NCBI RefSeq assembly: GCF_029338395.1
Contig: NZ_CP119809.1
Coordinates: 1,178,001-1,242,000 of the forward strand
Length of the DNA stretch: 64,000 nucleotides
Direction: 5' to 3'
DNA from: Halorussus caseinilyticus
GTDB lineage: Archaea; Halobacteriota; Halobacteria; Halobacteriales; Haladaptataceae
The notes under the pieces were generated by a model, which had not been told where the DNA came from, did not search any database, and saw only the letters and a list, made by a program, of their open reading frames with translations. The position numbers and the translations under genes are program-made. Below are positions 1-64,000 of the stretch, piece after piece; the stretch's first letter is position 1; the number at the start of each line of letters is the position of its first letter.

Positions 1-27
1 TCCGCCGACTGGTCCGATGCGCTCGGC

Positions 28-1716
28 GTGAACCGGGAGTGGTGGAAGGAAGCCGTCGTCTACCAACTCTACCCGCGGAGCTTCTTCGACTCCGACGGCG
101 ACGGAATCGGAGACTTGCGCGGCGTTGAGGAGAAACTGGACTACCTCGAGGCCCTCGGCGTGGACGTGGTGTGGCTCAACCCCGTCTACGACTCGCCGAA
201 CGCCGACAACGGCTACGACATCCGCGACTACCGCGCCATCATGGACGAGTTCGGGACGATGGACCACTTCGACCGCCTGCTCGACGGACTCCACGAGCGC
301 GATATTCGGCTCATCATGGACCTCGTGGTCAACCACACGTCCGACGAACACGAGTGGTTCCGGAAGTCCCGCGAGTCCGGAGACGGCGAGTTCCGGGACT
401 TCTACGTCTGGCGCGACGGCCGCGGCGACGGACCGGGCGGGAAGGGAAAGCCACCCAACAACTGGGAGTCGGCGTTCGGCGGGTCGGCGTGGACCTACGA
501 CGACCGGACCGAGCAGTATTACCTCCACCTCTTCGACGAGAAGCAACCCGACCTCAACTGGGAGAACCCCGAGGTCCGCGAACGAATCTACGAGATGATG
601 CGGTGGTGGCTCGACAAAGGCATCGACGGCTTTCGGATGGACGTTATCGACCTCATCTCGAAGGCCGACGGCCTGCCCGACGGCGACCCCGACTCGGGAT
701 GGGTCGGCGCGGAACACTTCATGACCGGGCCGCGCGCCCACGAGTACATCTCGGAGATGTACGACGAGGTGCTTTCGGGCCGGGACGTGATGACCGTCGG
801 CGAGATGCCCGGTGCAACTGTCGAAGAGGCCCAGCAGTACCTCGGACCGGACGGCGACGGCCTGAACATGGTGTTTCACTTCGAACACGTCACGCTCGAC
901 TACGGCGAGAGCGGCGACCGGTGGACCATCGGCGACTTCTCGCTCCCGGAGTTCAAGCAGGTGCTGACGAAGTGGCAGAACGGCTTGGAGGGTGAGGGCT
1001 GGAACAGCGTCTACCTCGGCAACCACGACTGGCCCCGGATGCTCTCGCGGTTCGGCGACGACGACCTCTACCGCATCGAGTCCGCGAAGATGCTGGCGAC
1101 GTTGCTGTTTACCCTCCGCGGGACGACCTACGTCTATCAGGGCGACGAAATCGGCATGACGAACTTCCCCTTCGAGCGCGAGGAGCAGGTCATGGACGTG
1201 GGCGCGCGGAACTTCGTGAACCGCGCCAAGCGACAGGGCCGGGAGATGGACGAGATTCTCCGCATCGTGACCCGCAGAAGCCGCGACAACGCCCGGACGC
1301 CGATGCAGTGGTCCGACGCCGAGAACGCGGGGTTCACCGACGGAGAGCCGTGGATTCCGGTCAACCCGAACTACGAGACGGTGAACGTCGCGGACGCGAG
1401 GGCGCGCGCCGACTCCATCTGGCACTACTACAGGGACCTCGTGGACTTCCGGAAATCGACGCCCGTCGCGGTCTACGGCGACTACGACCTGCTCCTGCCC
1501 GACGACCCGGACATCTACGCCTACCTTCGGACGCTCGGCGACGACCGACTCCTCGCGGTCCTGAACTTCGGCGACGGGACCCCGACGTTCTCGCTCCCGC
1601 CGGGTATAGAGTACGACGACGCCGAGTGCGTCCTGCACAACTACGCGGTGGACGCCGCGGGACCGCGCTCGTTCGAGATGCGGCCCTACGAGGCCCGAGT
1701 GTACGAGTTGGAGTGA
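28..1716 (+). CDS. GH13 alpha-glucosidase (oligo-1,6-glucosidase-like)
   Basis: Glycoside hydrolase family 13 enzyme that hydrolyses alpha-glucosidic bonds of oligosaccharides, probably in the cytoplasm since no signal peptide is seen. The (beta/alpha)8 motifs are in order: DLVVNHTSDEHEWF, then DGFRMDVIDL with the nucleophile Asp, TVGEMPG with the acid/base Glu, and YLGNHDWPR with the NHD transition-state stabiliser. The N-terminal REWWKEAVVYQLYPRSF is typical of the oligo-1,6-glucosidase / trehalose-6-P hydrolase branch. The length of 562 aa is normal. The GTG at 28 is a possible start, but the frame stays open to base 1, so a few N-terminal residues may lie outside the window. Substrate choice (maltose, isomaltose, trehalose-related) cannot be read from sequence. 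Confidence 0.93.
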   Translation: MNREWWKEAVVYQLYPRSFFDSDGDGIGDLRGVEEKLDYLEALGVDVVWLNPVYDSPNADNGYDIRDYRAIMDEFGTMDHFDRLLDGLHERDIRLIMDLVVNHTSDEHEWFRKSRESGDGEFRDFYVWRDGRGDGPGGKGKPPNNWESAFGGSAWTYDDRTEQYYLHLFDEKQPDLNWENPEVRERIYEMMRWWLDKGIDGFRMDVIDLISKADGLPDGDPDSGWVGAEHFMTGPRAHEYISEMYDEVLSGRDVMTVGEMPGATVEEAQQYLGPDGDGLNMVFHFEHVTLDYGESGDRWTIGDFSLPEFKQVLTKWQNGLEGEGWNSVYLGNHDWPRMLSRFGDDDLYRIESAKMLATLLFTLRGTTYVYQGDEIGMTNFPFEREEQVMDVGARNFVNRAKRQGREMDEILRIVTRRSRDNARTPMQWSDAENAGFTDGEPWIPVNPNYETVNVADARARADSIWHYYRDLVDFRKSTPVAVYGDYDLLLPDDPDIYAYLRTLGDDRLLAVLNFGDGTPTFSLPPGIEYDDAECVLHNYAVDAAGPRSFEMRPYEARVYELE

Positions 1717-2280
1717 TTTTCCGGGGGAGACGACTGCCCGAGTCTGGCTTTTGAGGTTATATTATTTGATGTACGGCACGCGCGAGCGCGACGCTCTCGT
1801 GCGCCGCGCGAACGCGCGAGGTCCGCACTCGGCCCGACGAACCACCGGACGCGCGCCGGACGACCAACCGCCCGGGTGGGGTGAAGGGACCGTCCGGTCG
1901 CGTTCACTGTGGTCGCCTCAGTGACCCCTATCCGAGCGAGCGAACGCAGTGAGCGAGCGAGGATATGTCACTGAGCGGCCGTCTCGTGAACGGATGTGAA
2001 CGAGACCTCGGAAGTCACAGCCCGCGTGGTTCGAGAGCAACGCTCTCGTCATCCCGAAAATCTTCGATTTTCGGCGACAACGAAGTGAGCAGGACCGTCT
2101 TCCGGCGTCTTCGGGAGCGAAGCGACCGAAGGCTCGTCAGAGCGACGCTCTGACGGCGGCGACCGGACGGGGGCTTTCTAAGACTCGTTCTCGACGGTTC
2201 TCGCAGTCGTCGCGGCGGTCCCTGCGGTCAGTTCCGTCGGCATCGAGCCAAGTAAAAGAGACTCCGACCTCGCTCCGAAG
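1717..2280. other. Intergenic stretch rich in short triloop hairpins
   Basis: No convincing gene. The sequence is a chain of short perfect inverted repeats with mostly 3-nt loops, for example GAGAGC-AAC-GCTCTC near 2030, CCGAAAATC-TTC-GATTTTCGG at about 2056-2076, and GTCAGAGC-GAC-GCTCTGAC at about 2137-2155. The region lies between the convergent ends of the glucosidase and the EthD gene, so the hairpins could help transcript termination. Confidence 0.6.
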
Positions 2281-2607
2281 CTACTCCGCCTCGAAGTGGA
2301 CCGTCTCGTCCGCGGCGGGAATCATCTTCGTCGCGTCCATGTCGAGGAACGACGCCGCGTCCGCCTGCACGTCTTGGCCCGTCTCGGACCCGAACGACTC
2401 GTTCATCGCGCCCGGACTCTCGAACCAGAGTTGGGCCACGTAGTCGTAGCCCGCCTTCTCGGGGTCCGTGGGGACCGACGAGGTGTACCGCTGAAGCCCC
2501 GGCAGGTCGTTGACGAGGGGCGCGTGTTCCTCGTGCATGTACTCGATGCACTCGTCGTGGCTGGTGTCGTCGTCGCGGACGGCGAGGATTACCATCTTGC
2601 AGGTCAT
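2281..2607 (-). CDS. EthD domain protein
   Basis: A 108-residue dimeric alpha/beta-barrel protein of the EthD family. It starts with KMVILAVRDDDTSHDECIEY, followed by MHEEHAPLVNDLPGLQRY, which matches the usual EthD layout: a beta strand, a His/Glu-rich helix and the L-P-G-L turn. Family members bind small molecules or assist oxidative degradation; no substrate can be assigned. The ATG at 2607 is chosen because it leaves only three residues before the first strand. Downstream it faces the glucosidase; upstream lies a repeat-rich gap shared with hisF. Confidence 0.8.
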   Translation of the reverse strand: MTCKMVILAVRDDDTSHDECIEYMHEEHAPLVNDLPGLQRYTSSVPTDPEKAGYDYVAQLWFESPGAMNESFGSETGQDVQADAASFLDMDATKMIPAADETVHFEAE

Positions 2608-2716
2608 CGTCGGGGTTTCGGGGTCTGCGGTCGTGAAAGTTGGGATTCGGCCGACGGGACTCGAACGCGGGGAGTAAGTCGGCCTCGGAACGCAGATGGA
2701 GGGAGCAGGTAGCAGG

Positions 2717-2799
2717 GGAAGAAGCAGGAAGCTAGCTACTCCCGACTCCCACCGAAACGAGAGTGGAAGAAGCAGAAAGCTAGCTACTTCCGAGTCCTA
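2717..2799. repeat. Tandem 48-bp direct repeat (two units)
   Basis: Two imperfect copies of a 35-nt core start at 2717 and 2765, a period of 48. Both contain GAAGAAGCAG and the palindrome AGCTAGCT followed by ACT(T/C)CCGA. The unit is non-coding and lies upstream of hisF, right before repeat A copy 1. Function unknown; it may be a duplicated operator or replication slippage. Confidence 0.6.
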
Positions 2800-2804
2800 T
2801 GAGA

Positions 2805-2986
2805 CCGCACCGCCCCGCACCGCCACCGCGGGCCACACCCTCCCCAACCGACTGCGGTCCTCGGCCTGCGTCCTGCGGTCCTCGTCCACCGTCGGAAGCG
2901 AGTTCCGACGAGCAGTCGGCGCACAACGCCGACGACCTCGCACGAATGGGCGCGACACGCTACGCGGTCGCGCCAGCACGCGCCGG
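2805..2986 (+). repeat. Dispersed repeat A, copy 1
   Basis: The left end (CCGCACCGCC... then CCACCGCGGGCC, CCTCCCCAACC) and the right-end hairpin GGCGCGAC/GTCGCGCC followed by CGCGCCGG recur near 32683-32810 and, inverted, near 59450-59761. The middle differs between copies but shares the 29-nt block around GTCGGAAGCGAGTTCCGAC with copy 3. No ORF is seen. It lies in the divergent region between the EthD gene and hisF. Confidence 0.65.
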
Positions 2987-3149
2987 GGACGAAAAATCGT
3001 ACAGCGCGCGCCGGGGTGGATGTCGAACCACGGGCGAAACGCCGGCCCGAGCGCGACCGTTCCCCGGCGCAGACCCCAGTCCCCCGACCCCGAGCAACTG
3101 CCGCAGTCGAAACCGTGAAACCCCGAACGCGCGAACCTCCACGTAGCGA

Positions 3150-3965
3150 ATGACCCTCACCAAGCGCATCATCCCGTGCATCGACGTGGACTTAGACGAC
3201 GAGGGCGACCCCGCCGTCTACACGGGCGTCAACTTCGAGGACCTCGAATACACCGGCGACCCGGTGGAGATGGCCCGCGAGTACAACGAGTCGGGGGCCG
3301 ACGAGTTCGTCTTCCTCGACATCACCGCGAGCGCCGACGGCCGCGAGACCATGCTCGGCGTCGTCGAAGACGTGGCCGACGAAATCTTCATTCCCCTCAC
3401 CGTCGGCGGCGGCATCCGGACCACCGAGGACATCAAAGAGACCCTGCGCGCCGGGGCCGACAAGGTGTCTATCAACTCCGGAGCGATAGCGAACCCGGAC
3501 CTCGTGAACGAGGGCGCGAAAGCGTTCGGAAGCCAGTGCATCGTCATCTCGGTGGACGCCGAGCGCCGATACGACGAGCAAGGCGACCACTACGTCGAGG
3601 TGGACGGCGAGTCCTGCTGGTTCGAGTGTACCGTCAAAGGCGGCCGGGAGGGGACCGGTCTCGACGTGGTGTCGTGGGCCGAGGAAGCCGAGGAACGCGG
3701 AGCTGGCGAACTCTTCGTCAACTCCATCGACGCCGACGGCACGAAAGACGGCTACGACATCCCGCTCACGAAGGCCGTCTGTGACGCCGTGGACACGCCG
3801 GTCATCGCCTCGTCGGGATGCGGCGGTCCCGAGGACATGTACGAGGTGTTCGAGGACGCGGGCGCTGACGCCGCGCTCGCGGCCTCTATCTTCCACTTCG
3901 GCGAGTACTCGATTCGAGAGGTCAAGGAGTACCTCGACGACCACGGCGTGCCGGTCCGACTCTGA
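3150..3965 (+). CDS. hisF: Imidazole glycerol phosphate synthase cyclase subunit HisF
   Basis: The cyclase half of IGP synthase. It works with HisH to convert PRFAR plus ammonia into IGP and AICAR in histidine biosynthesis. The protein is a (beta/alpha)8 barrel of 271 aa. [10 protein letters not shown] near the N-terminus carries the first catalytic Asp, VGGGIRT is phosphate-binding loop 1, ISVDAERR carries the second catalytic Asp, and [12 protein letters not shown] is the second phosphate loop. The acidic insertions are typical for haloarchaea, where the family is slightly longer than the bacterial 250-255 aa. No other his gene is adjacent, so it appears to be a single-gene unit. The ATG at 3150 precedes the conserved TLTKRIIPC. 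Confidence 0.96.
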
Positions 3966-4058
3966 CCGAGGTTTCTTCTGCGCGCCAGCGGTGACTCGTC
4001 TACCATCTATCGACCCCAATCCAGAAGGTAAAAATCACGTCGGAAGAACGTGGATTTC

Positions 4059-4430
4059 ATGCACGAAATCGAAGCAGATTCGAGCCGTAACCGATTGTAC
4101 GTCACTCTCGCGGGACGGTTCGACGAGGACGAGGCCGCGGCGTCCGCCGAGCGAACTATCGAGGCGACGGAGCGACTCGACCCCGGATTCGACGTAGTGA
4201 CCGACATCCGGGAGTTGGAGGCGAGTCCCCAAGAGGCGAAGACCCACCTCGAACGCTCGAAGCTATTCCTCTCGGCCCACGACGTGGGCACCGTCGTCCG
4301 CGTCGTCGGCGACTCGCCGCTGGCGGAGATGCAGTTCGACCGGACCGGCGACGCGGAGTACGCCGTCGAAACCGCCGAGAGCGTCGAAGCGGCCGAGAAA
4401 CTGCTCGACGACGCCGACGCCGGAGCGTGA
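4059..4430 (+). CDS. Small STAS-like protein of unknown function
   Basis: A 123-residue soluble protein. The pattern RLYVTLAGRFDEDEAAASAERTIEATERL, then FDVVTDIRELEASPQEA, resembles STAS/SEC14-like alpha-beta folds (strand, helix, a central strand with an Asp, helix), but no phosphorylatable Ser motif is obvious. The ATG at 4059 is preferred over an upstream in-frame start because GTAAAAATC at about 4027-4035 sits 26 bases before it, as expected for a leaderless haloarchaeal transcript. It lies about 90 bp downstream of hisF, possibly independently transcribed. Function not assigned. Confidence 0.7.
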   Translation: MHEIEADSSRNRLYVTLAGRFDEDEAAASAERTIEATERLDPGFDVVTDIRELEASPQEAKTHLERSKLFLSAHDVGTVVRVVGDSPLAEMQFDRTGDAEYAVETAESVEAAEKLLDDADAGA

Positions 4431-4453
4431 GCGCAGTCTGAGCGCAGTCGGGC

Positions 4454-5260
4454 TTAGAGTCCGGGCGCGCCGAGCGCACTCGCGTTGCCCGCGGCCGTGG
4501 TGGTCTCGCCACCGGCAGTCGTAGTCTCCTCGCCGCCCATGCCGCCCCCGAGGACGCCCAGACCGATAGAGGCGTTCTCGACGCCGACGCTGTCGGCTTC
4601 GATGCTGTCGAGGACCGCGCTACCGACGCTCAGCGTTCCGACTTCGACAGTCGATTGGTCTGCTATCGTCGCGGCGTCACCCGTCACGCCGGGCGAGATT
4701 GCCGCGCGCACGTCGTTGATTTCCACGTCGCCGACGGTCCCCTCGTCCACCGACAGCGAGTCGATGGTGATTTCCGAGAGCGAGGCGTTTTCGAGCGTCG
4801 CGTTCTCTCCCTCGGGCGGCGCGCCGCCGAACAGCGCTTCCGCGACGGTCTGGTTGCGAATGGTCACGTCCTGAAGCGTGACGTTCCGGAGCGTCGCGTT
4901 GACGACGGTGAGGTTCGTCGCGGTGGCGGTGCCGAGCGAGTCGGCCGCGGCGGTTCCCGCTTCGGTCGTCTCGCCCGTCGCGGTTCCGGCGGTGGTCGTC
5001 TCTGCTCCGCCGTCGCTACTCAGCGTCGTCTCGTTCAGCACCACCTGCCGGACGGTGGCGTTCGTCAGTTCCAACCGCTGTATCGTCAGGTTCTCGTAGG
5101 TGAGTTCGGTGTCGTTCTGCGCGCCGTCTTGGGCCGCGAGCGCGCCCGATTCGACCGCCGACGGGGTGTGCGAGGTGTGTGCGTTCGGCGTCGCCGCGAG
5201 CGCCGAGGATGCCCCGGCGAGCAGTACCAGCGCCGCTACGACGATTGGGCGTGTTCTCAT
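4454..5260 (-). CDS. Exported Asn/Thr-rich repetitive protein
   Basis: A 268-residue protein with a clear Sec-type signal: RTRPIVVAALVLLAGASSALA. The ATG at 5260 gives exactly this leader, while a longer in-frame start adds an implausible Arg-rich extension. The mature part is built of short strand-like repeats such as NATLRNVTLQDVTIRNQT, NLTIQRLELTNATVRQ and NASLSEITIDSLSV, about 10 residues per turn, which suggests a beta-solenoid. The C-terminus is Gly/Thr rich (GGMGGEETTTAGGETTTAA), which could be a glycosylated wall-spanning stalk. Several N-x-T/S sequons fit N-glycosylation. No known enzyme motif. Confidence 0.75.
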   Translation of the reverse strand: MRTRPIVVAALVLLAGASSALAATPNAHTSHTPSAVESGALAAQDGAQNDTELTYENLTIQRLELTNATVRQVVLNETTLSSDGGAETTTAGTATGETTEAGTAAADSLGTATATNLTVVNATLRNVTLQDVTIRNQTVAEALFGGAPPEGENATLENASLSEITIDSLSVDEGTVGDVEINDVRAAISPGVTGDAATIADQSTVEVGTLSVGSAVLDSIEADSVGVENASIGLGVLGGGMGGEETTTAGGETTTAAGNASALGAPGL

Positions 5261-5656
5261 GCGGACTGGACTTTTCGGACTGCGCCAATAAACCGCCGCG
5301 ACCGTTCGGGAGTTCCGTGCCCGATTACGGCCGTTAGGCACGGCTTATCCCCGATTCGAGGCGTTCTCCGGGCGGACGCGCGGACGGACGGTTCGTCGGC
5401 GGGCGATAAACGGACTGAACGGTCGCAGTTCGTCGCTCCACTCGCCCGCACGACTCCCGACGCCGGGAGCGCCAGCGACCGGCGTCGGGCAGTCGCACGG
5501 AGTCCGCGCTCGGTGTCAGACGGCCGGAGTCCGCGCTCGGCGTCTCCCCTTCGGGTCGCCGCCTCGGACGCACCGATGTATGGTTATAAGAAACAATTTC
5601 GTTGCTGAGAGAAACGTAGAAGTTGCTCGACTGCGGACCGCGCTCTCGAAGTCGGT
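5261..5656. other. Gap with a 20-bp direct repeat
   Basis: No supported gene. A near-perfect direct repeat CGGAGTCCGCGCTCGG(T/C)GTC occurs at 5498-5517 and 5525-5544, period 27. Just beyond it, at about 5578-5602, is an AT-rich patch. Confidence 0.5.
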
Positions 5657-5941
5657 TCAGGCCGCGTTCTCGTAGGCGTCCACGAACGTCGCGGTCTTGT
5701 TCTTGATGTCGCCCGCGGCGCTCTCTAGCGTATCGAGGGGGTCGGCCTCGCCCTCGGTCTTGATGGTCAGAATCGGTTCGGTCTGGCCACCGGACTGCTC
5801 GGGGTTCACGTCGTACGTCGCGGCCGCGACCGTCTCCTGTTCGAGGAGCGTGCCCTTCAGCACGTTCATGAAGGTGTGGTCCTCACCGGCGATTTCGATA
5901 GAGAGTTCGTCCTCGGCCTTCTCGATGACCCGTAGTTCCAT
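5657..5941 (-). CDS. rpoL: DNA-directed RNA polymerase subunit L
   Basis: Archaeal RNA polymerase subunit Rpo11/RpoL, homologue of eukaryotic Rpb11 and of part of the bacterial alpha subunit. It heterodimerises with RpoD to seed polymerase assembly. The signature [16 protein letters not shown] is present, followed by [17 protein letters not shown]. The 94 aa length is normal. An in-frame start lies 33 bases upstream, but ATG 5941 gives the standard MELRVIEK terminus. The gene is separated from the P450 gene upstream by about 90 bp and shares its strand. Confidence 0.95.
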
Positions 5942-6033
5942 ACCCCTCAGTTCTGGCTTTGCGCGTTTCAACATTACGGAACGCGACTTCTTCGCTCGCG
6001 GGAGGGGATGTCTTCGGACGGGGGCCTCTCGAC

Positions 6034-7347
6034 CTACCGCGCGGTAACGTCCATCAGCATCTCGTTTTTCGGTTCCGCGGCCAGTCCCGCCTCGAACTCC
6101 AGCGGTTCCTCGCCCACGTAGTCGAGTTCGAACTCCCGAGCAATCGTCGGGAGCATGATTCGGAGTTCCATCTTTCCGAACCGCTCGCCGATACACCGGT
6201 GGGGACCGGCACCGAACGGCGCGTAGGCGTACTTGGGCAGTTCGCGTTCGAGCGTTCCGTCCCATCGCTCGGGCCGGAACGCCATCGGGTCGTCGTAGTA
6301 CTGCTCGTCGTGGTGGAGCAACCAAATCGGCAGGAAAATCGCCGCTCCGTCGCTAATCTCGTACCCGTTTATCGTGACCGGTTCCTGCGGTTGTCTGAAC
6401 ACGGTGTGGCCGGGCGCGCGGAGACGGAGCGTCTCCTTGATGATTTTGTTCGTGTAGTCGAGGTTCCGGACGTTCGTCGGGGTGATTCCCTCGTCGCCGA
6501 CCACCTCGTCTACCTCGGCGAAGAACTGCTCGCGTTCGTTCTCGTTGTTCGAGAGCAGGTGGAACGCGTACGTCAACGCGAGGGCCGTAGTCTCGTGCCC
6601 GGCGAACATCAGGGTAATCATCTCGTTGCGGAGCGTCTCGGTGGACATCTGGTGGCCGTCGTCGGCCTCCGCGTCTATCATGACCGACAGGAGCGTGTCG
6701 TCGTCCTCGTCCGCGCGTTCCCGAATGATTCGGTCCAGCGTGTCGTTCAACTTCTCTTGGGTCTTCTCGTACCGGCGGTTCGCTGGCGTCGGGAACCAAC
6801 TCGGGAAGACCTGATTCGATGCCGCCGTCTTGTCGCTAATCGCCTCGCACGCCTCCTTGATTGCGGGGTAGTCGGCCACGTCGTCGATTCCGAACGCGGT
6901 CCGAGCGAACACGTCGAGCGTGAGAGCTTTCATCTCCGCTTCGATGTCGAGGGTCTCGCCGTCGCTCCATCCCTCGATTAGCTCCTCGGTCGCAGTCTTC
7001 ATCTCCTCGGCGTACGACTTGATTCGCTGGGGGTAGAACGCTGGCTGAATCATCTCCCGCTGTTGACGCCAGAACTCACCTTCGCTGGCACCGATACCCT
7101 CTCTGAACACCTCGCGGAACTCCCGCGGTCGCTGGTACTTCTCGTCGTCCTCAACGAGAACTTTCTCGAACAGTTCCGGACTGCTGAGGATGTAGCCGTC
7201 TCGTCCCAGTCCGCCGTCTACGTAAACGATGTCCCCGTACTCCTCGGCCCACTCTTTCCGATACTCGAAGGGATTCAGTCCGTACTTCGGCATGCTACCG
7301 ACCAGCGGAAGGCCCGACGGTCCCGGCGGTGTCTGGTTCCCACTCAT
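6034..7347 (-). CDS. Cytochrome P450
   Basis: A 437-residue soluble P450 monooxygenase with no membrane anchor, beginning with the proline-rich [18 protein letters not shown]. The I-helix oxygen-binding motif is [10 protein letters not shown], the K-helix ExxR is ETLRLRAPG, and the heme-thiolate loop is [14 protein letters not shown] with Cys385 as heme ligand. It resembles the CYP102/CYP4-like haloarchaeal group. Substrate (fatty acid or isoprenoid) and redox partner are unknown, and no ferredoxin or reductase gene is adjacent. It is transcribed divergently from the rhomboid gene across a 147-bp AT-rich spacer. Confidence 0.95.
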
Positions 7348-7460
7348 ATCCGCTACAAAACTATTAATTATGTAACTATTTTCTAATTATTGTTGAAACA
7401 TTCTCTCCAAATATTGGTGTAGTATGATTCACATTTTGCGCCCGACCCGCGACTCCGGAC

Positions 7461-7471
7461 ATTCATTTATA
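7461..7471 (+). promoter_or_regulatory. TATA element of the rhomboid gene
   Basis: CATTTATACG is centred about 28 bases before the ATG at 7495. This spacing implies a leaderless transcript and argues for 7495 over the ATG at 7474 as the true start. Confidence 0.55.
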
Positions 7472-7494
7472 CGATGCTGGTCAAAACCATCGGT

Positions 7495-9141
7495 ATGGTT
7501 CAGTTGCCCTCATGGTTGCCAGCGCCGGAACAGGTCGCCATTCCGCTCGCCGTTCTGCTGTCGCTCGTTCTGGTCCGGCGACTCGACGGGCCGAGCGGTC
7601 GGTGGGGCCAGCGACTTCGCTCGCGGTTCCTGCTCGGCGTTCCGTGGGGAACGCTCGTCTCGATAGCGGGCGTCCTCGCGGTGTATCTGTTCGTTCAGCA
7701 GGGGTGGAACCACTGGCGAAATCCCGTGACGCTCCCGTTCTCCTCGTGGTCGTATCTCTACCCGACGGGTTGGTTGCTCGCACCGTTCTCCCACACCGGG
7801 CCGGGCCACCTCGTCGGCAACCTCACGACGACGCTCGCCGTCGCACCGCTGGCGGAGTACTTCTTCGGTCACTTCCCGTCGAAGCGCGGCGAGAACCCCT
7901 TCTTCTCGCGGACCTCGAACCCGTGGATTCGCGCGTTCGTCATCTTCCCCGCGGGCGTGGCGCTGGTCGGTCTGGCGACCAGCGTCTTCGCGTGGGGACC
8001 AATCATCGGCTTCTCGGGCGTGGCGTTCGCGTTCGTCGGGTTCGCGCTGGTCCGATACCCCCTGATGACCGTGGTCGCGGTGTCGGCGCAGGGTGCCATC
8101 CGGACCGCCTACCGCGCCATGCGCGACCCCGTGATTCAGGGGTCGGCCTCGCGGAGTTTCGGCGACCCGTGGTGGTTCGGTATCGCGGTGCAGGGCCACG
8201 CGCTCGGTCTTCTGCTCGGCATCCTGCTCGGGGTCGCGGTTCTCTACCGGCGGCGCGAACGCGTCGGCGCGCTCCGACTCTGGACCGGCACGGTGGTTCT
8301 CGGCATGTCGATGACGCTCTGGGCGCTCTGGTGGTATCGCGGCGAGAGTACCTACGTCCTCTATCGCGGGTTGGGCGTCGTCTTCGTGGTGGCGCTCGCC
8401 GCCCTGACCACCGTCGCGGCGACTGCCGACCGCAGACCCCTCTTCGGCGACGTGTCCCGCCAGCAGGTCGGCCTGCTGGCGCTGTTGCTCCCGCTGGCGG
8501 TCATGGTCGGCGTGGCGGTCCCGGTCAACCTCACCACGGTCGGGGACGCCAGCGTACCCGGCGACGGCCCGGCGGTCGAAGTCCGGGGCTACAACGTGAC
8601 CTACGCCGAGAACGTGCCGAACCAGAAGGTCTCGGCCATCGACGTGTCGCTGTTCGGCGAGACGACCGACGTGACCACCAGCGGCGTCGTCGTGGTCAAC
8701 GAGGACCGCGAAATCTGGACCCAAGCCGTCTCGAAGGGGCGTCTCGCCTTCGGCGGCCGGGCGGGGGTCCGGGTCGGCGGCGTCGGGTGGTCGGAGGTCG
8801 TCAACGTCCAGCGCCGGGGGTGGTCGGTCGTGGACGGCGGAACCACCTATCAGGTGTGGCTTCGCGGCCCGGACGACGACGAGTGGACTCACGCGTTCGC
8901 CTCCGAACCGGCGATAGCCGGGCCGAAACTCTCGAATCGGTCGGTCGCAATCGTCCCGAACCAAGGCACTTTCGTCGTCCACGTCACACAGAATAACTCG
9001 ACGGTCGCGGACGCGCCGATGCCCGCCGTGGGCGGGAACGTGACCCTCGACGGCATCCGGTTCGAACGCAGGGGACCGAAACTGTTCGCGGCCTACGACG
9101 GGACCAGAGTCCGGGTCGCGTCCCGCGAGACGTACAACTGA
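7495..9141 (+). CDS. Rhomboid-family intramembrane serine protease with long C-terminal domain
   Basis: Membrane protease of 548 aa. The rhomboid core spans roughly residues 20-290: HTGPGHLVGN in TM2, GFSGVAFA with nucleophile Ser174, and QGHALGLLLG with catalytic His235. Further hydrophobic segments follow (LGMSMTLWALWW, VVFVVALAALTTVAA, VGLLALLLPLAVMVGVAV). After about residue 345 comes a roughly 200-residue beta-rich, Val/Thr-rich domain, probably outside the cell, with VNVQRRGWSVVDGGTTYQVW and a C-terminal FERRGPKLFAAYDGTRV. Rhomboids cleave substrates within membranes. The extra domain may present or inhibit substrates, which is inference. Start chosen by TATA spacing. Confidence 0.9.
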   Translation: MVQLPSWLPAPEQVAIPLAVLLSLVLVRRLDGPSGRWGQRLRSRFLLGVPWGTLVSIAGVLAVYLFVQQGWNHWRNPVTLPFSSWSYLYPTGWLLAPFSHTGPGHLVGNLTTTLAVAPLAEYFFGHFPSKRGENPFFSRTSNPWIRAFVIFPAGVALVGLATSVFAWGPIIGFSGVAFAFVGFALVRYPLMTVVAVSAQGAIRTAYRAMRDPVIQGSASRSFGDPWWFGIAVQGHALGLLLGILLGVAVLYRRRERVGALRLWTGTVVLGMSMTLWALWWYRGESTYVLYRGLGVVFVVALAALTTVAATADRRPLFGDVSRQQVGLLALLLPLAVMVGVAVPVNLTTVGDASVPGDGPAVEVRGYNVTYAENVPNQKVSAIDVSLFGETTDVTTSGVVVVNEDREIWTQAVSKGRLAFGGRAGVRVGGVGWSEVVNVQRRGWSVVDGGTTYQVWLRGPDDDEWTHAFASEPAIAGPKLSNRSVAIVPNQGTFVVHVTQNNSTVADAPMPAVGGNVTLDGIRFERRGPKLFAAYDGTRVRVASRETYN

Positions 9142-9165
9142 GTCGGGGACCGGCGGACCCCTCCG

Positions 9166-9861
9166 TCAGCGCCACCGAATCCGGAACACCTCGGCGTCGA
9201 TTACCTCGCGGTCGCTGGTCTGGTGGGCGAACTGCCGGGCGAGCGCCAACTCCGCGCGGAAGGCGTGCGTCACCTCGCCGCCCTCGTCGGCGGCGAAGGA
9301 CTCCACGAACTCCCGACTCCCGGCGTTGTGAATCGAGTAGGAGACCCCCGAAATCTCGCTGGCGGTCGCCAGAAACGCGCGGTCGGCGTGTTCGTTGCCC
9401 GCCTGCGCGCCGAACGGCGGGTTCATCAGGACCGTGACGTTCGCGCGGTCGGCGTCCGGCGGGCAGAGCGGCGCGCGGGCGGCGTCGGCCACCATCCACT
9501 CGACGCCGGTCGCGGACGCGGGCGCGTCCGCGTCCGCGACGCCCGCGTCTGCGCCCTCGCCCTCGCTCGCGCCCGCGACCCCGACCGCGCGCTCGTTCTC
9601 GCGGGCCTGCGCGAGTGCCGCGGGGTCGCGGTCTAGCGCGAGGACGCGCGCGGGACCGCGGAACGCCGCCCCGAGCGCCAGCATCCCGGTCCCGGTGCCG
9701 AGGTCCACCACCGTTCTCCCGGCGATGTCCCCCTGCACGCTGGCGAGGTGGACGAGGTGGGCCGCGAGGTCCGCGGGCGTCGGGTACTGCTCCAAGTCGA
9801 GTCGGGGGTCCGCGAACCCCTCGACCCGCGAGAGACGGCGCTCCAGCGCGGCCTTGTTCAT
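9166..9861 (-). CDS. METTL5-like SAM-dependent RNA/N6-adenine methyltransferase
   Basis: Class I methyltransferase of 231 aa. SAM-binding motif I is VVDLGTGTGMLALGA, followed by the acidic loop ALDRDPAAL, and the catalytic motif IV is NPPFGAQAGNEHADRAFL, the NPPF type used for N6-adenine methylation. The N-terminal LEQYPTPADLAAHLVHLA is diagnostic of the METTL5/archaeal rRNA methyltransferase group, which modifies small-subunit rRNA in eukaryotes. An Ala/Gly/Asp-rich insertion lies after motif II. The ATG at 9861 gives the conserved NKAALERRLSRVEGF start; a longer reading frame upstream has no homology-like sequence. Confidence 0.88.
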   Translation of the reverse strand: MNKAALERRLSRVEGFADPRLDLEQYPTPADLAAHLVHLASVQGDIAGRTVVDLGTGTGMLALGAAFRGPARVLALDRDPAALAQARENERAVGVAGASEGEGADAGVADADAPASATGVEWMVADAARAPLCPPDADRANVTVLMNPPFGAQAGNEHADRAFLATASEISGVSYSIHNAGSREFVESFAADEGGEVTHAFRAELALARQFAHQTSDREVIDAEVFRIRWR

Positions 9862-9983
9862 GCGTGTGGGGAGTCGTTCCGCGTAAGTGAGCGTTCGGGT
9901 TCTCTCTCGGCTTGTTTTGTTCCGCGTCGGAGGTTGGGTACCGTTTTCGGACGAGTGCCGTCGCTCTGCACCGCGGGAACGGA

Positions 9984-10122
9984 GTGATGAATCCCTCGAA
10001 AGCCCCGCCCGCTCGCGGGTTTTACGACCCGCGAGCGGGCGGCCCTTACCCCTCCCACGGCGGTCGGCGGGCGCGCTACTGGAGTTGCGCCGGGCGCGTT
10101 TCGGCGGTCGGCCGAGCGCGAC
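9984..10122 (+). repeat. Dispersed repeat B, copy 1
   Basis: Contains CCTCGAAAGCCCC, a strong stem CCGCCCGCTCGCGGGT / ACCCGCGAGCGGGCGG, then CGGCCCTTACCCC and GTCGGCCGAGCGCG. The same order of blocks occurs at 60292-60455 and 62813-62898. Non-coding; it fills the 340-bp gap upstream of the methyltransferase gene. Confidence 0.65.
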
Positions 10123-10203
10123 CGAACGCACAAATGTAGAGAAATATTTAGAAAAGGGAAAAATTTCTCTTGGCTAGGTACAGATTGCCGAAAGACAGCT
10201 TTG

Positions 10204-10605
10204 TCAGTGTTCGAGCGTGATGGGACCGGCCACGTCGAGGGTGACACCCTCGCGGCGGGCGCGTTCCGCGACCGCCGCGAGCGCCGGGCGGACCTTCGAC
10301 TCGTCGGCCACGCTGTCGAACTCGACGGTGACGGTACTCGCGCCGAGGAACGAGGCGGCCTGCACGTACTCGCGCACGCGGTCGGCCTCGTCCTGAGTGG
10401 CGAACGAGCAGTCCTCGCCGAAGCAGGCGCTCACGACCACGCGGGCGGCCACGAAGTCGTCGGCGTCGAGTTCACGCTTGAGTTCCCGGAGGTCCTCGCG
10501 GGCCGTCGAAGGGATGGCGTCGGCGTCGAGACTGACCGGCGTGGCGTCTTCTACGCGACAGCGTTCGATAGCAGTTCGGACATCTGCGGAACGGGTGGCG
10601 CTCAT
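10204..10605 (-). CDS. Conserved haloarchaeal protein (DUF7961-like)
   Basis: A 133-residue acidic soluble protein. Recognisable blocks are DATPVSLDADAIPSTAREDLRELK, VVSACFGEDCSFATQDEADRVREYVQAA and FLGASTVTVEFDSVADESKVRPAL. The two cysteines in ACFGEDC could bind metal or form a disulfide. I recognise it as a family restricted to haloarchaea; no function is known. The ATG at 10605 is preferred to one 27 bases upstream because the T-rich TTTTTGTAT lies about 25 bases before it on this strand. Confidence 0.7.
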   Translation of the reverse strand: MSATRSADVRTAIERCRVEDATPVSLDADAIPSTAREDLRELKRELDADDFVAARVVVSACFGEDCSFATQDEADRVREYVQAASFLGASTVTVEFDSVADESKVRPALAAVAERARREGVTLDVAGPITLEH

Positions 10606-10760
10606 CGTTACCAGCACATACCCCTTACTCATACAAAAAGGTTAGGCAAATGCATGTCAGTTATATCCTCGGCGATGGTAATCTCCCTTACACCTAACAA
10701 CGCTTCTCTAGTTGAAACTCTCACGATTAAACTTAATATAGAGCAATTCGACACAAAAGT

Positions 10761-11666
10761 ATGCGCTCCCCTGACAGTCAGCGACACGGTGCATCGAGTC
10801 GAATCGGCAGGCGGACGTTCCTCCGGGGGACGGCCGCAACGGTCGGTCTCGCGGGATTTGTCGGGTCCGCGTCCGCCTTCGAGGGCGACGACGGCGACAT
10901 CACCGGCGCGGCCGACTTCCCGCGGGCGACCACCCGCGGCCACTTCGACATCCACTGGTGGTACGGCGACCAGTTGACCGACGGTCACACCGCGTGGGAC
11001 TACAGCACGGTCGGCGACATTCCGGGCTACGGGACGGCCAACCCCAACGAGGTTCTCGTCTCGGTCCACGGTTGGCGAGTCGCGCCCGACGAGGCCCCCG
11101 ACCACTTCGCCACGGTGAAGCAGTCGCTCCGGAACAACGGCTACGACTACCCGGTTATCGGATTCAGCTACGACTCGGACACCAGCACCGACAACTGGTG
11201 GCCCACGACCGACATCGCCGAGCGAAACGGCAAGAAACTCGCCAACTTCCTGACCGACTACCGCTCACGGACCGGCGCGCGAATCCGACTTATTGGTCAC
11301 TCGATGGGCGGCCGGGTCGTGCCCGCGACGCTCCGCGCACTCAACGGACTCGGCAAGTCGGACTTCGTGGAGTCGGCGACGCTTCTCGGCGCGGCGACAG
11401 ACAACGACGCGGTGGCCGTAGACGGCGAGTACGGAGACGACATCGCCGTGGCCGCCAAGTCGGTAGACAACTACTGGAAGTCCGACGACGGCGTGCTGAA
11501 CTGGGCGTACTCCACGGCCGAGTTCGATTCGGCGGTCGGGGAAGAGGGCTGTGAGGGCACTCCGCCCGCGAACTACGACGACCACAACGTCGATTACGTG
11601 CCCGACCACTTCTCGTACCACCAACCCGGCGACGGGTGCATGGCGGAAGTCGTCTCGAACTTCTGA
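10761..11666 (+). CDS. Tat-exported alpha/beta hydrolase (lipase-like)
   Basis: A secreted hydrolase of 301 aa. The N-terminus IGRRTFLRGTAATVGLAGF is a Tat leader with the twin arginine and a hydrophobic run ending in ASA. The fold signature is the HGW oxyanion region VSVHGWRV and the nucleophile elbow LIGHSMGGRV (GxSxG). Late in the protein, DHNVDYVPDHFSYHQPGDG likely supplies the catalytic His. It probably acts on esters or lipids outside the cell; the substrate is unknown. CTTAATATAG at about 10733-10742 lies roughly 24 bases before the ATG. Confidence 0.88.
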   Translation: MRSPDSQRHGASSRIGRRTFLRGTAATVGLAGFVGSASAFEGDDGDITGAADFPRATTRGHFDIHWWYGDQLTDGHTAWDYSTVGDIPGYGTANPNEVLVSVHGWRVAPDEAPDHFATVKQSLRNNGYDYPVIGFSYDSDTSTDNWWPTTDIAERNGKKLANFLTDYRSRTGARIRLIGHSMGGRVVPATLRALNGLGKSDFVESATLLGAATDNDAVAVDGEYGDDIAVAAKSVDNYWKSDDGVLNWAYSTAEFDSAVGEEGCEGTPPANYDDHNVDYVPDHFSYHQPGDGCMAEVVSNF

Positions 11667-11693
11667 CTCGGCGAGAAGAGGGCGAAAGCTACC

Positions 11694-12743
11694 TCACCAC
11701 GTTCCGTGGAAGGTGTCGAACGAGAGGTCTTCGAGGGGTTTGTTTCCGACCGCGATTTCGTACTCGCCGGGCGTCAGCATCGGCTTGTGGAACTGCGGGC
11801 CGTCGTCGGTCGTGATGCGCGGACACCCGGTGTTGACGAACGCGTCCATGTCGAAGTTCCGGAGGCGGTCGGGCGTCACCTCGTCCATCGTGATGAGGTA
11901 GGCGTCGTCGTTGTCGTCCAGAATCTCTTGGGCTTGCTCCCACCGGCCCTGTCCGATTTTCGTACAGAAGATGACGCCCCACTTCTCGGCGTCCATCGCC
12001 TTGTGGACCGAGGCGTAGCGCTGTTTCAGGAACTTCTCGGTGTCCGCGACCGTGACGACGTTGTTCACGGGGTCGGCGATGACGACGTTCTTGTCGGGAT
12101 GCTCCATGGCGAGACCGAGGGGGTGGAACTTCCCGCCGCCGACGTACAGCACTTGGTCGGCGTCGATGTCGGCGCTGGCGTAGTTACAGCCCAGAACTTG
12201 CCCCTCGTGAGTGAGTCGGTCGTCGCCGCGCCGGGTGTGGACCTCGAACCCACGTTCGTCCAACCACGCTTTCATCTCCTCGAAACGGTTCATGTGCTGG
12301 GCGGTCGTCACGAGACCCACGTCCGGATTCTCGTCGGGGTCGGCGAGTTCGGAAAGCGACTCTTCCATGATGGGGAACACGTCCACGTTCGAGAACAGCG
12401 GGACGTAGATGACCTTGTCCGTGTTCTTCATCGGCGAGTGGCCGAAGTGGACGAACACGTCGGTCCGCTTCATCAGGAAGGTGTCGAGGTCACAGGCCCC
12501 GTAACAGGGCTGGCCCGACAGCATCACGGTCACGTCGTCGGGGACGAGTTCCCGGATGTCGTCGGCGACCTTCGGGCCGCGGCGCTTCAGGCCCTCGGGG
12601 AACTGGAGACCGACCTTGGTGGCGTCTCGCTCTTCGACCGCCTCCACGATGCGGTCGAGTTCGTAGTCCCACTCCCGGTCGTGCTTGAGGGACATCCCGG
12701 TGTTTCGGAGGTCTCCCTCGCTGTACTCGCTGTCTTGGCTCAT
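11694..12743 (-). CDS. dph2: Diphthamide synthase subunit Dph2
   Basis: Archaeal 2-(3-amino-3-carboxypropyl)histidine synthase. A radical [4Fe-4S] enzyme, it uses SAM to add the aminocarboxypropyl group to a histidine of elongation factor 2, the first step of diphthamide synthesis. It has 349 aa. The three cluster-binding cysteines lie in GQPCYGACD, VLGCNYASAD and NTGCPRITTDD. The core GLQFPEGLKRRGPKVADDI is highly conserved. It is convergent with the lipase gene, 27 bases apart, and divergent from the YlbF-like gene. Confidence 0.95.
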   Translation of the reverse strand: MSQDSEYSEGDLRNTGMSLKHDREWDYELDRIVEAVEERDATKVGLQFPEGLKRRGPKVADDIRELVPDDVTVMLSGQPCYGACDLDTFLMKRTDVFVHFGHSPMKNTDKVIYVPLFSNVDVFPIMEESLSELADPDENPDVGLVTTAQHMNRFEEMKAWLDERGFEVHTRRGDDRLTHEGQVLGCNYASADIDADQVLYVGGGKFHPLGLAMEHPDKNVVIADPVNNVVTVADTEKFLKQRYASVHKAMDAEKWGVIFCTKIGQGRWEQAQEILDDNDDAYLITMDEVTPDRLRNFDMDAFVNTGCPRITTDDGPQFHKPMLTPGEYEIAVGNKPLEDLSFDTFHGTW

Positions 12744-13087
12744 TGGAACTGGTTTGTCGGTCAGGACGTTTAAGACCCGTGTTCTCTGGCGGGGTCGTCC
12801 AACTCTTCGATTCGACTTGAGGCGGTCTCGCCTTTGCGATTCCGCCGAGGGCGTGGTTTGGTCGGCCGAGTGTTTCGCCGTCGTCCCGGCGCAGGTGCTA
12901 TCCGGCGCGCGCAGGACTGCGCGCGCCGGAGAGGTAGCTGGGCGACCACAGGTCCCCCGAAGCTTTCGAGACCATCACGCCGAGAGCAACCCCGACCGCT
13001 AGACTCGTCGTTCGCTCATCAGTTCTACTCCGATTCGCCGGGAGTATCCGGCAGGTTGAAAACTCCGCAGTTCCAATCCAGACGCAC
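12744..13087. other. Divergent promoter gap with a partial repeat B
   Basis: No gene seen. GTGGTTTGGTCGGCCGAGTG at 12853-12872 matches the right end of repeat B copy 2 almost exactly. A GC-rich inverted repeat, CCGGCGCGCGCAG...CTGCGCGCGCCGG, follows at about 12902-12931. Confidence 0.5.
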
Positions 13088-13489
13088 ATGAGCATCGAAA
13101 CCGAGGCCGACGGCGAGGCGACCGAACTCTCTCACGTCGAAGAACTCGCGGGGGAACTCGGGGAGGCCATCGCGGAGACGCCGGAGTACCGGCGGTTCGA
13201 GGAGACCAAGGCGGCCGTCGAGGACGACGACGAGGCCCAACAGCAAGTCAAGGAGTTCGAGCAGTTGCGCCAAGAGTTCATGCTCGCGCGACAGACCGGC
13301 GAGGCCACCAAAGAGGACATCCAGAAGGTCCGGGAGGCCCAGCAGGAACTCCACTCGATGCCGGTGATGGAGGAGTACCTGCAGGCCCAAGAGGAACTGG
13401 AAGCCAAGATGGAGGCCGTCAACTCGGCAATCTCCGAACCGCTGGCCATCGACTTCGGCGACCAAGCGAGCGGTTGCTGTGAAGACTGA
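13088..13489 (+). CDS. YlbF/YmcA-like protein
   Basis: A 133-residue helical protein of the YlbF family. It consists of ELAGELGEAIAETPEYRRFEE, VEDDDEAQQQVKEFEQLRQEFMLARQTGEA and ELHSMPVMEEYLQAQEELEAKM, which is the typical YlbF three-helix layout. In bacteria YlbF and YmcA help control RNase Y-dependent mRNA maturation and development; the archaeal role is unknown. The C-terminus ends in SGCCED, and the paired cysteines could bind metal or, as in the bacterial complex, an iron-sulfur cluster. The ATG at 13088 follows a short spacer. Confidence 0.85.
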   Translation: MSIETEADGEATELSHVEELAGELGEAIAETPEYRRFEETKAAVEDDDEAQQQVKEFEQLRQEFMLARQTGEATKEDIQKVREAQQELHSMPVMEEYLQAQEELEAKMEAVNSAISEPLAIDFGDQASGCCED

Positions 13490-13583
13490 CTGACCGACGC
13501 CGCGCTTCTTTCTGATTCACCTTCGACATCTGGCAACGACGCCTAAGTCCGTCGAGACCCACCTCTGTTACAGTGGGGGAACT

Positions 13584-15044
13584 ATGGTAGACGAAAATCG
13601 AAGCACGACGGACGAGGCAGGGCGAGACGACGCGACGAACGTCACGACCGACCGCGAGACGATTCGGACGTGGGTCGAAGACAGCGGGGCCAAGCCCGCG
13701 TTCCGGACTACCGAGTCCGGCGAGCGCGAACCGTACATTCACTATCCGGACGACGAGACGACCGAGAACGTAGAGGAGACTTCGTGGGACGAGTTCCACG
13801 GTCACCTCGAAGAACACGAACTCGCGTTGGCCCGCCACGCCGACCGACCGAAGGAGGGCCGCGAGCAGTTCGACCTCGTAGACCGGACCGAGGCCATCGA
13901 GCGCGCGACCCTCGAGGACGAAGAAGTCGAACAGGCGCTGATGGAGGGCGAGACGGTCGAGACCCAGATTACCGAGACGAAGGTCATCGAGAAGACGGTC
14001 CGAGAGACCGAGACCATCGAGAGCGAGGTCGTAGACAGCGAAACCGTCCGCGACGAGGTTGTGGACACCGAACTCGTCCGGCGGGAAATCGTCGGGATGC
14101 GCATCGGCGAGGAAGAGCGGGGAATCGCCATCGTGGAGGACCGCGAGAGCGTCGGGTGGGAGGAAGACGTTCAGGAGTTCGACGTGACCGAGCGAGAAGT
14201 CGTCACCGTGGACGTAGACGAGACCCGCAACGTGACCCGCGAGATTATCGAGCGCAAGCGCGTCGAGAGTCGGGTCGTGGACCACGACGTGGAAGAGACC
14301 GAGACCGTCGAGTCCGACACGCTGGAGAGTCGCGTGAACCTCGAAGGCGTCCAGCGAAACATCCTCGAAAGCGACATCCTCGGCGGCGAAATCGTCACCG
14401 AGGATGTCATCGAAGGCGGCCACGTCGAGAGCGAGTTCACCGACGAGGGCGTCATCGAGACCCACCTCTACGAGCGCCGCATCGTAGAGGACGAGATAGT
14501 GGACCGCAAGCGACTCGTCTTCGAGTTCACCGACGAGGAACTCGTGAGTAGCGAGACGGTCACGTCCACGGTGGTCGAGACCATGCTCGTCGGGTCGGAC
14601 GCGACGGGCGAAGCCGTAGAGGGCGAGCGAACGAGCGCCGAGGGGATTCGAATCGACCGCGACGAGACCGGCGCGGAGACCGAGACGGCGACGGCCGAGG
14701 GGTCCACCGCGACCACCGACGAGACCACGGCCGCGGAAAGCGGGACCACGATGGGCGACGAGACGGCCGCAGCGTCGGACGAGACGGTGGTCGAAGACGA
14801 GGCCATTGTGCTTGACGACGACGACGTGGGCAAGGACGTGCTAGACGACACCGACGAGAAGGTCGGGGTCGTCACCGAAGTAGACGAGGATGCCAACCTC
14901 CTCTACGTAGACCCGAACCCCGGACTGGCCCAGCGCGTCAAGACCCGACTCGGGTGGGAAGGCCACGACGAAGACGCCTACTCCGTCGAACCCGACCGCA
15001 TCGCGGAAATCGACGACGACCACGTTCGGCTTCGAAAGCTGTAG
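13584..15044 (+). CDS. Acidic beta-repeat protein with C-terminal PRC-barrel-like domain
   Basis: A 486-residue highly acidic protein. Residues about 100-350 are a run of short Glu/Val/Thr repeats of about 10-12 residues: ETVETQITETKVIEKTV, ETETIESEVVDSETV, DEVVDTELVRREIVG and further units. This is suggestive of a long beta-solenoid or of a YsnF/DUF2382-type stress domain. A Thr/Ala-rich linker follows, and the last about 75 residues (VGKDVLDDTDEKVGVVTEVDE...LYVDPNP) resemble a PRC-barrel. No signal peptide is present, so it is probably cytoplasmic. Function unknown; stress-related binding is only a guess from domain pairing. Confidence 0.8.
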   Translation: MVDENRSTTDEAGRDDATNVTTDRETIRTWVEDSGAKPAFRTTESGEREPYIHYPDDETTENVEETSWDEFHGHLEEHELALARHADRPKEGREQFDLVDRTEAIERATLEDEEVEQALMEGETVETQITETKVIEKTVRETETIESEVVDSETVRDEVVDTELVRREIVGMRIGEEERGIAIVEDRESVGWEEDVQEFDVTEREVVTVDVDETRNVTREIIERKRVESRVVDHDVEETETVESDTLESRVNLEGVQRNILESDILGGEIVTEDVIEGGHVESEFTDEGVIETHLYERRIVEDEIVDRKRLVFEFTDEELVSSETVTSTVVETMLVGSDATGEAVEGERTSAEGIRIDRDETGAETETATAEGSTATTDETTAAESGTTMGDETAAASDETVVEDEAIVLDDDDVGKDVLDDTDEKVGVVTEVDEDANLLYVDPNPGLAQRVKTRLGWEGHDEDAYSVEPDRIAEIDDDHVRLRKL

Positions 15045-15098
15045 TCGCAGTCGCCCCGAAGAACAACACTTACCTCTTTTCTCGGTCCAGTGGGCCAC

Positions 15099-15932
15099 AT
15101 GGCAATCCACAGCGACTGGGGAGACTGGCTTCCGCGCGCGGTCGAAGACGCCGACCCCGAGGGCATCGCGGTGTGGTACCTCGGCTGTAACGGGTTCGTC
15201 CTGAAGGCAGAGGACACCACCGTCTTCATCGACCCGTACCTCGGGACCGGCGACCCGCCGCGCACGATTCGGATGGTGCCGGTACCCTTCGACCCCGCAG
15301 ACGTGGAGCAGGCCGACGCGGTGCTGGCGACCCACGAACACACCGACCACGTTCACGGCCCGAGTCAGGCCCCGATTCTCGAATCGACGGACGCGACGTT
15401 CTACGCGCCCGACGACGGTCTCGCCGTCGCGCGCGACGAGGAGAACTGGACCGACGAGTGGGACGTGAGCGACGACCAACTCGCGGAAGTTGCGGCGGGC
15501 GACACCTTCGAGGTCGGCGCGTTCACCGTCCACGTCGAACCCGCCCACGACCCCGACGCGACCCATCCGGTCAGCTACGTCGTGGAGTACGACGGTCGGA
15601 CGTTCTTCCACGGCGGCGACACCAAGCCCAGCGACGAGTTCGCCCGCGTCGGCGAGGAGTACGACGTGGACCTCGGCGTGCTGGCGTTCGGGACGGTCGG
15701 GAACATCCCCGACAAGGAGACCCGCGAACCCAAGCGCACGCGGTGGTACAACGACGAGAATCAGGCCGTCGAAGCGGCCAGCGACCTCCAGTTCGACCGC
15801 TTCCTGCCGAGCCACTGGGACATGTGGAAGGGCCTGACCGCGGACCCGACGGCGCTCCACGACCACGTCCGGAGCTTCGAGTATCCGCGACGGCTGGAAA
15901 TCGCGGAAATCGGCGACCGCGTGGACCTCTGA
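15099..15932 (+). CDS. MBL-fold metallo-hydrolase (UlaG-like)
   Basis: A metallo-beta-lactamase fold hydrolase of 277 aa. The metal-binding motif is ATHEHTDHVHGPS (HxHxDH), and further ligands are expected from EPAHDPDATHP, FHGGDTKPS and LPSHWDMWKG. The opening VWYLGCNGFVLKAEDTTVFIDPYLG places it in the UlaG / L-ascorbate-6-phosphate lactonase-like branch. True haloarchaeal substrates of this branch are unknown. The ATG at 15099 is preferred to an upstream GTG, because TTACCTCTTTT lies about 25-30 bases ahead and gives leaderless spacing. Confidence 0.88.
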   Translation: MAIHSDWGDWLPRAVEDADPEGIAVWYLGCNGFVLKAEDTTVFIDPYLGTGDPPRTIRMVPVPFDPADVEQADAVLATHEHTDHVHGPSQAPILESTDATFYAPDDGLAVARDEENWTDEWDVSDDQLAEVAAGDTFEVGAFTVHVEPAHDPDATHPVSYVVEYDGRTFFHGGDTKPSDEFARVGEEYDVDLGVLAFGTVGNIPDKETREPKRTRWYNDENQAVEAASDLQFDRFLPSHWDMWKGLTADPTALHDHVRSFEYPRRLEIAEIGDRVDL

Positions 15933-16080
15933 ACGCCGCTGTCACGGAGTCGGCGGGGTTAGACTCGCACGCGGGGGCGCGGCGCGTACGCGCCGCGCCC
16001 CGCGCCGAAGCGACCGGGACGGAAACACGAAGCCACGCGAGAAGATTAATTTTATTGCTCTAAGAATTGTATAGGTTGCC

Positions 16081-16200
16081 AAAAGGTTCAAATACGAGGG
16101 CGGGACCAACTTCCCTCGGACGCTCCGCGCGGTTCCGAGCGCGGGCGGCGCGCGGGCACTGCCCGCGCGCCGCGGGACCGCCAGTCCGACTAACCGGAGA
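16081..16200 (+). repeat. Dispersed repeat C, copy 1
   Basis: About 107 nt (16087-16193) shared with 54541-54645. The last 49 nt (16145-16193) are identical and contain a perfect 14-bp palindrome with a 1-nt centre at 16145-16173 (GCGGCGCGCGGGCA arm). It lies between the converging ends of the MBL hydrolase gene and a small membrane protein gene. Confidence 0.75.
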
Positions 16201-16373
16201 CGGCTGAGCAGAGACTCTCCGTGACCGACCGCGAGCGAGGAGCGAGCGGGCTTTTTGGTTCAGGTTTTTCGAGGAGCGGTGGCCGCAACGCCCGAACGAA
16301 GTGAGGGCGTAAGGACACCCGACGAGAAAAAGGTGGATTAGCCCGACTACCCCGAGAGGGCTGAGCCACGAGT

Positions 16374-16407
16374 TCGACGCGGCGGACGCTGGCGTCCGCC
16401 GCGTCGA
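16374..16407. repeat. Perfect 16-bp inverted repeat
   Basis: Arms TCGACGCGGCGGACGC and GCGTCCGCCGCGTCGA flank a 2-nt TG centre. No T-tract follows. The rest of 15933-16508 apart from repeat C shows no supportable gene. Confidence 0.7.
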
Positions 16408-16508
16408 GGCCGAGAGTCGCCTCACTGAGGTCGAAGAGCCGTCGGTCCGGACTCACGCCGCACTCCGTCGGGTTCCTCGCTACGCGCGCCACCCTCGCCA
16501 CACGCACG

Positions 16509-16748
16509 TCACTCCCGGCGGTGACGGAGCGCGTTCCGAGTCTTCCCGACGCGGTTCGCAACCACGTCGAACAGAGTGAACGAGAGCCTCGTGAACAGCG
16601 CAAAGAGCAGTAGCACGGCGAGCAGTCCCGCCGCGACGCCGATTCCCTGTAGGCCCGAGAGTTCCAGCAGTTGCACGACGAGTAGAACCGCGATGAGGAA
16701 CACCGCAGTCTCGACGAGGATTCCCACCTTCTGCGCAGGACCCACCAT
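16509..16748 (-). CDS. Small two-helix membrane protein
   Basis: A 79-residue protein with two hydrophobic segments, ETAVFLIAVLLVVQLLELSG and GVAAGLLAVLLLFALFT, and a basic C-terminal tail NRVGKTRNALRHRRE, likely cytoplasmic. No catalytic motif. It sits just downstream, on the same strand, of the BNR-repeat gene. Function unknown. Confidence 0.65.
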   Translation of the reverse strand: MVGPAQKVGILVETAVFLIAVLLVVQLLELSGLQGIGVAAGLLAVLLLFALFTRLSFTLFDVVANRVGKTRNALRHRRE

Positions 16749-16812
16749 ACAGAAGCTTCGGAGTGCGAAGTGCTAACAATTTTCGGCCCGGCGATTCGCG
16801 TCGCCCGGTCGC

Positions 16813-17742
16813 TCACACCACGCAGAGCGACGCCACGCCCGCGGGCATCCGGCCACCGACGACCCACTCACTGGAGGCCCGGAGAATCACGCCGCCGTCG
16901 TTCGTGCCAGCGACGACGCGGCCGTCGTCGTCGGTCCACGACAGCACGACTTCCTCCGGTTGGCCCGGATACGGGACCGCTTCGAGGGTGTCGCCGTCGT
17001 TGTCGGACTCGAAGAGCGCCGCGTCCGCGCCGCGTTCGCCCTGCCACGTCCCCGGCGAGGACCGGGCCGCCGCCGCGTAGAGGGTGCCGTCGAGTGCGAA
17101 CGCCTCCCGGAAGTAGGTGTGGTCCGCGCCGTCGTCCAGTCGAATCCACGTCTCGCCCGCGTCTCTCGTCCGGTAGAGACCCCCGCCACAGGACGCGACG
17201 TAGTGGTTCGGCCCGCGCACGAGGACGTGATGCACGTCGTCGTGAACCCCCGACCGGCGCTCGGTCCACGTATCGCCCCTGTCGTCGCTGACGTGGACGC
17301 CGCCGACTTCCACGCCCGCGACTACGCGGTCAGGTGCGTCCGGGTGCGCGCCCAGACTCCGGACGTGGGCCTCGTCGCGGTGGCGCGGCGTGTGCCACCG
17401 GTCGCGCGACGGGAGGTCCTGAAGGCCCGATAGCTCCCGCCACGTCGCTCCGTCGTCCTCGGAGACGTACAGGTGCGCGGGGTGCGTGCCGGCGTACAGG
17501 CGCTTGCCCGCGGGGTCGCCCAGCACCGAGTACACCTCTTCACGCGGGACGCCCAACTCCGTCCACGAGTCGCCGCCGTCCGTCGAGCGGTAGAGACCGG
17601 ACTTGGTGGTGGCGAACACGCCGTCCCAGCCGTCGAACTGCCGAACGCGCATGACGCGCCCGGCGTCGAGTACTTGCTCTGGCGAGTCGAACCGCGGTCC
17701 GTCGGCGCGGTAGACGCCGTCGTAGGTTCCTGCGAGCAACAT
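16813..17742 (-). CDS. BNR/sialidase-like beta-propeller protein
   Basis: A 309-residue beta-propeller. Repeated Asp-box motifs are visible: LYRSTDGGDSWTELG, LYVSEDDGATWRELSG, VHVSDDRGDTWTER, LYRTRDAGETWIRL and the weaker LFESDNDGDTLEAV. These S/T-x-D-x-G-x-T-W boxes mark the VPS10/BNR propeller fold. There is no signal peptide when the start is set at ATG 17742 (LLAGTYDGVYRADG), so it appears cytoplasmic. The conserved glycosidase residues of true sialidases are not recognisable, so a binding or scaffold role is more likely than hydrolysis. Confidence 0.82.
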   Translation of the reverse strand: MLLAGTYDGVYRADGPRFDSPEQVLDAGRVMRVRQFDGWDGVFATTKSGLYRSTDGGDSWTELGVPREEVYSVLGDPAGKRLYAGTHPAHLYVSEDDGATWRELSGLQDLPSRDRWHTPRHRDEAHVRSLGAHPDAPDRVVAGVEVGGVHVSDDRGDTWTERRSGVHDDVHHVLVRGPNHYVASCGGGLYRTRDAGETWIRLDDGADHTYFREAFALDGTLYAAAARSSPGTWQGERGADAALFESDNDGDTLEAVPYPGQPEEVVLSWTDDDGRVVAGTNDGGVILRASSEWVVGGRMPAGVASLCVV

Positions 17743-17858
17743 AGTCGTGGGTAGGCCCGGCGCGCCCAAATAGATGCATCCCGTCGGCGGCGTCTCTCGG
17801 CCACGCCCCGCCACGTCCGAGCGTCCCGGTCGTCGTTTCGTCCCGTGCGGGCGTGTGA

Positions 17859-17865
17859 TTTATAT
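17859..17865 (+). promoter_or_regulatory. TATA element for the coiled-coil gene
   Basis: TTTATAT lies about 27 bases before ATG 17889, giving a leaderless start and excluding the GTG at 17880. Confidence 0.6.
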
Positions 17866-17888
17866 GGCCGTTCTGGGATGTGAACCGT

Positions 17889-19937
17889 ATGAGTGACAGT
17901 ATGACCGAGGTGGTCACGACGAACGAGAGTGGCGTCGTCGTGGAGAAGTCCTTCGAGGGGGACGAGTTCGCAGTACCCGCAATCAAGTTCGTGATTCGTT
18001 GCGAGCGAGACGAGCGCGCGACTCTCCGCCTCGCGGACGACATCCCCGAGGAGTTCCCGATGGACAACGTCGGCTTTCACCCCGACTACGAGAACGACAA
18101 CTGGACCGCGTACAAGGACCACCGCGTGGAGTTCGAGCGCGAACTCGAACCCGGCGAGGAACTGGTCACGGTCTACGGCGTCCGACTCGCCGACGGCGAC
18201 GACCCCTCGACGTTCCTCGGCACGCCGAGCATCGAGGGAGTCGCGTCCGGCACGTCCGACTCCGGTTCGGCCGCTCCGGAAACGGCAGACGAACCCGAAC
18301 CGGACCCACAACCCGAGGCGGACGCGGGTGGCCCGGACCTCGACGGCGAAGTCGGCGGCCCGGACGGAAACACCATCACGGACATCGTCTCCGAAGAGGA
18401 CAGCCAACTCGTCCGCGACGTAGTGGCGGGCGAAGAGGACCTCGGACTGGACGACGACGCCGAGGACCCGCTGGCAGGGGACGCCGGGGACGCGGACGAC
18501 CCGCTGGCGGGAGACGCGGACGACCCGCTGGCGACCGGCGGCGAGAACGAGTCGGCGAGCGCGGACGACCCGCTGGCCGAGAGCAACGACGACTTGCTCG
18601 GCGATTCGGACGACCCGCTGGCCGGGGACGCGGACGAAGACGGCGCCGATAGCTTCCTCGACCCCGAGAGCGAGGAAGTAGCCGACGAGACCGAATCGAC
18701 CGACGCGACCGAGGAGGACGCCGTGGTCGAGACCGACGACATGGTTGGAGCGGCCGAGTCGTCCGACTCGGCCGCGGACGACCGCGCGAGCGCCGACGAA
18801 GAAACGCCGGACCTCGCCGACGAGGATGCCGCCCCCGACCCCGACGAACCGGCCGACTCCGACGTTTCGACGCCACCCTCGCAGGTGGCCGACGAGACGA
18901 CGACCGCCGACCCCGAACCGTCGCCGCCGCGTCCCGGAAGCGTCGCGGCCGCGCTCGCCGACGAGATTCGCGCTGGCGAGGTAGACGACGGCGACTTGGA
19001 AGTCCTCCAGCGCGAACTCGACGTGAAGATGCCCGAGAGTACCAACGTCCGCATCCGCCACCTCCAGTCGCGGGTCGAGGACCTCTCGGCGTACACCGAG
19101 GCGCTGGAGGAGTTCATCGACGAGAACGGCGTCGCCGAAGACATCTTCGGCGACTTCGAGGACGACCTCGCACAGATGCGGGCCGACATCGAAGCGTTCG
19201 AGGACGAGGTGCAGGCGGTTCGGACCGAGACCGACGCGACCGACGACCGCGTCGAGGAACTCGACGCGGAACTCTCGGAACTCGAATCCGACCTCGCCGA
19301 ACTCGACGACCTGCGGAGCGACCTCCGCGAGGTCGAAAGCAACCTCCGCGACGACGTGCGCGAGTTCAAGACCGACTTCCGCGAGGACCTCGGGGACCTC
19401 GAAGACGACGTTGAGGGTCTCGAAGGACTCCGCAACGACGTTGAGAGTCTGGAAAGTCTCCGCGAGGAGGTCGAAGACCTCGAAGGACTCCGCGAGGAGG
19501 TCGAAGCGCTGGACGACGTTCGGAAGAAAGTCGAGGCGCTGGAGAGCGTCCGCGGGGAAGTCCAAGCCCTCGAAGACGAACTCGCCGAGGTCAGCGAGGT
19601 CGGCGAGGACGTAGAGACGCTCGAAACCCAACTGGACGAACTCGAAGAACTCGTCGGCGCGAACACCGGCGACGTGACAGCAGTCGGTGACGAACTCGAA
19701 GATGTCCGCGACGAACTACAGGCGGTCCGCGAGGAACTCGGCGACGTGAGCGAGGTGGCCGACGAGGTAGAAAGCGTCTCCGAGAGCGTCGAGTCGCTGT
19801 CTACGGACCTCGACGCGCTGGAGGAGAACCTCACCGCACGGGTCGAGAGCGTCGAGGGCGACGTTGCCGACATCCACGACGAACTCGAAGGCATTCAGGA
19901 GTGGCGCGAGCGAATCAACGACGTGTTCGGCAACTAA
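17889..19937 (+). CDS. Large acidic coiled-coil protein with DDPLA repeats
   Basis: A 682-residue protein in three parts. Residues about 1-110 form a conserved globular domain (VVVEKSFEGDEFAVPAIKF, then FHPDYENDNWTAYKDHRVEF). Residues about 120-370 are disordered, extremely acidic, with a DDPLA motif repeated six or more times (DADDPLAGDADDPLA). Residues about 380-680 form a long coiled coil with heptads such as LEGLREEVEDLEGLREEV and LESLREEVEALDDV. The organisation recalls SMC-like or chemosensory scaffolds, but no ATPase is present. It is followed 15 bases later by a histidine kinase gene, suggesting a shared transcript and possibly a joint sensory role (inference). Confidence 0.8.
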   Translation: MSDSMTEVVTTNESGVVVEKSFEGDEFAVPAIKFVIRCERDERATLRLADDIPEEFPMDNVGFHPDYENDNWTAYKDHRVEFERELEPGEELVTVYGVRLADGDDPSTFLGTPSIEGVASGTSDSGSAAPETADEPEPDPQPEADAGGPDLDGEVGGPDGNTITDIVSEEDSQLVRDVVAGEEDLGLDDDAEDPLAGDAGDADDPLAGDADDPLATGGENESASADDPLAESNDDLLGDSDDPLAGDADEDGADSFLDPESEEVADETESTDATEEDAVVETDDMVGAAESSDSAADDRASADEETPDLADEDAAPDPDEPADSDVSTPPSQVADETTTADPEPSPPRPGSVAAALADEIRAGEVDDGDLEVLQRELDVKMPESTNVRIRHLQSRVEDLSAYTEALEEFIDENGVAEDIFGDFEDDLAQMRADIEAFEDEVQAVRTETDATDDRVEELDAELSELESDLAELDDLRSDLREVESNLRDDVREFKTDFREDLGDLEDDVEGLEGLRNDVESLESLREEVEDLEGLREEVEALDDVRKKVEALESVRGEVQALEDELAEVSEVGEDVETLETQLDELEELVGANTGDVTAVGDELEDVRDELQAVREELGDVSEVADEVESVSESVESLSTDLDALEENLTARVESVEGDVADIHDELEGIQEWRERINDVFGN

Positions 19938-19952
19938 TTGACGACTACTTTT

Positions 19953-21023
19953 ATGTTCTCGCGGTTAGACGTGTCGGTAGTGTCCCAGTATGCCGTCTCG
20001 TTCAGGAACTGGTCGGTCGTCGGACTCGGTGGCGGCCTTCTCGCGGTTTCGGTGAGCTACGTCGCCATCGACGGCACGTTCACCACCCCCGAGTTCGTCC
20101 AGTTCGCCATCCCAACCGCGCTCTCGCTGTTCGTCGTGGCGCTCGGGGTGTGGCTTCGGACGGCGGAGTTTCCGGACAAGTTCGTCGGCGTCGTCTTTCT
20201 CTGGAGTTTCGCGGGCGGCGTGTCGATGGGCCTGCTGACGGGATGGCTCTCGCTACTCCAGTCGATAACGGGCCAACCGATGTTGCAACCCGCGTCTATC
20301 GTCCTGACGAAGGTTACGCTCGGCGTCCTCGGTGGCGGTCTGCTCGGGGCCTACTACGGTCGCCTCCAACAGCGCACCGACGAGTTGGCCGAACAGCGCA
20401 ACCGACTGGACGAGTTCGCCAGCATCGTCTCTCACGACCTCCGGAACCCGATGAACGTCGCGCAGGGCCACCTCGAACTCGCCCGCGAGACCGGCGAGGA
20501 CCGCCACTTCGAGGCGGTCGAGGACGCCCACGACCGCATGGAGCGACTGGTAGACGAGGTGCTGGCGCTCTCTCGGCGCGGCGACACGGTAGACGACCCG
20601 ACCGCTGTGAACCTCAACTGCGCCGCGCGGGAGGCGTGGATGACCGTCGAGACGCCGGAGATGAACCTCCGCGTCGAGACCGACCGAACCGTCGTCTCGG
20701 ACAGCAGGCGACTCAGGGCGCTGTTCGAGAACCTCTTTCGCAACGCGGTAGACCACGGCGGCCAGACCGTCGTCGTCGGCGACATCGACGGTGTTCCCGC
20801 CGACGCGAGTGCTGGCTTCTTCATCGCCGACGACGGGCCGGGTATTCCGCCGGAGGACCGGGAACTCGTCTTCGAGGGCGGTTACTCCACGCAGTCGGAC
20901 GGCACCGGGTTCGGTCTCGCCATCGTCCGGCGCATCGCGGAGGCCCACGACTGGCGGATTCGCATCACCGAGAGCGAGGCGGGCGGCGCGCGCTTCGAGT
21001 TCCTCGGCGGCGGCGGGACGTAG
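19953..21023 (+). CDS. Membrane-bound sensor histidine kinase
   Basis: A 356-residue kinase with four hydrophobic N-terminal segments in the first about 135 residues (SVVGLGGGLLAVSVSYVAI, FAIPTALSLFVVALGVWL, VFLWSFAGGVSMGLLTGWL, VTLGVLGGGLLGAYYG). A linker helix leads to the phospho-acceptor H-box FASIVSHDLRNPMNVAQGHL. The ATPase part has an N-box LFENLFRNAVDHG, G1 DDGPGIPPEDRELVF and G2 STQSDGTGFGLAIVRRI. No PAS or HAMP domain, and no response regulator gene next to it. The start is ATG 19953; a TTG 15 bases earlier overlaps the end of the preceding gene's spacer. Confidence 0.9.
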   Translation: MFSRLDVSVVSQYAVSFRNWSVVGLGGGLLAVSVSYVAIDGTFTTPEFVQFAIPTALSLFVVALGVWLRTAEFPDKFVGVVFLWSFAGGVSMGLLTGWLSLLQSITGQPMLQPASIVLTKVTLGVLGGGLLGAYYGRLQQRTDELAEQRNRLDEFASIVSHDLRNPMNVAQGHLELARETGEDRHFEAVEDAHDRMERLVDEVLALSRRGDTVDDPTAVNLNCAAREAWMTVETPEMNLRVETDRTVVSDSRRLRALFENLFRNAVDHGGQTVVVGDIDGVPADASAGFFIADDGPGIPPEDRELVFEGGYSTQSDGTGFGLAIVRRIAEAHDWRIRITESEAGGARFEFLGGGGT

Positions 21024-21113
21024 CTCCCCCTCGAATCGCCTGCTATCGGCAACCAAGCCACCGGATACCACGAAGCGCAACGCGTTTACTCCCGCCATTC
21101 CATTGAGTGAACA

Positions 21114-22013
21114 ATGACCGAAACGATTCCGGTTGCGGTGCCGCGCAAGGGCCGTCCGCTGGAAGCGGTTCTCCAGCGAGTCGCCGAGGAAGCCGATGCC
21201 GAGGGCGTCGCCGACGAGATTATCTCGACGCTCCGCTACGAGAAAGCCGTCACGAAGGGCGACCAGACCCCGGACGAAGACGCCTACCACCGACTCGCCG
21301 AGTACAGCAACCTCGGCGACCCCGCGAGACCGGACTTCACGCTCCTGCGCGACGACCGGGCCGGAAAGCCCCGCCGAATCGTCTTCGACAGCGTGACCCT
21401 CTCGGCGGGCGACGTGGACCTGCGACTCGTCGGCCGCGAGGAGCCGTTTCGCTCGCTCCGCAAACACGACTTCGCGCTCGGGTTCGACAGCGCCGACCTC
21501 GTGCTGGAGGAAGTCGTGGAGTTGCGACCCGACCCGCTGACCCGAATCGCCGACGTGAACGCCCGCATCGACCCGCACGACACCGACGTTCGGGTCGTCG
21601 CCGGGATGGGCGACACCGTGTATCACACCCTGATGGCGACCCCCGAGACGCTCCCGCAGGGCGACCGACCCACCCGCGAGTTTCTGACGAACTACGAGGG
21701 CGGTCTCTGTATCTCACCGCGCTACGAGCGTCTCGTAGAGGCGGTCCTCGGGACGCGAAACGCCGGGAAACTCGACTTCAACTATCCCGACGAGGACGAA
21801 GAAGAGGAGGCCGCCATCGCCGACACCGGCGCTGGCGTCTACCTGACCGTGACCGGTTCGACGGCGCGCGAACACGGACTGGTCGTCGGCGAGGAACTGT
21901 TCCCCAGCGAGACGGTTCTGATGGAGAACTACGAGGAGAGCGGCGAGGTGGCCGAGCGCGTGAAAGACCTGTTCGCGCGGTCCGAAACCGAGACCGAGAT
22001 GGCGATTTACTGA
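21114..22013 (+). CDS. HisG-like (ATP phosphoribosyltransferase-fold) protein
   Basis: A 299-residue protein that opens like HisG (IPVAVPRKGRPLEAVLQRVA) and has a HisG-like phosphoribosyl-binding stretch near residues 240-260 (IADTGAGVYLTVTGSTAREHGL). Between them is DFALGFDSADLVLEE, similar to the bilobed transferase core. The insert PDEDEEEEAA and the large central region differ from true HisG. It could be a divergent relative with another substrate. Its position far from other his genes gives no help. A two-lobed periplasmic-binding-like fold is the safest call. Confidence 0.6.
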   Translation: MTETIPVAVPRKGRPLEAVLQRVAEEADAEGVADEIISTLRYEKAVTKGDQTPDEDAYHRLAEYSNLGDPARPDFTLLRDDRAGKPRRIVFDSVTLSAGDVDLRLVGREEPFRSLRKHDFALGFDSADLVLEEVVELRPDPLTRIADVNARIDPHDTDVRVVAGMGDTVYHTLMATPETLPQGDRPTREFLTNYEGGLCISPRYERLVEAVLGTRNAGKLDFNYPDEDEEEEAAIADTGAGVYLTVTGSTAREHGLVVGEELFPSETVLMENYEESGEVAERVKDLFARSETETEMAIY

Positions 22014-22092
22014 CCCCGCGGGATGCGGGTCACTTCGGGATGCTCGGCTCAGTGGTGAATATATCGAAGGACGGTGTATATTCGAGCGTCCT

Positions 22093-23136
22093 TCAGCAGA
22101 GCTGGTAGATGTTTCGTTCGTAGACTTCTCGGACTCTATCGCCCCAGTTGTGGGTGTAGGTGTCGATGATGTCGTCGGCCACGTCGCCGCGGAGGTACTT
22201 CACGATGCCCCGGTCGCCCGTCCTATCGCGGAGGTGGGTCGTGAAGAAGTGCCGGAAGTAGTGGGGCGTCACGTTCTCCTCCGCCCCGCCGCCTTGCTGA
22301 TGCCAACCGTACTCACGAGCGTACTTTTTCACGACGGAGTGGACAATATCCGGTGTGATTCGATTCCCCCATCCTTCTCGAGTCGTCGTAAAAAGCGGTT
22401 CGGCAGGCGATGGCGCGTCCGGGCGGACAGCCAGCCATCTTTTGACCGTCTGCTTCAATTCGTCATCCATCGGTATCACGGTCGCCCGCTTTCGTTTGTT
22501 CGAGGCTGAACGGCGTTCTCCGTTGAAGTCTTCGCCGACAGTCGGTTCCGGCGAGACGTAGATTGAATCGGCTTTCCCGTCGAGTTGCGGGCGTGTAACG
22601 CGTTTAGCCTCGACCATCGAAACGTCTCGGAGGTCGAGATTACAGAGTTCACCCGCTCTCATTCCCGTTTTGAGCAACGTAACGACGATAGCTCGGTCGA
22701 GAGGGTGTCGTATTCCCTCCACGAAGGCCCGCATCTCCGACACCGAGATATCTCTGCGAGTCGGATTCGTGTCGATTCGTTCGTCCATCTCCTCGACGAC
22801 GAGCGCCATGGGGTTGGCGTCGAATTCACCGACCTGCGTCATGTATGCGTAGAACCGGTGGAGGTAGGAGGCGTAGGTAGCCACCGTGCTTTCGGCGACA
22901 GTCCCACGGAGTTCGTGCATCCACGCCATGCAGTCGCGTCGAGTCGCCTCGCCGGGCGTCTTGCTGGTCCCCATTGGATTTTCGGAGGGCGTGGCTAGGA
23001 ACGACTCGAACTGCCTGAGAACGCGCTCGTAGGCGTCTCGGGTACGTTCGGTCTTTCCGTGATAGGTCATGTCCTGTAGGAAGTACGCGACCGAATCTTC
23101 GGCACTCTCGTCGCTTCGAGACTTCTCAGTTGCCAT
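22093..23136 (-). CDS. Tyrosine recombinase / integrase
   Basis: XerC/D-type site-specific recombinase of 347 aa. The N-terminal SAM-like core-binding domain is about residues 15-120 (TRDAYERVLRQFESFLA ... STVATYASYLHRFYAYM). The catalytic domain has Arg in LLKTGMRAGELCNLDL, a His-x-x-Arg motif in TPHYFRHFFTTHLRDRTG and the nucleophile Tyr in DIIDTYTHNWGDRV. It overlaps the upstream DUF5805 gene by 11 bases, so the two are translated together. A degenerate copy of the same gene pair lies head-to-head from 23930. It could mediate integration of an element or a local inversion. No att sites could be identified by eye. Confidence 0.92.
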   Translation of the reverse strand: MATEKSRSDESAEDSVAYFLQDMTYHGKTERTRDAYERVLRQFESFLATPSENPMGTSKTPGEATRRDCMAWMHELRGTVAESTVATYASYLHRFYAYMTQVGEFDANPMALVVEEMDERIDTNPTRRDISVSEMRAFVEGIRHPLDRAIVVTLLKTGMRAGELCNLDLRDVSMVEAKRVTRPQLDGKADSIYVSPEPTVGEDFNGERRSASNKRKRATVIPMDDELKQTVKRWLAVRPDAPSPAEPLFTTTREGWGNRITPDIVHSVVKKYAREYGWHQQGGGAEENVTPHYFRHFFTTHLRDRTGDRGIVKYLRGDVADDIIDTYTHNWGDRVREVYERNIYQLC

Positions 23137-23542
23137 CGTTTCCCGAAATCAACGCATATCCTCCGTGACGGCCGCTGTACTGAATTCGGTTCTCCGTCTG
23201 GAGTTGTTGAAGGGTCTCCTCCAGTCTGTCTTCGATGTTGTTCGTCAGTTCGTCGGTGAGTCCGTCCCAAGATAGGTGTTCTGTCGTCGAGAGGACCGAG
23301 AGAACGTGTTCTTCTAAATCACCGCCACCGTTACGTGTACTCTCGGCCTCCGTGTCCGACTCGGGCGTTCCCGTTGCTTCGAACTCGAAGTCGGACCGAC
23401 CGGCCTGTACCATCGTCCGCACGAACTCGCTTTGGCTCATGTCGAGTTCGTCGGCGTGTCGTTTCCACTCCTCCTTCTGATACGCAGGGACGAACGTCTT
23501 TACTACTTTCCGAGACGTATCGACGTTCTCGTCTTCGGACAT
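23126..23542 (-). CDS. DUF5805-like DNA-binding accessory protein of the integrase
   Basis: A 138-residue protein. The N-terminal RKVVKTFVPAYQKEEWKRHADELDMSQSEFVRTMVQAG resembles a ribbon-helix-helix-like motif. The C-terminal HLSWDGLTDELTNNIEDRLEETLQQLQTENRIQYSG resembles a winged helix ending in a beta wing. I recognise the family as DUF5805, which is commonly placed before haloarchaeal integrases. Its stop overlaps the integrase start by 11 nt. A likely role is an excisionase-like or regulatory partner (inference from context). Confidence 0.8.
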   Translation of the reverse strand: MSEDENVDTSRKVVKTFVPAYQKEEWKRHADELDMSQSEFVRTMVQAGRSDFEFEATGTPESDTEAESTRNGGGDLEEHVLSVLSTTEHLSWDGLTDELTNNIEDRLEETLQQLQTENRIQYSGRHGGYALISGNDGN

Positions 23543-23929
23543 ATTTCTCCCCTCTCACCCCACCACTATCAAACTATCCCAGACAAGCAAATAAACAATC
23601 TTATTTTGGAGAGGAGTCCGTCTCGAACACCGATTAGAACCAATTATTTGTGATTATAGCACTGCTTTTGGGTAGTAGCTGTCCTAGACTCACGCCTCTA
23701 ATATCTTCCCCGCTACCGGAAATGTTAGAATTTCTATTATAGTCTACGTCTCGATACGTGGCTGGAGAGGGCAGTCATCTCCGAAAAGCAAAAATTATCT
23801 TAAATATTCTGGCGGGGTTCGTACTGACATCCGGCTACTGGTCGCGGTCGATTCGTCGACAATACTACTTCACCACGATAGAAACAAAAATATTTCTTAA
23901 AGCAATATTTTTGTGGTTAGTTCGAGGAC
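23543..23929. other. AT-rich spacer between two integrase cassettes
   Basis: No gene. It is much more AT-rich than the surroundings, with CAAAAATTATCTTAAATATTC near 23790 and an inverted-repeat-like AAAAATATTT...AATATTTTTG at about 23887-23911. It is a plausible site for promoters of the two divergent cassettes or for recombination. Confidence 0.5.
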
Positions 23930-24159
23930 TCCCGCGGAAGGCCCTAAGAACGACTCCAACCCTAGGGGTCACGGTCTCGAAATCCGTCTCCTCGACCCTC
24001 TGGACTCGGACGACTACCTGTCGTGGGACCGACTGGTCGAGGAGTTATCGGGCGACTTCGAGGACCGACTGGAGGGGACTCCAGCGACTCCAGAACCAGA
24101 ACCGGGTTCAGTACAGCGGCCGCCGGGGTGGGTACACGATGGTGAGCGATGGCGAGTAG
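23930..24159 (+). pseudogene. Remnant of a DUF5805-like gene
   Basis: Only the C-terminal half remains. LDSDDYLSWDRLVEELSGDFEDRLEG is in one frame, then LQRLQNQNRVQYSGRRGGYTMVSDGE in another, so there is a frameshift near 24080. It aligns with the C-terminus of the intact protein at 23126-23542 (HLSWDGLTDEL ... IQYSGRHGGYALISG). The N-terminal DNA-binding half is missing. Like the intact pair, it overlaps the following integrase start by 11 nt. Confidence 0.8.
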
Positions 24160-25195
24160 TCCGACCGCAGACGAGACCGACCCCGACGACCCAATCGGCT
24201 ACTTCCTCGAAGACCTGCGATTCCACGGCAAGAGCGAGCGCACGCGGAAGTACTACGAGCGGGTCCTCTGGGAGTTCGAGCAGTTCCTCGCCGACTCCGA
24301 GCGCAACCCCGGCGGCGAGTCGCTCGCACCCGGCGAGGCGACTCGGCGCGACTGCATGGCGTGGGTCCACGGTCTCCGGACCGACCTCGCGGAGAGTTCG
24401 GTCGCTACCTACGCTTCCTACCTCCACCGGTTCTACGACTACATGACGCAGGTCGGTGAATTCGACGCCAACCCCATGGCGCTCGTCGTCGAGGAGATGA
24501 ACGAGTCCATCGACAAGGACCCGACCCGCCGCGAGATTTCGGTCCCGCAGATGCGGTCGTTCGTCGTCGAAGTGACCCACCCGCTGGAGTGGGCCGTGGT
24601 CGTCAGCCTGTTGAAGACCGGGTTGCGCGTCGGCGAACTCTGCAACCTTGACCTTCGGGACCTCCGACTCTCGGGCGAAGTCGCGGAGGCGTACCGACTC
24701 GGTGCGCGGCCGCAACTCGACGGCCGGGGGAACTCGCTGTTCGTCGCCAGCGTGGACCGCGGCGAGACGGTCAACGCCGAGGAACGCTCGGCGGCGAACA
24801 AGCGCAAGCGCGCCACCATCGTTCCGGTGGACGAGGAACTCGCCGCAGTGCTGACTCGATGGTTGGCAATCCGGCCCGACGCGATTTCGGACGCCGAACC
24901 CCTGTCCGTCAGCACCAGCAAGGAGGTCGGCGACTCACGCCACAGATGGTCCGGAACGTCGTGGAGACTCACGCGCGCGAGGCCGGGTGGTACCGGACGG
25001 GCGGTGGGGCGGAGGAGAACGTGACGCCCCACTACTTCCGGCACTTCTTCACGACCCACCTCCGCGATAGGACGGGCGACCGGGGTATCGTGAAGTACCT
25101 CCGCGGCGACGTGGCCGACGACATCACCGACACCTACACCCACAACTGGGGCGACCGAGTTCGGGAAGTCCACGAGCAAAACATCTATCGCTGTT
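24149..25195 (+). pseudogene. Frameshifted tyrosine integrase copy
   Basis: Paralogue of the integrase at 22093-23136; blocks such as STVATYASYLHRFY and YMTQVGEFDANPMALVVEEM are near-identical. The first frame runs through KTGLRVGELCNLDL to about 24930, where the reading shifts. The HYFRHFFTTHLRDRTG and DITDTYTHNWGDRV motifs continue in another frame, and the native stop after NIY is lost so the frame runs on. The catalytic residues are still encoded but on split frames. Either a decayed duplicate or an indel error. Confidence 0.85.
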
Positions 25196-25514
25196 GTAAT
25201 CTCGTCGGCTCTGTCGTCGCGCCGCTCCGCAGTCGGCGCGGTTCGACCGTCCGACGACTCGCTGCCGACGGTGTGAGTAATCCGGCGTCCGCGACGGATA
25301 TTTCGAGAGTTGGTGGTGACCGCGCCAAGAATGTGTGGCATCTAACTTTTCCGGGCGGTCTGTTTCGCACGTATAAATTACTTTTCGATATATGGAATCT
25401 CGGGGTGGTGGGGTGTACGTCGAGCCCACCGAATCCGGGAAAACAACCGGTGCTTGACGCTCCTTCGGCGTCGCTCGGTACGACGCGACGAGTTCAACTA
25501 TCCCAAACATATCT
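25196..25514. other. Gap after the broken integrase
   Basis: No gene supported. A short AT-rich patch CGTATAAATTACTTTTCGA occurs near 25370. There is no clear repeat. Confidence 0.4.
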
Positions 25515-25750
25515 CTAGTCGCCAGTCAGAAACACCGCGCCGAACAGCGCGACCAGCGAGGCCCCCGAAAGGCCCAGAACGACCGGCGTCGCCGCCGCTA
25601 CCGACTGTTCCATCCGGAAGTACCACCGCCACGTCTGTCGGGTCTCGGCGACGGCCGCGACCAGACGACGCCCGCGACGACGACCAGAAGCGCCCCGACG
25701 AGGACGAACGGCGCGAGTGGGGCGACCCGGCGGGCGGACGCTTCACGCAT
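25515..25750 (-). pseudogene. Frameshifted small membrane protein
   Basis: It starts at ATG 25750, overlapping the stop of the previous gene, with APFVLVGALLVVVAGVVWS. It then shifts frame near 25660 to LVAAVAETRQTWRWYFRMEQSVAAATPVVLGLSGASL and FGAVFLTGD, ending at 25515. The span of 236 nt is not a multiple of three. Intact it would be about 78 residues with two membrane helices. Third member of a run of three small membrane genes. Confidence 0.55.
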
Positions 25751-26004
25751 CCGACCACCGCCCGCGGACCGCGACGAACAGGCCGAAGAGGGGCACGAGC
25801 GCCGCCAGCAGGTACTGGACGAACAGGCCGACGAAACTCAGCGTCGATTCGAGGTGGATAGACCAGTGCCACGTCCCCTTCACCTCGGCGATGACGGCGA
25901 TGGTGCCGATGACGAGCAACGAGAGACCGAGCAGTGCGGTCAGGGCGTACACCGACCCCCGGAGCAGTCCGAGGGCGCGGCGACGCGAACGTGTCTCCCT
26001 GCAC
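25743..26004 (-). pseudogene. Small membrane protein with probable N-terminal frameshift
   Basis: A coherent frame encodes ALGLLRGSVYALTALLGLSLLVIGTIAVIAEVKGTWHW and SFVGLFVQYLLAALVPLFGLFVAV, two or three membrane helices. It has no good start in its own frame. A GTG at 26004, right after the upstream stop, starts a frame (QGDTFASPR) that joins after a 1-nt shift; 262 nt is 3n+1. A shorter GTG start inside the frame is the alternative. Confidence 0.5.
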
Positions 26005-26007
26005 GTG

Positions 26008-26160
26008 CTACCCCCAGTAGGTTCGATAGGCGTCGTAGACGACGAGACCGAAGACGACCGCACCGACCGCGAGTATCAGACTCGCGGTGTCGGCCGCCAG
26101 CGGCAGGTTCATCCCGGTCCCACCGTGGGGCGGTCCGATTGCTACCACTACTCGGGTCAT
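26008..26160 (-). CDS. Small single-helix membrane protein
   Basis: A 50-residue protein with one hydrophobic segment, TASLILAVGAVVFGLVVYDAY, ending RTYWG. ATG 26160 is supported by the TATA-like GAATTTATG about 24 bases upstream on this strand. A second ATG at 26112 would give 34 residues. It is the first of three small membrane genes that overlap or abut. Function unknown. Confidence 0.55.
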   Translation of the reverse strand: MTRVVVAIGPPHGGTGMNLPLAADTASLILAVGAVVFGLVVYDAYRTYWG

Positions 26161-26353
26161 TCACGTTCGAACACATAAATTCTTACGTCTATATTGAACT
26201 TCCCTCGGAAGGTAACGACCGGGCGACACCCGCCGGAGGAACGTCCCGCGTGTACAACGATACGAGACACTCCGGTAAAGAATACGCTCGGACGATATTT
26301 TATAATATAGGACGCCGACAAATTTTTACGTTACGTATATCTAAAACAGAACA

Positions 26354-27901
26354 ATGTGGAACGTCAACGAACTGCTTCGAAATACGGTGAACCAGACGCC
26401 CAATCGGACCGCCGTCGTCGACCCGGTAAGCGAACGGCGGTTTAGCTACGCCGAACTCGACGAGAAAGTCGAGCAGGTAGCGGCCGGTCTCCGGGCGTTC
26501 GGTATCGAGAAAGGGGACAGAGTTGGGACGGCGCTTCCGAACACGCCGGAACACGTCTTTCTCTTCCTCGCGGTTCAGCGAGTCGGTGCCGTCGCCGTGC
26601 CGTTCGACTATCGCATCACCGACAAGAAACTCCGCTACTTCGTTTCGGACGCCGAGCTGTCGCTGTTGGCGTTCGGGGAGACGGTAGCAGAGCAGGTGAT
26701 GGACCTCCGCGAGGAGTTAGACTGTGACACGTTCGTCACGACTGCCGACGTTTCGGCGTCGGGCGTAGACGAGTACGAAACGCTGGTACGGGAACCCGAC
26801 GGGCCGATTACCACGAAGGTACATCCCGAGGACCTCAGCGTCGTCCAGTACAGTTCCGGGACCACCGGCGACCCGAAAGGAATCAAAATCACGCACCGCG
26901 GCGGCATCGACCGGGCCTTCCTCAACATCCACACGCAGGAGGACTACGACAGGGAGACTATCCTCGGTACGATTCCGCTCTACCACACCATCGCGGTCCA
27001 CGGTAACCTACTGCCAGCGTTCGTCACCGGCGGTACGTACGTCTTGCTTCCCCACTCGGAACTCGACGTGGCCCGTCAGGTGATTGCAGAAGAGAACGTC
27101 ACCTACCTCCACGAAGCGCCGCCGATTTACAAGAAGTTGCTCGACCCCGACGACGAGTCGGAACGACCCAGCGAGACCGAAGACCGCGAGGTGTTCGAGT
27201 CCGTCGAGACTATCGCCACCGCCGCGTCCCCGATGAGCGAGGAACTGTTCGCCGACATCAAACAGCGAATTGACCCCGACTACATCTACAACACCTACGG
27301 GATGACCGAAATCTTCCCGCCGTACACGATGTTGAACCTCCGAAATCGGGACGACCCCACCGTCTTCGGGTACGCCGAGGCGTCCAACGACATGCGAATC
27401 GTCGAGATAGGGTCGCGCGACCCGACGGCGGAAGTCGAACCGGGTCGAGAGGGAGAAATCATCATCCACCGTGACGCCCCCGGTGCGTTCCAAGGCTACC
27501 TGAACGACTACGAGAACGCCGGTGAGTCGTTCGAGGACGGGTGGTACTTCACGGGTGACGCGTGCCGCGAAACCGAAGAGGGCCACTACGTCGTCACCGG
27601 GAGACTCAGCAGTCGCATCAAGTTCGGCGGCGACAACATCTATCCGAAGAACGTCGAAACGGCGCTCGCGTCCCATCCCGCCGTCGAAGACGCCGCCGTC
27701 GTCGGCATCGCGGACGACGAGTGGGGTGAGGTCCCGAAAGCGTACGTCGTCGGAGACGACGACCTGACGGCGGAGGAACTCGAAGACCACTGCGTCGAGG
27801 GGGACGAACTGGAAGGCTACAAGCGACCCCGCGAGTTCGAGTTCGTCAGCGCGCTTCCGGAGAACATCGACGGGATACAGAACTCCGGCGCGGTGCGCTG
27901 A
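26354..27901 (+). CDS. Acyl-CoA synthetase-like adenylating enzyme lacking the A10 lysine
   Basis: ANL superfamily protein of 515 aa. The motifs are in order: P-loop VQYSSGTTGDPKGIKITH (A3), YNTYGMTEIFPP (A5), WYFTGDACRETEEGHYVVTGR (A7) and the hinge RLSSRIKFGGDNIYPKNVE (A8). Normally the C-terminus ends with a TGK motif whose Lys is needed for adenylation; here it reads FVSALPENIDGIQNSGAVR, with no Lys at that place. It is followed after about 160 bp by a PLP decarboxylase on the same strand. Either a specialised or partly inactive enzyme, or one recently damaged at its 3' end. The substrate is unknown. Confidence 0.87.
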   Translation: MWNVNELLRNTVNQTPNRTAVVDPVSERRFSYAELDEKVEQVAAGLRAFGIEKGDRVGTALPNTPEHVFLFLAVQRVGAVAVPFDYRITDKKLRYFVSDAELSLLAFGETVAEQVMDLREELDCDTFVTTADVSASGVDEYETLVREPDGPITTKVHPEDLSVVQYSSGTTGDPKGIKITHRGGIDRAFLNIHTQEDYDRETILGTIPLYHTIAVHGNLLPAFVTGGTYVLLPHSELDVARQVIAEENVTYLHEAPPIYKKLLDPDDESERPSETEDREVFESVETIATAASPMSEELFADIKQRIDPDYIYNTYGMTEIFPPYTMLNLRNRDDPTVFGYAEASNDMRIVEIGSRDPTAEVEPGREGEIIIHRDAPGAFQGYLNDYENAGESFEDGWYFTGDACRETEEGHYVVTGRLSSRIKFGGDNIYPKNVETALASHPAVEDAAVVGIADDEWGEVPKAYVVGDDDLTAEELEDHCVEGDELEGYKRPREFEFVSALPENIDGIQNSGAVR

Positions 27902-28063
27902 TTCGGGGTCGCTCCCCGGATACAGTCACCGTCTGAGAGGCCCAACGGGTCAAACGCCACCCGCGCACCGTCTCGACACACAGAGCAGGGCACCGAGTAA
28001 GAGGCGAAATAATATATCTGTGGGGCAACCATTTTGAATATCGGGTTTTTATTTTTTACCGAG

Positions 28064-29560
28064 ATGGTTGATTCCAAGAGTACTACAGGGGAAGACAAAG
28101 AGCAGTCGTTCGAGACCGACGGTAGTCGCTACTCCGAAGTCAACCCCGACCGCCCGCTCGAGTTCTCCCGCGAGAAGAGAGACGAGATGATTCGGAAGAG
28201 CGCAAAGCGCGTGCAGGACCACCTCGAACGCCTTCCGGAAGGACCTGCGGCCAACCTCGACCACGCACACCAGAAAGCCGAGCAGTTACGCGAGTCGGTC
28301 CCCCGAGAACCGACTGCTTACGACGACCTACTGGACACGCTATTCGAGGACGCTATCGCGCACTCCGCCGCCAACCCGCACCCGAAGTTCCTCGCTTACG
28401 TCCCCGGCGGTGGCCTGTTCCACGCGGCACTGGCGGACTTCGTGGCGAACGCGACCAATCGGTACGTCGGCACGTGGGTCGAAGCCCCCGCCCTCGTCGC
28501 TATCGAGACGAACGTCGTCAAGTGGTTCTGTGACCTCCTCGGCTACCCCGAAGACGCCTTCGGGTTGCTCACGTCCGGCGGGTCGATGGCAAACCTCGTC
28601 GCTACGATTACCGCCCGAGAGGAACGCCTCGCCGACGACTTCCTCGACGGCGTTATCTACACCAGCGACCAGTCGCACCACTCGGTGGCGAAAGCCGCGC
28701 TTCTGGCCGGGTTCCCGTCGGAGAACGTGCGTTCGATTGCGACCGACGACGAGTTTCGCATCGACGTAGACGCCCTCGAATCGGCAATCGAGGAGGACCG
28801 AGACGCCGGAAAGGACCCCTTCCTCGTGGTCGGGACCGCAGGAAGCACGAACACGGGCGCGGTGGACGATTTAGACGCTCTCGCGGACCTCTGTAACCGA
28901 GAGGACCTCTGGCTTCACGCCGACGGTGCCTACGGCGGGTTCTTCGCGTTGACCGAGAAGGGAAGCGAGCAACTCGACGGACTGGACCGGTGCGACTCTA
29001 TCACGGTAGACCCTCACAAGGGCCTATTTCTCCCGTACGGCACGGGGGCGCTCTTGGTTCGAGACGTGGAGGCGCTGGCACGGACCCACTCGGTGGATGC
29101 CAACTACCTCCCCGACTGGGACCCCGAGTCCGGAACGGTGGACTTCAGCCAACTCGGGCCGGAACAGTCTCGGGACTTCCGCGGCCTTCGGGCGTGGTTA
29201 CCGCTGAAGATGCACGGCGTCGATGCCTTCCGGGACACCCTCGCCGAGAAGTTGGAACTCGCCGAGCAAGCCACCGACTGCCTCCGCCAACTCGAAAACG
29301 TCGAGATAGTCGCGGAACCGCAACTGTCCACGCTCGCGTTCCGGGTCAACCCGCCGGGCGTCGAGGGCGAAGCGCTCGACGCGCTCAACGAGGAACTCTT
29401 GGAGGTGATCAACTCTCGGGGCCGAATCCACCTCTCGGGGACGACGCTGGACGGCGAGTTCGCCGTTCGAATCTGCGTCCTCGGATACCGAACCCACCGC
29501 GAACACGTCGCCGACAGTCTCGAAGAAATCGAGCGAGTCATCTCGGAAGTGACGCGGTGA
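28064..29560 (+). CDS. PLP-dependent group II decarboxylase
   Basis: A 498-residue pyridoxal-phosphate enzyme of the aromatic/glutamate decarboxylase fold. The core has LLTSGGSMANLVAT (cofactor phosphate loop), YTSDQSHHSVAKAA (stacking His), LHADGAYGGFF (Asp to the pyridine N) and SITVDPHKGLFLPYGTGA, where the Lys forms the Schiff base. It decarboxylates an amino acid to an amine; an aromatic L-amino acid is likely from overall form but not proven. ATG 28064 is preferred over a TTG 30 bases upstream; AATAATATATCTG lies about 50 bases ahead. It possibly works with the neighbouring adenylating enzyme. Confidence 0.92.
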   Translation: MVDSKSTTGEDKEQSFETDGSRYSEVNPDRPLEFSREKRDEMIRKSAKRVQDHLERLPEGPAANLDHAHQKAEQLRESVPREPTAYDDLLDTLFEDAIAHSAANPHPKFLAYVPGGGLFHAALADFVANATNRYVGTWVEAPALVAIETNVVKWFCDLLGYPEDAFGLLTSGGSMANLVATITAREERLADDFLDGVIYTSDQSHHSVAKAALLAGFPSENVRSIATDDEFRIDVDALESAIEEDRDAGKDPFLVVGTAGSTNTGAVDDLDALADLCNREDLWLHADGAYGGFFALTEKGSEQLDGLDRCDSITVDPHKGLFLPYGTGALLVRDVEALARTHSVDANYLPDWDPESGTVDFSQLGPEQSRDFRGLRAWLPLKMHGVDAFRDTLAEKLELAEQATDCLRQLENVEIVAEPQLSTLAFRVNPPGVEGEALDALNEELLEVINSRGRIHLSGTTLDGEFAVRICVLGYRTHREHVADSLEEIERVISEVTR

Positions 29561-29632
29561 CGACCGGTCGGCCGCGCCGACGAGTCGGGAGCCACCCTTC
29601 CCGTGCCCGCGCTAGCCCTCTCGACTACCACG

Positions 29633-30250
29633 ATGGCCTCACGACGCCGCTTGCTCGGGACACTCGCTGGCGCGGCGGCCGCCGCGGGACTCGCGGGGTG
29701 TTCGCAGTTCCGGGCGACCGACGGCCGGACGGCCGAACTCGACCTGCCGGAGAATCCTCACGACCTGCCGAGCAGACGGCACGCGTGGAACGCGCTCTGC
29801 GGACGCTCGAATCCGCCTACGACTGGTCTCCCGACGGCCTGCTCCACGCCCTCGCGTGGGGGACGCGGTACTTCGAGCGCATCGGCGAACTCGACTCGGC
29901 CCCCGTCAGGCGGCCCCGAATCCTCTCCAGAACCGACGACCCCGACCTGCTCGACTTCGACGCCGCGCTGGTGTTGGCCAGTGACGCCGCCTCGCACCTC
30001 CGAGCGACCGAGGCCGCGGCGTTCGGCGACAGGGACTCGCTGGCGGGCGAGTCGGTCGGGGCGCGCCTCGGCGAGGTGTTCGACGTGGCCGAGCGCCGGA
30101 CCGGATTCCGCGGGGCCGGACTCCCGGTCGAACACACCGACGCCGAGGGGATTCCCGAGAACGCGCCGCTCTCCGAGGGAGACCGGATGTTCATGGGCTT
30201 TCGGTCGGGACTTCGGGGCACGCAGGCCAGCGAGGACCGCGTGACATCTG
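29633..30250 (+). pseudogene. Degenerate DUF7405-like Tat lipoprotein gene
   Basis: It starts with a Tat/lipobox leader SRRRLLGTLAGAAAAAGLAGC, then DLPSRRHAWN. About 40-50 codons are missing and the frame shifts. Family-like blocks then follow: LESAYDWSPDGLLHALAW, DFDAALVLASDAASHLRA, RRTGFRGAGLPVEH and FMGFRSGLRGTQASEDRVT. Similarity stops at about 30245, so the C-terminal third is also missing. I recognise the intact family from haloarchaea (an exported, peroxidase-like protein). The gene is clearly broken at two places, not by a single base. Confidence 0.75.
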
Positions 30251-30292
30251 TACTCCCCCATGACCCGTGCTACCACGACGAAGGTGAAAAAG

Positions 30293-30917
30293 CTACTCCG
30301 GCGGCTCAGTCCCGTCGTCCGCCTCGTCGCCTACCTCGTCCGCTTCGGTGACTTCCCATCCGGCTTTCTCGACGGCCTCCGGGAGGGGGACGAACTCCCA
30401 GTCCGCGCGCTCGGCGAGTGGTTCGTCCTCGCCGGGGTCGGCGCTCGCGCCGTTGAAGAAGTCGAGGTCCACGTTTCGGTCGCGCTGGAACTTGTTGAGG
30501 ACGTGGGCCGGGACCCGGCCGACGAGACCCAACCCAGTCGGCCCACCCGTAGGCGTCGGCCGCGACCCCGCCGAAGTTCGAGAGGCGGGTCGCCGCGCCG
30601 TAGGTGAACGCCAGCGTCATGTCGGCCGCGTCGCCGCCGTGAGGTCCCGAGGGCGACTGCGGAGTACTATATTGTGTTTTGCCCGCGCGCGAGCGAGAAC
30701 GTCCGTTTGCGTCCGGCGCGCCCGATGCGGGCGCGCCGGACGCATCGGTGTCGCCCGCACCTGCGCCCGCGCCGCCGGACTCGGCTAGGACGCCAACTGG
30801 CTTGTCCTCGTTTTCGCGGGGGACGCGGGGCATCGGGTCGGGGTCTGCGCCGGAAGACGCGGCCGACTCGTCGGCGTCTCCGGCGTCGAGTTCGTCCAAG
30901 TCGATGCGTTCGGTCAT
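30293..30917 (-). pseudogene. Frameshifted DUF7124-like protein
   Basis: The N-terminal part TERIDLDELDAGDADE ... MPRVPRENEDKPVGVLAE leads to MTLAFTYGAATRL and AADAYGWADW. An extra base near 30533 shifts the frame, after which LGLVGRVPAHVLNKFQRD, DLDFFNGA, and WEFVPLPEAVEKAGWEV continue to 30293. The span of 625 nt is 3n+1. The joined sequence matches a haloarchaeal family I know as DUF7124, with unknown function. A single-base error in the sequence is a possible explanation. Confidence 0.75.
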
Positions 30918-31083
30918 GGTGTGGTCGGTGTGTCGTAGCCGGTCGATGCGGCCGGTCCGTGTCGGACGCTACCTAATAACACTCCCGGCAGTGACCGGGT
31001 TAAGCGTGTCCCCGAGTCCGCCGACCGTCCGTTTTTGGCGAACCTAAAAGCTCAAATACGCGCCGGGACAACCGACGGACAGC

Positions 31084-31809
31084 ATGAACACGGACACGGC
31101 GCGGTCGGACGACAGCGGCGATGCGGGCGACGGTCCCGAGTACACCTTCGACGACGTGAGCGTCGTGATGGGAACGTACAACGAGGAGGCCGCCATCGGG
31201 ACGGTGCTGGACGACATCGAACGCGTGACCGACGGGCGCGCGGAAGTCGTCTGCGTGGACGGTTCGTCGGACCGGACGCCGGAAATCGCCCGCGAGAAGG
31301 GTGCGCAGGTGGTCGAACAGGAACCGCAGGGCTACGGCGTGGCGGTGCGCGAGGCCCTCCTGACCCCCGACCGCCCGGTGGTAGTGACGACCGACTGCGA
31401 CGACACCTACCCGATGGACCAACTCCCGGAGTTTCTCGACTGGATAAACCGGGGCTACGACGTGGTGAGCGGCGACCGACTCTACTGGGGTGCCGAAGCG
31501 ATGCCCGACCTGAACCGGTGGGGCAACTACGCGTTCGCGGCGCTGACGAGTCTCCTGATGGGCGAACTCGTCCACGACACCACGACCGGGATGCGGGCGT
31601 ACCGCCGCGACGTAATCGAGACCATCCGATGGACCGAGAACACGGGACTCTCGGCGGAACTGCTGATTCGCCCGCAGATGCGAGGCTACGACGTGCGCGA
31701 GATTCCCATCGAGTACGACGAGCGCGCGGGCGAGACGAAACTCGACCCCTTCGCGGGCGGCGCGGCGATTGCCAAGTCCATCGTGAAGGTGTGTCTGGAC
31801 GAGCGATAG
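31084..31809 (+). CDS. GT2 family glycosyltransferase (dolichyl-phosphate sugar synthase-like)
   Basis: A 241-residue GT-A glycosyltransferase. SVVMGTYNEEAAIGTVLDDI begins the nucleotide-binding domain. VVCVDGSSDRTPEIA gives the first Asp and TTDCDDTYPMDQLPEFL the DxD-like metal site. Then come HDTTTGMRAYRRDV and GYDVREIPIEYDERAGETKLDP, the pattern of DPG/DPM synthases, which move a sugar from a nucleotide donor to dolichyl phosphate for N-glycosylation. No C-terminal membrane segments. Donor sugar unknown. Confidence 0.9.
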   Translation: MNTDTARSDDSGDAGDGPEYTFDDVSVVMGTYNEEAAIGTVLDDIERVTDGRAEVVCVDGSSDRTPEIAREKGAQVVEQEPQGYGVAVREALLTPDRPVVVTTDCDDTYPMDQLPEFLDWINRGYDVVSGDRLYWGAEAMPDLNRWGNYAFAALTSLLMGELVHDTTTGMRAYRRDVIETIRWTENTGLSAELLIRPQMRGYDVREIPIEYDERAGETKLDPFAGGAAIAKSIVKVCLDER

Positions 31810-32053
31810 CGGTGGCGTGAGTACCGGAGTGCGCTCGACGACCGAACGTTTACATCGGAAGACGGGACGAACCCTGCCCGGACGCCACGTGCGGTCGCCC
31901 GGAAGTCGGGGTCGGAGACCGTCAGTCCGGGTAGCCCGCGAGGGCCGAGCCAACCGTCGAATATAGGGACGTTGCTAAAGCAATCGAAAATATTTCTTTT
32001 GGAATGGATTTGATTTCTAAAGAACAACGCTCCACGTCCGACACCGCCGGGTG

Positions 32054-32560
32054 TCAGAAGTGACGAGTCAGCAGACCGGCCTGCTCGCTCTCGTCGGGCA
32101 CGGCGTCGAACCACGCGGCGTCGGCTATCTCGTCGGCGTCCACGCCGAGGTCGTCGCCGAGTTCGGTGTCGCTCGCGCGGGCCTCGAACACGACGAAGCG
32201 GCCCGACGCGGCCGACCCGTCGGACTCGAACGTCTGTTCGACCACCTCCAGCGGACGCTCGACGGTCGCGTCCAGACCCGTCTCTTCGCGGACCTCGCGG
32301 ACCACCGCCTCGCGGAGCGTCTCGCCGAGTTCGACGGTCCCGCCGGGAAGCACCCAGCCGTCGCCCCAGCGATTTCGGACGAGGACGATTCGGCTTTCGT
32401 CGGCGGCGTCGGTGTCGTCGCGGACGAACGCACCCACCCAGCGGTCCCGGCCCGCCTCGACGTGTCGGCACACGGTCTCGAACTCCTCGGCGTCGAGGTG
32501 AACCGTCTCCGCGCTTCTCGGCACGTCGTCCCGGTCGGCGAGCGAGTCGGGGTCGGTCAT
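32054..32560 (-). CDS. NUDIX hydrolase
   Basis: A 168-residue NUDIX protein. The Nudix box spans GGTVELGETLREAVVREVREETGLDA, with the GX5EX7REVXEEXG signature intact, after RNRWGDGWVLPGGT. It hydrolyses a nucleoside diphosphate linked to another moiety; the substrate is unknown. The N-terminal about 45 residues (LDAEEFETVCRHVEAGRDRW) are a haloarchaeal extension. Start at ATG 32560; repeat A copy 2 lies immediately upstream. Confidence 0.92.
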   Translation of the reverse strand: MTDPDSLADRDDVPRSAETVHLDAEEFETVCRHVEAGRDRWVGAFVRDDTDAADESRIVLVRNRWGDGWVLPGGTVELGETLREAVVREVREETGLDATVERPLEVVEQTFESDGSAASGRFVVFEARASDTELGDDLGVDADEIADAAWFDAVPDESEQAGLLTRHF

Positions 32561-32682
32561 CGAGGCGTCGGTTCTCCGCGAACTCGTTTCGCCGTTTCGG
32601 TCCGGCGTCGGAGGGTCGGACGGTCCGGCGTCGGAGGGTCGGTCTGAGAGCGCGGGGTGAGGTTCTAGTGCGGCCGGGGGAG

Positions 32683-32810
32683 CGACCGCACAGCACCGCG
32701 CACCACCACCACCGCGGGCCTCACGCCTCCCCAACCTCGGCGGCCGCGTCCGCGGCCTCCCTCGCGCGGACGGGTGCGACACGCTTCGCGGTCGCACCCC
32801 CGCGCGCCGG
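32683..32810 (+). repeat. Dispersed repeat A, copy 2
   Basis: The shortest copy. The left end CCGCACAGCACCGCGCACC and CCACCGCGGGCC...CCTCCCCAACC is followed directly by the right-end hairpin GGGTGCGAC/GTCGCACCC and CGCGCGCCGG. The middle found in the other copies is nearly absent. It lies upstream of the NUDIX gene. Confidence 0.65.
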
Positions 32811-32824
32811 GTGGTTAGTCACGT

Positions 32825-35020
32825 CTATCGAAGCCGCGTCGGTCGGTGACGACCGTCGAAACCCCGTGGACCGTCCGGAGAAGTCCGAGCGGTCTCGTTT
32901 CCGCGCTCGTCCACCGACCCGTTCGCCCGGAGCGTCGTCTCCATCCCGACGCGCTCGGGCACCGACCCCGGAACGTAGGCCGCCGCGCCGTTGCAGTTGC
33001 GCGCGACCAGACACACCTCTCTGGCGGGCGAGAGCGCGGCGACCGACCCGTTCGCGCGCCGGACCGGGAGTTCCAGTCGGTAGGAAAAGCCGGTCGCGCC
33101 CTCGCTGACGAACACCTGCACGACCACCTCGTCCTCGCGCCCGACCGGGACCGTGGCGTTCTCGCCGACCGGACCGACGCCCCGCCCGGCGAGTCGGGCC
33201 GTCCCGTTCGCCACCCGAAGGTCGAGCGAGAGGTTCGCTGGCGTGCCTTCGACCGCGTAGTAGGCCGACCCGCCGTCGGCCGAGACGCGGGCCGACACGC
33301 CGCGGGCGTACTCCGGCACCGCCAACGAAGCGTCTACCGAGACGCGCTCGCCGCGGACCACGCGGACTCGCTGGAGCGCCGGGTCCACCGACTCGCCGCC
33401 GTAGGGCATCCACTCGCCGCGGTAGACGTAGCGGTAGTACGTCCGGTTCGGGTACGCCGCGGCCACCTCGAAGTCGTCCGGCCCGTCCGACAGCGCGTAG
33501 ACCGTCTCGCCGTCGAATCCGGGGTCGTTCCGGAGGTGCTGGAACGGGTGGCTGAGCCAGTCGCCGTACGGCGTCGGCAGGAAGACCACGGCGTCCGAGA
33601 GGTCCCGCTCCTCGAATGGCTGATACGCCCGCTCGTACTCGTCGGTAATCCGGGCGTTCTCCGAAATCGTCGGTGCGAGGACGCCCGCCGTCGCGCCCGC
33701 GAGGACGAGCGCACCCGCCAGCGCCACGCCGACCGCGACCTGCCGGGAGCGCGGCGTGCGCTCGCTCGCGAGCGCCCGCACCCGGCCAACCCCGAGGAGC
33801 GCCCCGCGCGCCGCGAACGCCGCGGTCGGAACGAGCAGGTCGAAGTGGTAGTACGGCCCGAGCGTCGAGACGAGTCCGTCGTCGGGGTTCGCCAGCGACC
33901 CGAGGACGTTGAGGTTGCCCCAAAAGAAGACGTTGCCCGCGACCACCGAGACGAACAGACCCGCGAGGACGGCCCGCAACTGCGCGTCGGTGAACTCGGC
34001 CGACCAGTCTGCGGGCCGGAAACCCGCGCGCCGCAGGAACGCGCCGACGCCCACCGCCGCGAGCAGGGTGCCGACAGGCCCGCCGACTACCCACTGGGTA
34101 AACAACAGCGAGACCACTTCGGCGTTGGCCCGGAGCGCCAGCTCCGGGGTGTAGTCGCGGGCGTAGCCCAGAATCTCGCGGTGGCCGAACCCGAGTCCGT
34201 CTTGGGGCGCGAACGCGGCGTAGGGGAACACCCACGGCGAGCCGGTCATCGCGGCGTTGTACGCCAGTGCCGTCGTTACCCCGGCCAACCCGCCGAGCGC
34301 GGTCAGCGAGAGCCGAGTCAACCGAGTCGCGGAGGGACCGGTCCACAGCGAGTAGAGCGCGTGGGCGATGAACGGGGCCGCGAACAGGACCGCGGTGTAG
34401 GGTCGCGCGAAGAACGCCACGCCGATTGCGAGACCGGCGAGCAGGGCGTAGCCGTGCGCCCCGCGCGTCCCGCGGGCGCTCTCGCCCGCGGGACGCGCAG
34501 ACGGGTCGGGCGTGCGCGAGCGTCGGGCCGACCGGACGTAGGCGAACGCGAAAAGCAGGTTCCAGAACGTCGTCGTCGCGTACGGGAGGAACACCGACGA
34601 GTCCACCAGAAACAGCGGCGAGGCGAGCAGAAAGACGCCCGCCAGCAGGCCGGTCCGCCGGTCGAACGCTTCCGACGCAATCGCGGCGGTCAGCGCCACG
34701 CTTCCCGCCCCGACCAGCGCGAGCGAGAGGCGAGCGTTACCGAGTAGCTTTCCGACCGCGAACGTCGCGGCGGGGACCGGCGCGTACTTCGGGTAGAGGC
34801 GACCTCCGTCCCGGACGAAGAACCACGGCCGGAACGAGTCGGGGACCGGCGGGTACAGCGATAGCTGACCCTCCAGAAGCATCGCGGCCTGCTGGAGGTA
34901 GACCGCCTCGTCGTGGTTGGTCGTGTGGTACGGAAACAGTTTGGTAGCGACGAGGAAGACGACGACCCCGGCGAACGCGGCCAGCATCGCCGAGAAGAGA
35001 CGGAACCGGCGGCGATTCAT
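32825..35020 (-). CDS. Multi-pass membrane glycosyltransferase (ArnT/PMT-like)
   Basis: A 731-residue GT-C type transferase. TNHDEAVYLQQAAMLLEGQ after the first helix is the acidic loop-1 motif expected for GT39/ArnT enzymes that take a polyprenyl-phosphate sugar. YPKYAPVPAATFAVG and many hydrophobic helices follow (LLAGLAIGVAFFARPYTAVLFAA, QVAVGVALAGALVLAGATAGVL). The last about 250 residues form an extracellular domain (SEYARGVSARVSADGG-like strands, VCLVARNCNGAAAYV), the type I would associate with haloarchaeal DUF7846. It probably adds sugars to surface proteins or lipids. The stop abuts repeat A; upstream it lies 4 bases from the ABC ATPase gene. Confidence 0.85.
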   Translation of the reverse strand: MNRRRFRLFSAMLAAFAGVVVFLVATKLFPYHTTNHDEAVYLQQAAMLLEGQLSLYPPVPDSFRPWFFVRDGGRLYPKYAPVPAATFAVGKLLGNARLSLALVGAGSVALTAAIASEAFDRRTGLLAGVFLLASPLFLVDSSVFLPYATTTFWNLLFAFAYVRSARRSRTPDPSARPAGESARGTRGAHGYALLAGLAIGVAFFARPYTAVLFAAPFIAHALYSLWTGPSATRLTRLSLTALGGLAGVTTALAYNAAMTGSPWVFPYAAFAPQDGLGFGHREILGYARDYTPELALRANAEVVSLLFTQWVVGGPVGTLLAAVGVGAFLRRAGFRPADWSAEFTDAQLRAVLAGLFVSVVAGNVFFWGNLNVLGSLANPDDGLVSTLGPYYHFDLLVPTAAFAARGALLGVGRVRALASERTPRSRQVAVGVALAGALVLAGATAGVLAPTISENARITDEYERAYQPFEERDLSDAVVFLPTPYGDWLSHPFQHLRNDPGFDGETVYALSDGPDDFEVAAAYPNRTYYRYVYRGEWMPYGGESVDPALQRVRVVRGERVSVDASLAVPEYARGVSARVSADGGSAYYAVEGTPANLSLDLRVANGTARLAGRGVGPVGENATVPVGREDEVVVQVFVSEGATGFSYRLELPVRRANGSVAALSPAREVCLVARNCNGAAAYVPGSVPERVGMETTLRANGSVDERGNETARTSPDGPRGFDGRHRPTRLR

Positions 35021-35024
35021 CGAG

Positions 35025-36248
35025 TCACGCCGACTGGGAGACTCGCTCGGTAATCGACTCCTCGCCCTCCTTCGGCGGGTACCACGCCAGCGTGTGGTCG
35101 GCGTCCAACTCGACCCGGACCGGTTTGCCGATGTCGAGTTCCTTGACGTGGTTGTGTTGGCAGTGAACCATGTCGCCGTTGTCGAGTTCGACCCGGTAGA
35201 CGAACGACGGGCCGGTGTACTGGCGGTGGATGATATGGCCGTCGGCCTCCGACTCGTCTACGACCGTCGCCCGGAGGTCGTCGGGCCGGACCAACACGTC
35301 GAGGTCGGTGCCCGCGTACTCGGTCGTCAGGCCGTTGAGTCGCTGGGGCGCGAAGTTGCCGATGGGCGTCACGACCGTCCCCTCCTCGTACCACGCCGAG
35401 AGGAACCCGGCCTGTCCGAGGAACGACGCGACGAACCGGGATTCGGGATGCTCGAAGACGCTCTCGGGCGTACCGACCTGCTCCATCCGGCCGTCGTTCA
35501 TCACGGCCACGCGGTCGGAGATGGAGAGTGCCTCCTCTTGGTCGTGCGTGACCGACACCGCCGTCACGCCCGCTTCCTTCAGAATCTGGCGAACCTCCTC
35601 GCGCATCTCGACCCGAAGGCGCACGTCGAGATTCGAGAAGGGTTCGTCTAACAGGAGGATGTCGGGTTCGGGCGCGAGCGACCGAGCGAGCGCGACGCGC
35701 TGTTGCTGGCCGCCGGACAGTTCGTCGGGTTTGGCCTCGCGGTGGCCCGCGAGGTTCACGAGGTCCAGCAACTCGGTCACGCGGCGTTCGGTCTCGGTCT
35801 CGTCGGCGTCCGTGAGACCGAACGCGACGTTCTGGCCCACGCTGAGGTGTGGGAACAGCGCGAAGTCCTGAAAGACGAGACCAACGTCGCGGTTCTCGGG
35901 TTCGACGTGATTGCTCGTGTCCGAGACCACCTCGCCGCCGAGTCGGACCTCACCGCCGTCGGGTCGTTCGAGACCGGCCATCATCCGGAGCGTCGTGGTC
36001 TTGCCGCACCCGGAGGGTCCGAGCAGGGTGAGCAGTTCGCCCTCCCGGACCGATAGCGACAGCGAGTCCACCGCGGTCTCGGCGGCGTACTCCTTGACCA
36101 CGCCGTCGAGTTCCAGCACCGTCCCGGCGTCGGCGGAGTCGTCGCTCTCGCGTCTCGGTGCGGTCGCCGCCATGGATTCTGATTCGGGTACGTCCATCGT
36201 TTCGGAGTCGTCGTGTATGGGTTGACTAGACATCGTTCCCTTAGGCAT
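35025..36248 (-). CDS. Iron(III)-type ABC transporter ATP-binding protein
   Basis: A 407-residue ATPase subunit of a ferric/spermidine-type importer. Walker A is LLGPSGCGKTTTLRMM, Q-loop VFQDFALFPHLSVGQN, signature LSGGQQQRVALAR, Walker B ILLLDEPFSNLD and the switch His in VSVTHDQEEAL. A C-terminal TOBE-like domain follows (LVRPDDLRATVVDESEADG). ATG 36248 is chosen: GAAGGAGG lies 6 bases upstream inside the permease 3' end, and the two genes overlap by 8 bases, so translation is coupled. Genes run binding protein, permease, ATPase in one operon. Confidence 0.95.
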   Translation of the reverse strand: MPKGTMSSQPIHDDSETMDVPESESMAATAPRRESDDSADAGTVLELDGVVKEYAAETAVDSLSLSVREGELLTLLGPSGCGKTTTLRMMAGLERPDGGEVRLGGEVVSDTSNHVEPENRDVGLVFQDFALFPHLSVGQNVAFGLTDADETETERRVTELLDLVNLAGHREAKPDELSGGQQQRVALARSLAPEPDILLLDEPFSNLDVRLRVEMREEVRQILKEAGVTAVSVTHDQEEALSISDRVAVMNDGRMEQVGTPESVFEHPESRFVASFLGQAGFLSAWYEEGTVVTPIGNFAPQRLNGLTTEYAGTDLDVLVRPDDLRATVVDESEADGHIIHRQYTGPSFVYRVELDNGDMVHCQHNHVKELDIGKPVRVELDADHTLAWYPPKEGEESITERVSQSA

Positions 36249-37875
36249 CTTTTCCTCCTTCTTGTCGCACGAGACTGCCGTCCTGCTTGAGGAGGACGAG
36301 CATCGAGAGCGCGGAGACGCCCACGAGGACCAGCGCCGGAACCGCGGCCTGTCCGAAGTACCCGGCGTCTTGTACTCGCCAGATGTACGTGACGAGGGTT
36401 TCAAAACCTGTCGGACGGACCAGCAGGGTCGCGGGCAGTTCCTTCATCGTCGTCAGGAAGACCAGCGCCGCGCCAGCGACCACGCCCGGACGGACCAGCG
36501 GGAGCGTCACCCGGCGGAACGCCGCGCTCGGCGACTCGCCGAGCGTCCGGGCGGCCTCGGTGAGTTTGGGGTCCACCTGTAGGACCGACGACTGGACCGC
36601 GCCGACCGCCTGCGGGAGGAACCGGACGACGTAGGCGAACACCAACAGCGGAATCGTCTGGTAGAGCGCGGGCGCGTTCGACGACGCGAAGTAGACCAGC
36701 GCGAGACCGAGGACGACGCCGGGAGTCGCGTACCCGACGTAGCTGACTCGCTCGAACAGCGTGGCGAGTCGGGAGTCCGACCGCCCCGAGAAGTACGCCA
36801 CGGGAAGCGCCCCGAGGGTCGCGGCCAGCGCCGCCAGCACCGCGACCCACACCGAGTTCAGGCCGTAGACCAACTGGAAGTCGAACCCGCCGCCGGTGTA
36901 GGCCGGGCCGCTCCGGGTCAGCCACATGAAGAGGATGCCGACCGGGACGACCAGACACAGCACGACGACCAGCGCACAGAACAGTAGCGCCGGAACCTTC
37001 CACGCGCCCAGCGAGATGCGGACCGACCCCGACCCGCGCGAGACGTGGGCACCGTCCTCGCTCTCGGAGAGACGATTTTCGAGCGCGAGGATGACCGCGG
37101 CGAACGCGAGCAGTTGGAGCGACAGCAGGGCCGCGTAGTTCGGTTCCCACATCGTCACGTAAATCTGCTGTGTGAACACCTCGAAGTGCATGATGGCGGG
37201 CGTGCCGAAGTCCGAGAGCGCGTAGAGCGCGACCAGCAGGCTTCCGGCCGCGATGCCCGGCGCGATTTGGGGCAGAGTCACTCGCCGGAACGCGGACCAC
37301 CGGCCGTGGTTCAGCGTCCGGGCGGCCTCCATCAGCGTCCCGTCGAACGAGAGGAGCGCGGCCCGCGTCGTCAGGAAGACGTAAGGGTACGTAAACAGCG
37401 TTAGCACTAACGTCGCACCCTCGAAGCCGTAAATCGTCGGAATCGACTCGACGCCGAGGGGAGCGAGCAGGTCCGAGAGGACCCCGTGGGGTCCGAACGC
37501 CGAGACGAACGCGAACGCGCCGATGTAACTCGGCACGACCAGCGGGAGCGACACCGCGACGGTCCAGAACCGGCGAAACGGCAGGTCCGTCTGGACCGTG
37601 AGGACGGCGAGCGGAACGCCGACGAGGACCGACCCGACGGTGACGCCCCCGACGAGGAGGACGCTGTTGGTGACGACTTCGAGCGTCGAAGGCTGAAAGA
37701 GCAGGTCAATCGCTTGCTGGAAGCCGATTTCGAGCGACCGCAGAACCAACCATACCACCGGGAATGCGACCGCCGCCGCGACCGACCCCGCCAGCAGGAC
37801 CAGCGAGACCGGCGGCGACGAGTCGTCGCCGCCGAGTTTCGCGGTCGCGTTTCGGATGCGGTCACTCGTCGCCAT
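36241..37875 (-). CDS. Iron(III)-type ABC transporter permease (fused double domain)
   Basis: A 544-residue permease with two copies of the binding-protein-dependent transport domain. Roughly 12 membrane helices, including LVLLAGSVAAAVAFPVVWLV, LLVGGVTVGSVLVGVPLAVL and ALLFCALVVVLCLVVPVG. EAA loops are visible near EAARTLNHGRWSAFRRVTLPQIAPG and EAARTLGESPSAAFRRVTLPLVRPG; these contact the ATPase. This is the SfuB/FbpB type. It stands 3 bases from the binding-protein gene. Confidence 0.94.
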   Translation of the reverse strand: MATSDRIRNATAKLGGDDSSPPVSLVLLAGSVAAAVAFPVVWLVLRSLEIGFQQAIDLLFQPSTLEVVTNSVLLVGGVTVGSVLVGVPLAVLTVQTDLPFRRFWTVAVSLPLVVPSYIGAFAFVSAFGPHGVLSDLLAPLGVESIPTIYGFEGATLVLTLFTYPYVFLTTRAALLSFDGTLMEAARTLNHGRWSAFRRVTLPQIAPGIAAGSLLVALYALSDFGTPAIMHFEVFTQQIYVTMWEPNYAALLSLQLLAFAAVILALENRLSESEDGAHVSRGSGSVRISLGAWKVPALLFCALVVVLCLVVPVGILFMWLTRSGPAYTGGGFDFQLVYGLNSVWVAVLAALAATLGALPVAYFSGRSDSRLATLFERVSYVGYATPGVVLGLALVYFASSNAPALYQTIPLLVFAYVVRFLPQAVGAVQSSVLQVDPKLTEAARTLGESPSAAFRRVTLPLVRPGVVAGAALVFLTTMKELPATLLVRPTGFETLVTYIWRVQDAGYFGQAAVPALVLVGVSALSMLVLLKQDGSLVRQEGGKDA

Positions 37876-37878
37876 CCG

Positions 37879-39027
37879 CTACAGTACCCCCACCTCGCGC
37901 ATCAGCTTCAGAGTCGGTTCGAGGTTCGAGAGCTTCGAGAGGTCGATTTCCGGCGGTTCGAGTTCGTCCACGGTCGGGAGCGGACCCACCGGCGATACCT
38001 CGGGCACCGTCGGGTACGCGAACGTCGTCGTGGCGAAGAACTCTTGGGCCTCCGCCGAGAGCAGGTGTCGAACGAAGTCGGCCGCCAGTTCCTTCTGGTC
38101 GGTGCCCTTGATGATTTCGCACCCCGAGACGTTGACAAGCGCGCCCGCGTCGTTCTTCGTGAACGCGAGGTCGATGGGGGCGTCCTCTCGGGACGCGATG
38201 ACCCGGAGCGCGTAGTAGTGGTTGGCGAATCCGGCCGTAATCTCGCCGTCGGCGACGGCGTTTGACACCTGAAACTCGTCGGAGTACCGCGAGACGTTCT
38301 GGTCTTGCATCCCGCGGAGCCACTGTTTGGTCTTCTCGGGACCTTCGAGCAGGCGCATCGCGGTGACGAACGACTTGAACGCGCCGTAGGTGGGTGCCCA
38401 CCCCATCGCGCCCTGCAGACCGGAGTTCTGTGTGAACTGCTGGACTTTGTTCGGGATGTCGGACTCCGAGAATTCGTCGGTGTTGTACGGAATCGACCGC
38501 GCGCGCCCGGCGACCCCGACCCACGAACGGTCGCCGTCGCGGAAGCCGTTCGGAACCGGTTTTACGACGCGCTCGGGGAGTTTCGCGGTAATTCCGGCGT
38601 CGGCGACGAGTCCGAGCGACGTGGAGTCGATGGACCAGAACACGTCGGCCGGACTCTCGCCGCCCTTCTCGACTTCGATGATTTCGTTCGCCAGTTGGGT
38701 CGAGGGGGCCATCCTGACCTTGGCGGTGAAGTTGGGGTACTTTCTCTCCATGAGTCGGACTAGATTCTCGTAGAGACCGCCCTCCCCGCCGCCGAGATAG
38801 ACGTTCAGGGTGCCGTCGAGGTCCGGCAGGTCGTCCATCGAGGTGCCGCCGGGCGCGGACCGCGACTCGACCAGCGGACCGGACCCGCGGAAGTCCGAGA
38901 TGGTGAGGTCAGAACCGCTCTCTTCCTGTTGGGTAAACTGGCTGAGACAACCGGACAGTCCGGCTACTGCGCCGACCGCACCCGACGCGAGAAGCCGACG
39001 ACGTGTCCATCCGCGACGCTCGTTCAT
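37879..39027 (-). CDS. Iron(III)-type substrate-binding lipoprotein
   Basis: A 382-residue binding protein with a Tat lipoprotein leader: RRGWTRRRLLASGAVGAVAGLSGC, lipobox cysteine included. The mature part has TLNVYLGGGEGGLYENLVRLM, SPADVFWSIDSTSLGLV, SWVGVAGRARSIPYN and NHYYALRV, the pattern of the FbpA/iron(III)-binding family with a Tyr pair. It hands ferric iron to the permease. An iron-box palindrome lies between its TATA (GGTATAAG on this strand, about 39055-39062) and the ATG, so iron repression is likely. Confidence 0.93.
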   Translation of the reverse strand: MNERRGWTRRRLLASGAVGAVAGLSGCLSQFTQQEESGSDLTISDFRGSGPLVESRSAPGGTSMDDLPDLDGTLNVYLGGGEGGLYENLVRLMERKYPNFTAKVRMAPSTQLANEIIEVEKGGESPADVFWSIDSTSLGLVADAGITAKLPERVVKPVPNGFRDGDRSWVGVAGRARSIPYNTDEFSESDIPNKVQQFTQNSGLQGAMGWAPTYGAFKSFVTAMRLLEGPEKTKQWLRGMQDQNVSRYSDEFQVSNAVADGEITAGFANHYYALRVIASREDAPIDLAFTKNDAGALVNVSGCEIIKGTDQKELAADFVRHLLSAEAQEFFATTTFAYPTVPEVSPVGPLPTVDELEPPEIDLSKLSNLEPTLKLMREVGVL

Positions 39028-39035
39028 GTTTGAAA

Positions 39036-39049
39036 TTAGGTTGCCCTAA
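39036..39049 (-). promoter_or_regulatory. Iron-box operator upstream of the iron-binding protein gene
   Basis: TTAGG-TTGC-CCTAA, a perfect 5-bp inverted repeat in the style of DtxR/IdeR/SirR boxes. It lies 9-22 bases before the ATG and directly downstream of the TATA element, where a bound repressor would block initiation. The same TTAGG-N4-CCTAA core occurs at 40271-40284. Confidence 0.75.
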
Positions 39050-39088
39050 AAGTCTTATACCTACCGATTCGGCCGTCGGCGCGGCGTC

Positions 39089-40252
39089 TCAGTCGTCGGC
39101 CGGAGTCGGGGTCGTCTGGAGCGATTCGAGTTCGTCGAGCGCCGAGAGCCAATCGAGCATGTACTCGCCGACGTAGTTGAAGAACTCCCCGTTTTCGTAC
39201 TGCTCGAAGTCGCCGTCGGCGAGTTCGCGGGCCACCGCCTCGAAGACGCCCGCGTAGGTGGTCGCGTCTCCACCCACGTCGTCTACGATTTCCCAGAGGT
39301 GTTCGTTGAGTTCGAGACCCGGCACCTCGTTGTTCAGGTCGCCGAACGTAGAGCGCGGGGCCTTGTTGTGTTCGCAGAGGGGGTAGCCGTTGTAGATGTG
39401 TTTGCCCAGCACGTCGCAGGCGCGCTTGAGGAACACGCCCGACCAGATGTCGTCGAACCGGCCCACGTCCCACTCGTTGTCGTCCATCGGGAGCTGGTAG
39501 AACGCCGGGACGACTTCGCGCTCGAACGCGAGGTTCATCGAGCAGACGGTGAGGTAGTTGCCGTCGGCGGCCACGAAGTCGCCGGTGTAGTCGTCGGTCG
39601 AGGTTCGGGTCTGGGCCTGCCCCTGCAGGTCGCCGTCCATCAGGATGCGGACCGCATCGAGGTCCGGCACGTTGGTCCACAGGCCCTGAGAGGCCACCAC
39701 GTCGGAGACTTCGGCGGTGTCGGTTTCGACCGCCTCGTCCATCGCCGAGTAGGGGTAGCCCCGCGGGTAGAGTCCGTGTTCCTCGACGTTTTGGTAGAGA
39801 ACGTTGACCCAGTTCTCGTCGGAGGCGACTTCTTCGATTTCTCCCGAGAAGCCGAGGTTGGCGAGGTGCCGACCGAAGAAGTCGAAGTCCTCGTGGGGCA
39901 GGGTGTCGTCGTCCACGAAGAAACCGTAGTCGAAGTCGTTGGCCCAGAGGTAGAGCAGGCCGAAACTCGTCTCGGCGTGACTCGCGGCGGGCACGAGGTG
40001 GTCGTACTCCGCGATGCCGTGGTCGTCGTACCACTGTTCGCGCCGACTCCCGTCGAACACCTCGCCCGAGACGCCCTCGTCGGCCAGCATCTCGCGCATC
40101 TCGTCGGTGTCACAGAAGTCCTCGGTGACGAGCAAGACGTGAAGTCGGTCCAAGTCGAAGCCGTGTTCGCGGGCGTTCTCGAAGTAGGCCCGCATGCAGT
40201 CGTACTCCCGAATCGTCGGGACGACGACGCAGATGTCCTCGTTCGCGGTCAT
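39089..40252 (-). CDS. GT75-like reversibly glycosylated polypeptide family protein
   Basis: A 387-residue protein. ICVVVPTIREYDCMRAYFENA and FFVDDDTLPHEDFDFFGRHLA with the DDD motif place it with the alpha-1,4-glucan-protein synthase / RGP (GT75) family, which in plants interconverts UDP-arabinose forms. Archaeal function unknown. The central DDYTGDFVAADGNYLTVCSMNLAF is conserved. No membrane segments. A perfect iron-box palindrome precedes it, which ties it to the adjacent iron uptake operon rather than to general glycan metabolism. Confidence 0.8.
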   Translation of the reverse strand: MTANEDICVVVPTIREYDCMRAYFENAREHGFDLDRLHVLLVTEDFCDTDEMREMLADEGVSGEVFDGSRREQWYDDHGIAEYDHLVPAASHAETSFGLLYLWANDFDYGFFVDDDTLPHEDFDFFGRHLANLGFSGEIEEVASDENWVNVLYQNVEEHGLYPRGYPYSAMDEAVETDTAEVSDVVASQGLWTNVPDLDAVRILMDGDLQGQAQTRTSTDDYTGDFVAADGNYLTVCSMNLAFEREVVPAFYQLPMDDNEWDVGRFDDIWSGVFLKRACDVLGKHIYNGYPLCEHNKAPRSTFGDLNNEVPGLELNEHLWEIVDDVGGDATTYAGVFEAVARELADGDFEQYENGEFFNYVGEYMLDWLSALDELESLQTTPTPADD

Positions 40253-40269
40253 TCGTTAGTTCGTCGTGG

Positions 40270-40285
40270 TTTAGGCAGGCCTAAA
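40270..40285 (-). promoter_or_regulatory. Iron-box operator upstream of the GT75-like gene
   Basis: TTTAGGC-AG-GCCTAAA, a perfect 7-bp inverted repeat, 18-33 bases before the start codon. It shares the TTAGG-N4-CCTAA core with the box of the iron transporter. Confidence 0.78.
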
Positions 40286-40771
40286 AGGTTGTCTGTTCGC
40301 GTTCGCTCGCTCGACGCGGCGGCGTTCGCGTCTGGAGAGTCTTTTGCGCTCGCCGTCGGTCGAGAATAACCGGTCGCCAACCGTTTCGACCGAATAGGAA
40401 ATCGTTAGCTCCGGCGAAACGGACGACGGGAGCACGGGAAGGCGCGCGTGCCCGTTTGCGCAGTGCCCGCTCTCGCTCGCGCCCGCGGCCGGGCTAACGG
40501 GCGTGAGAACGTGAGTACGGCGCGATTATCGGGGTTCGACCCGACGCTTCGTCGTCGCTCTGGTACCTCTCCGGGGCGTTTAGGCGGCCTCACGAACGGG
40601 ACCAGACAGGATTCTCACCCCGTCATCTTAAATTAGGGGTACGCTTTCGGAATCGGTCCGCGGGTGAGGAATCCCGTAATACCCGGTTACTGGGTCCGCT
40701 AATGGTTGATTACGGGGGTGTAGGTACTGGATAACAAAGTGGATAGGATTGTGTGTATCTATCGCGCAGAC
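40286..40771. other. Non-coding gap before the zinc-ribbon gene
   Basis: No gene seen. It contains a weaker iron-box-like TTTAGGCGGCCTCA near 40579 and a GC-rich segment with interleaved inverted repeats at about 40437-40530. The last 100 bases are less GC-rich and may carry the promoter for the following gene. Confidence 0.4.
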
Positions 40772-41005
40772 ATGACCACAACCGACAACAGACTCACCAA
40801 CGGCGACGACACGATGGCCGAGAACCGATGCCAGAGCTGTGGCTCTTTCGTCACGCGGGACTTCGCTCGCGTCTTCGGAAACAACCACAACGAGGTCTTC
40901 GGCTGTCTGGAGTGCATGACCGCGACGGAGGTCAAGAAAGGAGGTGCGCGCGCCGACGAGGTAGACACGACGAACCTCATCGGCGGGCGCGAACCGCTTC
41001 GATAA
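40772..41005 (+). CDS. Small zinc-ribbon protein (DUF7563-like)
   Basis: A 77-residue protein with two Cys pairs, NRCQSCGSFV and FGCLECMTA, forming a likely zinc ribbon. The middle FVTRDFARVFGNNHNEV matches a haloarchaeal family (DUF7563-type) of unknown role, probably nucleic-acid or protein binding. ATG 40772 gives a 14-residue lead; ATG 40814 would start right at the ribbon and is an alternative. Confidence 0.7.
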   Translation: MTTTDNRLTNGDDTMAENRCQSCGSFVTRDFARVFGNNHNEVFGCLECMTATEVKKGGARADEVDTTNLIGGREPLR

Positions 41006-41038
41006 CCCTTCGGATAGATTCTCGGACTTCTCGGGGCG

Positions 41039-42025
41039 TTACAGTTTCGTCAGAACCGCGTCGGTCACGTCTCTGGTCGTGGCGTCGCCGCCGAGGTCCG
41101 GCGTGTGCGGTCCGGACTCCAGCGTGGCTTTCACGGCCGAGCGGACGCGCTCGCCAGCGTCGTCGTAGCCCAGATACTCCAACAGCATCGCGGCCGAGAG
41201 CATCGTCGCGCTCGGGTTGGCGACGCCCTCGCCCGCGATGTCGGGAGCGGTGCCGTGGACCGGCTCGAAGAGCGCGCGCTCGTCGCCGACGTTCGCGCTC
41301 GGCAGGAGACCGAGACCGCCGACGAGACCCGCCGCGAGGTCCGACAGCACGTCGCCCGCGAGGTTCGGGCAGACCACCACGTCGTACTCCTCGGGGCGCA
41401 TCACGAGGTGCATCGCCAGCGCGTCCATCAGCGCGGTGTCGTACTCCACGTCGAACTCGTCGGCGACCGACTCGGCCGTCTCCAGAAACAGGCCGTCGGT
41501 GGTCCGCATCACGTTGGCCTTGTGAGCAATTGTCACGCGCTCTCCGCGTTCCGCGGCGTACTCGAAGCCGTAACGCGCGATTTCCTCGGAAGCCGACTCG
41601 GTAACGACCCGTGTAAGCGTGGTTACGCCGGGCGCAATCTCGTCCTCGTGGCCCGCGTAGACGCCTTCGGTGTTCTCGCGGACGAACACGAGGTCCGTGT
41701 CGGGGTGAAGGGCGTCCGTACCGGGGTAGGCCCGGACCGGCCGGACGTTGGCGAACGAATCGACCGCGCTCCGAAGAGGCAGGATTACGTCCGCCGCGGT
41801 CTCGCCCGCCGCGCCGAACAGCGTAGCGTCGGCGTTGGCGGCGAGTTCGCGCGTCTCGTCGGGGAGGGCCTCGCCGGTCTCGGCTTTCACCTCGTCGCCC
41901 GCGTCGGCCTCCACGAACTCGAAGTCCGGGCCGACCGCCTCCAGCACTTCGCGGGCCGCGGGGACGACTTCGTTGCCGATGCCGTCGCCCGGAACGACCG
42001 CGATTCGCTCGGGGTCGGCGGTCAT
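41039..42025 (-). CDS. leuB: 3-isopropylmalate dehydrogenase
   Basis: A 328-residue decarboxylating dehydrogenase of leucine synthesis. It oxidises 3-isopropylmalate to 2-oxoisocaproate. [17 protein letters not shown] opens the fold. [10 protein letters not shown] and the downstream [47 protein letters not shown] and [13 protein letters not shown] hold the substrate, metal and cofactor residues. Last gene of the cluster. Its ATG overlaps the leuD stop (ATGA), so translation is coupled. ATG 42025 is chosen over an implausible Arg-rich N-terminal extension. Confidence 0.95.
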
Positions 42026-42636
42026 TCCGCTCCCTCCACGTAGGGCAGGTCCGCGGCAGTATCCGCGACAGCCTCGGCGTTCGATTTGAGCAGGGCCGTG
42101 GTGTCCCAGACGCCTTCGACCAGCGCCTTCCGCTGGGCGTCGTCCACCGTCGCGTCGATGGTGTGTCCGTCGTAGCGAACTTCCTCTTGAGCTACGTCGA
42201 CCTCGATTTCGGCGTCGGGGTTCTGCTCGACGTAGCGCTGGAGCGTTTCTACGTCCTCGGGGTCGGCCGTGACCGTCGGCACGCCGAGCGCAAGGCAGTT
42301 GCCCGCGAAGATTTCGGCGAAGCTCTCGCCGACGATGGCGTCGATTCCCCACCGGACGAGCGCTTGGGGCGCGTGTTCGCGCGAGGAACCGCACCCGAAG
42401 TTGGCGTTGACCACCATCACGGAGGCGTCCCGGAACTTGTCCTCGTTGAAGGGGTGGTCCTTGGGTTCGTCGTCCTCGGTGAATCGCTGGTCGTGGAAGG
42501 CGAACTGGCCGAGACCGTCGAAGGTCACGACCTTCATGAACCGCGCGGGGATGATTTGGTCGGTGTCCACGTCGTTGCCCCGGACCGGGATTCCGGTGCC
42601 CGAGGCGTACTCGACCGTCTCGATTTCGTCGCTCAT
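42022..42636 (-). CDS. leuD: 3-isopropylmalate dehydratase small subunit
   Basis: A 204-residue swivel domain subunit that joins LeuC to isomerise 2- to 3-isopropylmalate. [30 protein letters not shown] and [26 protein letters not shown] are classic LeuD motifs. The stop overlaps leuB and the start overlaps the leuC stop by 4 bases. Confidence 0.96.
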
Positions 42637-44069
42637 GCCTCCACCTCCGAGTCGGCCACGTCGGTCTCGGGCAGTTCGCGCGCGTCGGTGACTTCGCCCT
42701 CGATTGCGGCGGCGGCGACCATCCGGGGGTTCATCAGGACCGTCTTGCCGTCCTTGCTCCCTTGTCGCCCGACGAAGTTGCGGTTCGAGGAGGAGGCGCT
42801 GGCCTCCTCGCCCTCCAGTTGGTCGTCGTTCATGCCGAGGCACATCGAACACCCCGCGCCGCGCCAGTCGAACCCGGCGTCCTCGAACACCTCGTCCAGT
42901 CCCTCCTCCTCGGCGGCGGCCTTCACGCGCTGGCTTCCGGGGACGACCATCGCGCGCACGTCGTCGTGGACCTCCCGACCCGCGACGAGGCGGGCGGCCC
43001 GCCGGAGGTCCGGCAGGCGGGCGTTGGTACACGACCCGAGGAAGGCCACGTCGATGGGGTAGCCCGCCATCGTCTCGCCCGGTTCGACGCCCATGTGTTC
43101 TTGGGCGCGTCGGGCGGTCTCGCGCTTGTCTTCGGGCAGGTCCGCGGGGTCGGGAATCGGCTCCGTGACGCCGACGCCCTGTCCGGGCGTGGTGCCCCAC
43201 GTCACCATCGGTTCGAGGTCGTCGCCGTCTACGACTACCTCGTCGTCGTACTCGGCGTCGTCGTCCGAGGCGACCGACTCCCAGAAGGGCTTCAGTCGCT
43301 CGAACTTCTCGGGGTCGTCGCGGAAGGCGTCGGTCTCCTTTAGCCACTCGAAGGTCGTCTCGTCGGGGTTGACGTATCCGGCCCGCGCGCCGCCCTCGAT
43401 GGACATGTTGCAGATGCTCATTCGGCCCTCCACGTCGAGGCGTTCGATTGCCTCGCCCGCGTACTCGTAGACGTAGCCGACGCCGCCGTCGGTGCCCAGT
43501 TCGCGGATAATCTGGAGGATTACGTCCTTGGCCCCGACGCACTCGCCGAGTTCGCCCGTGACGCGGATGCGGCGCACGTCTTTCTTCTCCATCGCCACGG
43601 TGCCGGTCGCCAGCACGTCCCGAATCTGAGAGGTCCCGATTCCGAACGCCAGCGCGCCGAACGCGCCGTGGGTCGAAGTGTGACTGTCGCCACAGACCAC
43701 TGTCATGCCGGGTTGGGTCAGACCCTGCTCCGGGCCGATGACGTGGACGATGCCTTGGTCGCCGGTGTCGGGACTGGAGAAGTCGATGCCCGCCTCGCGG
43801 ACGTTCTCCTCCAGTTCGGCCATCATCTCCTCGGCCGCGCCCTCGTAGGGTCGGTCGCGGTCCGCCGTCGGGACGATGTGGTCCACGGTGGCGTGGGTGC
43901 GCTCGGGGTAGGCGACTTCCAAATCGCGCTCGCGCAACATCCCGAAGGCTTGGGGACTCGTCACCTCGTGGACGAGGTGGAGACCAACGAACAACTGGTC
44001 CTGTCCGGTCGGGAGTTCGGTCACCTTGTGGCGGTCCCACACCTTGTCGTAGAGGGTGCGCTCGCTCAC
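42633..44069 (-). CDS. leuC: 3-isopropylmalate dehydratase large subunit
   Basis: A 478-residue aconitase-family subunit with a [4Fe-4S] cluster. Cluster cysteines are expected in [15 protein letters not shown] and [39 protein letters not shown] is the family signature. GTG 44069 gives [15 protein letters not shown], the usual start; an upstream TTG adds 11 residues. A 196-nt gap with its own promoter-like sequence separates it from the preceding small gene, so leuCDB may be transcribed both with the ilv genes and alone. Confidence 0.95.
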
Positions 44070-44126
44070 GCGAACCGCCTCCCGCCGGTCGCTCTCGAAC
44101 AACTATTCCGTTCCGTTACCATCGAA

Positions 44127-44152
44127 AATGTTTCTCTAAACATTGTATATCG
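44127..44152 (-). promoter_or_regulatory. Internal promoter and operator-like palindrome before leuC
   Basis: On the gene strand the TATA-like GATATACAATG (about 44142-44152) overlaps the palindrome AATGTTT-AGAG-AAACATT (44127-44144). An AT-rich palindrome overlapping the promoter in this GC-rich cluster is a good candidate Lrp-type or TrmB-like operator. Confidence 0.55.
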
Positions 44153-44265
44153 TTCTTTAATCCGTACAGATACTGCCGTGGTCGGAGTGTGCGCCGCTAC
44201 GGGCCGTCGGCTACCCGTCGTCGCGTCGGAAAAATCGGTTCCTCCGTGCATCGTTTTCCCGCCGC

Positions 44266-44565
44266 TCACTCCTCGGAGACGACTCGCTCGCCGCCGCGTT
44301 CGAACACGCGGTCCGCGCCCTCGCCGTGGGGCGGCGTGTGGTTCACGTCCTTCATCCGGTCTCGTTCGCTCTCGTCGTCTTCCTCGGGGTCGTAGGCCTC
44401 GCGCTCTCCGCCGTCGGCGGCCACGACCGGCCCGCGTTCGAAGAGTCGGTCGAGCGCACCCTGCTCGGCGTACGGATGGGTGTGGCTCACGTCGCCCATT
44501 CGGGTCGTTCGTCGGTCGGTCGTTCGGTCGTCCGGTGGCGCGTCGGTTCGGTTGGTTCGGGTCAT
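44266..44565 (-). CDS. Small duplicated-motif protein of the ilv-leu cluster
   Basis: A 99-residue acidic protein with an internal duplication: MGDVSHTHPYAEQGALDRLFERG and MKDVNHTPPHGEGADRVFERG. Each half has a His-rich motif HTxPxxE followed by ER-G, suggesting metal or partner binding. It starts 4 bases after ilvC ends. In my knowledge a similar small gene is usual at this place in haloarchaeal clusters, but it has no known function. Confidence 0.75.
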   Translation of the reverse strand: MTRTNRTDAPPDDRTTDRRTTRMGDVSHTHPYAEQGALDRLFERGPVVAADGGEREAYDPEEDDESERDRMKDVNHTPPHGEGADRVFERGGERVVSEE

Positions 44566-44569
44566 TGGG

Positions 44570-45619
44570 TCAGTCGTCCGCTGTCACTTTCTCGCTGTCG
44601 TTCTCGCTCGGTTCCTCGTCCTCGGCCCACGCGAAGAGGTCGCGCAGGCGCTCGCCGACTTCCTCTACGTCGTGGTTCTTCTCGGCGATGCGGCGCTGGC
44701 GGTAGGAGGGCCGCCCGGCCTGATTCTCGGCAATCCACTCGCGGGCGAACTCGCCGTTCTGGACGGCTTCGAGGACTTCCTCCATGTTCTCGCGGGCCGT
44801 CTCGTCCACGACCATCTCGCCGCGGGTCAGGCCGCCGTACTCGGCGGTGTCGGACACCGAGTCCCACATCGCGCCCATCCCGCCCTCGTACATGAGGTCC
44901 ACGATGAGTTTCATCTCGTTCAGACACTCGAAGTAGGCCATCTCGGGGCTGTACCCTGCGTCAACGAGCGTCTCGTATCCGGCCTTGATGAGTTCGGTGA
45001 CGCCGCCACAGAGGACGGCCTGCTCGCCGAACAGGTCGGTCTCGGTCTCCTCGCGGAACGTGGTTTCGACCACGCCCGCGCGCGTACACCCGATGGCCTG
45101 CCCGTACGCGAGGGCCTGTTGCTTGGCCTCGCCCGTCGCGTCCTGATACACCGCCAGCAGGCCGGGCGTGCCCTCGCCGCTCTCGTAGTTGCGCCGGACG
45201 AGGTGGCCCGGCGACTTCGGCGCTATCATCGTCACGTCCACGTCCTCGGGCGGTTCGATTTGGCCGTAGTGGACGTTGAACCCGTGTGCGAACTGGAGGG
45301 TGTCGCCCGCCTCCAGTTCGTCCTCGATGTCGGCGTACACCGCTGGCTGAACCGTGTCGGGCACGAGGACCGAGACGATGGTCGCTTCGCTCGCGGCCTC
45401 TTTCGGGGTCGCCACCCGGAGTCCGTCGTCGCGGGCGGCCGCCCGCGACGACGAGTCCTCCTTCAGGCCGACGATTACCTCCACCCCGCTGTCGGCGAGG
45501 TTCTGGGCGTGTGCGTGGCCCTGACTTCCGTAGCCGAGGACTGCTACCGTCTCGTCCTCGACGTAGGCGCTGTCCGCGTCGTCGTCGTAGTATACCGTGG
45601 TGTCGAATTCGTCAGTCAT
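44570..45619 (-). CDS. ilvC: Ketol-acid reductoisomerase
   Basis: A 349-residue class I enzyme that rearranges and reduces acetolactate or acetohydroxybutyrate with NAD(P)[22 protein letters not shown] is the nucleotide loop. [41 protein letters not shown] and [19 protein letters not shown] carry metal and substrate residues. The start overlaps the ilvN stop by 8 bases. Haloarchaeal acidic C-terminal tail. Confidence 0.97.
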
Positions 45620-46286
45620 CGTTTGCTGTGGAATCTCTGTCTTCGGTGTTCGCTGTACTCTCCGCGGACGCGGCGGGCGACTCGCCGGGCGTCGTGGGCG
45701 TGTCGCCGCGCGCGAGGGCGGTCTGACCGGTCCGGGCGATTTCGATGATACCGAACTGCCGGAAGGCGTCCACCGCGTCGTCTATCTTCTGCTGGTCGCC
45801 GGTAATCTGGACCGTGATGGTCCGGGGTCCGGCGTCGAGCGTCTGGCCCTCGTACATCTGAGTGATGGCGTGAACTTTGTCGGGTTCTTGGCCGCGGACC
45901 TTCAGCAGGACCAACTCGGCGCACACCGCGTCGTCGCCCAACTCGCCCACCGCGATGACCGGGACCAGTTTCTCGACCTGTCGCTTCACCTGCTCGATGC
46001 CCGAGTCGGTCTCCTCGACGACCAGCGTGATTCGGGCGTGGCCCTCGACCGTCGTCGGGCCGACGGTCAGGCTCTCGATGTTGAACTGCCGCCGGGAGAA
46101 CAGGCCCGAGACCTTCGCCAGCACGCCGGGTTCGTGTTCGACCAACGCGGAGACTTCGGCGGTTCGGGTGTCCTGTTCGGGGTCGGTGGCGGTGTCGATT
46201 CGCTCGCCCTGTTCGTTCCGGCGACCCTGCGGTTGGGGTCGCTCCTGCGGGGACGGACCCTGTAGTCCGGCGTCGTCCGAACTCAT
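45612..46286 (-). CDS. ilvN: Acetolactate synthase small (regulatory) subunit
   Basis: A 224-residue ACT-domain subunit that stimulates IlvB and confers valine feedback. [31 protein letters not shown] is the ACT motif; [20 protein letters not shown] closes the second domain. The first about 45 residues are a charged haloarchaeal extension. ATG overlaps the ilvB stop (ATGA). Confidence 0.95.
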
Positions 46287-48076
46287 AGTTGGTCCTCCGA
46301 GAGTGCGAACTGTCCGTTCGCGCCGCCCGAGGGAACCATCGGGTAGACGTTCTCGGCGGGGTCGATGCGGAAGTCAACGACGGAGGGACCGTCGTAGGCC
46401 ATCGCCGCCTCCACGGTGTCGGCCACCTCGTCGTAGTCCGAGACGGTGAACCCCTGCGCGCCGAACGCTTCGGCCAGTTTCTCGAACTCGGGGCACCACG
46501 AGTACTCGGAGGCCGCCCGCCGCCCGTCGAAGAAGGCGTCCTGCCACTGGCGGACCATCCCGATGTACTCGTTGTTGAGGACCGCGACGGTGATGTCCAG
46601 ATTCTCGCGGACCGCGACCGCGAGTTCCTGAATCGTCATCAGGAACGAGCCGTCGCCTTCGAAGCTGACGACTTCCGTGTCGGGCGCGGCCATCTTCGCG
46701 CCGATTGCGGCGGGCAGGCCGTACCCCATCGTTCCGAGTCCGTGACTCGACACCCACGTCCGGGGTTCCTTGTAGGTCCAATACTGGACGGCCCACATCT
46801 GGTGCTGGCCGACCCCGGTCGTCACGATGGCGTCGTCGCCGGTCGCTTCGTCCAGCGCCTCCACGACGAACTGCGGTTTGAGCGGTTCGTCGTCGGGCGT
46901 CCGGTAGTCCATCGGGTACTCGTCTTTCCACTGCTGGCACTGGTCGCGCCACTCCTCGGCGTCGGGCGCGCGGTCCATCTCGGCGTCCAACTGCTCCAAG
47001 ACGGTGGCGGCGTCCCCGACGAGGGGCACGTCGGCGTAGACGTTCTTCGAGATTTCCGCGGGGTCGATGTCGAGGTGGACGACTTCGGCCTCGGGCGCGA
47101 ACGTATCGACGCCGCCGGTGAGTCGGTCGTCGAACCGGCATCCGACCGCGAACAGCACGTCGCAGTGGGTCGTCGCCATGTTCGCGTACCCGGTGCCGTG
47201 CATCCCCATCATCTCCAGCGCGAGTTCGTCGTCCTCGGGGAAACAGCCCACCGCGGGCATCGAGGTGGCGACCGGAATCTCGTACTCGCGGGCGAACGCC
47301 CGGAGTTCGTCGCTGGCCTCGCCCTTGACGACGCCGCCGCCCGCGAGGATGACGGGTTTCTCCGCGTGTTCGAGCGCTCGCGCGGCCGACCGGACCGACT
47401 CGTCGTCGGCCGAGGTCGGAGGATTATACGTGTCGGGCGTCTCCGCGTCCCGGACCTCGGCGTCGGTCTCCGCCAGCGTCACGTCCTTCGGCAGGTCTAC
47501 CAGCGTCGGTCCGGGTCGGCCTTCGCTCGCCAGCGCGAACGCTTCGCCGACGGTGTTACCCACGTCGTCGGCGTGCTGGGCGAAGTAGTTCGTCTTCGTG
47601 ATGGGCGCGGTCAGGCCGGTGGTGTCGGTCTCTTGGAAGGCGTCGTTGCCGACGAAGTTCGACGGAACCTGTCCGGTCAGCGCGACCATCGGGTCCGAGT
47701 CCATGTCGGCGTCGGCGATGCCGGTCGTGAGGTTCGTCGCGCCCGGTCCGGACGTTGCCAGACAGACGCCGGGCGTGCCCGAGACGATGCCGTAGGCGTC
47801 GGCGGCGTGGGCCGCGGCCTGTTCGTGGGCCATCGTGACGTGCCGGAGGTCGGAGTCGTACAGCGCGTCGTAGACGGGCATGATGGCCCCGCCCTGCACG
47901 CCGAAGAGCGTCTCCGCCCCCGCGCGTTCGAGCGCGGCGACGACCGCTCCCGCGCCGGTTTCGACGCCCGAATCGGAAGTCTCTGCGTCGGTCGGGTCGT
48001 CGTCGGCCGTCGCCTCGGTCGATGAGTCCTCGGCGTCGGTGTCGTCGGCGAGTCGCCGCGGTGCGGACTCACTCAC
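46283..48076 (-). CDS. ilvB: Acetolactate synthase large (catalytic) subunit
   Basis: A 597-residue thiamine-diphosphate enzyme that condenses pyruvate with pyruvate or 2-oxobutyrate, the entry step to valine, leucine and isoleucine. The cofactor-activating Glu is in TMAHEQAAAHAADAYG. The ThDP motif is EGDGSFLMTIQELAV through NNEYIGMVRQWQ. LPVGQ-type loops and FAD-binding PVATSMPAVGCF are seen. It starts with GTG 48076, with GGGAGGGG about 11 bases upstream. It is preceded by a leader peptide ORF and a hairpin. Confidence 0.96.
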   Translation of the reverse strand: MSESAPRRLADDTDAEDSSTEATADDDPTDAETSDSGVETGAGAVVAALERAGAETLFGVQGGAIMPVYDALYDSDLRHVTMAHEQAAAHAADAYGIVSGTPGVCLATSGPGATNLTTGIADADMDSDPMVALTGQVPSNFVGNDAFQETDTTGLTAPITKTNYFAQHADDVGNTVGEAFALASEGRPGPTLVDLPKDVTLAETDAEVRDAETPDTYNPPTSADDESVRSAARALEHAEKPVILAGGGVVKGEASDELRAFAREYEIPVATSMPAVGCFPEDDELALEMMGMHGTGYANMATTHCDVLFAVGCRFDDRLTGGVDTFAPEAEVVHLDIDPAEISKNVYADVPLVGDAATVLEQLDAEMDRAPDAEEWRDQCQQWKDEYPMDYRTPDDEPLKPQFVVEALDEATGDDAIVTTGVGQHQMWAVQYWTYKEPRTWVSSHGLGTMGYGLPAAIGAKMAAPDTEVVSFEGDGSFLMTIQELAVAVRENLDITVAVLNNEYIGMVRQWQDAFFDGRRAASEYSWCPEFEKLAEAFGAQGFTVSDYDEVADTVEAAMAYDGPSVVDFRIDPAENVYPMVPSGGANGQFALSEDQL

Positions 48077-48154
48077 CTCGGACCCCTCCCGTATCTGTCG
48101 GTGCCGGGTAGTTCGCTGTCGATGCGTCTTGGGTTATAGGTGTGGTGGTGCGTG

Positions 48155-48346
48155 TCACGGTTGGTCGAGCGCGTGCTGGTGGTTTCGGGAACGATGCGGG
48201 ACGGAAGTTCGGAGAAGTGGTAGTGTAGGGGCCCAAGCCCCTACAATAATCACGCACTCGACAGTCGCACTGCTCGCGGCGTCGGCCGCTCGGCCGCCGA
48301 GAGACGCGAAGCGTCTCTCGCTGGTGGCAGTGGGTGACTGTCGCAT
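48155..48346 (-). CDS. Putative branched-chain leader peptide upstream of ilvB
   Basis: A 63-residue ORF starting at ATG 48346, about 30 bases after a palindromic TATA element, and ending 79 bases before ilvB. Residues 29-45 read VECVIIVGAWAPTLPLL, holding three Val, two Ile and three Leu, the end products of the operon. The Ile codons are both ATT, and GTA, CTA and CTT are used, all uncommon in GC-rich haloarchaea. A 9-bp hairpin starts just after the two Ile codons. This recalls bacterial ilvB leader peptides. The flanking residues look random (Arg/Ser/Ala rich), so a chance frame is possible. Confidence 0.5.
   Translation of the reverse strand: MRQSPTATSERRFASLGGRAADAASSATVECVIIVGAWAPTLPLLRTSVPHRSRNHQHALDQP
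48224..48245 (-). promoter_or_regulatory. Hairpin inside the ilvB leader
   Basis: Arms TGTAGGGGC and GCCCCTACA (9 bp) with a 4-nt loop, at 48224-48245. It overlaps the GAWAPT codons of the leader ORF. It could be an attenuator or operator of ilvBNC. Confidence 0.5.
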
Positions 48347-48372
48347 CGTTACTGCGTACGTACCGACCCCGA

Positions 48373-48382
48373 CGGTTATAAC
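48373..48382 (-). promoter_or_regulatory. Palindromic TATA element before the ilvB leader
   Basis: GGTTATAACC, a perfect 10-bp palindrome, centred about 31 bases before ATG 48346. This would place the ilv transcript start about 270 bases upstream of ilvB, leaving a long leader. Confidence 0.5.
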
Positions 48383-48432
48383 CTTTGTCCGGGTGGCAAC
48401 CTTTGCGCGAAGGTCCGGTCGGTCCCACGCTC

Positions 48433-48472
48433 CGGGACGCCGACCGCCGGATTTCCGGCGGTCGGCGTCCCG
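48433..48472. repeat. 18-bp perfect hairpin downstream of leuA
   Basis: Arms beginning CGGGACGCCGACCGCCGG with an ATTT loop, 70 bases after the leuA stop. Part of the right arm (CGGTCGGCGTCCCGA) repeats again at about 48480-48494. Candidate leuA 3' end structure; no T-run, so not a classic terminator. Confidence 0.6.
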
Positions 48473-48542
48473 ACTCTCGTCGGTCGGCGTCCCGAACGCG
48501 CCGCGCGCCGCTGGCGAGGGGAGGCGACTGCCGAGTGGGCCA

Positions 48543-49770
48543 TCAGGCGCTGACCTCCGATTCCTCGTGTGCGATGCCGACCTCGCGGGCGAACTGTTCG
48601 AGGTCGGCGACAGTGACGCGGTTCTTCTCCGCACCGTAGTCTTTGACCCGCCGCGTCACCTGCCGAACTTCGTCGTCGGTCGGTACGAATCCGCGGTCCT
48701 CCAGTCGCTTGCGGACCGAGTTCGCGCCGGTGTGCTTGCCCAGTACGAACTCGCGCTCCGCGCCGACCATCTCGGGAGTCATGCACCCCGGCTCGAAGGT
48801 GTCGGAGTTCTCGATGACGCCCGCGGCGTGGATACCGCTCTCGTGAGCGAAGGCGTTGTCGCCGGTGACGGGCTTGTTCGCCGGAACCGGCACGTCGCTG
48901 TACTCCTCGACCATCGCGGAGAGTTCCGCGATGCCGGTCGTGTCTATTCCGGTCTCGACGCCGTAGACGCTCTCGACCGACATCACGACCTCTTCGTAGG
49001 CCGCGTTGCCCGCGCGCTCGCCGATACCGTTTATCGAGACCTGCGCTTGGTCCGCGCCAGCCTCGAATCCGGCGATGGCGTTCGCCGAGGCCATGCCGAA
49101 GTCGTCGTGGGTGTGAACGTCGATTCGCGCGTCGGTGTGGTCGTCCACGAATCCAACGAGGTCGGCGAACCGACTCGGGGTGGCGACCCCGCAGGTGTCG
49201 GGGATGTTTATCCAATCGACGCCAACCTCCGAGACGGCTTCGACGACCGTTTTCAGGTAGTCTTCGTCGGTCCGGGTGGCGTCCATCGGCGAGAACATCG
49301 CTGTCACGCCCGCCTCCTTCACGCGTTCGACCGCGTTCACCGACCGTTCCACGACTTCCTCGCGGGTGGCGTGCATCGAATCCTCTATCTGCACGTCGCT
49401 GGTCGAGGCGAAGACGTGGACCATCTCGACGCCGGAGTCGAGTGCGGCCTCAACGTCTTTCTCCACGACGCGCGCCAGTCCGCAGGTGGTCGCGGACGTA
49501 CTCGCGGCTATGTCGCTGACCGCCTCGAACTCGGCGTCGGAGTTCACCGGGAACCCGGCCTCGATGACGTGGGTTCCCATCCGGTCCAAGGCGTCGGCGA
49601 TGGTGCGCTTCTCGTCGTAGGAGAAGGAGGTACGGGGAGCCTGTTCGCCGTCGCGCAGGGTCGTGTCGAAGACCCGCGCGGACTCGAACTCGGTCTCAGT
49701 AGCTAGCGTGCCCTCGAAGAACTCGACCCGCCCGGCTGGTACCGGACGAGCGAATGTCGTTGTTAGACAT
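48543..49770 (-). CDS. leuA: 2-isopropylmalate/citramalate synthase with apparent N-terminal frameshift
   Basis: A DRE-TIM enzyme that condenses acetyl-CoA with 2-oxoisovalerate (or pyruvate, if CimA-like). RVFDTTLRDGEQAPRTSFSYDEKR is the family signature, with VDVHTHDDFGMASANAIAGFEAGADQ and SINGIGERAGN further on. About 405 aa, shorter than bacterial LeuA, as no C-terminal regulatory domain is present. ATG 49770 has a TATA element (GTTTAAAT) at leaderless spacing, but its frame runs into a stop near codon 25. The enzyme frame from GRVEFFEGTLATE has no ATG, GTG or TTG upstream. One extra base in CCGGGCGGGTC (about 49727-49737) would explain this; the span is 3n+1. Confidence 0.8.
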
Positions 49771-50130
49771 CGTATCTCGTGGTGGGGCCGCTCTCCTATT
49801 TAAACGTGTCGCTGAGACAGGTGAGTTAGAGCGTATGACACTTCTGTTCGGTCGGGGGCGACACCGAAATCGCCCGACTGAAACGTCCTGTAACTATCTG
49901 TAGAACCTTAACCGTCCTTAAATCCGAACTGGCGACACGAATTTTCATCGCCAAAATCGGGTCTTGATTTCTGATTATTCGGAGAGAAATCGTCTCGGGC
50001 GCAGGAGAAGTCACCACCGTCGAGTCGCTCGACACGAGAGAGGTGAGACCCGTCCCGCGCGGTGAGTCCGCCACTCGACCGCACTCTCCGCCAGAACAGT
50101 AACGGGGTTGGCCGACGAAGAAACGACCGC
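49771..50130. other. Divergent promoter region of leuA and the ferritin-like gene
   Basis: No gene. GTTTAAAT near 49798-49805 is the leuA TATA element. An AT-rich tract with GATTTCTGATTATTCGGA lies near 49970. No clear operator. Confidence 0.45.
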
Positions 50131-50586
50131 ATGACTACCCAAGAAGTCACGGACCTGCTGAAGAAGGCCTACGGCGACGAAATCGAGACCGTGATGAACT
50201 ACCTGACCAACTCCATCGTGCTGGAGGGGGTGAGCGCCGAAGAAGTCCGCGAGAGCCTCGAAACCGACATCCAAGAAGAGTTGAACCACGCCGAGATGCT
50301 CGGCCAGCGACTCAAGCAACTCGACGAGCGACCGCCCGCGTCCTACGACTTCGAGGCCCGACAGGAGAGCCTCCAACCCCCGGAGAACAGCACGGACGTG
50401 CTGTCGGTGATAAACGGCGTCCTCGACGCCGAAGAAGACGCCATCGAGACCTACCGGGAACTCGTCTCGGCGGCGCGCGACGCCGACGACCCCGTGACCG
50501 AGGACCTCGCCGTCACCGTCCTGAGCGACGAGGAGGCCCATCGGACCGAATTCCGCGGGTTCAAACGCGAGTACGACGAGAACTGA
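50131..50586 (+). CDS. Ferritin-like four-helix protein
   Basis: A 151-residue ferritin/bacterioferritin-like protein. The diiron ligands appear as Glu in YGDEIETVMNYLTNSI, the E-x-x-H pair DIQEELNHAEMLGQRL, EEDAIETYRELV and a second pair VLSDEEAHRTEFRGF. Four helices and no ribbon domain. Likely iron or oxidative stress handling. It lies between the leu cluster and the CHAT module and is transcribed toward the latter. Confidence 0.85.
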   Translation: MTTQEVTDLLKKAYGDEIETVMNYLTNSIVLEGVSAEEVRESLETDIQEELNHAEMLGQRLKQLDERPPASYDFEARQESLQPPENSTDVLSVINGVLDAEEDAIETYRELVSAARDADDPVTEDLAVTVLSDEEAHRTEFRGFKREYDEN

Positions 50587-50799
50587 GCGTTACGCCGGTC
50601 GTTCGCTCGTTCAACGTCCGCTTACGTTCGTCCGCTCCGCGCCGATACGCTTTAGAGGATTGGTACTGCGTACCATATTATGGGTAGAGAGAAATCAATT
50701 AGTCGGCGACCATCGACGGACGTATCTCGCCAATCATTCTATTCCTCTCTAAAAAGAATACAAAATTTTATTTTCACCCGGTCTCTGGTATGAGACGAG

Positions 50800-51504
50800 A
50801 TGTCACTCCAGCGGGCAAGCTTTCGTGGGGACTGCTCGACCCACGACTTTCAGGAGGTGTTGAAACGGTTCAAAAACGAAGGATGCAACCTCCTCGTTAC
50901 GGGCGCCGTTTCCGAAGACGTAACGGCAAAAGCGACGCAGACGCTTCTCGGCGCACCGACCGCCGACCGCAAGCGCGTCGTCGCCTTGGCAGACTCCCGA
51001 GACGAGAGCGTCTTCGAGCTACTGCCGCCGGGCGTCGATACCGACGACCCGGACGTGTGGGTCGTAGACCAGCACGCACACCAGCGGTCGGTTCCGAAGG
51101 CCGCCCAGAGCGCGGACTTCGACCTTCCCGGACCGGGCGAGGACCGGGACGTACTGGCCGATTTGCGCGAGGAAATCGTCGTCGCCATCGACTACTTCGA
51201 GGAAGCCAACGGCGGACTCGCCCCGTCACAACTTCGACTGTCGGTGTCGTCGCTCGGCCGACTGGCCCACGAACACGGCGCGAACGAGGTGTCGCGGTTC
51301 CTCCGGTCGGTCTCTGCGATGGTTCGCGGGGTCCACGGCATGGGTCACTACCACCTGCCGCGACCCGACGACGACGAGATGGTGGACCGACTCTCGCCGC
51401 TGTTCGACGCCCGAATCGAACTCCAAAAGCGCGACGGACTGCCGACCGAACAGCGCTGGCACGTCCCGAAGTACGAACAGACCACCGACTGGGTACGCCT
51501 TTGA
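50800..51504 (+). CDS. DUF7504-like regulator or partner of the CHAT protease
   Basis: A 234-residue soluble protein. FQEVLKRFKNEGCNLLVTGAVSEDVTAKATQTLLG and RKRVVALADSR resemble the haloarchaeal DUF7504 family, a RecA/KaiC-like fold without a clear Walker A. The C-terminal SQLRLSVSSLGRLAHEHGANEVSRFLRSVSAMVRGVHGMGHYHLP is conserved. An AATTTTATTTTC element about 30 bases before ATG 50800 fits a leaderless start. Its stop overlaps the GAGGTGAT ribosome site of the next gene, so it is co-expressed with the CHAT protease. Confidence 0.72.
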   Translation: MSLQRASFRGDCSTHDFQEVLKRFKNEGCNLLVTGAVSEDVTAKATQTLLGAPTADRKRVVALADSRDESVFELLPPGVDTDDPDVWVVDQHAHQRSVPKAAQSADFDLPGPGEDRDVLADLREEIVVAIDYFEEANGGLAPSQLRLSVSSLGRLAHEHGANEVSRFLRSVSAMVRGVHGMGHYHLPRPDDDEMVDRLSPLFDARIELQKRDGLPTEQRWHVPKYEQTTDWVRL

Positions 51505-51512
51505 GGTGATTC

Positions 51513-53636
51513 ATGGACCCGACGTTCACGAGAACCACTGAACGAACCGGCATCGAGATAGCAGACCCCATCGAGAACGCCCGCTTCGAGTTGTACACGT
51601 CGAGAGCAGTAGACCCGACTCCCGTCCCGACCCACGAGTTCCACTTCCCCGTCGATTCTGCCGTCTCCGTCGAGACCAGCGCCGTCGCCGTGCCGAAACT
51701 AGCGAACGTCCTCGTCCGAACGCAGTCGGGCGAACTCGTCGCCGACAACGCCGACCACGTGGACCGGTCGCTCGCGCCCGGCGCGTACACCGTCGAACTG
51801 AGTACCGCGCCGATGAAACTCTACCTCTCCGTCGAGAGTGCGCTCGAACTCCGCCACGACGAGACGGCGGTCCGCGTCGCCTTCGGGGACCCGACCGAGG
51901 TGGCAATCGGCGCGCGGTCGTTCCACGACCAACCGGCCGGAACCGTCACGACGACTGACGACCCCGCGGGCGCGATGAAAGCCGTCTCGCTTCTGGGGTC
52001 GGCGCTGAAGACGACGAGTCCGGAGCGCTCGTTTCCGACTCTCCGGGGCCACCCGCCGCTAATCGAAGTCGGCGAGGAGTTCGACGCGCCGGAGGGTATC
52101 GAGCGACCGGATACCGGCGTCCGCATCGAGATTCCGGCCGAGTACGAGTACGTCTACCCCGTCTCGTCGCTGGCGTACTACCTCGGCGCGGAAGTCGTCC
52201 CGGCCGACCGCCCGCGCCTCGTCACCGACGAAGGCTTCGAGTACGACCTCGACGGACCCCTCGGTTTCGAGAAGACCGTCGGGCGCGTCCTCCGCCAGAC
52301 GTTCTTCTTCGACTGCGTGACCCGGACCGAGGGCTACTATCAGGTGGACCTCCACGAGCGACGGGCGGTCGAATCCGTCGTGGACCTCGACTTCGCCGAC
52401 CTCTACGACCGGTCCCCGGCCGAACGCCTCGCGGCCTACCTCTCGGTCCCCTACGAGACCGTCGCGGCGTTCGTCCCGGAGTGGAACCTGACGACCGACG
52501 TGATGGCGACCCCGGACAACGCCGAGGTGTTGCCGTTCGTCGCCAGTGACCTCGCGTTGGTCCGGTGTCCCCGCGACCCGACCACGGCGTCGGTGAACCC
52601 CACGCCCGAACCAATCGACGAGTTCTTCCGCGGCGGCGCTGGCGGCGACTCCGTGACCGCCGGGTGCGCGTCCGACGACTTCACCCGGAGTACGATGGAC
52701 GCCAACGCCGCCGCGCCCGCGCAGGGCGAGATTTTCAACCCGGAACCCGCCGATACCGTCGAACACGCGTGGGTCGGCGACGGGTTTCCCCTCGGCGCGA
52801 ACAAGGCATCAATCGAATCCTACCGGCGTCGGGTCCAGCGGTCGGCCCCCGAGAAGACGAGCATCGAGATTCACGTCGTCTGCAACGACGAGCGCATGAT
52901 GGAGGAGGGCGTGGTCGAGGAGTTCTACGGCCTGCGGGAACTGCTCCAGTTCGACGTGTCGGTCCACTACGAACTCACGACCGACGAACTCCGGGAGTTG
53001 CTGGCCGAACCCGCCGACTTCCTCCACTACATCGGCCACGTGGACGACCACGGGATGCGGTGTCCCGACGGTCACCTCGACGCCCGCACGCTCTCGGACG
53101 TGAACGTCAAAGCGTTCGTCCTCAACGCGTGTCGGTCCTACACCCAAGGCGAGGCGCTGGTCGAGTCCGGAAGCTACGGCGGCGTCGTGACGCTGGCGGA
53201 AATCGCCAACAGCGTCGCCACCGAAATCGGCCAGACGCTGGCGCGCCTGCTCAACTGCGGGTTCTCGCTCCGGGTCGCGCTCTCGGTGGTCAAAGACACG
53301 ACTGCGCCCGCCTACCAGTACGTGACGGTCGGCGACGGCGGGTTGACCCTGTGTCAGAGCGAGAGCGGAACGCCGCTCCACTTGGAAATCGAATCGCTGG
53401 AGTCGGGCCGATACAGGACGAAGTTCCGGACGTATCCGAGTCCGAGTCACGGTCTCGGTTCGATGCAGAAACCGAACATCGCTGGCGTGAACACCCGCTA
53501 CTTGGCGTCCGGAGTAATCGACACGTACGAACTGAGCGCCGACGAACTCGACTCGTTCTTCGGCTTAGAGGTTCTGCCGGTAGAATTAGACGGCGAGCTA
53601 CGGTGGAGCGACGAGATACGGCGGCAGGAACTCTAA
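51513..53636 (+). CDS. CHAT-domain (caspase-like) protease, module A
   Basis: A 707-residue protein. The N-terminal about 140 residues are beta-rich. A central conserved region follows (SALKTTSPERSFPTLRGHPP, LVTDEGFEYDLDGP, FADLYDRSPAERLAAYLSVP). The C-terminal third is CHAT-like: FLHYIGHVDDHGMRCPDGHL with His505/His509 and AFVLNACRSYTQGEALVE with Cys540, the expected His-Cys dyad, then GGVVTLAEIANSVATEIGQTLARLLN and LRVALSVVK. About 100 further residues follow. CHAT proteases act in regulated cleavage and cell-death or defence systems. A strong Shine-Dalgarno GAGGTGAT couples it to the upstream gene. A paralogue lies at 56303. Confidence 0.82.
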   Translation: MDPTFTRTTERTGIEIADPIENARFELYTSRAVDPTPVPTHEFHFPVDSAVSVETSAVAVPKLANVLVRTQSGELVADNADHVDRSLAPGAYTVELSTAPMKLYLSVESALELRHDETAVRVAFGDPTEVAIGARSFHDQPAGTVTTTDDPAGAMKAVSLLGSALKTTSPERSFPTLRGHPPLIEVGEEFDAPEGIERPDTGVRIEIPAEYEYVYPVSSLAYYLGAEVVPADRPRLVTDEGFEYDLDGPLGFEKTVGRVLRQTFFFDCVTRTEGYYQVDLHERRAVESVVDLDFADLYDRSPAERLAAYLSVPYETVAAFVPEWNLTTDVMATPDNAEVLPFVASDLALVRCPRDPTTASVNPTPEPIDEFFRGGAGGDSVTAGCASDDFTRSTMDANAAAPAQGEIFNPEPADTVEHAWVGDGFPLGANKASIESYRRRVQRSAPEKTSIEIHVVCNDERMMEEGVVEEFYGLRELLQFDVSVHYELTTDELRELLAEPADFLHYIGHVDDHGMRCPDGHLDARTLSDVNVKAFVLNACRSYTQGEALVESGSYGGVVTLAEIANSVATEIGQTLARLLNCGFSLRVALSVVKDTTAPAYQYVTVGDGGLTLCQSESGTPLHLEIESLESGRYRTKFRTYPSPSHGLGSMQKPNIAGVNTRYLASGVIDTYELSADELDSFFGLEVLPVELDGELRWSDEIRRQEL

Positions 53637-53637
53637 G

Positions 53638-53784
53638 TCAGGGACCTGCATTCGTACTCGCACCGTTCGCGGCCACGTTTCCTGCCTGCATCAGGAGGAG
53701 GCAAATCGTGAACAGCGCGCCCATCATCCGCGGGTGTGCTTCGAGGTACTCTGCCATCTTCCGCTGTGTGGTATTCCGTGCCAT
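53638..53784 (-). CDS. Tiny membrane peptide convergent with CHAT protease A (DUF7503-like)
   Basis: A 48-residue peptide ending 1 base from the protease stop. N-terminal basic part RNTTQRKMAEYLEAHPRMM, hydrophobic stretch GALFTICLLLMQAGNVAA, C-terminal NGASTNAGP. It aligns with the peptide at 58374-58508 over nearly its whole length, sharing YL-x-x-(H/N)PR-x-MG-x-LFT-x-x-LLL-x-Q-x-GN-x-A and the C-terminal AGP. I recognise the type as DUF7503. It may be an activator, membrane anchor or substrate of the protease; this is inference. Confidence 0.75.
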   Translation of the reverse strand: MARNTTQRKMAEYLEAHPRMMGALFTICLLLMQAGNVAANGASTNAGP

Positions 53785-54027
53785 GACCAATTGTCACAAT
53801 GAACCCCACATAATTGAATCTATCTAAAGCATGAAAATAGAAAGATTATTAAAATAGGCTCGTAAATGCATTTAAGATATTCGGTAAATGAGGAGTTCGG
53901 GGTCGTACGGCCGAGAGCCGACGGACGACCGGCGACTTCGACGCCGCGCTCGCGGACCGCCGGACGCTCCCGCCGAGCGGAACGTCAGGGGGTAAGGATT
54001 TTGCCGGGGGAGTGTGAGCGAGCGCGT

Positions 54028-54333
54028 ATGGATAGTGGTTTCGACCTCGACCTCCAAGCGGTCGAGCAGGAGATAGAAGACGACGGCGACGGAGGCGACC
54101 AAATCGACCGACGAATCGTCCTCGGTGAGCTGGACGGTACGACCGACGAGCGCGACTGGTTCGAGGTCATCGACCGGGGCAACGTCCTCGTGCTGGCCGT
54201 CGAAGGCGACCTGCCGGAACTGGCGTCGGACCTCGCCCCGCGAGTCAAAGAGCGCGGCGGCAGTCTGATTCACTTCCGGGAGTTTCTCGTCGTGACGCCC
54301 GCGGACGTGAGTGTGGACGCGGACCGGCTCTGA
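54028..54333 (+). CDS. Conserved haloarchaeal protein (DUF5779-like)
   Basis: A 101-residue soluble protein: FDLDLQAVEQEIEDDGDGG, RIVLGELDGTTDERDWFEVI, NVLVLAVEGDLPELASDLAP and LIHFREFLVVTPADVSVDADRL. I recognise the haloarchaeal family DUF5779. Function unknown; it resembles a small alpha-beta regulatory domain. ATG 54028. It lies between the two CHAT modules but is widely conserved on its own. Confidence 0.78.
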   Translation: MDSGFDLDLQAVEQEIEDDGDGGDQIDRRIVLGELDGTTDERDWFEVIDRGNVLVLAVEGDLPELASDLAPRVKERGGSLIHFREFLVVTPADVSVDADRL

Positions 54334-54540
54334 GACGGCGGATTTTGGCGAGAGCGTCACTCGGGACCGCACCGCGAATCGAAATCGTTTCGAGCGGTAG
54401 CTTCGACTACACCCAGTCTCCACACTGATAGCAGATGTTTTCCTATCTATTAGCATCCTATCTACATTAGAAAGCAATAATTTTATTTCTAATACAAATA
54501 TTTTTATTTCTAATCGGTCGAAAGCCACGCCGCCGAGAAT

Positions 54541-54660
54541 TTAAATACCGGCGGGCGACCAACTCGCCCCGGACGCTTCGCGCGGTTCCGGGCGAGGCGG
54601 CGCGCGGGCACTGCCCGCGCGCCGCGGGACCGCCAGTCCGACTAATCCGAGAGGACCGAG
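54541..54660 (+). repeat. Dispersed repeat C, copy 2
   Basis: Matches 16087-16193; 54597-54645 is identical, including the 14-bp palindrome. An AT-rich lead with repeated TTTTTATTTCTAAT lies just before it (54475-54515). As with copy 1, it is placed between convergent genes (DUF5779-like and VOC). Confidence 0.75.
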
Positions 54661-54709
54661 CCAGACACATCGAGTACCGCGAATCGCCGGGGACCGACGC
54701 CGAGCGGCG

Positions 54710-55387
54710 TCACTCGAACGTCAGATAGTGGCCGTCGGGGTCGCGCACCCGAATTCCGTCGTCGGTCTCCTCGACCGCGCACACGTCCTCGCGGACCGCC
54801 TCGACCGCCGCCGTCGGGTCGTCGGCCGCGAATCCGACATCGACGTGGAGACCGCCGCGAGCGTCGGCTATCCCCAACTGCGGTTCCCAGAGTTCGAGGT
54901 CCACCGGCCCGCCGAGGCGGAGTCTCCGGCGTTCGCTCCCGCGGTCCACCACCTCGAACCCGAGCGACCGGTAGAGTGATTCGGCGCGCGCGAGGTCCTC
55001 GACTTCCAGCACGATTTCGAAGATGTCGGTGATGGAGTCGTCGCCGTCGCCGACGCTCCCGATTTCGACGCAGTTGCCGTCCGGGTCGTAGAAGTACAAC
55101 GACTTCGCGCCGCCGAAGTCGAACTCCGTGAGTTCGAACGATTCGGCGAGTCGGTCGTACCACGTCGCGTACCGGTCCGGCGGCGCGGCGAAGGCGTAGT
55201 GGGTGTGGACCCCGCCGCGGGGCACCGCGCCGGGTTCCCGAACGACGAGGTTCGTCCCGCCAGCGTCGAAGACGACTTCGCCCCCGCCCTCGCGGACCAC
55301 CGGCAGGTCGAGGTGCGTCGCGTAGAACTCGCGGGCGCGGTCTAGATACTTCGCTTCGAGTGCCAGCCATCGCAACCCCGAGAGCAT
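54710..55387 (-). CDS. VOC-family (glyoxalase/dioxygenase-like) protein
   Basis: A 225-residue protein with two vicinal-oxygen-chelate repeats. The first, LEAKYLDRAREFYATHLDLPVV, runs to SLYFYDPDGNCVEIGSVG; the second, EVEDLARAESLYRSLGFEVV, runs to RVRDPDGHYLTFE. Metal-binding His and Glu are partly kept (VHTHYAF, CVEIG, LTFE). Possible dioxygenase or isomerase; no substrate assigned. ATG 55387 gives LSGLRWLALEAKYL. Confidence 0.85.
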   Translation of the reverse strand: MLSGLRWLALEAKYLDRAREFYATHLDLPVVREGGGEVVFDAGGTNLVVREPGAVPRGGVHTHYAFAAPPDRYATWYDRLAESFELTEFDFGGAKSLYFYDPDGNCVEIGSVGDGDDSITDIFEIVLEVEDLARAESLYRSLGFEVVDRGSERRRLRLGGPVDLELWEPQLGIADARGGLHVDVGFAADDPTAAVEAVREDVCAVEETDDGIRVRDPDGHYLTFE

Positions 55388-55501
55388 GGCTTCGGGGTAC
55401 GCGCGCCCGGCGCTTAAACCCCCGCGTGGCGGCGTTCCGAGAGCCTCGCGTTCTCGCCGCTGTCGGTGGGGATTTTGTGGCTTCGGTCCGTAGCGACGGG
55501 T

Positions 55502-56179
55502 ATGCCGCTCAAAAAGAGTCAGCCAGCGACCGACTACGAGGAGATAGACCGCTGGGAGAAGGGCGTCGGGTGGATAGCACACCCCGACGAGACGATGCTA
55601 CGGGCGAGTCACGCGTTCGCCACGGACGCTGGCGTCTGGGTGGTAGACCCCGTGGATGCCGAGGGAATCGACGACCTGTTCGCCGAGTTCGGCGACGTGG
55701 CCGGGGTCGTCGTCCTCCTGAATCGTCACTACCGGGACGCCGACGAAATCGCGCGCCGTCACGACGTTCCGGTCTACGTCCCCTCGTGGTTCGACCGGGT
55801 TCCCGAGATGGACGCCGACCTCCGGCGGTTCGACACCACTCTCCCCGGAACCGACTACGAACTCCTGAAGATTACCGACTCGTTCGGGTGGGAGGAAGCG
55901 GCGCTCTACGACGCCGACGCCGGAACCCTCGTCGTCGCCGAGAGCGTCGGCAACGCGCCGTACTTCACGACGCCCGGCGAGCGAATCGGCGTCCACCCCA
56001 TGATGCGACTGACCCCGCCGTCGGAACTCCGGGACCTCAGACCGGAACGCGTCGTCGTCGGCCACGGACGCGGCGTGTTAGACGACGCCGCGCGCGCACT
56101 CGACGACGCCATCGCCGGTTCGCGCCGCGGAACTCCGAAACTCTACGCCGAGAATCTACGGATGTTGGTACAGCGGTAG
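55502..56179 (+). CDS. MBL-fold-like protein with degenerate metal site
   Basis: A 225-residue protein whose order of strands resembles metallo-beta-lactamase proteins: GVGWIAHPDETMLRASHAF, GVWVVDPVDAEGIDDL and GVVVLLNRHYRDADEIARRHDVPVYVPSW. The usual HxHxDH is replaced by NRHYRDADEIA. Later VVAESVGNAPYFTTPGERIGVHPMMRL and VVVGHGRGVL fit the fold. It is probably non-catalytic or binds an unusual metal set. It ends 124 bp before the second CHAT gene, same strand. Confidence 0.75.
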   Translation: MPLKKSQPATDYEEIDRWEKGVGWIAHPDETMLRASHAFATDAGVWVVDPVDAEGIDDLFAEFGDVAGVVVLLNRHYRDADEIARRHDVPVYVPSWFDRVPEMDADLRRFDTTLPGTDYELLKITDSFGWEEAALYDADAGTLVVAESVGNAPYFTTPGERIGVHPMMRLTPPSELRDLRPERVVVGHGRGVLDDAARALDDAIAGSRRGTPKLYAENLRMLVQR

Positions 56180-56302
56180 CGGCCCAGACGCCGAGTGAGA
56201 CGCCGGAACTGCCAATAAATTTTTAGACTTCTAACATAAATTGTAGGGCATGGGATTTTGGAGAGGGGTGAAATCGACGCGCAGAACGGGGGGAGCGTAG
56301 CC

Positions 56303-58357
56303 GTGACGCTCTCGTTCGACTCCACGTCCGACCGGCCGGGCGTCGAGATTCGAGACCACGTCGAGCGCCGCACGTACGCCCTGCACACGCCGTCGGCCGT
56401 CTCGCCGACGCCCGCGGACGCCGACGAGTTTCGGTTTCCGGTGGACGCCGCGGTGTCCGTAACGACCGATGCCGTCACGCTCCCGACGTTCGTCGCGGCC
56501 TACGTCCGGGACGCCGACGGAGAGATGCGTCTCGAAGTCCGGCCCGAGACAGACCGGCGACTTCCGGACGCGGCGTACCGCGTCGAGGCGTGTGCGCCGA
56601 TGAAACTCTACTTCGCGGTCGAAGGGCCGATTTCGGTGACCGCGAGCGACGACCGGATTCGGTTCGCGTTCGACTCCGACACCGAGGTCCGGGTCGGCGC
56701 GCGCTCGCACCACGAGCGTCCCGCCGCGACGGTCACGACGACCGAAGACTCCCGAGACGTGATGACCGCCCTCTCGACGCTCGGGTCCGCGCTGAAGACG
56801 ACCAGTCCCGAACGGAGTTTTCCGACCCTGCGGGGCCACCCGCCGCTAATCGAGGTGGGCGACGAACTTCGAGTGCCCGACGGTATCGACGCGCCCGAGA
56901 CCGGCGTCCGAATCGAACTACCGCCCGACCGGGGCCACGCCTACGTCGCCGCACCGCTGGCGTTCTATCTCGGCGCGAAACTGGTGCCCGGCGGGACGCC
57001 GCGCCTCGTCACCGACGAGGGCTTCGAGTACGACCTCGACGGCCCGCAGGGGTTCGAGACGGCGGTCGCCCGGACACTGAAACAGACGTTCCTCTTCGAC
57101 TGCGTGACCCGGACCGAGGGCTACTACCCGGTCGAGTTGCACGAGCGGGGGGCGGTCGAATCGGTGGTGAACCTGAACTTCGCCGACCTCTACGACCGGT
57201 CCCCGGCCGAACGTCTCGCCGCCTACCTCTCGGTTCCCTTCGATGTCGCCGCCGAACACGTCCCGACGTGGAAACTGACGACGCACGTCGAACCCGCGCC
57301 CGAGAACGTCGAGTCGATACCGTTCCTCGTGGACGACCTCGCGGTCGTCCGCACGCCCGACGCCCGGCGGACGGCGGCCCGGCGTCCGACTGCAGGGGTC
57401 GGCGACGGCGACGACTTCACCCGGAGTACGACCGAGACGGGCGAAGTCCGTCCGGTGGTCGAACCGGGACGGACCGATTCGGTCGAACAGGCGTGGCTTG
57501 GCGACCACGCGCCGGTGGACGCGAGCAAGGCGACCCCAGCCGCGTTTCGCAACCGCCTCGAACGGGGACCAGACGCCGGAGACATCGAAATCGAAGTCGT
57601 CTGCAACGACACCGCGATGGGCGAAGAGCGTGACCTCGCTGCCGAGGTGTACGGGTCCCGCGAGACCCTCCCGTTCGACGTGACGGTCCACCGAGATTTG
57701 ACCGCCGAGCAACTCCGGGCGCTACTGACCGAAGAGACGGCGTTTCTCCACTACATCGGCCACATCGACGGTCGGGGATTCGAGTGCGCGGACGGCCACC
57801 TCGACGCGGCGGCGGTCGAGTCGGTCGGTGCCGAGGCGTTCGTGTTGAACGCGTGTCGGTCCTACGACCAAGGCATGGCGCTGGTCGAAGCGGGGAGCGT
57901 CGGCGGCGTCGTCACGCTCAGCGACGTAATCAACAGCGGTGCCGTCAGAGTCGGCAAGACGATGGCCCGTCTGCTGAACCGCGGGTTCCCGCTACGGGCG
58001 GCGCTGTCAATCGCTCGCAATCGGAGCGTCGTCGGCAACCAGTACATCGTGGTCGGGGACGGAAACGTGGACATCGCCCAGACCGAGAGCGGTATCGCGT
58101 TGCTCGGCCGGATAGAGTCCGCGGGCGACGAGTACGAGATGACCGCGACGACGTATCTCTCCGCCGACAAGGGTCTCGGGTCGATTAGCAGGCCCATCTT
58201 CGGCGAGGGGAACGAGTTCTACCTCGCGTCCGGGGACATCGGGCCGTTCACGCTCTCGAAGCCGGAACTGGTTACGTTTCTGACGGGAGAGAACGTCCCG
58301 GTAGTCCTCAACGGCGAGTTCTCGTGGAGCGGCGACATCGACCCGGCAGAACTCTGA
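56303..58357 (+). CDS. CHAT-domain (caspase-like) protease, module B
   Basis: A 684-residue paralogue of the protein at 51513. Shared blocks include GSALKTTSPERSFPTLRGHP, RLVTDEGFEYDLDGP, DLYDRSPAERLAAYLSVP and DDFTRST. The CHAT dyad is FLHYIGHIDGRGFECADGHL (His483/His487) and AFVLNACRSYDQGMALVE (Cys518). GTG 56303 aligns with the start of the module A protein (TLSFDSTSDRPGVEIRD); the frame stays open a little upstream. No DUF7504-like gene precedes it. A small convergent peptide gene follows. Confidence 0.82.
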   Translation: MTLSFDSTSDRPGVEIRDHVERRTYALHTPSAVSPTPADADEFRFPVDAAVSVTTDAVTLPTFVAAYVRDADGEMRLEVRPETDRRLPDAAYRVEACAPMKLYFAVEGPISVTASDDRIRFAFDSDTEVRVGARSHHERPAATVTTTEDSRDVMTALSTLGSALKTTSPERSFPTLRGHPPLIEVGDELRVPDGIDAPETGVRIELPPDRGHAYVAAPLAFYLGAKLVPGGTPRLVTDEGFEYDLDGPQGFETAVARTLKQTFLFDCVTRTEGYYPVELHERGAVESVVNLNFADLYDRSPAERLAAYLSVPFDVAAEHVPTWKLTTHVEPAPENVESIPFLVDDLAVVRTPDARRTAARRPTAGVGDGDDFTRSTTETGEVRPVVEPGRTDSVEQAWLGDHAPVDASKATPAAFRNRLERGPDAGDIEIEVVCNDTAMGEERDLAAEVYGSRETLPFDVTVHRDLTAEQLRALLTEETAFLHYIGHIDGRGFECADGHLDAAAVESVGAEAFVLNACRSYDQGMALVEAGSVGGVVTLSDVINSGAVRVGKTMARLLNRGFPLRAALSIARNRSVVGNQYIVVGDGNVDIAQTESGIALLGRIESAGDEYEMTATTYLSADKGLGSISRPIFGEGNEFYLASGDIGPFTLSKPELVTFLTGENVPVVLNGEFSWSGDIDPAEL

Positions 58358-58373
58358 ACCCGTGGTCCTGAAT

Positions 58374-58508
58374 TTACGGCCCGGCAGTAGTCGAGAACAC
58401 CGCTCCCGCGGCGTTGCCAGTCTGGGAGAGTAACAACAGCATCGTGAACAGGACGCCCATCTTCCGCGGGTTCTCTGCGAGGTACGTGGTGAGGCTCGTT
58501 TCTGACAT
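58374..58508 (-). CDS. Tiny membrane peptide convergent with CHAT protease B (DUF7503-like)
   Basis: A 44-residue peptide: SETSLTTYLAENPRKMG, hydrophobic VLFTMLLLLSQTGNAAGAV, ending FSTTAGP. It ends 16 bases from the protease stop. Same layout as the peptide at 53638, including the C-terminal AGP. CTTAAATAG lies about 20-30 bases upstream of ATG 58508 on this strand, so it has its own promoter. Confidence 0.75.
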   Translation of the reverse strand: MSETSLTTYLAENPRKMGVLFTMLLLLSQTGNAAGAVFSTTAGP

Positions 58509-58720
58509 CGTACCAACTAGTAATAGCTATTTAAGTATAAGCTATTCTATATTTTAAGGACACGTCTGCGCCTGATGGAAGTCAGACGACGCCGACGGTG
58601 AAAACAGTTCGCGTCGGTTCGGACGCTCGGCAGACGGAAGCCGTCGGCAGACGGAATCGTCGGGGGGCAAGAACAGTCGGTGGGCAGTATCGTTATACAT
58701 CGACGGCCCCAAAGAGGCGT

Positions 58721-59134
58721 GTGGTCTACGTAACTCGGGGGCTGGTGAGCGTGCTACTCGACTTCGCGGCCGAGGCCGAACCGGACGAGGTGACGGTTTC
58801 GCTCGCGGTCACGCCCGCCGGAGAGTTGGAGGGCGTCGGGGACGTTCCCCCGAACGTTCCCGTGTTCACGCACTTCTACCCGCCGGAAGCCGGGAAGTCG
58901 CTGACCGCGGTGTTCGGCGTGGACCTCTCGGTCCCGGCCGGACAGACGCAGGGCCGGTTCGTCTCCCACCCGCAGGGGAATCTGGAAGTCGCCAAGACCG
59001 ACGACCTCCACGAGGCGATACTGGTCGCAGTGCCGCCGTGGGACGAGGGGTCGCTGGCGGCGTTCGACCGGTCGGGGCGCAAGCAACCGCTGGAGGTCGT
59101 AGACGCCGAACCGCCGACCGAATCGCTGGCGTGA
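58721..59134 (+). CDS. Conserved haloarchaeal protein of unknown function
   Basis: A 137-residue protein: VTRGLVSVLLDFAAEAEPDEVTVSLAVTPAGEL, PVFTHFYPPEAGKSLTAVFGVDLSVPAGQTQGRF and EAILVAVPPWDEGSLAAFDRSG. The pattern suggests an MPN/JAB-like fold without the JAMM metal motif (inference). GTG 58721 is chosen because GTTATAC lies 26 bases upstream, giving a leaderless start. It ends 7 bases from the convergent RHH gene. Confidence 0.72.
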   Translation: MVYVTRGLVSVLLDFAAEAEPDEVTVSLAVTPAGELEGVGDVPPNVPVFTHFYPPEAGKSLTAVFGVDLSVPAGQTQGRFVSHPQGNLEVAKTDDLHEAILVAVPPWDEGSLAAFDRSGRKQPLEVVDAEPPTESLA

Positions 59135-59141
59135 CCGGCCG

Positions 59142-59351
59142 CTACTCCAGATAGCCGAGTTCCCGGAGCTGACCCGTTATCTCTTCGAACTCCGACTCGG
59201 TGAGTTGACCCTCCTTCTGGTGCTGGATGACGATGCTCCGGAGCAGAAATCGCACGAGGTCGGAGGTGCTGGAGAAACTGGTTCCCTCGATGGTCTCGTC
59301 CACGCGGTCGGCGAGGTCCTTCGGTATCGAGACGGTGGTGTACTCGGTCAT
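59142..59351 (-). CDS. Ribbon-helix-helix DNA-binding protein
   Basis: A 69-residue CopG/Arc-type regulator: YTTVSIPKDLADRVDETIEGTSFSSTSDLVRFLLRSIV gives the beta strand and two helices. The C-terminal helix is EGQLTESEFEEITGQLRELGYLE. No toxin gene is next to it, so it is unlikely to be an antitoxin. It probably regulates itself or an unlinked target. Confidence 0.85.
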   Translation of the reverse strand: MTEYTTVSIPKDLADRVDETIEGTSFSSTSDLVRFLLRSIVIQHQKEGQLTESEFEEITGQLRELGYLE

Positions 59352-59449
59352 GCGACACTGTGGGACCGCGTGAGGGATAGGTGTTGTGTCCTCTGGTAGG
59401 AATTCGCGGGGTCCGGAGGCAGGGACGATGTGCGCTATCATGAACAGGA

Positions 59450-59761
59450 GTCCGGCGCGCGCGGTCGCTCGTGACCGCGCCCGTTCGCGCGAGGTTTGCG
59501 CGAACGAACGTGAGCGCAGGCTCGGCAGACGCGGTTTGTCTGCCGGTGTCGTCGGGAGCGAAGCGACGGACGGCTCGTCGGAACTCGCTTCCGACGGTGG
59601 ATGAGTAGCGCAACGAAGGAGCGACCGGAGGGAGCGACGACCGAGGCTTGCGAGACGCTTCGCGTCTCGCCGACCTGCGACCCTCGGTCGCAGGCAACGC
59701 AATCGGTTGGGGAGGCACGTGGGTCGCGGTGGCGGTGCGGGGCGGTGCTGTGCGGTCGCGG
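59450..59761 (-). repeat. Dispersed repeat A, copy 3 (inverted)
   Basis: The longest copy. The left end lies at about 59761 (CCGCACCGCCACCGCGACCC then CCTCCCCAACC on the minus strand) and the hairpin end at 59459-59480 (GCGCGGTC/GACCGCGC). It contains the 29-nt block shared with copy 1 and further hairpins, GCGAGACGC-TTC-GCGTCTCGC at about 59650-59670. The rest of 59352-59875 has no supportable gene. Confidence 0.65.
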
Positions 59762-59875
59762 TCCTCATCGGTTCAAGTCTGTCGCTCCCTACCGCCGACT
59801 AGACACTTACACACCATTTTAAGCAACCTATAGAATTCTCTAAAGCACATAAAACATGCTGAAGCAACGAAAGAG

Positions 59876-60151
59876 CTACATACCCATGTCCTCGGCGTCC
59901 TCCGGTACCGGCAGGTCGTGCGGCGAGACGCCGAGCAGTTCCGCGGCGTGGTCCAGCGCCATGTCGAACCCGTAGTAGCGTTCGAGTTCGTCGCCGTCGG
60001 CGCTCGGCCGGACTTTCAGCATGGCGTAGCCCTCGACGTTCTGGGCGACTGCGGCGGTGGAGCGGTCGGACTCGAATTCGAGGACGCGCTCGTCGTCCGT
60101 CTCGTAGTAGCGGGCGGTGATACCGTTCTCGGTGGTCTCTCGGTCGGTCAT
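59876..60151 (-). CDS. Conserved haloarchaeal protein (DUF7111-like)
   Basis: A 91-residue soluble protein: GITARYYETDDERVLEFES, AVAQNVEGYAMLKVRPSADG and LERYYGFDMALDHAAELLGV ending PVPEDAEDMGM. I recognise a haloarchaea-only family, DUF7111-type, with no known function. ATG 60151; repeat B copy 2 lies upstream in the divergent gap. Confidence 0.75.
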   Translation of the reverse strand: MTDRETTENGITARYYETDDERVLEFESDRSTAAVAQNVEGYAMLKVRPSADGDELERYYGFDMALDHAAELLGVSPHDLPVPEDAEDMGM

Positions 60152-60291
60152 GCCCGGCGATTGGTGTCGGCGACAGTCGAAGGTACCGATTCGCCTCTAG
60201 GGGTGGACGTTGCGGACAGCGACGGTCGTCGGCTCTGGAACGCTTTCGTCTTCTCTCTCTCCGTGATAGCACCGCAACCGCCGGAATCGTC

Positions 60292-60455
60292 GTGATGAAC
60301 GCCTCGAAAGCCCCCGCCCGCTCGCGGCCGCTCTGCGGGATATTCTCGCTCGCTCCGCTCGCTCAAATAGTGCCCGCAGAGACGACCATGATAAACGCGA
60401 GCGGGCGGCCCCTTTCATCCACCCAGACCGTGGTTTGGTCGGCCGAGCGCGTCCT
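60292..60455 (+). repeat. Dispersed repeat B, copy 2
   Basis: CCTCGAAAGCCCCCGCCCGCTCGCGG and the matching GCGAGCGGGCGGCCCCTTTCATCCACCCAG are split by an extra about 70 nt with its own hairpin (CTCTGCGGG...CCCGCAGAG). The right end is GTGGTTTGGTCGGCCGAGCGCG. It lies in the divergent region between DUF7111-like and DUF1059 genes. Confidence 0.65.
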
Positions 60456-60559
60456 GTCGGATGGTCGGCCGAGCGTTCGCCTCGCTCTCGCCGTCGGCCA
60501 CGACCGCAGTAGATTTATAGCGAACCGCGTGGTCCCTCTGTGGCGGGGGTTGACCACAG

Positions 60560-60724
60560 ATGCCAAAGCACATGGCCTGTCGAGAGCAGGGAATGGACTG
60601 CGACTTCGAGATAACCGACGAACACGAAGCGGAGATGGTTGATTTCATCCAGATTCACGCTCGGTCCCAGCACGACATGTCCGTCTCCGAGGACGAGGCC
60701 CGGGACATGATGGAGACGACCTGA
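60560..60724 (+). CDS. DUF1059 small protein
   Basis: A 54-residue protein: PKHMACREQGMDCDFEITDE, EMVDFIQIHARSQHDM and DEARDMMETT. The two cysteines and the C-terminal helix match DUF1059, a widespread small family of unknown function. ATG 60560 is followed by the conserved KHMACRE. Confidence 0.8.
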   Translation: MPKHMACREQGMDCDFEITDEHEAEMVDFIQIHARSQHDMSVSEDEARDMMETT

Positions 60725-60797
60725 ACGGGCCACCGAGGCGAGCAATTTTTTCGCGCCGAAGCGCAAGCGTCGTAGTCGCTCGGCCGAACGTTCGACC

Positions 60798-61073
60798 ATG
60801 ACCAAGTGGCTCCAGAGCGGCCGACGGCGCGACCTCTGCGTCCTGTTGTACGACGCCGAGACGCTCCGCGGCCAGAGTCTCAAGACCCGCCTCGAAGACC
60901 ACTACAACACCCACATCGACTCGAAGTCGTTCTACGCCGCGCTCCGGTCGCTCGAAGAGAAGGGATTCGTGGAGAAGCGCACCGACGGCATCCACGAGGC
61001 CTACGCACTGACCGACGCGGGCGAGCGCCGGGTCGAGGACCACTTCGAGTGGATGCGAGAGAAAGTGGTGTAG
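60798..61073 (+). CDS. PadR-like winged-helix regulator
   Basis: A 91-residue winged helix: KWLQSGRRRDLCVLLYDAETLRGQ, SLKTRLEDHYNTHIDSKSFYAALRSLEEKGFVEKR and GIHEAYALTDAGERRVEDHF. Fits PadR-type regulators lacking the C-terminal dimer helix. Likely binds DNA as a dimer; ligand unknown. Confidence 0.85.
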   Translation: MTKWLQSGRRRDLCVLLYDAETLRGQSLKTRLEDHYNTHIDSKSFYAALRSLEEKGFVEKRTDGIHEAYALTDAGERRVEDHFEWMREKVV

Positions 61074-61130
61074 CCGAGACGCGTCACGAGATGCACAGAT
61101 TTAACCACCCGACCCCGAGTAGCCCGATTC

Positions 61131-61529
61131 ATGGCACGCGACGGCGGGTACGACGACTTCGAGCGCCACGTCCGTGAGACCTTAGCCGACGCGACGGGGT
61201 ACACCTGCGAGAAGCAGTACGAAGTCGGCAAGTCCGGCAACCGGTGGAAAGTAGACTGCGTGCTACTGGACGACCACGACCTTCGGAAGGGCTACGTCGA
61301 AGTGAAAGAGACCTCTCGCTCCTCGAACAAGAGTACCTACATCAACCACATGCGGCGGGCCTACGCCGAGATGGGCGATTTCAGGGATTTCACCGCGCCC
61401 AAAGCCGTCGTCGTCGCCGAGAAGTGGGACTTCGGGCGGATGGACTGGGACGCGATGATGGACTCCATCGACTGTATGCTGGTGGACATCGAAGCAATCG
61501 ACCGCTTCGTCGCCGAACTCGACTCGTAG
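61131..61529 (+). CDS. PD-(D/E)XK nuclease-like protein
   Basis: A 132-residue protein. An N-terminal helix YDDFERHVRETLADATGYTCEKQYEVG leads to WKVDCVLLDDHDLRKGYVEVKET, giving Asp and Glu-x-Lys in PD-(D/E)XK spacing. Then YINHMRRAYAEMGDFRDFTAPKAVVVAEKWDFG, where the Lys/Trp and strand fit the restriction-endonuclease fold. It stands alone with no methyltransferase or helicase gene. Could be DNA repair, defence or a structural relative. Confidence 0.7.
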   Translation: MARDGGYDDFERHVRETLADATGYTCEKQYEVGKSGNRWKVDCVLLDDHDLRKGYVEVKETSRSSNKSTYINHMRRAYAEMGDFRDFTAPKAVVVAEKWDFGRMDWDAMMDSIDCMLVDIEAIDRFVAELDS

Positions 61530-61550
61530 CGCAACGGAGCTGCTCGACTC

Positions 61551-62693
61551 TCAGTCCAGCAACTCGTTCGCAATCGTGTTCCGCAGGACCTCGCTGGTCC
61601 CCTCGTAGATTTCGTTCAGTTTCGAGTCCCGGTAGTACCGCTCGGCGGGGAAGTCCTTCGTGTAGCCGTAGCCGCCGTGAATCTGGATGCCCTCGTTGGC
61701 GACTTCGCGGGAGATTTCGGAGGCGTAGAGTTTCGCTTGCGCGGCCTGCTTGATGTAGTCCTCGCCCCGCATCTTCCGGTCTGCCGCGCGGTGCATCAGC
61801 ATCTTGGCGGCCTGAACCTTCGTGTCCATGTCGGCGAGTTTGTGCTGGATGGTCTGGAACTCCGAGATGGGTTGGTCGAACTGCTCGCGGTCTTGGGAGT
61901 ATTCGAGGGCGTCGTCCAGCGCCGCGCGCGCGATGCCGAGCGAGCGCGCCGCGATGGTGATTCGCCCGCCGTTGAGTGTCTTCAAGGCGTGGACGAACCC
62001 GCGGCCCTCCTCGCCGAGGCGTCGGTCCTCGGGGATGCGCATGTCGTCGAACCGGAGTTCTGCGGTCGGACAGCCCTTGTCGCCGAGTTTGTCCTCGGTG
62101 CCCTCGACGTGGAAGCCGTCGTCCTCCTCCGGCCGGACGACGAACGACGAGATGCCTTTGTTGCCCGCCTCGGGGTCGGTCTTGGCGAACAGCGTCACCG
62201 TGTCGGCCACCGAACCGTTGGAAATCCAGAGTTTGCCGCCGTTGACGACGTACTCGTCGCCGTCCTTCTCGGCGGTGGTGTCCATCGCGGGCACGTCCGA
62301 CCCCGCGCCCGCCTCCGAGAGGGCAAATGCGCCGATGTCTTCGCCCTGATTCAGTGGCGTCAGGTACTCCTGTTTCTGGTTCTCGTCGCCGAACTCGTAG
62401 AGCATGTTGCCCGCCAGACTGGTGTGGGCCGCGACGACGGTGCCGAGTCCGCCCGACCCGCGGGAAATCTCCTCGAGTCCGATGGCGTAGGAGTGGTAGT
62501 CGAGCCCGGCCCCGCCGTACTCCTCGGGGAACGGCATCCCCATCAGACCCAACTCGGCCATCTCATCCACGAGGTCTTGGGGGAACTCGTCGGTCTCGTC
62601 TATCTCGTCGGCGCGCGGCTTGATTTCCTCGTCTGCGAACTCCGCTACCATATCCCGTATCTGCTTCTGCTCGGCGGAGAGACTGAAGTCCAT
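61551..62693 (-). CDS. Acyl-CoA dehydrogenase
   Basis: A 380-residue FAD enzyme that makes the alpha-beta double bond of acyl-CoA. FALSEAGAGSDVPAMDTTA and LWISNGSVADTVTLFAKTD bind FAD, and the C-terminal QIHGGYGYTKDFPAERYYRDSKLNEIYEGTSEVLRN includes the catalytic Glu in YEGTSE. Short- to medium-chain or branched type, chain length not determinable. ATG 62693 gives DFSLSAEQKQIRDM. Confidence 0.96.
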   Translation of the reverse strand: MDFSLSAEQKQIRDMVAEFADEEIKPRADEIDETDEFPQDLVDEMAELGLMGMPFPEEYGGAGLDYHSYAIGLEEISRGSGGLGTVVAAHTSLAGNMLYEFGDENQKQEYLTPLNQGEDIGAFALSEAGAGSDVPAMDTTAEKDGDEYVVNGGKLWISNGSVADTVTLFAKTDPEAGNKGISSFVVRPEEDDGFHVEGTEDKLGDKGCPTAELRFDDMRIPEDRRLGEEGRGFVHALKTLNGGRITIAARSLGIARAALDDALEYSQDREQFDQPISEFQTIQHKLADMDTKVQAAKMLMHRAADRKMRGEDYIKQAAQAKLYASEISREVANEGIQIHGGYGYTKDFPAERYYRDSKLNEIYEGTSEVLRNTIANELLD

Positions 62694-62812
62694 GCGCAAA
62701 AATTGGGTAGGAGTCACCCTTTAGTTTTCCCTTCCGGGCGCGGGCGGTGTTCGAGAGAGACGGGTCAGTTGCCACGAATCGCCAAAGCGACCGCAGAAAT
62801 CGCGGCGAAGAA

Positions 62813-62898
62813 GTCCTCGAAAGCCCCCGCCCGCTCGCGGGTCACGCGAGCGGGCGGCCCCTTTATCCACCCAGTCGGTTGGTCGGCCGAGCGCGTCC
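62813..62898 (+). repeat. Dispersed repeat B, copy 3
   Basis: The shortest and best copy: CCTCGAAAGCCCCCGCCC, stem CCGCCCGCTCGCG/CGCGAGCGGGCGG (13 bp), CCCTTTATCCACCCAG and GGTTGGTCGGCCGAGCGCG. It lies in the divergent gap before a small membrane gene. Confidence 0.7.
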
Positions 62899-62925
62899 CG
62901 AATCGGGTCGGTCGCGACCTCCGCG

Positions 62926-63193
62926 GTGGACGAACTCCCGCTGGGCGCGACGACTATCGTCGGTCTCACCGCGTCCGGTTTCCTGTGGGTCGCCGTCGTC
63001 GGGAGCGCGCTGAGTCTGGTCCTCCCGGCGGGGATGCTTCTGGGCGGTCTGGCGGGCGCGCGAGTCGGCAAGTCGGACGGTGATGCTCGCCAGCGCCCTC
63101 GGGTCGGTGCTGGCGGCGGCCTACCGGCTCGGCGTCCCGTCGCTCCGGCGGTTCGGCCCGCCGACCGGCGTCTCTTCGGGTCAGTTCGGGTAG
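62926..63193 (+). pseudogene. Small membrane protein with frameshift
   Basis: GTG 62926 starts DELPLGATTIVGLTASGFLWVAVVGSALSLVLPAGMLLGG and GARVGKSDG. Near 63082 the frame shifts to VMLASALGSVLAAAYRLGVPSLRRFG, ending at 63193. The span of 268 nt is 3n+1. With one base fewer it would encode about 88 residues with two membrane helices. Confidence 0.5.
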
Positions 63194-63547
63194 CTACTCG
63201 CGGTCCAGCGCGTCCGCCAGCACGCGCTCTACGAACTCGCCCTTCTTCGCGGTGTAGGCGTCCCGGTCGTCGGCGTGTCCGTCGGCCAACTCGCGTTTCA
63301 GTTCCTCGTACTCCGCGGCGACTTCGGGGTGGTCACGGAGGTAGTCCCGGAACGCCAGTTTCTCTCGGTAGAGGTCGATGACGGGCTTGGCGGCGAGTCC
63401 TTCGACCGCCGTGCTTCCGATATGCTCGAAGTCGAGGAGTCGCTCACCGGCGACGGACTGCAGTCGCTCGACTTCCGCCTCGTAGTGGCGTCCCCACTCG
63501 GGTCGATACGACCGGATTTCGACCGTTCCGCGCTCTAAGCCGACCAT
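63194..63547 (-). CDS. GrpB/UPF0157-like protein with internal deletion
   Basis: A 117-residue version of a family of about 175. VEIRSYRPEWGRHYEAEVERLQSVAG, FEHIGSTAVEGLAAKPVIDL is the nucleotidyltransferase-like N-part. YREKLAFRDYLRDHPEVAAEYEELKREL is the C-part. The roughly 55 residues that normally lie between PVIDL and YREKL are absent, and the join is in frame. The active-site region is thus probably incomplete. ATG 63547 chosen; a GTG at 63559 directly after the upstream stop is an alternative. Confidence 0.75.
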   Translation of the reverse strand: MVGLERGTVEIRSYRPEWGRHYEAEVERLQSVAGERLLDFEHIGSTAVEGLAAKPVIDLYREKLAFRDYLRDHPEVAAEYEELKRELADGHADDRDAYTAKKGEFVERVLADALDRE

Positions 63548-63559
63548 CGTTTCGGTCAC

Positions 63560-63799
63560 TCAGAACAGCTTTCGCCGCACGTCGTCGGCGGCGAGCGCAC
63601 CCTGCAAGAGCCACGAGGCGGCGGGATGCCGAGGCGCGACACTGGCCGCACCGAGCAGGAGGAACGCGCGGGTTGGCTTCCCGTTTCGGAGCGCGAGCGC
63701 GGCCTGCACGACGAACGACGCGGCGTTGAGCCGGTTCTTCTGGAGTTTCAGGGGCTTGCCGACGAGGACCTTCGCGGCGTCTTTGGGCGTCGGAATCAT
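63560..63799 (-). CDS. Conserved small haloarchaeal protein
   Basis: A 79-residue protein: PTPKDAAKVLVGKPLKLQKNRLNAASFVVQAALAL, ALRNGKPTRAFLLLGAASVAPRHPAASWLLQGALAADD. Amphipathic helices with one moderately hydrophobic stretch. It stands immediately before the GrpB-like gene on the same strand, stop and start nearly touching. Function not known. Confidence 0.6.
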   Translation of the reverse strand: MIPTPKDAAKVLVGKPLKLQKNRLNAASFVVQAALALRNGKPTRAFLLLGAASVAPRHPAASWLLQGALAADDVRRKLF

Positions 63800-64000
63800 A
63801 TCTACTCGGTCGTGACCCGCGAGAATAAGCGTTGGGCCGGTGGCGTCGGGGCGGTGTGTCGGCGAGTTCTCGTCGGTCCGGTTCGTCGTCGGCCCGGACC
63901 CGCCGCGCTTCGCTGGCGGTAAATTCTAAGGCATTTGCTCAAGCTTTTCAATCTCGGGTCCCTAGGTTCCAAAAGTCAATGGATACGGAGTCGCCCACCG
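63800..64000. other. End of window: gap with a possible gene start
   Basis: No complete gene. An ATG at 63979 begins DTESPT and runs off the window. An AT-richer stretch (AATTCTAAGGCATTTGC, CTTTTCAATC) precedes it. Too little to name. Confidence 0.3.

Follow-up and report, generated by a model that had tools for sequence, protein, structure and literature searches.

Convergently encoded CHAT-like proteases and DUF7503 micropeptides in Halorussus caseinilyticus and other Halobacteria: a candidate protease-peptide control circuit

Organization of the locus

The 64,000-nucleotide stretch of the Halorussus caseinilyticus genome analyzed here (the window) carries two modules, each with a CHAT-like protease gene and a micropeptide gene convergent with it (Table 1). 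The stop codons of protease and peptide lie 1 bp apart in module A and 16 bp apart in module B, both peptides end in AGP, and the two proteases are 54% identical. In module A, a DUF7504 gene ends 8 bp before the start of the protease gene. An earlier sequence-only reading had picked out the His and Cys residues of both proteases, the convergent peptides with their AGP ends and the coupled DUF7504-like gene, and all of these are indeed in place. Both of its modules are present, though "two" understates the matter: a search of this genome gives 16 CHAT matches, of which some 13 are close to full length, and the modules of the window belong to a set of about 13.

Table 1. Features of modules A and B, with positions counted from the first letter of the window
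Feature	Position	Strand	Remarks
DUF7504 protein, 234 aa	50800..51504	+	PF24336, E 8e-53; presumed to act as a regulatory subunit and to share a transcript with CHAT A
CHAT protease A, 707 aa	51513..53636	+	AlphaFold model and Foldseek
HYIGH motif of CHAT A (H505, H509)	53025..53039	+	Invariant in alignments
LNACRS motif of CHAT A (C540)	53121..53138	+	Invariant in alignments
DUF7503 micropeptide A, 48 aa	53638..53784	-	PF24335, E 1e-22; convergent with CHAT A
C-terminal tail of peptide A, NGASTNAGP	53641..53667	-	Follows the AXA-like site; putatively the part that works
CHAT protease B, 684 aa from GTG 56303	56303..58357	+	699 aa if TTG 56258 is the start; H483/H487, C518
DUF7503 micropeptide B, 44 aa	58374..58508	-	PF24335, E 1e-19; convergent with CHAT B
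C-terminal tail of peptide B, GAVFSTTAGP	58377..58406	-	Tail analysis

Fold and active site of the proteases

The AlphaFold model of CHAT A (pLDDT 85.9) has an N-terminal beta-sandwich, an alpha/beta middle region and a C-terminal clan CD protease domain (about residues 415-700). Using Foldseek against the PDB, its best match is SAVED-CHAT 8tl0 (E 3e-6), followed by Craspase 7y84, separase and gingipain, with a probability of 1.00 for both 8tl0 and 7y84. Sequence searches of the PDB gave no match, the fold comparison alone producing any. Since neither protease reaches the 24-bit cut-off of the Pfam CHAT profile PF12770 (no match for A, 12.9 bits for B), they have been classed as CHAT-like clan CD proteins by fold and motif; one other paralogue in the same genome passes it, at 24.2 bits. 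Judged by the modelling, both proteins of about 700 aa have a caspase/CHAT-like protease fold and are predicted to be proteolytic.

Of 161 alignable rows, 160 carry the His/His/Cys triplet (H505, H509 and C540 in the numbering of A) unchanged; the one that does not is a poorly aligning fragment. There is also a clade of paralogues that has lost the catalytic dyad, and a DUF7503 peptide accompanies 0 of 11 of these. Pfam detected no TPR in the CHAT proteins, whose predicted structure is that of a beta-sandwich plus CHAT, and neither Pfam nor PADLOC matched a SAVED or TPR domain or cas neighbours for the module proteins.

The DUF7504 protein upstream of CHAT A matches its profile with 179.9 bits against a cut-off of 27. 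Its AlphaFold model (pLDDT 86) has a RecA/KaiC fold by Foldseek, with a match to KaiC CI at E 1.2e-7, and a motif search found no Walker A sequence (GxxxxGK[ST]) in the module copies; two rows from named plasmid records were left out of the structure alignment. It is presumed to be a KaiC-like pseudo-ATPase that regulates CHAT activity where it is present.

Anatomy of the micropeptides

Both micropeptides belong to DUF7503 (79.9 bits for A and 70.1 for B, cut-off 27), a family of peptides 44-50 aa long with one common plan: a conserved leader (consensus YLAEHPR..GVLFT...LLSQAG) with an apolar run, an AXA-like site, a fast-evolving tail segment of 6-8 residues and a terminal Gly-Pro. Among 102 peptides, the apolar run is of 13 residues in 95, the AXA-like site is seen in 99, and Gly-Pro stands at the very C-terminus in 99. 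The values of pN/pS are 0.25 for the leader, 0.79 for the tail and 0 for the terminal Gly-Pro. That Gly-Pro might be a by-product of the overlap with the CHAT stop codon has been ruled out, as it is equally fixed where the gap is 50-206 bp and its codons vary between peptides. The tail has almost no charged residues, the charges sitting on the N-terminal side. Taken together, the peptide looks like a propeptide with a tail of some 8-10 residues ending exactly in GP. The leader sequence is more conserved than a generic signal peptide would require, and the leader may therefore have a binding partner of its own. Small residues (A, G, S, N, T) make up most of the single-copy tails, a composition that could also fit a loosely constrained linker. 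The promoter of its own that each peptide had been credited with is a candidate feature, pointed to by an A/T-rich region upstream of the peptide gene across 63 peptides.

Pairing and distribution in class Halobacteria

The convergent CHAT-peptide pairing is locked. All 69 of the DUF7503 loci examined in the class (29/29 and 40/40) have a convergent CHAT gene, with gaps from -21 to +260 bp and one of 992, usually 0-100 bp; the stops often overlap or adjoin (-4, 0, +1, +4). Starting instead from CHAT, the top loci outside the H. caseinilyticus genome have a partner at the same place in 29 of 29 cases, a DUF7503 peptide in 24 of them and a tail array in 5. Of the 242 Halobacteria genomes sampled, 92% have the CHAT family, whose presence is correlated with that of DUF7503 (205/18/1/18, p=2.4e-16), genomes without CHAT in this table also being without DUF7503. 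Distant genera, plasmids and paralogues all retain the pairing. In H. caseinilyticus itself 12 of the 13 near-full-length CHAT copies have such a partner at the same place, and two DUF7503 genes have no CHAT nearby. About 5% of CHAT-bearing genomes (e.g. genus g32) have no recognizable peptide, none being found within 450 bp of CHAT in g32 and the other CHAT-only genomes; most of them keep the dyad.

Small genes are easily mis-called and both DUF7503 and DUF7504 are families of unknown function, so that the peptide gene could in principle be an over-called ORF or a passenger kept by synteny only. This deserves hardly any credence, given a Pfam family with Gly-Pro ends in 62 of 63 distinct sequences, purifying selection at the codon level, and a pairing that persists over such distances.

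Co-occurrence far beyond chance, a predicted CHAT/clan CD fold and invariant His/Cys residues had each been looked to in the sequence-only reading, and these three outcomes uphold its core, in which a short peptide accompanies a regulated protease. Its suggestion of defence or programmed cell death fared differently: PADLOC found 0 defence families for all five proteins, phage and viral collections contained no homologues of the module, and the distribution is near-universal rather than patchy. Defence as the main explanation has thus been ruled out.

Tail-only arrays

In genus g43 the leader and hydrophobic segment are gone, and the tail unit, [x][TN]ADGN[SG][SG]GISGP, is repeated 4-14 times, with the same stop overlap with the CHAT gene as for single-copy peptides. 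The array-bearing loci form one clade of CHAT, and the unit was found nowhere else in the g43 genomes. All 13 units of one array differ in DNA while their 11-residue core is identical (pS 0.58, pN 0), which rules out low-complexity slippage or gene conversion for that array; the tail-only arrays are under purifying selection. Since g43 keeps the tail alone, and multiplies it, the tail is probably the working part of the peptide. The arrays also weaken the stress laid earlier on a membrane activator, substrate or inhibitor, as the hydrophobic part is absent from them and C-terminal tail repeats alone remain.

The arrays also bear on two other explanations. In one, similar to the CHAT/caspase-gasdermin or Craspase-Csx30 systems, proteolysis of the peptide would free a membrane-active fragment, and the cell would die or be arrested when stressed or infected. 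The peptide is hydrophobic and the CHAT fold is closest to SAVED-CHAT and Craspase; in addition, Haloferax volcanii is reported to show an unassigned caspase-like activity, with no clear homologue said to exist among its genes (PMC3615174), and both DUF7503 and DUF7504 were matched in this species in control searches. Yet the hydrophobic segment is dispensable in g43, the system is nearly universal in the class, neither defence genes nor viral copies accompany it, and one genome has about 13 copies, all of which make a pore or death effector improbable. Given that DUF7503 and DUF7504 occur in Haloferax volcanii, a CHAT partner there would be a natural candidate for the source of its caspase-like activity.

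In the other, akin to Type I toxin-antitoxin systems, the 3' end of the CHAT mRNA would overlap the mRNA of the hydrophobic micropeptide and control it as an antisense RNA, without the two proteins ever touching. The strictly convergent order and the frequently overlapping or adjacent stops would fit, but conservation is equal at gaps of up to +260 and 992, the array version is not hydrophobic, selection on the tail units and GP is strong at the protein level, and the peptide is lost beside dyad-dead paralogues, as antisense control would not predict. Such a scheme is very improbable; obligatory antisense overlap as a general rule is ruled out by the range of gaps, -21 to 992.

Proposed function of the module

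These features suggest a protease-peptide control circuit that is new to description. The conserved leader with its apolar run would carry the precursor to or through the membrane, and the tail of about 8-10 residues would be split off at the AXA-like site, or after each GP in the g43 arrays. The CHAT protease would then read or process the tail as a ligand, substrate or pseudosubstrate, with DUF7504, where present, setting protease activity. We put even chances on the model as a whole, a CHAT protease with a dedicated peptide whose tail is its ligand, substrate or pseudosubstrate. Within it the tail is most likely the dedicated ligand or substrate of CHAT, acting as either a secreted signal or a tethered inhibitor or substrate. 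The distribution of charges predicts that the tail lies outside the cell, while no export signal is visible in the CHAT protein; they would thus have to meet by re-uptake, by the opposite topology, or not at all.

A membrane-tethered pseudosubstrate inhibitor or anchor, similar to calpastatin, would involve no secretion: the peptide would hold the protease silent at the membrane, with its tail occupying the enzyme, and release of the tail would activate it. One-to-one pairing with active proteases only is consistent with this, the conserved leader could be a real membrane segment, and the soluble, multivalent g43 form resembles multi-repeat protease inhibitors. Against it, an apolar run of 13 residues falls on the short side for spanning a membrane stably, the AXA-like site is nearly constant, and the near-chargeless tail with N-terminal charges predicts that the tail lies outside. 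On balance it appears rather unlikely. A somewhat more doubtful proposal, to be held tentatively, is that DUF7503 peptides are archaeal pheromones, secreted GP-ended octa- to decapeptides, one per CHAT, through which haloarchaea would sense kin or density and which would set protease activity; H. caseinilyticus would then have about 12 parallel orthogonal pairs in its genome.

A partner and a short candidate ligand can be assigned to a caspase-like family found in nearly all of the genomes sampled, and if the tail is secreted, archaea would have a system of signalling by peptides. In both cases DUF7503 and DUF7504, hitherto two families without an assigned function, are brought together in a single module that lends itself to experiment.

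Comparison with known systems

The predicted fold and the His/Cys motifs HYIGH and LNACxS of CHAT A are common to clan CD proteases (SAVED-CHAT, Craspase TPR-CHAT, separase and gingipain R). Unlike SAVED-CHAT and Craspase, the haloarchaeal CHAT has an N-terminal beta-sandwich in place of SAVED or TPR and has no cas genes, and its partner is a convergently encoded micropeptide. In the CHAT/caspase-bacterial gasdermin and Craspase-Csx30 systems, a CHAT protease has a dedicated partner protein encoded nearby; at 44-50 aa the DUF7503 partner is far too short for a gasdermin, the context is not one of CRISPR or defence, and the system is class-wide. Calpain and calpastatin pair a cysteine protease with an endogenous inhibitor of repeated units; they have no sequence relation to CHAT-DUF7503, and the likeness in inhibition is an analogy.

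The sequence-only reading knew of no described function, which holds for the function itself, though Pfam already has families for the peptides and for the upstream gene, DUF7503 (PF24335) and DUF7504 (PF24336), annotated only as of unknown function. What the present analysis adds for these families is the CHAT pairing, the tail anatomy and the arrays. Literature searches on DUF7503, DUF7504, CHAT with Haloferax, and archaeal peptide pheromones returned nothing relevant.

A similar precursor layout and gene adjacency are known from the RRNPP/RRNPPA systems of Firmicutes (PlcR/PapR, Rap/Phr, AimR/AimP). In RRNPP propeptides a short charged N-terminus and a hydrophobic region precede the active peptide, which is a few residues long and forms the C-terminus; the partner gene is adjacent, and some propeptides contain several copies of the active peptide (PMC10075063, PMC9765709); archaea are not mentioned in these two surveys. 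By the description used for RRNPP propeptides (10-100 aa), DUF7503 agrees in length, hydrophobic region and adjacency, secretion and activity of its tail being putative. It differs in that its partner is a protease rather than a TPR receptor, in being archaeal, in its convergent orientation (the RRNPP peptide is usually downstream), and in its invariant Gly-Pro end, strongly conserved leader and leaderless array version. If the pheromone reading is true, these pairs and the precursors with 4-14 tails would be an archaeal counterpart of Phr/PapR/AimP, with a protease replacing the TPR receptor.

CHAT-like proteases and their predicted fold

The positions, orientation and residue numbers assigned to the two modules in the sequence-only reading all proved correct on recheck (see the table). 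The structure model of CHAT A (pLDDT 85.9, pTM 0.86; alignment of 43 sequences) groups in Foldseek with the clan CD cysteine proteases, as had been proposed from the His/Cys dyad; the matches include SAVED-CHAT 8tl0 (E 3e-6), Craspase TPR-CHAT, separase and gingipain R. The dyad residues H505, H509 and C540 are present in every alignable row (160 of 161) except for one badly aligning fragment. No Pfam match was found for CHAT A in a profile search; CHAT B has a CHAT match below threshold, and one paralogue of this genome, at 24.2 bits, does reach the Pfam CHAT cut-off. By predicted fold and by motif, CHAT A and CHAT B are thus CHAT-like proteases, and by Pfam's own cut-off they are non-members. 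The closest named relatives of CHAT A are from Halorussus. NCBIfam and PADLOC profile searches of the module proteins gave no match, and none was found in phage or viral collections, so the suggested role in phage defence found no support.

Genes of the two modules in the window
Feature	Position	Strand	Remarks
DUF7504 gene	50800-51504		ends 8 bp ahead of CHAT A; Pfam E 8e-53
CHAT A	51513-53636	+	
Peptide A (DUF7503, 48 aa)	53638-53784	-	convergent with CHAT A; Pfam E 1e-22
CHAT B	56303-58357	+	counted from the GTG start used in the sequence-only reading
Peptide B (DUF7503, 44 aa)	58374-58508	-	convergent with CHAT B; Pfam E 1e-19

Pairing of protease and peptide

The proposed association of protease and peptide is borne out across the haloarchaea. 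Among 242 Halobacteria genomes, CHAT was detected in 223 and DUF7503 in 206; both occur in 205, CHAT without DUF7503 in 18, DUF7503 without CHAT in one (a marginal match), and neither in 18 (p=2.4e-16, a value that takes no account of kinship among the genomes). A convergent CHAT gene adjoins all 29 of the best DUF7503 matches and all 40 further ones, picked mostly from different genera, with gaps of -21 to +206 bp and one of 992; for two additional peptides, which lack the C-terminal Gly-Pro, the distance to CHAT is 18 and 260 bp. Sampling from the CHAT side, the 29 top loci in other genomes have a DUF7503 peptide (24) or an array of tail repeats (5) in the same position.

CHAT matches number 16 in this genome, spread over the main contig and smaller replicons, and about 13 are close to full length; DUF7503 and DUF7504 number 13 and 22. 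A convergent peptide, divergent in two cases, is found at 12 of the 13 near-full-length loci. At one cluster (L024, C1:2080000-2099999), full and partial CHAT genes, each with its convergent peptide, lie between or beside two DUF7504 genes, the partial copies consisting of protease domain and peptide only. Near-duplicate modules (L025-L028) occupy contigs C3 and C4; in at least two, CHAT carries early stops or frameshifts close to its 3' end, and one peptide among them (L007) has lost its Gly-Pro end. Two DUF7503 peptides ending AGP and SGP (L119, C1:1298405; L120, C1:2504191) have no CHAT gene within about 4 kb.

In a second clade of haloarchaeal paralogues (L207-L215, L219, L220), the N-terminal half of CHAT is retained and the His/Cys motifs are gone. 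No DUF7503 peptide was found with any of the 11 members, which indicates that the peptide accompanies an active protease. An active protease does not strictly entail the peptide, since CHAT-only genomes with intact dyads occur (genus g32 and a few others). In one genome without a DUF7503 match (L125), there is a divergent peptide whose tail is longer but still ends in Gly-Pro. Outside the class, a related protein was found in only four genomes, all of one family (f19), among 247 drawn from the phylum; these are the only relatives seen beyond the class. Three were examined (L216-L218): the dyad is kept in two, and no peptide was found in any.

Peptide anatomy and tail arrays

The peptides run in a consistent order: a short variable start, YLAE[HN]P[RK]M, an apolar run (13 residues in 95 of 102), SQAG, [VA]AA, 6-8 variable residues, Gly-Pro and stop. 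Gly-Pro ends 99 of the 102 distinct peptides; because its codons vary, and because it is just as constant at loci without gene overlap, it is selected at the protein level. Two peptides with a CHAT partner (L138, L139) stop before it. The tail is nearly uncharged and is preceded by an AXA-like site in 99 of 102, a layout resembling a signal peptide followed by a putative 8-10-residue product. The between-species pN/pS is 0.25 in the leader before this tail, 0.79 in the tail itself and 0 at Gly-Pro. Tails are alike within clades; genera of family f4, for example, have ..SQVGP endings.

In genus g43, the convergent partner of CHAT is not DUF7503; it is a hydrophilic protein of 4-14 repeats of [YFMVLS][TN]ADGN[SG][SG]GISGP (L054, L057, L058, L062, L063; also L121-L123, L140-L144), whose gene keeps a 4-bp stop overlap with CHAT. 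Elsewhere in the family, genera with single-copy peptides have tails similar to the unit, such as AAGNHGAISGP; within the g43 genomes, the array was found at no other place. The five CHAT genes partnered with arrays group in a single, fully supported clade. The 13 units scored in the longest array each have a different DNA sequence and share an identical 11-residue core, with 393 synonymous versus 0 non-synonymous differences summed over unit pairs (pS 0.58). Copy number varies by species and the unit is fixed inside each array, its two variable positions being uniform within an array and different between species. The arrays indicate that the hydrophobic part is dispensable and that the tail is what has been retained and multiplied. 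A pore-forming or type I toxin was also considered; the arrays argue against it.

DUF7504

DUF7504 lies before 19 of 29 sampled CHAT genes and is therefore a common but inconstant partner. Its structure model (pLDDT 86) matches the KaiC CI domain (E 1e-7), and Walker A is absent from the module copies; a regulatory pseudo-ATPase would be the natural reading of this model. Other DUF7504/DUF7090 proteins of the genome have a KaiC ATPase profile match, a winged helix, or an adjoining response-regulator/GAF gene. At L110 (1267-2367, -) and L109, KaiC-like domains of the DUF7504 type are joined to a winged helix (DUF7343) or have a response-regulator/GAF gene as neighbour, which suggests a broader signalling family.

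Possible mechanism and related systems

Most likely, the tail would be a ligand or substrate of the neighbouring CHAT protein. It might be exported from a propeptide, perhaps as a signal in the manner of RRNPP systems, an option favoured by the pattern of charges and the shortness of the apolar run; or the peptide might be a tethered pseudosubstrate keeping the protease at the membrane, for which the highly conserved leader and the lack of an export signal on the CHAT protein argue. If a free Gly-Pro end is important, the g43 arrays would need cutting after every Gly-Pro, a step for which CHAT itself would be an obvious candidate.

The pairing may also bear on the caspase-like activity reported in Haloferax volcanii, where gene homologues are said to be missing (PMC3615174). 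Both DUF7503 and DUF7504 are present there, and a CHAT partner would be expected from the pairing. Among known systems, the RRNPP propeptides (PMC10075063, PMC9765709) have a layout like that of the DUF7503 peptides and sometimes contain several copies.
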